A DNA stretch of 33,142 bases. Origin: Bacteroidota bacterium. GTDB lineage: Bacteria; Bacteroidota; Bacteroidia; JAADEI01; JALVCQ01. The notes below the pieces were generated by a model. That model was not told the origin of the DNA, ran no database searches, and was given only the letters and a program-made list of their open reading frames with translations. The stretch covers positions 1-33,142 of the forward strand of contig JALVCQ010000084.1 of NCBI GenBank assembly GCA_027009805.1, written 5' to 3'. A program made the position numbers and the translations under genes. How positions within the stretch are numbered: the first letter of the stretch is position 1; every line of letters begins with the position of its first letter. Positions 1 through 33,142 of the stretch are shown here, piece by piece.

Positions 1-150
1 GCAACAGAGGCTTGGTGTTCATCACCCCGCGGGAAGTCCGCGCAGGATGTTTGAAGACGAGCGAGAGCGGAAATAAAAGATGCTGGCGTTGTCCCACAGA
101 ACGAATCTCGGTTGGTGGAACAAAAGTAAAGAAACCTCTGCCCCTCTGAG

Positions 151-179
151 GCGGGCGTCAGCCGCCCTCTGACGCCCGC
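151..179. repeat. perfect 11-bp inverted repeat (hairpin) between an upstream region and the sigma factor 3' end
   Basis: GCGGGCGTCAG (151-161) / CTGACGCCCGC (169-179) with 7-nt loop; no clear T-tract on either strand. Confidence 0.6.
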
Positions 180-246
180 TCCCCTCAAGCAATATCGGAG
201 TGTGTTTTGTGTATTACAATGTTGTCTATCGGTCTTATGTATGTTT

Positions 247-804
247 TTATGATATGGCTTCTTGAAAATGGGGGTGTCCTTCAAGGAATCGGCGCATTTT
301 GTTCAGACCATACCGGTAGCGCCCCAGCACGGTGTTGATATTGGTGTGGGTGAGCTCGGCGATCTCTCGAAATTTTTTGCGTTCGAAAAAGCGAAGCCGA
401 ATCACGTCGCTCTGCTCCTGCGGCAGGGCGGAAAGCGCCTCGTAGATGGCGTGGTGTTTTTCTTCTTCCATCCGGACTTCTTCCGGCGAACGCTGCGCAT
501 GACAATAGAGATGGAAAGGCTCTAAGGCACTCACGGACCGGTGTTTTTTTCGCCGATAGTAGTCGATGAGAAAATTGCGCACCAATCGCATGACCCATTG
601 CACCGTCTTGCCTTCTTCCCGATAGCGGTTGTTCTTGACTTTTCGCATGATCTTCACGGCCATCTCCTGAAACAGGTCATCCGCTTCCATCGGATCCTTG
701 ACGTAGCCGTAGATATAACCGTAGATTTGATTTTTCCTTTGAAGAAACACCTCCAGCGGCGCGCTTGTTGAAACATTGTTGGATGTGTGCATGACGTCTG
801 CCAT
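247..804 (-). CDS. RNA polymerase sigma factor, sigma-70 family, ECF-like
   Basis: 185 aa; region 2 (DLFQEMAVKIMRKV...VQWVMRLVRNFLIDYYRRKK) and region 4 (ALSALPQEQSDVIRLRFFERKKFREIAELTHTNINTVLGRYRYGLNKMRR). Confidence 0.9.
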   Translation of the reverse strand: MADVMHTSNNVSTSAPLEVFLQRKNQIYGYIYGYVKDPMEADDLFQEMAVKIMRKVKNNRYREEGKTVQWVMRLVRNFLIDYYRRKKHRSVSALEPFHLYCHAQRSPEEVRMEEEKHHAIYEALSALPQEQSDVIRLRFFERKKFREIAELTHTNINTVLGRYRYGLNKMRRFLEGHPHFQEAIS

Positions 805-844
805 AATCGTTTGTTTTGTGGTGTCCTAAAATCAAGCAATCTTT

Positions 845-3616
845 ATGCCAACAGCGAGCGGGATACGAATTAAAGAGGCTTATCAGCACAACCTTCAGGA
901 CATTGACGTGTGGATTCCCCATGACCGGCTCACGGTGATTACGGGGCCGTCGGGCTCGGGCAAAACATCACTGGCACATTACGTGTTGTTTCGGGAGGGG
1001 CAGCGGTTGTATGCCGAGAGTCTTTCGACCTACCTTCGGCAGTTTCTGGGCAGTGTGATGAAGCCGCACGTGAAACAGATTGAAGGGCTTTCGCCCACGG
1101 TCACCATCCGCCAGCAGCATCGCATTACGGAGACCAACCGCTCGACGGTGGGCACCGCCACCGACACCTATCACTATTTGGCTGCACTGTATGCGGTGGT
1201 CGGTGAAGTGGTCTCGCCCCACACGGGACAGGTGCTCACCCCCGCCACGCCTGCGTTGGTTCTTGACGCGGCGAAAAGGAGCGCAGGAGAAGAAGTGGTG
1301 ATCGGCTATCCGCTGGATGCAGAGCTGCTGATGAAGCATGCAGGCGCCTACTTGCAAAGCCTCTTTGAACAGGGCGTTCGTTATTTATGGCAGCAGGGGC
1401 GGCTTATCGAGCTTGAGCCGTTTGTGGAGTTTGTTGCCGGGATGGCGTCCGTTGGTGACATATGGGGCCGGGAAGATTGGTCGGAGGCGGTGGTGGTCAA
1501 AGGGGTGTTTTCGCCCTCTGATGAAGCGCCGTTATATGAGGCCGCACAAGCGGTGCTGGATGAAACGGGGAGGTGTGTGATGATGATACGCCGGGGGGAC
1601 GAATGGCAACGCCTGACCTTTCACACCCGCCTGTACGACGGCACGCAGGAATATCTGGCTCCCTCGGAAGACCTCTTTAACTTCAACAACTCTTACGGAG
1701 CCTGTCCGGCATGTGAAGGTTTTGGATTGGTGATGCGCCTGTCTGAAGAAAAGATCATTCCGGACCCGTCGTTGTCGGTGCGGCAGGGCGCCGTGGCTTG
1801 CTGGAAAGGCGAGCGGGCCGGGGAGTTGCTGGCGCAATTTATCGAGCGGGCGCCCCGCTATGGTTTTCGGCTGGATGTGGCGTATCAGGATTTGACGCCG
1901 GAAGAGAAAGCCCTGTTGTGGAAGGGCCGTGATGGCTTGATGGGGATCGAAGGCTTTTTTGCGATGCTGGACGGAAAAACCTACAAGCCGCACGTGCGCA
2001 TGTTTAAGGAGCGCTTTATTGAGCGCCTTCCTTGTCCTACCTGCGAAGGCTATCGGTTGCGTCCCGAAGCGTTGGCCGTCAAGGTGGGCGGCAAACATAT
2101 CGGCGAACTGGCCCGAATGGAAGCCGCCGATCTGCTGGATTTCTTAGAAAATCTGCGCCTTTCGGAACATCAGCAGAAACGGGCCCGCATCCCGCTCGAA
2201 GAAGCGCTGCACCGCCTCCGCATGATGAAGCAATTAGGGCTGGGATATATCACACTCGAACGCACCATGCGCACCCTCTCCGGCGGCGAATGGCAGCGGG
2301 TCCAACTCCTGAAAGCCGTACGCAATGCCATGAGCGGCATCACCTATATTCTGGATGAACCTACGGTGGGGCTGCATCCCACCGACACCGCCCGGCTGAT
2401 AGCGGCTTTGCGGGAACTGGCCCGGGAAAATACCGTCGTGGTGGTGGAACACGACGCCGAAGTGATCCGGTCCGCCGATTACGTGGTGGAGTTGGGCCCC
2501 GGGGCGGGGCAGTATGGCGGCCAGGTGGTTTTTGAAGGGCCAGCCGATGATTTTGCCAAAGCCCAAACCCTGACGGCGGACTATATTCACGGCCGACGGC
2601 GGGTGGAGGGCCGCCGGCCTGAAGCACTTCCGTCCCAAACGTCCGAGTGGATACGCTGGCAAGGCGTTCAGAAACACAACCTCAAAGGCGTGGACGTGAC
2701 CGTTCCGCTGGGTCGAATGAGCGTGATTGTAGGGCCTTCCGGCGCCGGAAAGTCCACGCTGATGCAGGAAGTCATGTATCCCTCACTGGCCGGTGTCCTG
2801 TCGGCAAGCACCGCCTATGCCGCCATGGAAATTGAGCAACCGCCCGCCTGGGTGGACCTGGTCGATCAGAAAAGCATCAGCCGGTCGTCCCGCTCCAATG
2901 TGATGAGCTATATCGGCCTTTATCCCCTCATTCGAGCGGTGTTCGGCCAACAAAAAGAAGCCCTTCGGATGGGATTGACGGCCGCTCACTTTTCCTTTAA
3001 CTCTAAAAAGGGACATTGTGAAAGCTGCAAGGGCGAAGGCGTTGTTTATATCGACTTGCAATTCATGGCGCCGGTGGAGATGGTGTGCCCGGAATGCGGC
3101 GGCAAGCGGTTTAAGCCATCGGTGTTGGAAGTGAAGGTGGGTGGCAAGACGATTGCCGACATGTTTGATATGGAGGTCTCGACGGCTCGCACGTTCTTTT
3201 CCGATGCGGAAGAGATGGCGCCTTATTTCGATGTGTTGGAACGGGTCGGATTGGGATATCTGCATCTGGGTCAGACCACGGCCCAGCTGAGCGGCGGAGA
3301 ACTTCACCGCCTTAAAATCGCCCGCCACCTGCTGGAGCGCTCCGAGGAGCCCGGCATTATCTTTTTCGATGAGCCGACCACCGGCCTCCATCTTCACGAC
3401 ATTGCCACGTTGCTCAAAGCACTCGATGAGTTAGTGGCCCAGGGACACACGGTGGTGATTATCGAACATCATCCCGATGTGATCCGGAGCGCCGACTGGG
3501 TCATTGAGTTGGGGCCCGGGGGCGGAAAATCGGGCGGCCGCCTCCTTTTCTCGGGGCCGCCGCAACAGTTTGTCCAGACGGATTCGCCGCTGGTTCCTTT
3601 TATCCGGCAGCGCTGA
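845..3616 (+). CDS. UvrA-like excinuclease ABC subunit A paralogue
   Basis: 923 aa with two ABC ATPase halves: Walker A GPSGSGKTS and GPSGAGKST, signatures LSGGEWQRV and LSGGELHRLK, Zn-type CPACEGFG/CPTCEG and CESCKGEG/CPECGGKRF. Confidence 0.9.
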   Translation: MPTASGIRIKEAYQHNLQDIDVWIPHDRLTVITGPSGSGKTSLAHYVLFREGQRLYAESLSTYLRQFLGSVMKPHVKQIEGLSPTVTIRQQHRITETNRSTVGTATDTYHYLAALYAVVGEVVSPHTGQVLTPATPALVLDAAKRSAGEEVVIGYPLDAELLMKHAGAYLQSLFEQGVRYLWQQGRLIELEPFVEFVAGMASVGDIWGREDWSEAVVVKGVFSPSDEAPLYEAAQAVLDETGRCVMMIRRGDEWQRLTFHTRLYDGTQEYLAPSEDLFNFNNSYGACPACEGFGLVMRLSEEKIIPDPSLSVRQGAVACWKGERAGELLAQFIERAPRYGFRLDVAYQDLTPEEKALLWKGRDGLMGIEGFFAMLDGKTYKPHVRMFKERFIERLPCPTCEGYRLRPEALAVKVGGKHIGELARMEAADLLDFLENLRLSEHQQKRARIPLEEALHRLRMMKQLGLGYITLERTMRTLSGGEWQRVQLLKAVRNAMSGITYILDEPTVGLHPTDTARLIAALRELARENTVVVVEHDAEVIRSADYVVELGPGAGQYGGQVVFEGPADDFAKAQTLTADYIHGRRRVEGRRPEALPSQTSEWIRWQGVQKHNLKGVDVTVPLGRMSVIVGPSGAGKSTLMQEVMYPSLAGVLSASTAYAAMEIEQPPAWVDLVDQKSISRSSRSNVMSYIGLYPLIRAVFGQQKEALRMGLTAAHFSFNSKKGHCESCKGEGVVYIDLQFMAPVEMVCPECGGKRFKPSVLEVKVGGKTIADMFDMEVSTARTFFSDAEEMAPYFDVLERVGLGYLHLGQTTAQLSGGELHRLKIARHLLERSEEPGIIFFDEPTTGLHLHDIATLLKALDELVAQGHTVVIIEHHPDVIRSADWVIELGPGGGKSGGRLLFSGPPQQFVQTDSPLVPFIRQR

Positions 3617-4507
3617 CTATCGGCGAAATTCAGGAGCCACCCGCGGATGCTTAATGCCTTCGCTGTAATCGTAAAATCCGCGGCCGGTTTTGACGCCCAG
3701 GTGTCCGGCGTCCACCATCTTAATGAGCAGCGGGCAGGGCGCATACTTGGGATTGCCCAGCCCTTCATGCAGCACGTTCAGGATAGCCAGACACACGTCC
3801 AGCCCGATAAAGTCCGCCAGATGAAGTGGGCCCATCGGATGATTCATCCCCAGCTTCATGACCGTGTCGATTTCTTCCACGCCGGCCACGCCTTCATAAA
3901 GGGCATAAACGGCTTCGTTGATCATGGGCATGAGAATGCGATTGGCCACAAAGCCGGGATAGTCATTGACGACGACGGGCGTTTTGCCCAGTTCTTTGGT
4001 AATCGATACGATCCGCTCGGTCACACTGGCTTCGGTGCGCCATCCGTTGATGATTTCCACGAGCTTCATCACCGGCACGGGATTCATAAAGTGCATCCCG
4101 ATGACCTGCTGGGGCCGTTTGGTGACGGCGGCGATTTTCGTGATGGAAATGGAAGAGGTGTTGGTGGCCAGGATGGCTTGTGACGGTGCATGACGGTCGA
4201 TGGTCTCGAAGATTCGGGCTTTGATATCAAAGTTTTCGGTGGCGGCTTCCACCACCAGTTGTGCACTTTTTACACCCTCTTCCAGCAAGGTGGTGGTCTG
4301 GATTCGTTGGAGGGTCTGGGTTTTTTCTTCGTCGGAGATGATCTGTTTTTTGAGCATTCGGTCGAGGTTGCGCTGGATGGTCTCAAGGGCTTTATCGAGG
4401 GCCGAAGCACTGATGTCCACAAGGGTAACGGAAAATCCTTTCATGGCAAATACGTGGGCGATGCCGTTGCCCATCGTGCCGGCGCCCACAACGGTGACGT
4501 TCATCAT
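3617..4507 (-). CDS. 3-hydroxyacyl-CoA (3-hydroxybutyryl-CoA) dehydrogenase
   Basis: MNVTVVGAGTMGNGIAHVFA Rossmann motif, ATNTSSISIT, GMHFMNPVPVMKLVEII, DYPGFVANRILMPMINEA; likely start at the MMNVTVVGAG methionine (4507 or 4504) rather than 4555. Confidence 0.93.
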   Translation of the reverse strand: MMNVTVVGAGTMGNGIAHVFAMKGFSVTLVDISASALDKALETIQRNLDRMLKKQIISDEEKTQTLQRIQTTTLLEEGVKSAQLVVEAATENFDIKARIFETIDRHAPSQAILATNTSSISITKIAAVTKRPQQVIGMHFMNPVPVMKLVEIINGWRTEASVTERIVSITKELGKTPVVVNDYPGFVANRILMPMINEAVYALYEGVAGVEEIDTVMKLGMNHPMGPLHLADFIGLDVCLAILNVLHEGLGNPKYAPCPLLIKMVDAGHLGVKTGRGFYDYSEGIKHPRVAPEFRR

Positions 4508-4621
4508 GATGGTTTCAGCGGTTTGATGGGTGCAAAGTTCTTCTTTTGGGGCCAATCCGTCGGTTTCTGAGAAGTCGCTGCTGTTTCAAGGCATGTATTA
4601 GGGAAAGCGGCGGTTTCCTGA

Positions 4622-6250
4622 CTATCGCCTTGGATTCCACCACAGAAACGCCGCCCGAGGCGTGCGGATGATGTAGGTGCCGGGGGCCAGATGGGGCGCC
4701 GGCTGCTGTCCTTTCCGGAAAGATTCCACGGCGGTGGTGGCGAACTCGGCCACCTGTCGTCCATTCAAATCAAACACTCGCACCGGCTGGTCGGACGACT
4801 GCCCTATAAAATGCCATGTGGCGGTGGTGTCTTTCCATAGGGCGGCGGATTGCTGCAAGAGAGTGAGGGCGGCGTCGAAGTGCGGGATGCCGTAGCCGAA
4901 GACATCGTCGGCAAGCGGGGCCAGGTGGGCGCTCGTTTTGATGGCTTCGAGGATTTGTCGGGGATGAGGGCGACGGGAAGGGAAGGCGCTGAGGAGGGCG
5001 GCGGTCATGCCGGAAATCATGGGGGCGGACAGCGAGGTGCCGGAGGCTCGGATGAGGCGCATGCGGCCGGGGTCGGTGCTGTTGTATATCAGGCAGGGCA
5101 CGCGCACGCCATAGGCTGCAATGTCGGGCTTGGTGCGTCCGTCGGCGGAAGGCCCCCGCCCGGAAAACGCCGCTGCGCGTCGCTGGGAATCGACGGCTCC
5201 CACGCATAAGATGCCGCGGGCATCGGAAGGGGCTGAAATATGGTGCCACCTGTCAGCGCCCCAATTGCCGGCACTCACCACCACGATGATGCCTTTCTGC
5301 GCCGCCATCGAAGCCGCCCGGGAAGAAGGCGCCGTCCAGCCGTCCATGTCCTGATAGGTGTGGTTCATGGCGGGATGGTCGAAGGTGGTATAGCCCAGCG
5401 ATGAGTTGATGATGTCGGCCCCGGCGCTGTCGGCGCGCTCGGCGCCCATCGCCCAGAAATATTCTTCAATGAGGTATTCTTCGGCGCCGTTTTCGGTGCG
5501 ATAGAGCATAAACGCCGCCTCGGGGGCCAGTCCCATGAAATAGCCCGGGGCATCTGCGGCGATGGTGGACAGCACCAGCGTGCCATGGCTGTGATGGCCA
5601 TATACGAATGGCCGCCCCGCCACAAAGTCGTAGGCGTCGAGAATGCGCCCGTCCTGGAATAGGTGAGCGAAGGCGGACATAGAATCCATGCCCAGGAAGC
5701 CGGCGTCCAGCAAGGCCACTCGGACGCCTTTCCCGCGCCGGCCCCTGCGGTGAAGGGACGTCCCGCCGTGAAAGGTGAGGCTATACCAGCCCATGCCGTA
5801 TTGGCTGGAAAAGGGCGGAGGAATGTCGGTGACCTCGACCGGCAGGTCCAGTTTCGACAGCCGCCGCTCTACTGATTGCTGCACCACCGACGGGCGGACA
5901 TAGACCACCTTTTTCACAAAGGGACGGCTGACAAGCGCCATCGCCCTTGCCGAATCCATCGTCACGAGGGCGGCGTTCAGCCATCGGCTGGTGCCGATGA
6001 TGGTGCCGCCGGCCTTGCGAACCGAGTCCAGCAGGGTAGGGCTGACGGGAAGGTCGGAAGAATCAAGGCGAATCAGTGCACGGGCCCGCCTTTCCAACGC
6101 CGCCGGAGAAAGAAACTCGCCCGGCCGCTGGAAAGTGTAGGGCGTGGGGGCTTTCGAGGTAAAATGCACGGCAAAGGTGGGATAGGGTTGGGCGCCGAGA
6201 CGCCCGATGAAGAGGCAGAGCAGGAAGAAAAGAAAGCGATTAGGGGACAT
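4622..6250 (-). CDS. secreted S8 (subtilisin-like) serine peptidase with T9SS type A C-terminal sorting domain
   Basis: signal peptide; catalytic Asp (VALLDAGF), His (HHSHGTLV) and Ser (GTSLSAPM) motifs; C-terminal VRVFDLNGRQV...LAPGTYIIRT. Confidence 0.9.
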   Translation of the reverse strand: MSPNRFLFFLLCLFIGRLGAQPYPTFAVHFTSKAPTPYTFQRPGEFLSPAALERRARALIRLDSSDLPVSPTLLDSVRKAGGTIIGTSRWLNAALVTMDSARAMALVSRPFVKKVVYVRPSVVQQSVERRLSKLDLPVEVTDIPPPFSSQYGMGWYSLTFHGGTSLHRRGRRGKGVRVALLDAGFLGMDSMSAFAHLFQDGRILDAYDFVAGRPFVYGHHSHGTLVLSTIAADAPGYFMGLAPEAAFMLYRTENGAEEYLIEEYFWAMGAERADSAGADIINSSLGYTTFDHPAMNHTYQDMDGWTAPSSRAASMAAQKGIIVVVSAGNWGADRWHHISAPSDARGILCVGAVDSQRRAAAFSGRGPSADGRTKPDIAAYGVRVPCLIYNSTDPGRMRLIRASGTSLSAPMISGMTAALLSAFPSRRPHPRQILEAIKTSAHLAPLADDVFGYGIPHFDAALTLLQQSAALWKDTTATWHFIGQSSDQPVRVFDLNGRQVAEFATTAVESFRKGQQPAPHLAPGTYIIRTPRAAFLWWNPRR

Positions 6251-6902
6251 ACAGCTGGGTTAAGCGTTCGCGAATACGGAGGCCGTCGATTGTGTCGCCG
6301 TTGAGGTTAATTTCGAGCGAATCGTAGATAAGGCGGGTGATGCCGGAATCGCGGGTCAGAAGATAGGCCGTCCGATAGTAGTCGATAGCGGTGGAGTCGG
6401 CGCGATGAATCAACCATGCATGCAGCGAATCGGACTGTTGGTAATAGGCCCGTGTGGAAGGATGAGGATCGTATAAATAAAGGTCCCATTCCGCCCTGTC
6501 TTGCACCGGAAAGACGGCGAATAAAAGCGTTTGCCCCGGCCGTTGGAGCAGCAAGCGGTTGGAGTCCACCACAAACGTTTCAGCATAGGCCTCTTGCCAT
6601 GGGGCCGAGGTGTCGGCCCGGCGATAGTAGTGGTAGGCTGTCAGGTGAAGCCGATCTTCCTGGTTGGTGAAGGTGTCGGCGATTTCCATTTTGTGGAAAT
6701 AGGGGACCGTGTCGATGGTGCCGAAGAAGCTGTTCAAAATCACAGAGTCGCCCTGCCAGATAAAATAGGCTCCCTTCTTGAGTGGCATCCATTGTTCGTA
6801 ATGTGCGTCGGAGGCACGGTTCGAGGCCGGCATCCATTCTTCCGTCCGGTTACACGCCCCGATGAGGGCCGGCACCAGCCACAGCCATATTCTGAACTTC
6901 AT
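6240..6902 (-). CDS. hypothetical lipoprotein
   Basis: MKFRIWLWLVPALIGACNRTEEW lipobox; start chosen at 6902 instead of the 7028 ORF start. Confidence 0.75.
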   Translation of the reverse strand: MKFRIWLWLVPALIGACNRTEEWMPASNRASDAHYEQWMPLKKGAYFIWQGDSVILNSFFGTIDTVPYFHKMEIADTFTNQEDRLHLTAYHYYRRADTSAPWQEAYAETFVVDSNRLLLQRPGQTLLFAVFPVQDRAEWDLYLYDPHPSTRAYYQQSDSLHAWLIHRADSTAIDYYRTAYLLTRDSGITRLIYDSLEINLNGDTIDGLRIRERLTQLYVP

Positions 6903-8016
6903 GTGCAGATTGCGTTTGTGTGATAATACCGCCGCCCACCACCGCATCACCTTCATAGAAAACCGCCGACTGGCCCGGCGCCACGCCATACACCGGTTCC
7001 AGAAATTCGACTTCCACGCGGCCGTCATCGGCCGGCCGGATGCGGGCGCGGGCGCCTTCGTGTTTATATCGCACTTTCGTGATGACGTCCCTTGGGCCGT
7101 CCAGGTGGTCGTATCGGATCCAGTTAACGCCCGTCACCGTCATCGCCCGGCAACGAAGGGCCTCCCGAGGGCCGATGACGACTTCGTTTTTAACCGGATC
7201 GATATGTACGACATACATGGGTTTGCCCAACGCCACGCCGAGGTTTTTACGCTGCCCGATGGTGAAAAAGGGATAGCCGGGGTGTTGTCCGATCACTTCG
7301 CCGGAGATAAGTTTGAGCGGCCCGGGGCCGATGTATTTGCCTAATTTCTCGGCCTGCCGGCGCAAGAAGGCCCGGTAGTCGTTGTCCGGAATAAAACAAA
7401 TCTCGTAGCTTTCGCTTTTACGGACCAGCTGGTGATATCCTCGTTGGAGGGCCATCCGGCGGATTTCGGCTTTGGTCAGCCCGCCAAGGGGCAGCAAGGT
7501 GCGCGCCAGCACATCCTGTGTCAGTCCCCACAACACATACGATTGGTCTTTCTTCGAGTCCCGCCCTTTGTAGATGACCCAGCGGCCGTTTTCCTGCTTC
7601 AGGTGAGCGTAATGGCCGGTGGCCAGATAGTCGCAATTCAGCTTGTCGGCCTTGTCGAGGAGGGCTTCCCATTTGATGAAAGTGTTGCAGAGGACGCAAG
7701 GGTTGGGCGTACGGCCGCTGAGGTATTCCGAGACGAAGTTGCGGATGATTTTATCGCCGAACTCGGCCCGCAGGTCCAGCACGTAGTGCGGGATGTCATA
7801 TTCGACGGCGATGGTGCGGGCGTCGTTGATGCTGTCGAGGCTGCAGCATCCGGTTTCTTTGCCGGTGGCGCCGCTGCTTTCGTAGTCCCAGGTTTTCATG
7901 GTGATGCCCACCACGTCGTATCCCTGTTCTTTGAGCATCACAGCGGTCATGGTGCTGTCGATGCCGCCGCTCATTGCTACGAGCACCCGCCCTTTATTGC
8001 GCATGTGCGATATCAT
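6850..8016 (-). CDS. mnmA: tRNA-specific 2-thiouridylase MnmA
   Basis: VAMSGGIDSTMTAVMLKEQGYDVVGITMK PP-loop, TPNPCVLCNTFIKW, ATGHYAH, KDQSYVLWGL, SYEICFIPDNDYRAFL. Confidence 0.96.
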   Translation of the reverse strand: MISHMRNKGRVLVAMSGGIDSTMTAVMLKEQGYDVVGITMKTWDYESSGATGKETGCCSLDSINDARTIAVEYDIPHYVLDLRAEFGDKIIRNFVSEYLSGRTPNPCVLCNTFIKWEALLDKADKLNCDYLATGHYAHLKQENGRWVIYKGRDSKKDQSYVLWGLTQDVLARTLLPLGGLTKAEIRRMALQRGYHQLVRKSESYEICFIPDNDYRAFLRRQAEKLGKYIGPGPLKLISGEVIGQHPGYPFFTIGQRKNLGVALGKPMYVVHIDPVKNEVVIGPREALRCRAMTVTGVNWIRYDHLDGPRDVITKVRYKHEGARARIRPADDGRVEVEFLEPVYGVAPGQSAVFYEGDAVVGGGIITQTQSAHEVQNMAVAGAGPHRGV

Positions 8017-9239
8017 TCAATGTCGGTGTTCAGCCTGAATCGGGCGATGCGCCGGTTGCCCCGGTCGGCCACGTAGAGGGTCTTATCGTAGTATGCCACG
8101 CCCACCGGCTGGTCGAACTGGAACGGCCCTGCGCCATGCCCCCCAAAAGAAACGATAATATGGCGGGTTTCGTTCATGGCGGGCAGGGGCGGCACGCCTT
8201 CGATGCCTTTCTGGGTGAATTGATAGACCGAATCGCGATCCCTGTCCACCACAAAAATGTAGCCGGTCTTATCGCCTGCTACACAGACGTCGGCAGGGGC
8301 GGAGAACCGAAAAGGGTCATAAAGAAATCGGCGGCCTTTGGAATAGTCTTTTTGCAGTAAAGAAGCGTTTTCCTCGTAAGAAACCCCCACGTTTGGATCG
8401 ACCACTTCCCGAATCCAGAGGGTGGCAAATTCGGCCGGTGGTTGGGTGGCCTGTGTGATGAGGAAATCATGCGTTTCAGGAATACCGTAGATGCGTTGCG
8501 GCGGAGCGGCAAATCCGGCGATGGCGGTGGCGTTGACCACCGACTTGAGGTCCGGAAAGATGGGGTTGAGTCCAAAGGCGTAGCCGGTGTTTTCGCCTTC
8601 GGCGGAAAAGAACAGTACGGCATTGTCGGGCCATGCCGTGGAGGCGAGGTTGTTAATGGGGCCCTGTCGGAGCGCATATAGTACGTTGTCGGCCCGACAG
8701 GCCAGGCCGGTGAAGCGGGCGGCGGTGTCGGAAGCCCGCACACCGATGAGCCGGCGCGACGGATCGGCAAAAGGATGGATGAGGGTGTCTTCCCACACCA
8801 CCGAGCCTGCCCCCGCCGTGTGTGAAAGCCGAAAGATCGCCGGCAGGGAATAGGTCTCCGAGTCGTTGACGGAATAGGCGATGCGGGCGGCCACGTAGAG
8901 ATGCAGGCGGCGGTCCTGCGTGACGTCGGTGGCATCGGTAAAGGGGATGAGACGATGCTCCTTGCCGGTAAGGTCCAGCACGTGCACGCCCTTTTTATCC
9001 ACCACATAGACCATTTCATCATAACCGATGAAAATGTCTTGAAGGTCTTCAAAGCCTTCCCAGAAAGGCAAGATGGGCACGTATCCGATGGTTTGCGGGA
9101 CGGCGGTGGGGTCGATGCGCCCTTCTTCGAAAATCTCATCGACGGTGGGGTCGTCGATGGTGCCCCACATCTTGTCGCAGCCGGCCAGCACGACGAGGGC
9201 TGCGATGGCAATGAACCAGCGTTTTCCTTGCATGCACAT
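8013..9239 (-). CDS. NHL/6-bladed beta-propeller repeat lipoprotein
   Basis: lipobox IAALVVLAGCDKMW; GPFQFDQPVGVAYYDKTLYVADRGNRRIARF; KTGYIFVVDRDRDSVYQFTQKG. Confidence 0.75.
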   Translation of the reverse strand: MCMQGKRWFIAIAALVVLAGCDKMWGTIDDPTVDEIFEEGRIDPTAVPQTIGYVPILPFWEGFEDLQDIFIGYDEMVYVVDKKGVHVLDLTGKEHRLIPFTDATDVTQDRRLHLYVAARIAYSVNDSETYSLPAIFRLSHTAGAGSVVWEDTLIHPFADPSRRLIGVRASDTAARFTGLACRADNVLYALRQGPINNLASTAWPDNAVLFFSAEGENTGYAFGLNPIFPDLKSVVNATAIAGFAAPPQRIYGIPETHDFLITQATQPPAEFATLWIREVVDPNVGVSYEENASLLQKDYSKGRRFLYDPFRFSAPADVCVAGDKTGYIFVVDRDRDSVYQFTQKGIEGVPPLPAMNETRHIIVSFGGHGAGPFQFDQPVGVAYYDKTLYVADRGNRRIARFRLNTDIE

Positions 9240-9242
9240 TCG

Positions 9243-10283
9243 TTAATCAAGATAAGCGGCGATGGTCAGGGCTTGCGTCCACCCTAAGGCACCGCGGGAG
9301 CGGAGGGCATAATCGGCTCGGATACTTCCAAAGCGCCATGGCCATCGGAACCCCGCCCCAAAGGCGGGCAGGCGCCGTTCGTCGGTGCCTACTTCATAAC
9401 CGGTCCGAAGAAAGAACCGTTGCCGGTAATTGTATTCAACGCCGATGCTGATGGTTTCGTTGTTATCCGTAGGATGGTTGAGCTGGACGGAAGCGAGGAG
9501 TTGGTGGGCGTTTTGGTACACCAACTCGCGAACCACCGAAAGGCGGAAGACAGCCGGTGGGATGATGTGGTCGCCCCGGCGAAGCGAATCATCATCCGTG
9601 ACAGGGCCGACGGTGGGTTGCATCATAAATCCGAAGTTGGAAGCCGTAACGCCGATGCGCGTCAGCCGCCGCAGGCGGAGGTCATATACAAATCCGAGGT
9701 CCACCAGGAAAGCCGTGTTGGAGACTGTGTAAAAACTCTCATGAAACAGGCGGGCGGTGATGCCGAAGTTGAAATGCCGCGTCAACACCATGGCATAGGA
9801 AAGGGAAGGGATAAAGGCCAGATAGGCGAATTGGTCGCCGTTGCCGGTGGGGTGAAGTTCGTCGGTGACGTTCATATAGCCGGAGGAGAGGTTGGCCCAT
9901 CGGAACGCCCAGTATTTGGTGTAGCGTCGGGAGTAGGTGAGGGTGGCGGCGCCGGCCCGAAGGCCTGCGAGGTAGTGCAGATAATCGCCCTGAAAGGCCC
10001 AATGGACGGAATCCAGCAACGGCAGAGCGCCCGGATTCCAGAAGGCGGCCGCCGGCGAGTTAAGCATCGCCGTCACGGCTCCCTCCATGGCCATGGCGGC
10101 CGCATCCGTGGGTAGTTTGAGGGCGGCGGCGCCTGTGGTGGCCGTGCGCGAGTCGCCGTAGGCGGGCAACAGTTGTGCAAAAGCCGTCCCCGCGCCCAGA
10201 CCGATGGCTATTAACGTCACCCGTAATCTCCGAAGAAAAATGCCCAACATCGGGGCGAAAATAGCGGATGCCCTTTCATTCAT
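9243..10283 (-). CDS. PorV/PorQ family outer-membrane protein
   Basis: 346 aa with signal sequence, NSPAAAFWNPGAL motif, beta-barrel-like alternation; assignment to PorQ specifically is not secure. Confidence 0.65.
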   Translation of the reverse strand: MNERASAIFAPMLGIFLRRLRVTLIAIGLGAGTAFAQLLPAYGDSRTATTGAAALKLPTDAAAMAMEGAVTAMLNSPAAAFWNPGALPLLDSVHWAFQGDYLHYLAGLRAGAATLTYSRRYTKYWAFRWANLSSGYMNVTDELHPTGNGDQFAYLAFIPSLSYAMVLTRHFNFGITARLFHESFYTVSNTAFLVDLGFVYDLRLRRLTRIGVTASNFGFMMQPTVGPVTDDDSLRRGDHIIPPAVFRLSVVRELVYQNAHQLLASVQLNHPTDNNETISIGVEYNYRQRFFLRTGYEVGTDERRLPAFGAGFRWPWRFGSIRADYALRSRGALGWTQALTIAAYLD

Positions 10284-10362
10284 GACCGTGCACGCCTCCG
10301 TTTATCGGCGTGAAGGTAACAGACAAAGCGGCCTATCATCATTGAATGCCCCATCCGACGCT

Positions 10363-11700
10363 TTACCCCAAAGGAGGGCCGGAATGGGAAAGGGCCCGGG
10401 CGCGTTTTTTCGCATAGATAATAGCACCCCCCGCCAGCAAGACATAGAGTGTGAAAATAGCCGCCATCTGGATGGGTTGGTGCATCAACTCATAATAAAG
10501 AATCAACACACCACCGGCGGCTAACGTGAGCATGGCGCCGATTGCTATAATGGGAGAAGCATGTGTTTTGTCTTTGATATGATGATTGGCCATGGCCACA
10601 AGAAAAGAGACTAACAAGAAAGTGATACTGCCAAATTCGAGGATCAATTGTAAGCCTCCCACCAGAATTAACACCCCGGCGAGGGCGGCCATGGTGAGGA
10701 CGGCATTTACCGGGATATGCCGGCGTCGCCGACGGAGCCATGCCGGCAGATAGCCGTCGTCGGCAATGCGCGCCATCTGGCGGGAAGCGCCGAATACGGT
10801 CCCGCTGAGGGCGCTGCTGGTGGCTAAAATCGCTCCGAAGACTACAAGGTCGTAGCCCAGCCGGCCGATGACTTTCTGGGCCCCGGCGGCCAGCGCATAT
10901 TCCTTCCCATGAATGATGTCTTCGATATGAAGGGCAAACAACGCCCCCACCGACAGGATCACGTAAATCATCATGACCGTGATGATGGCGGCGTAAATGG
11001 CCCGGGGGATATTCTTTTCCGGACGTTTCATTTCATTCACGGCGTTGATGACCAGTTGAAAGCCTTCATAGGCCACGAATGTGATGGACGCGGCAATGAG
11101 AATGCGGAGAAAAGGCGTCTGCCGGACATCTTGCGCCATTTGCTCGATAAAGGTCGTAAAGTCGGTTTTCCCATGCGTCATCAAGAGGATGGAAATAACC
11201 GCCAGAATCAGCGTCTTGGAATAGACCATGAGGTCTTCGATGCGTCCCATGCCTTTGACACTCCATAGGTTGATGAGGGTAAACACCCCCAGAATGCCCC
11301 ATGCCACGACCTTGCGGGTCCACGCGCTGTCGGCGAAATCTGTTCCGCTGATGGCATAGGAGGAAAAGGTGTAGGCATACAGCGAGAGGGTGCTGATGTA
11401 GCCGAACACCGTCAACCAGCCGATGGCGGCTGCTGCAAGGTGCGACTTCGGATACGTCCGCTTGATGAAGGCATACGTGGCCCCTTCATCTCGATAATAT
11501 AACCCTAATTTGACGTAAGAATATCCCGCCAGAAGGGCCATGAGCCCTCCCAGGATAATGGCTATCGGGGTAAGATAACCAATCATCGACACCGAGATGC
11601 CGAGGATGGAAAAGATGCCGCCGCCCACCATTCCACCGATGGCGATGGCCATCACTTCCACAAGGCTTAGACTTTTCCCTCGGCTGCGTAAGTATTTCAT
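10363..11700 (-). CDS. APC superfamily amino acid permease
   Basis: 445 aa; SLVEVMAIAIGGMVGGGIFSILG N-terminal motif and multiple hydrophobic TM segments. Confidence 0.9.
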   Translation of the reverse strand: MKYLRSRGKSLSLVEVMAIAIGGMVGGGIFSILGISVSMIGYLTPIAIILGGLMALLAGYSYVKLGLYYRDEGATYAFIKRTYPKSHLAAAAIGWLTVFGYISTLSLYAYTFSSYAISGTDFADSAWTRKVVAWGILGVFTLINLWSVKGMGRIEDLMVYSKTLILAVISILLMTHGKTDFTTFIEQMAQDVRQTPFLRILIAASITFVAYEGFQLVINAVNEMKRPEKNIPRAIYAAIITVMMIYVILSVGALFALHIEDIIHGKEYALAAGAQKVIGRLGYDLVVFGAILATSSALSGTVFGASRQMARIADDGYLPAWLRRRRRHIPVNAVLTMAALAGVLILVGGLQLILEFGSITFLLVSFLVAMANHHIKDKTHASPIIAIGAMLTLAAGGVLILYYELMHQPIQMAAIFTLYVLLAGGAIIYAKKRARALSHSGPPLG

Positions 11701-11789
11701 AGCCTTTGTGGCAAGCGCGGCTTATTATGACGAAGATACAGCACTTCACATTTAAGAAGAAAAAAACACCTGGAAAGCGGTACCGAATA

Positions 11790-11834
11790 CAAAAAGAGAA
11801 GAGGTGAGGCGCCCTGATAAGGACACCTCACCTC
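11790..11834 (-). terminator. Rho-independent terminator downstream of tRNA-Met
   Basis: minus-strand RNA: GAGGTGAGG (11834-11826) ... CCTCACCTC (11809-11801) followed by TTCTCTTTTT. Confidence 0.75.
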
Positions 11835-11844
11835 CGGTGAAACG

Positions 11845-11916
<72 letters not shown>

Positions 11917-11928
11917 ATTCAGCGGCTG

Positions 11929-11936
11929 CAAATATA
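11929..11936 (-). promoter_or_regulatory. Bacteroidota -7 promoter element upstream of tRNA-Met
   Basis: TATATTTG on the minus strand matches TAnnTTTG, 12 nt before the mature tRNA 5' end. Confidence 0.5.
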
Positions 11937-12128
11937 CAACGCTTTTCCTATAGCAGGGGTTCCGCGGATAGATTTTCGGTGAAGATTGTAATGATGGCGT
12001 GACCGGGTCCAAATTAGGTTTTTATTTGGAGGCGTCCTATTTTTTTACATTTCAAAATAACAAAAAGTTGTGGTGTTTTGAGAAGGGCCGTTCTACTTTC
12101 GCATGCGTAAACCAAATCTAACGTAACC

Positions 12129-13820
12129 ATGCGAAACTCCACAGTATCCCTCTGGATGGTGATGTTGCTTCTTGGCGTTTATCTGGCAGGTTGTAAGGGC
12201 GACTCTCAGCAGAAAGCGGCCGAACCGGAAACGGAAGAAGTCGGCTCAGAACCCGCGGTCACGTTGACCAGTGAAGAGATGGCCCGTGCCAAGCAGATTT
12301 ACTTTAATCTGTGTGCGGGATGTCATGGCGCTACCCGACGAGGTGCCACGGGACCTTCGTTGTTGCCCGACGGCGATGGCAAATTCCCCGCCACGAAAGA
12401 ACTGGGCACCGAGGCGCTGACTCATATCATCATGAACGGGCTTCCGGGGGGGATGCCCGACTGGGGAAAACAGGGCGTGTTGACGGAGGAAGAAGCCAAG
12501 CTGATGGCCAAATACCTTCAATTGCCGCCCCCCCCGATTCCGCAAATGACGATGGAAGATGTCCGCAAGTCATGGAAAGTTTACGTGCCCGTGGAAGCGC
12601 GTCCCACGCGTCCGGAAACGCAACGCAACTGGAAAAACTATATGGGCGTGATCTTGCGGGATGCGGGAAAAGTGGCCATCATAGATGGCGACACCAAAGA
12701 GCCTGTTGCTGTCCTCAATACCGGTTTCGCCGTCCATATCTTGCGTTCGTCCAGCTCCGGACGATATTTTTATTCTATTGGGCGGGATGGAAAAGTCACG
12801 CTTATCGATCTGTGGCCTGAAAAACCGCAGATTGTGGCTGAAGTAAAAACGGCTTTCGACGCCCGATCGGTCGAGGTGTCGAAATATAAAGGGCCGCAAG
12901 GTGATTTTCGAGACAAATACATCATTGCCGGCGGATATGTACCTTCTCATTTCGTGGTGTGTGATGCCATGACGTTGGAACCGCTTAAAATGGTGAGCAC
13001 GAAGGGAAAAGTGCTGGATACGGGTGAGTATCTCGAAGAGGCCCGGGTGGCCTCTATTGTGGCCTCCCACCACGATCCCCTCTGGGTGGTCAACGTCAAA
13101 GAGACCGGTATGGTGTGGCTGGTGGATTATTCCGACCTGGATAACATAGAGCAAAATATCACCAAAATCCCTACCGCCCGATTCCTTCATGACGGCGGAT
13201 GGGACCATTCGGGCAAATACTTCTTAGTGGCCGCGAATGCGGAAAACAAAATCGTGGTGATCGACGTGCCGAATAAAAAGCTGGAAAAAATCATTGAAGT
13301 GGGCACCAAGCCTCATCCCGGACGGGGCACCAATATTCAACATCCGAAATACGGCCATCTGTGGCTGACAGGCCATATTGGTGAGGGGCTGGTGGCCGCC
13401 ATTGCCACCGACCCCGGCCCTCATCAGTGGGAAGTAGTCGAGAATGTTCGCATGCCGGGCGTGGGCGGCGGCACCCTCTTTATCAAGTCCCACCCGAAAT
13501 CAAAACACGTGTGGGTGGACCGCCCCCTCAATACCAACGAGGACCTGCAACGCACGATTTACGTATATGATGCCGCCACCATGGAACTGAAGAAAACACT
13601 CAGGGTGCCGGATCGATACAAAGCTCGCGCCGTGCATCTGGAATACAACAAGAACGGTGACGAAGTGTGGGTGTCGGGGTGGGCTAAAAAAGACGACGAG
13701 TCGGTGTTGCTGGTGTTTGATGACAAAACATTGGAGCTGAAAAAGGAAATTACCGGAGACTGGCTGGTTACGCCGACCGGCAAATTCAATGTTTACAACA
13801 CGGCCCACGATATTTACTAA
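12129..13820 (+). CDS. nirS: cytochrome cd1 nitrite reductase NirS (lipoprotein signal)
   Basis: 563 aa; c-heme CAGCH (12312-12326), RRGATGPSLLPD, GMPDWG, RDAGKVAIIDGDT, GFAVHILRSSSSGRYFYSIGRDGKVTLIDLW, RFLHDGGWDHSGKYFLVAANAENK, KPHPGRGTN, LVTPTGKFNVYNT. Confidence 0.95.
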   Translation: MRNSTVSLWMVMLLLGVYLAGCKGDSQQKAAEPETEEVGSEPAVTLTSEEMARAKQIYFNLCAGCHGATRRGATGPSLLPDGDGKFPATKELGTEALTHIIMNGLPGGMPDWGKQGVLTEEEAKLMAKYLQLPPPPIPQMTMEDVRKSWKVYVPVEARPTRPETQRNWKNYMGVILRDAGKVAIIDGDTKEPVAVLNTGFAVHILRSSSSGRYFYSIGRDGKVTLIDLWPEKPQIVAEVKTAFDARSVEVSKYKGPQGDFRDKYIIAGGYVPSHFVVCDAMTLEPLKMVSTKGKVLDTGEYLEEARVASIVASHHDPLWVVNVKETGMVWLVDYSDLDNIEQNITKIPTARFLHDGGWDHSGKYFLVAANAENKIVVIDVPNKKLEKIIEVGTKPHPGRGTNIQHPKYGHLWLTGHIGEGLVAAIATDPGPHQWEVVENVRMPGVGGGTLFIKSHPKSKHVWVDRPLNTNEDLQRTIYVYDAATMELKKTLRVPDRYKARAVHLEYNKNGDEVWVSGWAKKDDESVLLVFDDKTLELKKEITGDWLVTPTGKFNVYNTAHDIY

Positions 13821-13859
13821 GGCAGGCCTTTACTCAGAGGTTTCCAAAGGGCTTGTGTC

Positions 13860-15839
13860 ATGAAATATGTAATTGTCATGCTGGCAATGGCTATTGGTGT
13901 GCTTTATGCGCAGCCGGTGGCCGATACGGTTCAGCTAAAAGACGCTGTGGTAACGGCCCAATCCGTACCCGCTGACCCTTCCCAGTCATTGTATCGGGTG
14001 GAAGTGGTTCCGGCCGCCATGTTTCAGAGAATCGGTGCCACTCATGCAGCCGAGGTGCTTTCCCATCTGTTGTTTGTCGATGTATCAGAGGCGACCACGC
14101 TGGGCGGCTCTGTATCGATGCAGGGGATTGACGGCCCTCGGATTAAAATAATGGTGGACGGCGTACCTGTGGTGGGGCGGTTGAAGGGGAACATTGATTT
14201 GCGCCATTTACCGCTTTCCGAGGTGGAACGGATAGAGGTCATCCGAGGGCCGGTGTCGGCGCATTACGGCACAGACGCGGTGGGAGGGGTGGTCAATATT
14301 ATTACCCGTCAAAATAGAAGGGCGGGACTTCGGGGACGGGCCTGGGGATTATATGAAAGTGTCAATGCTTTCAACGCCGGTTTAGCGGTGGGTTATGGCT
14401 TTGGAGCGCATGATGTGCAAATAAGCGGTTCGTTTCATGACTTTAAAGGGCTTTCCACCGATCCGGAGGTGGCGCGAAGTCTGAACTGGAATCCACGCAA
14501 CCAGTTGGGCGGACAAGTCACCTATCGTTATGCGCTTTCGAATGCGTTGGACGCGGGTTATACCGGCCGGTATTTTCAAGAAATGATGCAAGAGTTTGGG
14601 GAAGCAGATCCACATGGTCGGATTCGGGATAAGGACTATTACACCTCTCGTATGGACCATGTGTTGCGTGTCCAAGGAAATGTAGGGAAGGCTCATTATG
14701 TGGATGGATATGTAGCGCATCTGAGCTATCAGCGGTTTCATGATACCTGGAAGGTGGACCCGCAAACGGGGGATGTGACGCTGGATAGTCGGGATACGCG
14801 AGCAAAAAACAAAGTGAAATATACGCATGTGGGGAGCCGCACCCAGTTTGCCGGCCGAAGGAATGCACCGCTGCATTATGCCGTCGGCTATCAGACCGAG
14901 CATGAAACCACCGAGGGCGGCCGAATTGCCGATGGGAAGAAGCAGTATTGGACGGCGGCGGTGTTTGGAGGCGTGGATTATGCTTCCCTTCAGGGGTGGC
15001 GTGTTGCCCCTTCCATGCGACTGGTTTACAATACCGTTCACGGCCTGTTGGTAACGCCCTCTTTTCAGGCTTCCTATCGGTGGGCGCAGCGTCATCGGGT
15101 AATCGTCTCGTATGCGCGTGGATTCCGATCGCCTTCCCTTAAGGAACTTTATCTCGACTTCCGCATCAACGCCGGCCCCATTACTTATGTGATTGAAGGG
15201 AATAAAGACCTGAAGCCGGAGACGTCCGATCATTATGAGCTGCGGTATGAATATCGGGGGCCTATTAAGGGTGGCTTTGGGGGCTTATCGGTGGAAGGGT
15301 TTTATAACAACGTAACGGACCTCATCGCCCTGAGTCCCATGCAGAATTTCCATCGTCATTATATCAATGTGGAAAACTATCAGTCGGTCGGGGGGAATCT
15401 CATCGGTCATTATCAACGGGGCGACGCGCTAACCATCAAGGTGGGCGGCGGCATCCTGGGAAGATATAACAAGTTCTCGGAAAATGAAGAGGCGGAGCGC
15501 TTTCTGTTTTCGCCGGAGGCGGTGGTGGACGTCACGTATCGCCTCCCTGTGGTGCACGTCCTGGTGAGTGCTTCTTACAAATACAGCGGACCACGACCGG
15601 GATATGTGCTTAATGAGCAGGATGAGGTGGTGGAGGCGGTGGTTCGGGATGCTATCCATCGGATGGACGTGAGCATGAGCCGAAAATGGTGGAACGATCG
15701 GATTGAGGTGGTGTGCGGCATCAAAAATCTTTTTGATGTCCAAAACGTCGAGTCGTTTTCCGAGGTCGGGCAGGCACATGCGCGGGATATGGTGTTGTGG
15801 GGGCGGAGCTATTTCGTTCGAACAAGTTTTTCCTTTTAA
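13860..15839 (+). CDS. TonB-dependent outer-membrane receptor
   Basis: 659 aa; plug-domain motifs (IKIMVDGVPV, VERIEVIRGPVSAHYGTDAVGGVVNIIT), barrel, RGFRSPSLKELYLDF, GIKNLFDVQN, C-terminal aromatic YFVRTSFSF. Confidence 0.92.
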   Translation: MKYVIVMLAMAIGVLYAQPVADTVQLKDAVVTAQSVPADPSQSLYRVEVVPAAMFQRIGATHAAEVLSHLLFVDVSEATTLGGSVSMQGIDGPRIKIMVDGVPVVGRLKGNIDLRHLPLSEVERIEVIRGPVSAHYGTDAVGGVVNIITRQNRRAGLRGRAWGLYESVNAFNAGLAVGYGFGAHDVQISGSFHDFKGLSTDPEVARSLNWNPRNQLGGQVTYRYALSNALDAGYTGRYFQEMMQEFGEADPHGRIRDKDYYTSRMDHVLRVQGNVGKAHYVDGYVAHLSYQRFHDTWKVDPQTGDVTLDSRDTRAKNKVKYTHVGSRTQFAGRRNAPLHYAVGYQTEHETTEGGRIADGKKQYWTAAVFGGVDYASLQGWRVAPSMRLVYNTVHGLLVTPSFQASYRWAQRHRVIVSYARGFRSPSLKELYLDFRINAGPITYVIEGNKDLKPETSDHYELRYEYRGPIKGGFGGLSVEGFYNNVTDLIALSPMQNFHRHYINVENYQSVGGNLIGHYQRGDALTIKVGGGILGRYNKFSENEEAERFLFSPEAVVDVTYRLPVVHVLVSASYKYSGPRPGYVLNEQDEVVEAVVRDAIHRMDVSMSRKWWNDRIEVVCGIKNLFDVQNVESFSEVGQAHARDMVLWGRSYFVRTSFSF

Positions 15840-15851
15840 ATTGAATACATC

Positions 15852-17129
15852 ATGCGTTACCTATCTCATCTAATCGTCACGACAGCGTTATTGGCCGGCG
15901 TTACGTGGTGGGTGTCGGCCCAGGAGTTGACCCTTTCGGGGGCGTTTCGTCCGCGCTTTGAACACCGTTACGGCTACGGCCAATTGGCTTCGCCGTCTCA
16001 ATGGCCTGCGAATTGGGTGTCGCAACGGACGCGATTAATAGCGGATTATCGTTCGGATGCGGCCGACGCCCGCATCGTCTTACAAAACGTACGGGTGTGG
16101 GGTGATGTGTCCACATTGAGCCGTTCTGATCGGTTTATTGCCTTTCATGAAGCGTGGGCGCGGGTGCCCTTATGGAGGCGGCTGAGTCTGAAAGTGGGGC
16201 GACAAGAAATTGTGTATGACGATCATCGCATCTTTGGGAATGTGGGGTGGGCGCAACAAGCCCGCAGCCATGACGCGGCGGTGTTGACCTACCGCTCGGC
16301 CGACCGGAAAACCCGGCTGGATGTGGGGGGCGCTCTCAACGCCAACAAGGAAGAGAAGTTTCGGAGCTATTATCCAAACACGGCGGGATATAAGGACATG
16401 CAATATCTGTGGTTTCATCGGGATCTGAATAAAGTCGGCGTGAGTGTGTTGGCGTTGAATGTGGGGCGCGAATATCCGGGCACGGCCGCCGATACTTTTC
16501 GGATTGACAACATGCAAACGCTGGGGGGACGTGTGGTGTATAAAGACAAAGGCCTCAGCGGTGGGGTAGCAGCCTATTATCAGGGGGGGAGGCAGGCCGG
16601 TAATGCTGTGAAGGCGTTTTATTATGCCGGAGAGGTGAAATACACCAAAAACGGCGTCACGGTGGGCGCGGGGCGCGAGTTCCTTTCAGGGAAGGCCACC
16701 AACGATTCCGGATCGGTGGTGAAGTCTTTTGCCCCACTGTTCGGGACCAATCATAAGTTTAACGGTTGGATGGACTATTTCTACGTGGGCACCTGGATGA
16801 ACTCGGTGGGCCTGGAAGACATTTACGGGGTGTTGTCGGTCAAGAAAGGCAAGACCGCGGTTACCTTGATGCCGCATCTGTTTCGGGCGGCCGCCGATGT
16901 GTATGACGGCTCGCAAAAGTTGTCTCGGACGTTGGGCACCGAAATCGACCTGAGCGTCAAGTATAAGCTGACGCCTTCGGCGGCGCTGGTAGCGGGTTTT
17001 TCCACGATGATGGCCACGGAGACGATGGAGGTGATGAAAGGTGGGAGCAAGGATGAGTTTAATCGGTGGGGGTGGATGATGTTGGTCATTCGTCCGCGGT
17101 TGGGACATTGGCGGTTTGAGGGGCGCTGA
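15852..17129 (+). CDS. alginate-export-like outer-membrane porin
   Basis: 425 aa with signal peptide; GAFRPRFEHRYGYG..SQRTRLIADY..VLQNVRVWGD..EAWARVPLWRRLSLKVGRQEIVYDDHRIFGNVGWAQQARSHDAAVLTYR. Confidence 0.8.
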   Translation: MRYLSHLIVTTALLAGVTWWVSAQELTLSGAFRPRFEHRYGYGQLASPSQWPANWVSQRTRLIADYRSDAADARIVLQNVRVWGDVSTLSRSDRFIAFHEAWARVPLWRRLSLKVGRQEIVYDDHRIFGNVGWAQQARSHDAAVLTYRSADRKTRLDVGGALNANKEEKFRSYYPNTAGYKDMQYLWFHRDLNKVGVSVLALNVGREYPGTAADTFRIDNMQTLGGRVVYKDKGLSGGVAAYYQGGRQAGNAVKAFYYAGEVKYTKNGVTVGAGREFLSGKATNDSGSVVKSFAPLFGTNHKFNGWMDYFYVGTWMNSVGLEDIYGVLSVKKGKTAVTLMPHLFRAAADVYDGSQKLSRTLGTEIDLSVKYKLTPSAALVAGFSTMMATETMEVMKGGSKDEFNRWGWMMLVIRPRLGHWRFEGR

Positions 17130-17154
17130 GCGGCTTCCTTGTTTGGTATGGATA

Positions 17155-17188
17155 AACGGGCGGCGGCCCCGCGGGGCCGCCGCCCGTT
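17155..17188. repeat. 34-bp perfect palindrome between convergent genes (possible bidirectional terminator or REP-like unit)
   Basis: AACGGGCGGCGGCCCCG / CGGGGCCGCCGCCCGTT, fully self-complementary. Confidence 0.85.
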
Positions 17189-17324
17189 GCTCGTTCGCGT
17201 GAGGGGCCCGAAGGGCGCCGAGGCGCAAGCCGAGGCGGACCGAAGCCGTCAGGCGAAGGGCCGAGGCGGGCAGCCGAGCCCGCAGGGGCCCGACCCGAAG
17301 GCGCCCGAAGGGTAGGGGTTGTAG

Positions 17325-17344
17325 GGGCGATGCATGCATCGCCC
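17325..17344. repeat. 20-bp perfect palindrome GGGCGATGCATGCATCGCCC
   Basis: self-complementary, centred on TGCATGCA, inside a GC-rich intergenic element. Confidence 0.85.
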
Positions 17345-17378
17345 ATGAAGGCGCCGAAGGGACACGCCCAAAGCTTCT

Positions 17379-18773
17379 TTACAGCGAATGGCCAAACACG
17401 TAATTGAACAGAATGTAGGCCACCGTGAAGTAGATGCCCATCCCGGTGAGGTCGTTGAGGGTAGTGATGAAGGGGCCCATGGCCACGGCGGGGTCGATAT
17501 CGAGCTTGTGCAGGGTGAGGGGAATGACCACGCCCATGACGGTGGCCATGAGGATGACCACAAAGAGCGCGATGCTGACGGTGAGGGTCAACACCATCGA
17601 ATCTTGAAAGACAAGGCCGTAGGCGAAGATGAGCAGGCTGGTAATGCCGGCGATGAGCGTGCCGGTGATGAGCTCTTTGGCGAGCACTTTCCAACCGAGG
17701 GCCTGAGGACCGTGGGCGGCCAACGACTGGACGACGATGGCGCTGGCCTGAATGCCGGCGTTGCCGCCCATCGCTGCGATGAGCGGCATGAAAAAGGCCA
17801 TGGCGGGGTGCAGGCGGATGATGTCGCCGAACCGCCCGATGATGCGGCTGTTCAACACGCCGCCCAGCAGGCCGATCAGCAGCCACGGAAGGCGGGCCCG
17901 GGCAATTTCCCAGGCCGAGTCGGACACCTCCACGTCTTCGGTCACCCCCGTGAGGATGTTGATGTCTTCTTTGACTTCTTCTTGAAGATATTCGAGGATG
18001 TCGTCGATGGTGATGCGCCCCACCAGGCGGCCTTCCTGGTCAACCACGGGAAGGGAGACGAGGTCAAACTTTTCAGCGATTTCGACGATTTCCCGGGCGG
18101 GCGTATCGACGTGCACCGCCGGCACTTCTTCGGCCAACTTGTCCAGCGGCGTGTGGTCGTCGGCGACAACCAGCTCTTTGAGCGACACCTGCCCGCGCAG
18201 ACGTTGGGTTTCGTCCACCACATACACCGTATAGATTTCGTCGATTTCCCGTCCTTTCCGGCGGATCAGGTCCAGCGCATCCCGAACGGTGTAACGGGCG
18301 GGGACGGCGATGAATTCTGTGGTCATCAAGGCACCGGCGGTGTCTTCTTGATGGGTGATCAAATAGAGAATCGACTCCGCCCTGTCGGCGGGGATGGTAT
18401 GGCCGGCTTGCTCACGAATCATCCGCAGCACGGCTTCTTGCCGGTCCTGAGGCATCAGGCGGATGAGGTCCACGGCGTCGTCGGGGTCGAGATGCGGCAG
18501 GAAGCGGCGGACGAAATCTTCGGCCGGCAGATGTGCCAGAATGCTGCGGGCGTCTTCTTCTTCCAGTTCGGGCAACACTTCCGCAGCCACGTCGTCCGGA
18601 AGCAGCTTAAAAAGCCGCAGGACTTTGTCTTCATCTAACTCATCGAACACATCGGCGATGTCGGCCGGGTGCAGGCTCAGCAGGATGCGGCGGATCTGTT
18701 CGGTGGGGCCGGTTTCAAGGAGCCGTTCGAGGTCTTGAACGATCTGCTTTTCCAATACGCTGTTGGGATGCAT
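17379..18773 (-). CDS. mgtE: magnesium transporter MgtE
   Basis: 464 aa; MgtE N domain (LHPADIADVFDELDEDKVLRLFKLLPDDVAAEVLPELEEEDA), CBS pair, TM region with MPLIAAMGGNAGIQASAIVVQSLA. Confidence 0.96.
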   Translation of the reverse strand: MHPNSVLEKQIVQDLERLLETGPTEQIRRILLSLHPADIADVFDELDEDKVLRLFKLLPDDVAAEVLPELEEEDARSILAHLPAEDFVRRFLPHLDPDDAVDLIRLMPQDRQEAVLRMIREQAGHTIPADRAESILYLITHQEDTAGALMTTEFIAVPARYTVRDALDLIRRKGREIDEIYTVYVVDETQRLRGQVSLKELVVADDHTPLDKLAEEVPAVHVDTPAREIVEIAEKFDLVSLPVVDQEGRLVGRITIDDILEYLQEEVKEDINILTGVTEDVEVSDSAWEIARARLPWLLIGLLGGVLNSRIIGRFGDIIRLHPAMAFFMPLIAAMGGNAGIQASAIVVQSLAAHGPQALGWKVLAKELITGTLIAGITSLLIFAYGLVFQDSMVLTLTVSIALFVVILMATVMGVVIPLTLHKLDIDPAVAMGPFITTLNDLTGMGIYFTVAYILFNYVFGHSL

Positions 18774-18783
18774 CCGATGGGGG

Positions 18784-19557
18784 TTATGGGCGGTGTTGCA
18801 AATTTGCTAATCGTTCGGCGGCCCGTATCCACGTGGCGATATCGACGGCTTCGGCCCGCAGCTGGTCGATGCCCAGCTCGGCAAAGACGGGCAGCCATGC
18901 CGCCGGGATGTTGTTTTTCAGTTTTTTCCGCCGGTGGCGAAATCCGACCTTGATGACCCGCAGCAGGTGGTCCGGCGTGACGGCGGGCAGGCGGGATTTT
19001 CGTTCGAAACGCGTCACAGCCGACCACACCTTCGGTTGTGGAGAAAAAGCCGTAGGCGGCACGTCAAATAAGTAGGTGCGCTGGTAAAAAGCGCCCACCA
19101 GCACCGACAAAATGCCGTAATCGCGGCCGCCGGGGCGGGCCGTCAGCCGTCGGGCTACTTCCCGTTGCCACATCCCGCCCCACGACGGCACGTACGTTGC
19201 CCGTTGCATCACGTGCACCACCAGCGGCCCCGAGATCGAGTAGGGAAAATTGCCCACCACGCTCACCGGTGCAGGCACGTCCGCTTCAAAAGCCCATTGC
19301 AAAAAGTCTTGATGCAACACCTGCACGTCGGGATGGGCGCGACGCAGCTTTTCAGCCCAATAGGGGTCCACTTCCACCACCCACAACGTTTTGTCGGGAT
19401 AGGTGGCTTGCAGGGCCCGTGTCAGCATGCCGCCGCCGCCGCCCACTTCAATCACCGAAGGAGCGGCGGGACGCAACGCACGGGCGATCTTGCGGGCAAG
19501 GGCGTCGTCTTTCAGAAAACACTGCCCCAGCCGGCGGGAGGGACGGACTAAACGCAT
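18784..19557 (-). CDS. rsmA: 16S rRNA (adenine(1518)-N(6)/adenine(1519)-N(6))-dimethyltransferase RsmA/KsgA
   Basis: LGQCFLKDDALARKI, VIEVGGGGGMLTRAL, VEVDPYW, VVGNFPYSISGPLVVHV; start chosen at 19557 (MRLVRPSRRLGQ). Confidence 0.94.
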   Translation of the reverse strand: MRLVRPSRRLGQCFLKDDALARKIARALRPAAPSVIEVGGGGGMLTRALQATYPDKTLWVVEVDPYWAEKLRRAHPDVQVLHQDFLQWAFEADVPAPVSVVGNFPYSISGPLVVHVMQRATYVPSWGGMWQREVARRLTARPGGRDYGILSVLVGAFYQRTYLFDVPPTAFSPQPKVWSAVTRFERKSRLPAVTPDHLLRVIKVGFRHRRKKLKNNIPAAWLPVFAELGIDQLRAEAVDIATWIRAAERLANLQHRP

Positions 19558-19703
19558 GGGCCAAAGGTAAGGCAAACGGACAGCGGCGGTTCTCACCGAC
19601 AACAGAGGATACAAAAAATGCCCCCCCCCACGTGATACGTCACCCAGGGCCGGAGAAGGATGCTTCTGTGCTCGATTCATGGATGGATTCCCGCCCGGGT
19701 CCC

Positions 19704-21572
19704 TCAAACCGTAATGGACAGGTGGCGCTCCAGATGCCCGGCGATGTCTTCGATGGGGTCTTGACGAACGAACAGCCGCCCCCACGTTTCCAATGCGATG
19801 AATTTGGCTACATGATACCGTGGAAAACGGGTTCTTAGAAATTCCATCTCATCAGGCTTCAGTCGAAATGTCTCGCTGACGAATCCGTTTTTGAAGAATG
19901 ATTCATCGGCTTGCACATAATGCAGTCCGAACATTGGAAATCCCATTTTCTTTTTGTAGATGAGGCTGTCAGGTAAATATTTCGCAGCCAACCGCCGCAC
20001 AATCTTTTTGTCGATTAAAAAGGGGTGTTTGTAATTGTAGAATCGCCGGATACGGCCGATTTTATATTCGCTGGGTAAGTTGATGGCAAACTCGAGAATG
20101 GACTCGTCGAGAAACGGAAAACGTGCCTCGATGGAATGAATCATTCCCATGCGGTCGTTTCGCCATAGCAACGACACGATGCCTTCCCGAAGCATCTGCA
20201 AGGTCAGATAATGTTCCTGCCGTTTGTTCGGGGGTAAAAAGTCGAGTTTGGCCATTCCCTCCTGCCGAAGCAGGTCGCGTGTGAAGTTGTAAAGCATCTT
20301 TTCAAAAAGGACCTCCATTCCGGCGGCGCCGCCCCCCTGGATATAGCTTTTCAGCGGCGGAAACAACGCATACAACTTGTTCAGCAAGGTGAACGGCAGG
20401 CGAATCAGGGCATTGTATCGGCGGGTGAGCAAACGGGGATACCCTAAGAACAATTCGTCGGAACCTTCGCCGGTCAATACGGCTTTCACCTGTTCCGAAC
20501 GGGCCATCGCCGAAACGTTGGAAAAGGGGACTGCATTGGTGTGTACCACAACGGGCGACTCGTAGTGCCAGGTGACTTTTGCAAAATCCCGGATAAAATA
20601 TTCCGGCCGGAAGGGATAGTCAAAAAGCGGTCGTTTGACAGCGCCGGCCAGACGTTGGGCGTCTTCAAATTCGGAATATTTCCCCAATACATTGGCCGTG
20701 AAAAGCTTAAAGTCGCTGTCGGCATAACGATCGGCATAGACGGTGATCAGGCTGGAATCAATCCCACCGCTGACATAGGCGCCCATGGGCGCGTCGCTGA
20801 TGAGCATCTTTTTCACCACCGAGGCCATCAGCCCGTCCAGTTCTTCCAGCGCGGCTTTGAAACCCGCTTTCCGGCGCCGTTGATATTGTTCGGGAGAAAT
20901 GAAGTCGTCCAGCCGACAATACGTATGGGTTTTCTTCCCCGCAGGAGAAAATTCGACCCATGTGCCCGGCGTCACGTGGACCGCTTCTTTGAAAACGGTT
21001 TCGTATCGGGATTTTTCCAGGATGCCCAATGTGGAATACAACAGCCGAGGCTCATCAAGCGTCAACGGGAGGGTGTGCGATAGGGCTTTCAGCTCGGAAG
21101 CGAAAAAAACGGTGCCGTTTTTTTCCGCATAAAAAAGCGGCTTGATGCCCACCCGGTCCCGGGCCAATACCAGTCGTTGCGTATGGCGGTCCCAGAACGC
21201 AAAAGCAAACATGCCTTGAATGGCTTGTAACGTCTGTGATACACCATATTCGAGCAAATGGCGATATAAAACCTCTGTGTCGCTGGTGGAGCGGAAGCGC
21301 ACGCCTTTCTCCTCGAGTTGTCGGCGCAGTTGTTGGAAATTATAGATTTCTCCGTTGTAAACCAACATGCGACCGTCCTCTCCGAAAGGCTGATGTCCGC
21401 GTTCCGATAAGTCCAGAAGGCTTAATCGGTTATGCGCCAGTCCCGCATGTTCGTCTTGATAAAAACCGGTGTGGTCCGGACCTCGGTGTGTTTGCAATGA
21501 GGCGGCTTGTTCCAGCCACTTGGGGGGGCTCCACTTACCATTCCAGTGGAAAAAACCGGCAATCCCACACAT
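19704..21572 (-). CDS. asnB: asparagine synthase (glutamine-hydrolysing)
   Basis: MCGIAGFFHWNG N-terminal Cys2 glutaminase, YNGEIYNFQQLR, SGGIDSSLITVYA, LTGEGSDELFLGYPR. Confidence 0.93.
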   Translation of the reverse strand: MCGIAGFFHWNGKWSPPKWLEQAASLQTHRGPDHTGFYQDEHAGLAHNRLSLLDLSERGHQPFGEDGRMLVYNGEIYNFQQLRRQLEEKGVRFRSTSDTEVLYRHLLEYGVSQTLQAIQGMFAFAFWDRHTQRLVLARDRVGIKPLFYAEKNGTVFFASELKALSHTLPLTLDEPRLLYSTLGILEKSRYETVFKEAVHVTPGTWVEFSPAGKKTHTYCRLDDFISPEQYQRRRKAGFKAALEELDGLMASVVKKMLISDAPMGAYVSGGIDSSLITVYADRYADSDFKLFTANVLGKYSEFEDAQRLAGAVKRPLFDYPFRPEYFIRDFAKVTWHYESPVVVHTNAVPFSNVSAMARSEQVKAVLTGEGSDELFLGYPRLLTRRYNALIRLPFTLLNKLYALFPPLKSYIQGGGAAGMEVLFEKMLYNFTRDLLRQEGMAKLDFLPPNKRQEHYLTLQMLREGIVSLLWRNDRMGMIHSIEARFPFLDESILEFAINLPSEYKIGRIRRFYNYKHPFLIDKKIVRRLAAKYLPDSLIYKKKMGFPMFGLHYVQADESFFKNGFVSETFRLKPDEMEFLRTRFPRYHVAKFIALETWGRLFVRQDPIEDIAGHLERHLSITV

Positions 21573-21601
21573 ACAACCTGATTTTGGGAAAATGTGAGCG
21601 G

Positions 21602-21609
21602 CAAAACTA
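21602..21609 (-). promoter_or_regulatory. -7 promoter element upstream of asnB
   Basis: TAGTTTTG on the minus strand matches TAnnTTTG, about 30 nt before the ATG. Confidence 0.4.
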
Positions 21610-21748
21610 CTCTCCCCATTTAGGTTCCGAAGCCCGTGAGATAATGCCCGCCTCCTCCTTCACCCTCATCGATGCTGATGGCGCCGCCGGCCGTTTTTCC
21701 GGTGGTGGGGGCACACATGCCCTCCCTCTTCCGGATAAGACTATCAGT

Positions 21749-22127
21749 GGAGCCGGAGGGATTCGAACCCTCGTCCGGTGATGGCTTCCACTCACCCTCT
21801 ACATGCTTAGGTCCGGATTCGATGCTTGGGCAAAGCGCAGGTGCGGACCCCACCTATACGCCTTGCCGCAGCCTTCGCTGATACTCGGACCGGATGGTCG
21901 AAGGCGCTCCCATCCGGCCGGTCGGTGGAAACCGACGCCCCTTGAAGCAGCTTCACCGACGCAGCCGCTTCGGGACGCTCGTGCCTATCGGCCTTGCCGA
22001 TTAGGCAGCGAGAGCATACGAAGTGTTGCCATGTAAAAGTGGCACGCAGGTTGAGATTAACGAGCCAACCTGCAACGCTCGGCATGCAGGTGCGCAGACA
22101 ACCATCCCGTCGATGCCTGTCGGCCCC
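21749..22127 (-). ncRNA. ssrA: transfer-messenger RNA (tmRNA, SsrA)
   Basis: 5' GGGGCCGACAGGCATCGACGGGATGG and 3' GGACGAGGGTTCGAATCCCTCCGGCTCCA pair as the tRNA-like acceptor; internal tag ORF ends TATGCTCTCGCTGCCTAA (YALAA*); CCA not encoded. Confidence 0.96.
22001..22030 (-). other. tmRNA proteolysis-tag reading frame, predicted GNTSYALAA*
   Basis: GGC AAC ACT TCG TAT GCT CTC GCT GCC TAA on the minus strand; resume codon inferred from the usual 9-aa G...YALAA form. Confidence 0.75.
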
Positions 22128-22140
22128 ATGAAATCGAGCA

Positions 22141-22148
22141 CAAAGGTA
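22141..22148 (-). promoter_or_regulatory. -7 promoter element upstream of tmRNA
   Basis: TACCTTTG on the minus strand matches TAnnTTTG, 13 nt before the mature 5' end. Confidence 0.5.
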
Positions 22149-22257
22149 ACGCCCTTCCCCTATGAAAAGTTCATCATAGATAAAAAATGCCGGAGTAGCT
22201 GATAAGGCAATGAAAGAAGCGGCGGTGGAAATGGGTAGGAGAATAATCGGATTTTTG

Positions 22258-22265
22258 TATGTTTG
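22258..22265 (+). promoter_or_regulatory. -7 promoter element upstream of the orphan ORF at 22320
   Basis: TATGTTTG matches TAnnTTTG. Confidence 0.4.
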
Positions 22266-22319
22266 TGTGTCCTTCATACGCTTTTTTGCGTTTAACATTA
22301 TGCGGTAAAGGCACAAGCA

Positions 22320-22961
22320 ATGCTGGAGGTACAATTGGTTTCTCCGTTAAGCCCTGTGTATCAAGTGTGGGAAAAGGGGAGGGATGAAAGTGGGAGAAAA
22401 ACGTCTCCCGAAAGTGAAATGATAAGAGAATTGGCTCGTGAGTTGGAGGAATATGCGTCTATGGTCGCCCGGAGTCCCCAACCGCTTCGGAGAATTGAAG
22501 AACATTTTCATCAGTTGGGGACGATGTTTATGAAAATGATTTCGTTGGCAACCGAAGCCGGCTATCTGTCAGACATAGAAAAACAAAAGGAAATTTTGGA
22601 AGCGCGATTTAAGGAGCAGGGCGAGGCACAGGCATTGATGCGAAGAATATATCATCAAGATGAGTTGAATCGATCGGCACTGTCGAAGTTCCAGTTATAC
22701 GAAGAGAAGATAGCAAGACCGGATGACGTGTGGGAATTTGTCCAGACGGCAGTGTCTATGAGCATGCTTTTGATTGCCTTATTTTGGGCGCTCGATAACG
22801 GTTTGCCTGATGATAATATGAGGAATCTTCTTCGAGATCTGAATAAAGTCTTGACAATGTATGAGGAGCTGTGTGATCGCATTATAGAAGAAGTGCATGC
22901 TCATGTGCTTTATAAAAAGTTGCATAGTGAGGACATGTTTACACAAAAGGCACTTCATTAA
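22320..22961 (+). CDS. hypothetical protein (213 aa, helical, no recognised family)
   Basis: ORF with upstream TAnnTTTG; acidic/helical composition with one hydrophobic stretch (SMSMLLIALFWAL). Confidence 0.65.
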   Translation: MLEVQLVSPLSPVYQVWEKGRDESGRKTSPESEMIRELARELEEYASMVARSPQPLRRIEEHFHQLGTMFMKMISLATEAGYLSDIEKQKEILEARFKEQGEAQALMRRIYHQDELNRSALSKFQLYEEKIARPDDVWEFVQTAVSMSMLLIALFWALDNGLPDDNMRNLLRDLNKVLTMYEELCDRIIEEVHAHVLYKKLHSEDMFTQKALH

Positions 22962-23289
22962 AAACAGAGAAGATTCGCGCATATCAGCCAAGGTAAGAGC
23001 GAAGTGCAATGACTTTATCACTGTTTGTTGCAATTCTAAAGGTCACAACGACTTTATTCGGCGATGCAAGGAGACATACCGAGGCGGTAAGTTTGGATAT
23101 AGATGGCTGAAAAATGATCGGGTATTTTCTTTTACAATTAAGGTGCGCGGGAAACCTGAGTACCGCATTACGGGATTGGTGGAGGTCAGCACCCAAACGG
23201 TTTTCGTTGTCTCCTTGACCACCCGAGAGGGAGCCTATAAGATTGACGTGAACACCCTAACGCCTCAGGCGTTTGAGTGTATAGATTAA
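22897..23289 (+). CDS. hypothetical protein, start uncertain
   Basis: open frame to 23289; only ATG starts (22897/22903) lie inside the preceding ORF; C-terminal part (TIKVRGKPEYRITGLVEVSTQTVFVVSLTTREGAYKIDV) looks protein-like. Confidence 0.5.
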   Translation: MLMCFIKSCIVRTCLHKRHFIKNREDSRISAKVRAKCNDFITVCCNSKGHNDFIRRCKETYRGGKFGYRWLKNDRVFSFTIKVRGKPEYRITGLVEVSTQTVFVVSLTTREGAYKIDVNTLTPQAFECID

Positions 23290-23334
23290 GTGAGGAATGG
23301 GGGAGATAGAAGGGAATGGCGGGCGTGTATGGGC

Positions 23335-23342
23335 TACCTTTG
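23335..23342 (+). promoter_or_regulatory. -7 promoter element upstream of gpmI
   Basis: TACCTTTG matches TAnnTTTG, 28 nt before ATG at 23371. Confidence 0.45.
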
Positions 23343-23370
23343 TCATAGACTTGGCAAAACTTTTCAACCG

Positions 23371-24951
23371 ATGCCTCCGACGCGGGTATGTCTGATCATT
23401 TTGGACGGCTGGGGACATGGCCCCCCCGATCCTTCGGTGAATGCGATAGCGGCGGCGCGAACGCCGTTTATGGACTCGCTGTATGATAAGCATCCGCACA
23501 TCGAACTGCGGACCAGCGGGGAAGACGTGGGGCTGCCGCCAGGGCAAATGGGCAACTCGGAAGTGGGCCACATGAACATCGGTGCCGGCCGCGTGGTCTA
23601 TCAGCCGCTGGTGTTGATCAACAAATATTTTGAGGAGCGTTGGTTCGACCGGCATCCCGTCATTCAGGAGCTGGTGGAATATCTGCGGAAAACGGGCAAG
23701 AAGCTGCATTTGCTGGGGCTGGTCTCCGACGGCGGCGTGCATTCCCACATTGAACATCTAAAAGGGCTGGTGGAGATGTTCGAGCGGCTGGGCGTGTCGC
23801 GCTGTTTCATTCACGCTTTCATGGACGGTCGCGACACCGACCCGCACAACGGCGTGCGCTACATCGAGGCGCTTCAGCAGTTCTTGACCGGTAAGAAGGG
23901 AAAAATCGCGTCCATTATCGGGCGTTATTATGCAATGGATCGGGACCGTCGCTGGGAGCGTATCGCCAAAGCCTATCATTTGCTGGTTAACGGAGAGGGC
24001 AAGCCCTTTACTGACCCCGTGGAAGCCGTGCAGGCTTCCTATGCCGAAGGGGTTACCGATGAGTTTATCCTGCCTGCGGTCATCACCGATGCTGCGGGCA
24101 AGCCGCTGGCTACCATCGAAGAAGGCGACGCCGTTCTCTTTTTCAACTTCCGCACCGACCGCGGCCGACAGCTTACCCGAGCCCTTACGCAAGAGGACTT
24201 TCCCCAATATGACATGAAGCGCCTGCCGCTGTTTTACGTTACCATGACGGAATATGACAAGGCATTTCAGGGCATCCGGATTCTGGTGGAAGAGCAGAAG
24301 CTGACCAACACGCTGGGCGAGGTGATGGCCGCTCGTGGACGCACGCAACTGCGGATTGCCGAGACGGAAAAATATCCGCACGTCACCTTCTTCTTTTCCG
24401 GCGGACGGGAAAAGCCTTTTGAAGGTGAGAGGCGGACGCTGATCCCCTCGCCTAAAGTGCCCACCTACGACCTCCAGCCCGAGATGAGCGCCGAGCCGGT
24501 GACCGAAGCCGTCATCCAGCAGATGAAAACGCATCATCCCGACCTGGTGGTGCTCAACTTTGCCAATCCCGACATGGTGGGGCATACCGGTGTCTTTTCG
24601 GCGGCGGTGAAAGCCTGTGAGACCGTCGATGCTTGCGCCCGGCGGGTGGTGGACACCTGCCGGACCGAAGGCTATATTCCCATCATCACGGCCGATCACG
24701 GCAATGCCGACTATATGGTCAACCCCGATGGCACGCCCCACACCGCCCACACCACCAACCCCGTGCCCTTCTTTATCCTCGCACCCGTGCATTTTCTGCA
24801 CGACGGCGGAAGGCTGGCCGACATCGCACCCACGATTCTTTCCCTGATGCGCATTCCCATTCCGGAAGAGATGACCGGAAAAGTGCTTGCTGCTTATGAC
24901 AACGCCGACTCATCGGCGGTTATCGCCGGGCAACACGGTAAGAAGACGTAA
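23371..24951 (+). CDS. gpmI: 2,3-bisphosphoglycerate-independent phosphoglycerate mutase
   Basis: VCLIILDGWGHG, PPGQMGNSEVGHMNIGAGRVVYQ, GLVSDGGVHSHIEHL, HAFMDGRDTDP, NFANPDMVGHTG, ITADHGNADYM; start moved to 23371. Confidence 0.96.
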   Translation: MPPTRVCLIILDGWGHGPPDPSVNAIAAARTPFMDSLYDKHPHIELRTSGEDVGLPPGQMGNSEVGHMNIGAGRVVYQPLVLINKYFEERWFDRHPVIQELVEYLRKTGKKLHLLGLVSDGGVHSHIEHLKGLVEMFERLGVSRCFIHAFMDGRDTDPHNGVRYIEALQQFLTGKKGKIASIIGRYYAMDRDRRWERIAKAYHLLVNGEGKPFTDPVEAVQASYAEGVTDEFILPAVITDAAGKPLATIEEGDAVLFFNFRTDRGRQLTRALTQEDFPQYDMKRLPLFYVTMTEYDKAFQGIRILVEEQKLTNTLGEVMAARGRTQLRIAETEKYPHVTFFFSGGREKPFEGERRTLIPSPKVPTYDLQPEMSAEPVTEAVIQQMKTHHPDLVVLNFANPDMVGHTGVFSAAVKACETVDACARRVVDTCRTEGYIPIITADHGNADYMVNPDGTPHTAHTTNPVPFFILAPVHFLHDGGRLADIAPTILSLMRIPIPEEMTGKVLAAYDNADSSAVIAGQHGKKT

Positions 24952-24968
24952 TGTAAAAGTGGATACAG

Positions 24969-25385
24969 ATGGGCAAGCGAAAAAGCTGGCGTGAAAAACG
25001 CGATACAGCCCGACCGCCGCAGGTGAAGGTGCTGGACAAGCCCTTTGCCGGCATGCAGGCGGGGCAGAAGATGCTTATTCCTTCGCCGTCGCAAATCGAC
25101 GCGTATCTGCGCGCCATTCCGCTGGGTGAAAGTCGAGACGTGCCCACGATGCGCCGTGAACTGGCGGCCCGAAGCGGCGCCGATGTGACCTGCCCGGTGA
25201 CCACCGGCATTTTCCTGCGTATTCTGGCCGAAGCCGCATGGGAAGAGATGCAGCAAGGCAAACCCGTCACCGAAGTCACCCCGGTCTGGCGTGTCCTGGA
25301 TGCCCGGGCACCCTTGTGGAAAAAGGTCAGCTTCGACCCTGCGCCCTTCCTCGAACAGCGCACGAAGGAAGGCTTGCCGGCTTGA
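24969..25385 (+). CDS. MGMT-like (alkyltransferase-fold) family protein
   Basis: KKSWREK-like N-terminus, PSPSQIDAYLRAIPLGESRDVPTMRRELAARSGADVTCPVTTGIFLRILAEAA..VTPVWRVL. Confidence 0.6.
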   Translation: MGKRKSWREKRDTARPPQVKVLDKPFAGMQAGQKMLIPSPSQIDAYLRAIPLGESRDVPTMRRELAARSGADVTCPVTTGIFLRILAEAAWEEMQQGKPVTEVTPVWRVLDARAPLWKKVSFDPAPFLEQRTKEGLPA

Positions 25386-25479
25386 ATCCGCCCCTTGGAA
25401 TCCACCGGCAAACGCCCGCGCCGAAGACGCCGGACGGCCTCCAAAAGCGGAAAGACCATATTTGCACCCCCTGTAAACA

Positions 25480-27834
25480 GTGACCATGGCATCACGTAAA
25501 AGTTCGCAAAAACAGCGCGCCGTAATCATCGTCGAATCGCCCACCAAAGCCCGAACCCTCGGAAAGATTCTGGGCAAACAGTATGACATCCGTTCGTCGT
25601 ATGGGCATGTCCGGGACCTCGACCCCAAAAAATTCTCGGTGGATATCGACAAAGGGTTTGAACCGCATTACACCGTCTTGCCGGAAAAAAAACAGGTGAT
25701 TGCCGACCTGAAAAAAGCCACCCGCAAGGCTGATGCCGTCTATCTGGCTACGGATGAAGACCGGGAAGGGGAAGCCATCTCATGGCACCTGAAAGAGGTG
25801 CTCGGCCTCGATGAGGAGACGGCCCGCCGCATCGCATTTCACGAGATTACGCCGCGGGCCGTTAAGGCGGCCCTGAAAACCCCCCGCAGCATTAACATGG
25901 ATCTGGTGTATGCCCAGCAAGCCCGCCGCATTCTGGATCGCATCATCGGCTATCAGCTTTCGCCTATTCTGTGGCGCAAGCTGCGGATGAAAAACCTCTC
26001 GGCGGGACGGGTCCAATCGGTGGCGTTACGCCTGACGGTGGAACGGGAAGAAGAGATCGCCCGCTTTCAGGCCGAACGCTATTTTGACGTGCGGGTCGTT
26101 TTTACACCGCCGATGGAAGACCATCCCTTTGCGGCCCGCCTTCCGGAACGGGTGGATGAGGACGCGGCCCGACGCCAGCTGGCCCTTTATCCGCAGGCCG
26201 CCTTCAAAGTGGCGGAAAAAGAAACCAAACGCGTGCGCCGGAATCCCCCCGCGCCCTTCATCACGTCCACCCTCCAGCAGGAAGCCCACCAAAAACTCGG
26301 CATTCCGGTGGCGCAGGTCATGCGCATGGCCCAACAACTCTATGAAGAGGGCTACATCACCTACATGCGAACCGACTCCACCCATCTGGCCCCCGAAGCC
26401 ATTGAAGACATCAACCGCTATATCGTGCATCAATGGGGCAAGAAATACGCCCAACCCCGACAATACACGGCAAAGAACAAGCTGGCGCAGGAAGCCCATG
26501 AAGCCATCCGCCCCACCGATATTCGTCGGACCGAAGTGCCCGGCGACCCCGCCGTCCAGCGCCTTTATGCACTCATCTGGAAGCGCACGGTGGCCGGGCA
26601 GATGGCCGCCGCCGAGTTCGACCGAACCACCCTTAAAATCACCGCCGACAATGTGGCTGAATTGATGCCTCTGCAAGCCACGGGCAAGGTGATGATCTTT
26701 GACGGGTTCCTTAAAGTCTATCAGCCGTCGCAGCGGGAGGATGAGACGGATGAAAAGGCTGACCTCCCCGCCGTGGAAGCAGGGCAGCCCCTGCGTTGGC
26801 TCGAAGCGGTGGCCAAAGAGAAAATGACCCGCCCGCCCTATCGATATTCCGAAGCTTCGCTGGTGCGAAAACTCGAAGAGCTGGGCATCGGCCGCCCTTC
26901 CACCTACGCGCCCACCATTGCCACCCTGTTGCGGCGGGAATACGTCCGAAAGCAACACATCCCCGCCGTCCGTCACAAAGTCCGCATCCTGCATGCCCGT
27001 CCCGACGGCGGCATGGAAGAACAGACAGTGGAAGAACCCTACGGCGGCGAGAAAAACAAACTGGTGCCCAGTGACGTGGGCAAGGCGGTGGTGAATTTCC
27101 TCACCGAGCACTTTCCTGAAATCATGGACTATCGCTTTACCGCCGAAGTGGAAGATGAATTGGATGCCATTGCAGCAGGCAAGAAAAGATGGCGGGACCT
27201 GTTGAAAGCCTTCTATACCGAGTTTCAACCCCAGTGGGAGTCGGCCCAGAAAATCGAAGCCGTGAAGATCGAACGGGAAATGGGCCGCCACCCCGACACC
27301 GGCGAACCCATCTATTTGAAATACGGCCCCTACGGCCCCTATATTCAACTGGGAGAAGGCGGTGAAGGCCGTCCCAAGCCGCGGTTTGTATCGCTGCCCA
27401 AAAACGCCTCCATCGACGACATCACCCTCGAAGAGGTCTTGCGCCTGATCGCTTTTCCCCGAAACCTCGGCACCCTGGAAGGACATCCCGTGGAAGTGCA
27501 CATCGGCCCTTACGGGCCCTATCTGAAATGGAATGGCAAAAACTATCGCCTTCCCAAGACCTATGACCCCGCCGCCCTCCAACTGTCGGCGGCCGAGGCC
27601 GTCATTAAAAACGCCGGCAAACGATCGGAACGCAATAAAGTCATTCATCAGTGGGCGCACGAAAAGGGAACCGTGGAAGTGCGTCAGGGACCTTACGGCC
27701 CCTATATCCGGGCGATGGGGAAAAACTATAAGCTGCCCGAAGGAGAAGACCCCCAAAAACTCACCCTCCAACGCACTTTGGAACTGATTCAGCAGATAAA
27801 ACCTTCTCGTGGTAGGCGCCGACGAAAAAAATAA
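25480..27834 (+). CDS. topA: DNA topoisomerase I
   Basis: VIIVESPTKARTLGKILG Toprim, ATDEDREGEAISWHL, AGRVQSVALRL, YITYMRTDST active site, EELGIGRPSTYAPTI, three C-terminal GPYGPY repeats; ATG at 25480 or 25486. Confidence 0.96.
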   Translation: MTMASRKSSQKQRAVIIVESPTKARTLGKILGKQYDIRSSYGHVRDLDPKKFSVDIDKGFEPHYTVLPEKKQVIADLKKATRKADAVYLATDEDREGEAISWHLKEVLGLDEETARRIAFHEITPRAVKAALKTPRSINMDLVYAQQARRILDRIIGYQLSPILWRKLRMKNLSAGRVQSVALRLTVEREEEIARFQAERYFDVRVVFTPPMEDHPFAARLPERVDEDAARRQLALYPQAAFKVAEKETKRVRRNPPAPFITSTLQQEAHQKLGIPVAQVMRMAQQLYEEGYITYMRTDSTHLAPEAIEDINRYIVHQWGKKYAQPRQYTAKNKLAQEAHEAIRPTDIRRTEVPGDPAVQRLYALIWKRTVAGQMAAAEFDRTTLKITADNVAELMPLQATGKVMIFDGFLKVYQPSQREDETDEKADLPAVEAGQPLRWLEAVAKEKMTRPPYRYSEASLVRKLEELGIGRPSTYAPTIATLLRREYVRKQHIPAVRHKVRILHARPDGGMEEQTVEEPYGGEKNKLVPSDVGKAVVNFLTEHFPEIMDYRFTAEVEDELDAIAAGKKRWRDLLKAFYTEFQPQWESAQKIEAVKIEREMGRHPDTGEPIYLKYGPYGPYIQLGEGGEGRPKPRFVSLPKNASIDDITLEEVLRLIAFPRNLGTLEGHPVEVHIGPYGPYLKWNGKNYRLPKTYDPAALQLSAAEAVIKNAGKRSERNKVIHQWAHEKGTVEVRQGPYGPYIRAMGKNYKLPEGEDPQKLTLQRTLELIQQIKPSRGRRRRKK

Positions 27835-27839
27835 GGAGT

Positions 27840-28748
27840 GTGTCCTCGCCCGAATCGTTGGATATTGAATATGTGGCTTCGCTGTTGAAGCTAAGTTCGG
27901 ACGCCAGCCCGAGGGTTTACCGCCCCGTCAATCAGCATCTGGACGACCTGGGCATCGACCTGTTGCCCTTTTTGAAGGAAATATTTTATCGTGACCCCGA
28001 GCTGGCGCCGGTGGCCCGCCGATGGTGGGGGCGCCTGATAATGGCCGACCTCAAAGCCGACCTCCGCCGCTGGCAAACCGAACAGGGGGAAGACCTGCTC
28101 ACGGGCATCACCCTGATGACCCAGGCGGCTTATCCCGAGATTTCCCGAGACGACCTGCATCGGGACGTCTTCCAGCAAATCCTGCGGGTGTGGATGGAAG
28201 CCAAAAGCTACTATTCCCTGAAAGAGCTCATTCAGTCCATCAACCACACCCTTTTTCAAGTCGAAGGATATCAGGGTAATGATGAAGATTTTTACGCCCC
28301 GGAAAACTTTTTCCTGCACTGGCTGCTGGCTCATCGCCGCGGCAGCCCGCTCACCCTATCCATCCTCTATATCCTGATAGGGCAACGGCTGGGCGTGCCG
28401 GTGTTCGGCGTCAACCTGCCCTACCATTTTGTGGTGGCGGTCATGGAAAACGCCCCGCCGCGGCCGGGCGGATTTCCCGCAGCGGACCCGCCGCCCTTCC
28501 CACAGCCCGATGAGAAAGTGGCTTTCTATATCAACACTTATCGGAAAGGGGCGGTCTTCTTTCATCATCAGCTCAAAGACTTTCTGGTCCAGATCGGCCA
28601 TGAACCCCGACCGGAATATTTCCAGCCGTGCACCAACACCCCGATCGTCACCCGCATGGCCCGTAATCTGGAAGTGGCTTACGAGCGCATCGGCGACGAA
28701 GAAATGGCCGGACGATACCGTGCACTGCGGGAAGTGCTCGATGATTAG
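27840..28748 (+). CDS. SirB1-type / transglutaminase-like family protein
   Basis: GTG start; YQGNDEDFYAPENFFLHWLLAHRRGSPLTLSILYILIGQRLGVPVFGVNLPYHFVV. Confidence 0.8.
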   Translation: MSSPESLDIEYVASLLKLSSDASPRVYRPVNQHLDDLGIDLLPFLKEIFYRDPELAPVARRWWGRLIMADLKADLRRWQTEQGEDLLTGITLMTQAAYPEISRDDLHRDVFQQILRVWMEAKSYYSLKELIQSINHTLFQVEGYQGNDEDFYAPENFFLHWLLAHRRGSPLTLSILYILIGQRLGVPVFGVNLPYHFVVAVMENAPPRPGGFPAADPPPFPQPDEKVAFYINTYRKGAVFFHHQLKDFLVQIGHEPRPEYFQPCTNTPIVTRMARNLEVAYERIGDEEMAGRYRALREVLDD

Positions 28749-28835
28749 ACGCTTTCCAAAGGCATCTATCATCAAGACCGCTGTCGCCGGTTTGATATTT
28801 TCGCACGGAAATAACGGGCACCTTGTTACGTCATC

Positions 28836-30134
28836 ATGATGCATGAAATAGGCACGTGGGTCGCCATCGGTGCGGCGGCCGTGGGTTATCTGTTTTTCTT
28901 GTGGGGCGGGCGGCGGTTTACCGATCACCGTTTTTCGTCGTTTCTGACCACCTTGTTGGGAGCGTTGGCCAGCTACGGCGCGTATGTGTGGACGGGCTCG
29001 CTGTGGTGGGCGCCTCTGCCGTTTATCTTCTTCCTCCAACATCGCTTTTTAGGGGCTGCGGCGGCCCTGGCCAGCCATGCCGTGCTGGTGTTGGTCATCG
29101 CGCTTTTTATCCAGATCGATGACCCCACCGGCGCCATGACTTTTTTCGTTGTCTCCTGGCTTTACGGATTGCCCCTGGGAGCCATTCGTCTGGTGGAAAG
29201 CGTTTCTCAATATTTCAAGGTCAGCCTGCTGGCGGGCCTGATTTTCCTCGGCGGATATTTCTTAGGACATCTTATCAGTTCGGCCGATGCCGCGGCTTCG
29301 CTGGTATGGGGCCTGCTGTATGCCGGCGGACAAACCCTTATCTTTCTGGTGGGGTTCTCGTTGTATTTCCTGTATGAAATGAGCGTGGGCAAGGCGTCGC
29401 CGTTGAAACTGATGGAGCTGGGTGATATGAATCATCCGCTGCTTCAGCGTCTCCGTCAGGAAGCCCCGGGCACTTTTCAGCATTCCCTCAACGTGGCCAC
29501 GCTGGCACAGGAAGCCGCCGAAGCCATCGACGCCAACGGCCGACTCGCTTACGTGGGCGCTCTGTTCCACGATGTGGGAAAGCTCAAGCAACCTGAATAT
29601 TTTATCGAAAACTTCATGGGCAGAGAAAATCCGCATCACGCCCTCTCACCCGAAGAATCGGCCCGCATCATTATCGCACACGTGCCCGAAGGTGTGCGGC
29701 TGGCGAAAAAACACGGCCTTCCATCGTGGATCATCGACTTTATCCGCACCCATCACGGCACCTCACGCGTGGAATATTTCTACCGCCAGTTCTTCGAAAA
29801 CACCGGACAAACCAACGACGAACAATTCCGGTATCCCGGACCGCGCCCCCACACCACCGAACAGGCCATCCTGATGCTCGCCGATTCCATCGAAGCGGCA
29901 TCCCGCTCACGCGCCGAATGGACCGACGAAGAAATCCGCCGCCTGGTCAGCAATATCTTCCATCAAAAGCTGGCCGAAGACCAGCTCGAAGACGCCCCTT
30001 TGAGCTTCGCTCAACTGAAAGAATTGCAAAAGGTGATGACCCACCGCTTGCAAGCTATTCTCCATAAGCGAAAAACCGACCCGCCTTCTTCCCAACATCC
30101 CGTCCAGCAATCCCCGGCAACGACATCGCAATGA
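28836..30134 (+). CDS. HDIG-domain membrane phosphohydrolase, PgpH-like (possible c-di-AMP phosphodiesterase)
   Basis: N-terminal TM segments followed by NHPLLQRLRQEAPGTFQHSLNVATLAQEAAEAI..GALFHDVGKLKQPEYFIEN..RTHHGTSRVEYFY..EQAILMLADSIEAASRS. Confidence 0.85.
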   Translation: MMHEIGTWVAIGAAAVGYLFFLWGGRRFTDHRFSSFLTTLLGALASYGAYVWTGSLWWAPLPFIFFLQHRFLGAAAALASHAVLVLVIALFIQIDDPTGAMTFFVVSWLYGLPLGAIRLVESVSQYFKVSLLAGLIFLGGYFLGHLISSADAAASLVWGLLYAGGQTLIFLVGFSLYFLYEMSVGKASPLKLMELGDMNHPLLQRLRQEAPGTFQHSLNVATLAQEAAEAIDANGRLAYVGALFHDVGKLKQPEYFIENFMGRENPHHALSPEESARIIIAHVPEGVRLAKKHGLPSWIIDFIRTHHGTSRVEYFYRQFFENTGQTNDEQFRYPGPRPHTTEQAILMLADSIEAASRSRAEWTDEEIRRLVSNIFHQKLAEDQLEDAPLSFAQLKELQKVMTHRLQAILHKRKTDPPSSQHPVQQSPATTSQ

Positions 30135-30436
30135 CGGCTGTTATGCGCAAAAAATGGGTGGGACAGCCCCCTGAAGCCATTTGCGAAGACTGGCGCCGCC
30201 GCGGCTTTTCATGCGACGTATGGATCGACCCGCCGGGCCGCTGCTGGGAGGACTTCGTCCATGCCGTGGATGAGCTGGTGACGCCCCTCGACGGCCCGAT
30301 GGAATTTGAAATTGACGGAGAAGTCTATCACCTCGACCCCGGCGATGAAGCATTCATCCCCGCCGGCGCCCTCCATTCCGCCCGAAACCGCTCCCACCAA
30401 ACCGTCCGCTGGCTCTACGGCTACCGCTCTTCCTGA
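30131..30436 (+). CDS. small cupin-domain protein
   Basis: 101 aa; MEFEIDGEVYHLDPGDEAFIPAGALHSARN; 4-bp overlap with the preceding gene. Confidence 0.8.
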   Translation: MTAVMRKKWVGQPPEAICEDWRRRGFSCDVWIDPPGRCWEDFVHAVDELVTPLDGPMEFEIDGEVYHLDPGDEAFIPAGALHSARNRSHQTVRWLYGYRSS

Positions 30437-30501
30437 ATCCGGAAATAGGGGAAACCACCATGCTATTGCGCATGGGGTGTCCCCATGCAAGGCGATAACG
30501 C

Positions 30502-30534
30502 GTTGTTCGCTGTTTTGAAAGTTCGTTAAATTTG
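30502..30534 (+). promoter_or_regulatory. Bacteroidota-type promoter of the PKD-type surface protein
   Basis: GTTG (30502-30505), 21-nt spacer, TAAATTTG (30527-30534), 19 nt before ATG 30554. Confidence 0.5.
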
Positions 30535-30553
30535 CTGACAGACCGATGATGAG

Positions 30554-33142
30554 ATGACCGCCTTTCGCATACCCTTTCCGGCCCTCATGGGACTGGTGGG
30601 GCTGTGTTTATGGCCTCCCACACCACTCTCCGCCGGCGATCTTCTGGGTAGCGATATGACCTGGCAATGCCTGGGAAATAACCACTATAAGGTCACCCTG
30701 AATATTTACAGGGATTGCACGGGGACGCCTTTGGGCAATACGCCGATGGTGCTTGGCTATCATTGTGCTTCCGACACCAGCCTGTCCGGCGACAGCGCCT
30801 TGTCTTCTACGCCGCTTATTAACGGCATGGATATTACGCCGGTGTGTGATGATACGTGCACGCCGTGCAGTGGAGGGACAAACTGCCTCGGCTATGGAGT
30901 GGAGCTCTATCGATATGAGTTTACCGCCGATGTGACGACGCTCAAAAACGCCGGCTGCTGTATGGTGCGTTTTTACTGGAAGGCTTGTTGTCGGAGCAGC
31001 ACAATAGATAATTTGTACAACCCCGACACGACCGACCTCTATATCTATGGCGAGGTGGATATTTGCGATTCTCCCTGCAACAACAGCCCCACCTATTCCC
31101 TCCTGCCCCTGATGGCCGTGTGTATAGGGCAAGACGTCAGCTATACCCTGGGAGTGGTAGATGGAGACAACGATTCTATTGTGGTCGTTCTGGCCCGGCC
31201 GCTGGAAAACGGCCCCACTAATGGTGATTTGGGAACTGCTTTTCAAACCGTCCCCTATATATCGGGCTATTCGATGAATAAGCCGCTTAAATTCTTGGGC
31301 TGGCCCAATGCCAACTTGCCATTACCTTATGGTTTTCATATCGACCCGAGCACGGGCGAGTTGCAATTTCGGCCTGTCCAACTGGGCGCCTATGTGATCG
31401 TGCTGGAAATCAGAGAATACCGCAATGGCCAACTCGTGGGTCGGATGCGCCGGGATATGGCGGTGAGGCTTGTCGCCTGCCTCTCCCGGACGAGTGTCTG
31501 GCCCCCGGCCCTGAGTGGCATCAATGGAACGAACGGTTTTTTTATTGAAGCATGTGAAGATGAGCAATTGTGTTTCAATATTTACTCCCATGATATGGAT
31601 ACGGCGGATTCGCTGACGCTGTCGTGGAACGCCGCCATTCCGGGGGCGACCTTTGTGGTGACGCCGCCGCCGGTGGCACAGCGGCAAACCATTCAGGGGC
31701 CTACCGGACAGTTCTGTTGGACGCCTCCTGTGGGGACTGCGCGGACCAGCCCCTATCAATTTACGGCCGCCGTGGTGGAACACGGATGCCCTCTGCCGGT
31801 CGTCAAGAGGCGCAACTACTTCATACGCGTGAAACCCAAACCGAGAGCCACCTATACCGTGGACACCCTCGGATGCGCACGGGCGGCTTTTTCGGCCGAA
31901 CTGACCTCAGGGGAAGCCGATTCGTGGCGATGGGACTTCCCCTCGTTGCAACCGCCCCTTCAGGTCTTGCAGAAAAATTTTACGCTCCAATTTGAAACGC
32001 CCGGACAATGGCATTATTTCTATCTGAACGTCATCGACGACGGGTGTACGGCCCAGTATTATGATTCAGTTTTCATCGATACGGCCGCAGCGGTGAGTCT
32101 TACACCCATTGACACCCTTGTGTGTGAAGGCGACACAGTACGATGGAACGCCCGTCTCCGATTTACATCGTCTGCCGCTCATATTGGTTGGTCCACAGGC
32201 GATTCGAATGTAACGTCGGTAACAATGGTGGTGGATACGCCGACGCTTATCAAGGTGACGGTAAGCCATTCAGACGGATGCACGGCATCGGACTCTTCTT
32301 TTGTGGGCGTGAAGGAAGTGCCGCGGGTGGATGTCATCGACACGATTCGGACTTGTGCGGAAGATTCGGCGACGCTGACGGGGCACTACGCGCTTACCGA
32401 AGATTCGGGCCGGGTGATTCAGTGGTTTCAGCACAACACGCTTATTGATACGGGTCTCTCGGTGCGGGTATATGTGCAAGGGCCATACATCCTTCGGGTG
32501 ACGGCGCAGGGCGGGTGTTGGATGGAAGACACGGTGGTGCTTGACAAGATGCCGTCGCTGGACCCGTTATTGCCGGATACGATATGGGCCTGCCCCGAGA
32601 ACCTGGTGTATTTGATGCCTCAGTCGGGGGAAACGGGTAATGCACACTATGTGTGGTATGAGATGTCTTCATCCCATCCGGTGGGTGAGCAGCGTGGACT
32701 ACCAGTGAGTTTGGAGGTCCCGAAGACGTTTATGTTGCATGTGTGGGAGAGGTTCGACAGCATCGATTGCGAGGCGTGGGACACGATTCATGTCAGTCTT
32801 TACCCGGCGCCGGAAATAGACTTCTCCGCCCGCCCGCAGCAAGGCTGCCAGCCGTTGCAGGTGGATTTTGCGAACCTGACGACGATAGCGCAGGGAACGG
32901 TGACGCGTTATGAATGGCAGTTCAGTGACGGTCAGCGGGCTTCGTTGAAGAACGTGCGGAAGACGTTTGATTCGACGGGGAGCTATGACGTGACGTTGAT
33001 AGCGGAGTCGGACCGGGGGTGTGCGGACACGCTGACCCGAGGAGAATACATCGAAGTGTATCCGGTTCCTGAGGCTCGTTTTTCGGCGGTTCCTCGTGTG
33101 ACGACGGTGGTGGCGCCTCGGGTTCGTTTTTTGAACGAGTCG
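30554..33142 (+). CDS. large secreted PKD-domain surface protein, 3' end beyond the window
   Basis: 863 codons open to the window edge; signal-like N-terminus MTAFRIPFPALMGLVGLCLW; Cys-rich TWQCLGNNHYKVTLNIYRDCTG N-terminal domain; PKD-like IDFSARPQQGCQPLQVDFANLTT..TRYEWQFSDGQ..KTFDSTGSYDVTLIAESDRGC. Confidence 0.88.
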   Translation, partial: MTAFRIPFPALMGLVGLCLWPPTPLSAGDLLGSDMTWQCLGNNHYKVTLNIYRDCTGTPLGNTPMVLGYHCASDTSLSGDSALSSTPLINGMDITPVCDDTCTPCSGGTNCLGYGVELYRYEFTADVTTLKNAGCCMVRFYWKACCRSSTIDNLYNPDTTDLYIYGEVDICDSPCNNSPTYSLLPLMAVCIGQDVSYTLGVVDGDNDSIVVVLARPLENGPTNGDLGTAFQTVPYISGYSMNKPLKFLGWPNANLPLPYGFHIDPSTGELQFRPVQLGAYVIVLEIREYRNGQLVGRMRRDMAVRLVACLSRTSVWPPALSGINGTNGFFIEACEDEQLCFNIYSHDMDTADSLTLSWNAAIPGATFVVTPPPVAQRQTIQGPTGQFCWTPPVGTARTSPYQFTAAVVEHGCPLPVVKRRNYFIRVKPKPRATYTVDTLGCARAAFSAELTSGEADSWRWDFPSLQPPLQVLQKNFTLQFETPGQWHYFYLNVIDDGCTAQYYDSVFIDTAAAVSLTPIDTLVCEGDTVRWNARLRFTSSAAHIGWSTGDSNVTSVTMVVDTPTLIKVTVSHSDGCTASDSSFVGVKEVPRVDVIDTIRTCAEDSATLTGHYALTEDSGRVIQWFQHNTLIDTGLSVRVYVQGPYILRVTAQGGCWMEDTVVLDKMPSLDPLLPDTIWACPENLVYLMPQSGETGNAHYVWYEMSSSHPVGEQRGLPVSLEVPKTFMLHVWERFDSIDCEAWDTIHVSLYPAPEIDFSARPQQGCQPLQVDFANLTTIAQGTVTRYEWQFSDGQRASLKNVRKTFDSTGSYDVTLIAESDRGCADTLTRGEYIEVYPVPEARFSAVPRVTTVVAPRVRFLNES

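Follow-up and report, generated by a model that had tools for sequence, protein, structure and literature searches.

A Putative Heme d1 Uptake System Linked to the Cytochrome cd1 Nitrite Reductase of Bacteroidota

The gene nirS is a genetic marker of denitrification. In the canonical nir cluster, as in Pseudomonas and Aquificota (nirS-nirN-nirJ-nirF-nirE and nirDLGH), it lies beside nor genes and is accompanied by the genes for heme d1 synthesis. Two groups of TonB-dependent receptors resemble the one described here: the heme receptors ShuA/ChuA, PhuR, and HmuR, which have a related barrel and plug and are found with HmuY (a hemophore that binds heme b in the systems characterized), and the vitamin B12 receptor BtuB. 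A third receptor, NosA/OprC, is a copper TonB receptor linked to nitrous oxide reductase; it likewise serves the cofactor of a denitrification enzyme, which is copper in that case and, as we propose, a tetrapyrrole in this one.

Heme d1 owes its keto groups to NirF and NirC, which makes NirF essential, and both the action of NirN and the insertion of the cofactor take place in the periplasm (PMC13168839). In a survey of NirS, clades differed in the presence of d1 genes, and the main text mentions no import system or TonB receptor (PMC10999283). Our search of the open-access literature found no earlier description of heme d1 uptake. The Bacteroidota locus analyzed here encodes the same NirS, with the same ligand residues, as the canonical cluster, but the slot of the d1 genes is held by a gene for a TonB-dependent receptor.

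The nirS Locus and Its Products

The window is the whole stretch of DNA that was analyzed, 33,142 nucleotides in length. The initial annotation described nirS followed after 39 bp by a TonB receptor gene and after a further 12 bp by a gene for a 425-aa porin, all on the plus strand, and these coordinates proved to be exact:

11,844–11,916, minus strand: tRNA-Met, between an amino-acid permease gene and nirS
12,129–13,820, plus strand: nirS, cytochrome cd1 nitrite reductase (563 aa), identified by Pfam, PDB matches, and ligand residues
13,821–13,859, plus strand: gap between nirS and the receptor gene (39 bp), with no recognizable terminator
13,860–15,839, plus strand: TonB-dependent receptor (659 aa), with Pfam Plug and barrel domains; a member of the nirS-linked receptor clade
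15,840–15,851, plus strand: gap between the receptor and porin genes (12 bp)
15,852–17,129, plus strand: alginate-export-like (PF13372) outer-membrane porin (425 aa)

The sizes of the two gaps, which are the basis of this reading, suggest that the three genes are co-transcribed. No FNR/NNR box (TTGA-N6-TCAA) was found upstream of nirS, and matches to this box in the window were at chance level, as were those obtained when the window was scanned for sigma-70 promoters and terminators.

The product of nirS matches Pfam Cytochrom_D1 with 386 bits (positions 2–368) and also has a cytochrome c domain. Its top PDB matches are NirS of Pseudomonas aeruginosa (E ~1e-160), whereas NirF is a far weaker match; the possibility that it is a mistaken NirN is ruled out by comparison of the NirS value with that for the NirN-like structure 6rtd (2e-39). 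The heme c site is formed by CAGCH (C62, C65, H66) and M109, and the proximal and two active-site histidines of the d1 site are H203, H354, and H396. These ligand residues are invariant in all 46 Bacteroidota-type NirS proteins and in all 36 others, which indicates that the d1 site of the Bacteroidota-type proteins is under selection. The protein is a genuine cytochrome cd1 nitrite reductase, predicted to bind heme d1 and to convert nitrite to NO. It is also a predicted lipoprotein with an LAGC lipobox (window 12,129–12,230). By a simple motif search, this property is shared by 43 of the 46 Bacteroidota-type proteins versus 6 of the 36 others, and all six of the latter are encoded at loci without local d1 genes.

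The receptor scores above the Pfam cutoffs for both Plug (69 bits) and barrel (86 bits). The highest NCBIfam scores of nirS-linked receptors are to the hemin and B12 receptor models, all of them below cutoff; for the window receptor these are 143.6 bits for BtuB (TIGR01779, its top NCBIfam score; cutoff 599.7) and 128.8 bits for the heme receptor model (TIGR01785; cutoff 316.85). Its AF2 model (pLDDT 83) matches BtuB (TM 0.83–0.87) and ChuA/ShuA (TM 0.80–0.81) in the PDB, and the Pfam domains together with the matches to BtuB and ChuA identify a plug and 22-strand barrel. BtuB is thus the nearest fold, but the window receptor falls far below the BtuB cutoff and is found in a nirS context, with no cobalamin context seen. 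It also differs from the heme receptors, in that it lies below the heme-family cutoffs, is linked to nirS, and has no recognized heme ABC importer nearby. When 10 of the other 12 TonB receptors of the genome were scanned with it, it was the only one that was hemin/B12-like. A copper role of the OprC/NosA type is ruled out by the scores of the relatives' receptors that were scanned, which reached at most 26 bits with the TonB-copper model versus 106–142 bits with the hemin model.

In six relatives' loci the receptor gene is followed by a gene for HmuY (PF14064; 52–58 bits in the three scanned) and preceded by one for P418, our name for a secreted protein of 418 aa that carries a T9SS sorting tail (L020/L067, 3822–5078; relatives in L050, L055, L060, L063, L069, and L087). 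Three further loci contain P418 or a fragment of it before the contig ends, so that HmuY-type proteins accompany nirS and the TonB receptor gene in nine loci in all. P418 and HmuY are homologous with a profile probability of 99.6%; the AF2 model of P418 is poor (pLDDT 48), so the homology rests on the profile comparison. P418, encoded between nirS and the receptor gene, is a possible candidate for a d1 hemophore. HmuY is absent between nirS and the porin gene in the window.

Heme d1 and Nor Genes in the Genome and Its Relatives

As stated in the initial annotation, the window contains no recognizable heme d1 genes (including nirDLGH and nirE) and no Nor genes. The first of these absences extends to the genome (2.0 Mb, rated 100% complete) for the three proteins covered by the genome-wide search, NirF, NirJ, and NirN; the statement for NirDLGH and NirE applies to the window. 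A search of the whole genome with the Cytochrom_D1 profile (PF02239) matched only NirS, and the genome therefore lacks NirF and NirN. No NirJ was found among the 10 radical SAM proteins that we read: eight are recognizable as other enzymes, and the remaining two reach at most 69 bits on the NirJ model, on which the best scores are 60–69 bits, the cutoff is 515 bits, and genuine NirJ proteins in contrast genomes score 351–407 bits. The absence of Nor genes, on the other hand, holds for the window only, because a search of the rest of the genome located norC-norB-norQ on another contig (C205); the organism thus encodes the step that comes next in the pathway.

HemB (PF00490) was not found in this genome, nor was HemN among its radical SAM proteins, and the organism is probably a heme auxotroph. 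Despite the missing HemB, the genome encodes aa3-type oxidases and cNor in addition to NirS.

Among relatives, genome-wide searches found NirF in none of 44 NirS-encoding genomes of Bacteroidota, Rhodothermota, and Kapaibacteria, and NirJ in none of the same 44. In four contrast genomes (two from Aquificota, one from Nitrospirota, and one from Campylobacterota), NirS, NirN, NirF, and NirJ were all found, which shows that the searches are able to detect the proteins in question. Most of the genomes compared are MAGs, but incompleteness as the cause of the missing d1 genes is ruled out by the agreement of 44 of 44 genomes and by a near-finished Rhodothermus-like genome (2 contigs, the main one of 3,261,604 bases) in which neither NirF nor NirJ was found. 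Two Bacteroidota genomes without NirF and NirJ (G468 and G491; loci L045 and L087) retain a NirN-like c-d1 protein, which would fit import of dihydro-heme d1.

Linkage of nirS to TonB Receptor Genes

We compared 83 nirS loci, 80 from a scan of public genomes and three that are Rhodothermus-like. A TonB receptor gene lies just downstream of nirS, with no d1 genes, in 44 of these loci (43 from Bacteroidota, Rhodothermota, and Kapaibacteria and one from Myxococcales). In 28 loci, nirN-nirJ-nirF-nirE directly follow nirS and there is no TonB receptor gene. The two never occur together, and both are missing at 11 loci; at six of these (L032, L076, L079, L088, L091, and L097) the sequence is truncated by the end of a contig.

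In Bacteroidota, Rhodothermota, and Kapaibacteria the receptor gene follows nirS directly, except at loci where P418 comes first (and, in one case, the porin gene as well as P418). The initial annotation had proposed that conservation of the three genes in relatives be examined. Conservation of the receptor gene is strict, in that it is present wherever a Bacteroidota nirS locus extends far enough downstream; the porin gene is kept less strictly, at about 18 other Bacteroidota nirS loci. The window genome encodes 13 Plug proteins in 2.0 Mb, yet the receptor gene is found at every long-enough Bacteroidota nirS locus, and chance is thereby excluded. Many Bacteroidota loci have the gene order norC-norB-nirS-tonB-porin-norQ-norD, in which tonB occupies the place of the d1 synthesis genes elsewhere; the nirN-J-F-E genes of d1 makers often lie inside norCB...norQD. 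The recurrent neighbors of nirS at 12 relatives' loci were nor genes and genes for the TonB receptor, the porin, an HHE/ScdA protein, and HmuY, and no candidate d1 enzymes were found among them.

In the NirS tree, the Bacteroidota and Rhodothermota proteins are grouped (support 99), and the TonB-linked NirS proteins of Kapaibacteria and of one Myxococcales, which lack d1 genes, are placed among other phyla. This scatter suggests that the linkage probably arose more than once, and the tree points to at least two, and probably three, origins of the TonB-linked lineages. When compared with 17 unlinked TonB receptors, the nirS-linked receptors form one clade (support 85, or 95 without the Myxococcales receptor) in a tree whose long branches limit the trust to be placed in it. 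The Myxococcales locus (L103, 281–4017) comes from a genome that lacks NirF and NirJ.

The remaining loci with neither d1 nor TonB genes (L072, L075, L098, L101, and L104) encode NirS proteins of Planctomycetota, Chloroflexota, and Hydrothermarchaeota. In one genome of this group that was searched throughout, NirF and NirJ were not found.

Proposed Heme d1 Uptake and Its Alternatives

The initial annotation suggested that the two outer-membrane proteins may import a metal, a porphyrin, or a substrate on which the reductase depends. For the receptor, the porphyrin option is clearly favored, in the form of heme d1 itself or a compound late in its synthesis; the porin probably acts separately. 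We consider it likely that these bacteria, in place of d1 biosynthesis, bring in heme d1 or one of its late precursors through the outer membrane and that NirS acquires it in the periplasm. The nirS-tonB(-porin) genes would then form a denitrification module in which an outer-membrane receptor stands in for the d1-making enzymes. The ligand, either heme d1 or a periplasmic compound late in its synthesis (dihydro-heme d1, for example), would be released by other denitrifiers, bound by the receptor, and moved to the periplasm; this ligand and this destination would differ from those of the known heme receptors. Because d1 insertion normally occurs in the periplasm, the receptor in the outer membrane would be enough, with no need for an inner-membrane transporter, and the lack of any recognizable ABC importer beside nirS agrees with this. 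Lipid-anchored NirS may take up heme d1 directly in the periplasm, since anchoring to the outer membrane near the receptor, as the lipobox suggests, would permit direct loading. The NO produced by NirS would pass to cNor, which is encoded elsewhere in the window genome and flanks nirS-tonB in relatives. More broadly, we lean toward the view that this is a dedicated heme d1 uptake system and that denitrifiers of the Bacteroidota, Rhodothermota, and Kapaibacteria are obligate scavengers of d1 leaked by their neighbors, with a lipid-anchored NirS charged directly by the receptor, to which secreted HmuY-like proteins able to bind d1 would deliver the cofactor in some lineages.

Alternatively, the receptor might serve heme-limited organisms by importing ordinary heme b (or a different porphyrin) with which both NirS and the cytochromes would be supplied. 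The window genome gives this reading some force: given the missing HemB and a receptor that is the only hemin/B12-like one among those scanned, here it may carry heme b too, and the HmuY proteins of known systems bind heme b. However, the linkage is kept where HemB is present (in G036 and in the Rhodothermus-like G065), and in G036 it is kept although hemA/C lies just downstream. General heme uptake would neither track nirS nor exclude d1 genes, and cytosolic use of heme b would require an inner-membrane importer, none of which was recognized beside nirS. We therefore regard heme b import as an unlikely explanation of the linkage.

A slightly less probable alternative is that d1 is made by a nonhomologous pathway, or that another heme occupies the d1 site, and that the receptor has an unrelated role (in the uptake of a metal, a siderophore, or B12). 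The NirS proteins of some Planctomycetota, Chloroflexota, and an archaeon without local d1 genes or a TonB receptor indicate that other routes may exist, Bacteroidota commonly carry TonB receptors, and BtuB is the structure nearest to this one in fold. Against this, the neighbors at the relatives' loci offered no candidate d1 enzymes, the three d1/active-site histidines are invariant, the copper model scores far below the hemin model, and the exclusion with d1 genes is strict. Finally, it is very improbable that nirS and tonB are functionally unlinked members of a frozen operon inherited once, because, although most TonB-linked NirS proteins fall in one clade, those of Kapaibacteria and Myxococcales have the same linkage elsewhere in the tree, and the TonB gene stays in place while the surrounding order varies (porin, P418 plus HmuY, norQD moved).

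Lutibacter profundi encodes NapAB, NirS, NorBC, and NosZ, yet pure cultures showed no anaerobic growth with nitrate (PMC5219744). Its failure to grow could be that expected of a d1 auxotroph, and could also have other causes. If nirS carriers cannot make heme d1 at the scale of a phylum, nitrite reduction by them would depend on their neighbors, and genome-based predictions and pure-culture tests, such as that of L. profundi on nitrate, would need to be re-read. Cofactor sharing would then govern a step of the nitrogen cycle. We know of no other heme d1 transport system, and the one proposed here would be the first.

The porin of the window scores 23.7 bits with Alginate_exp (PF13372), for which the Pfam gathering cutoff is 25.2 bits, and its close relatives score 45–58 bits. 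It probably has a separate, substrate-side function in the diffusion of nitrite or other anions, and would probably admit nitrite to the proposed module. In d1-making bacteria, alginate-export/OprD-like porins are encoded upstream of nirS (L070, L073, L100, and L102), and the presence of porins beside nirS in organisms that make d1 fits a role of the porin in supply of the substrate.
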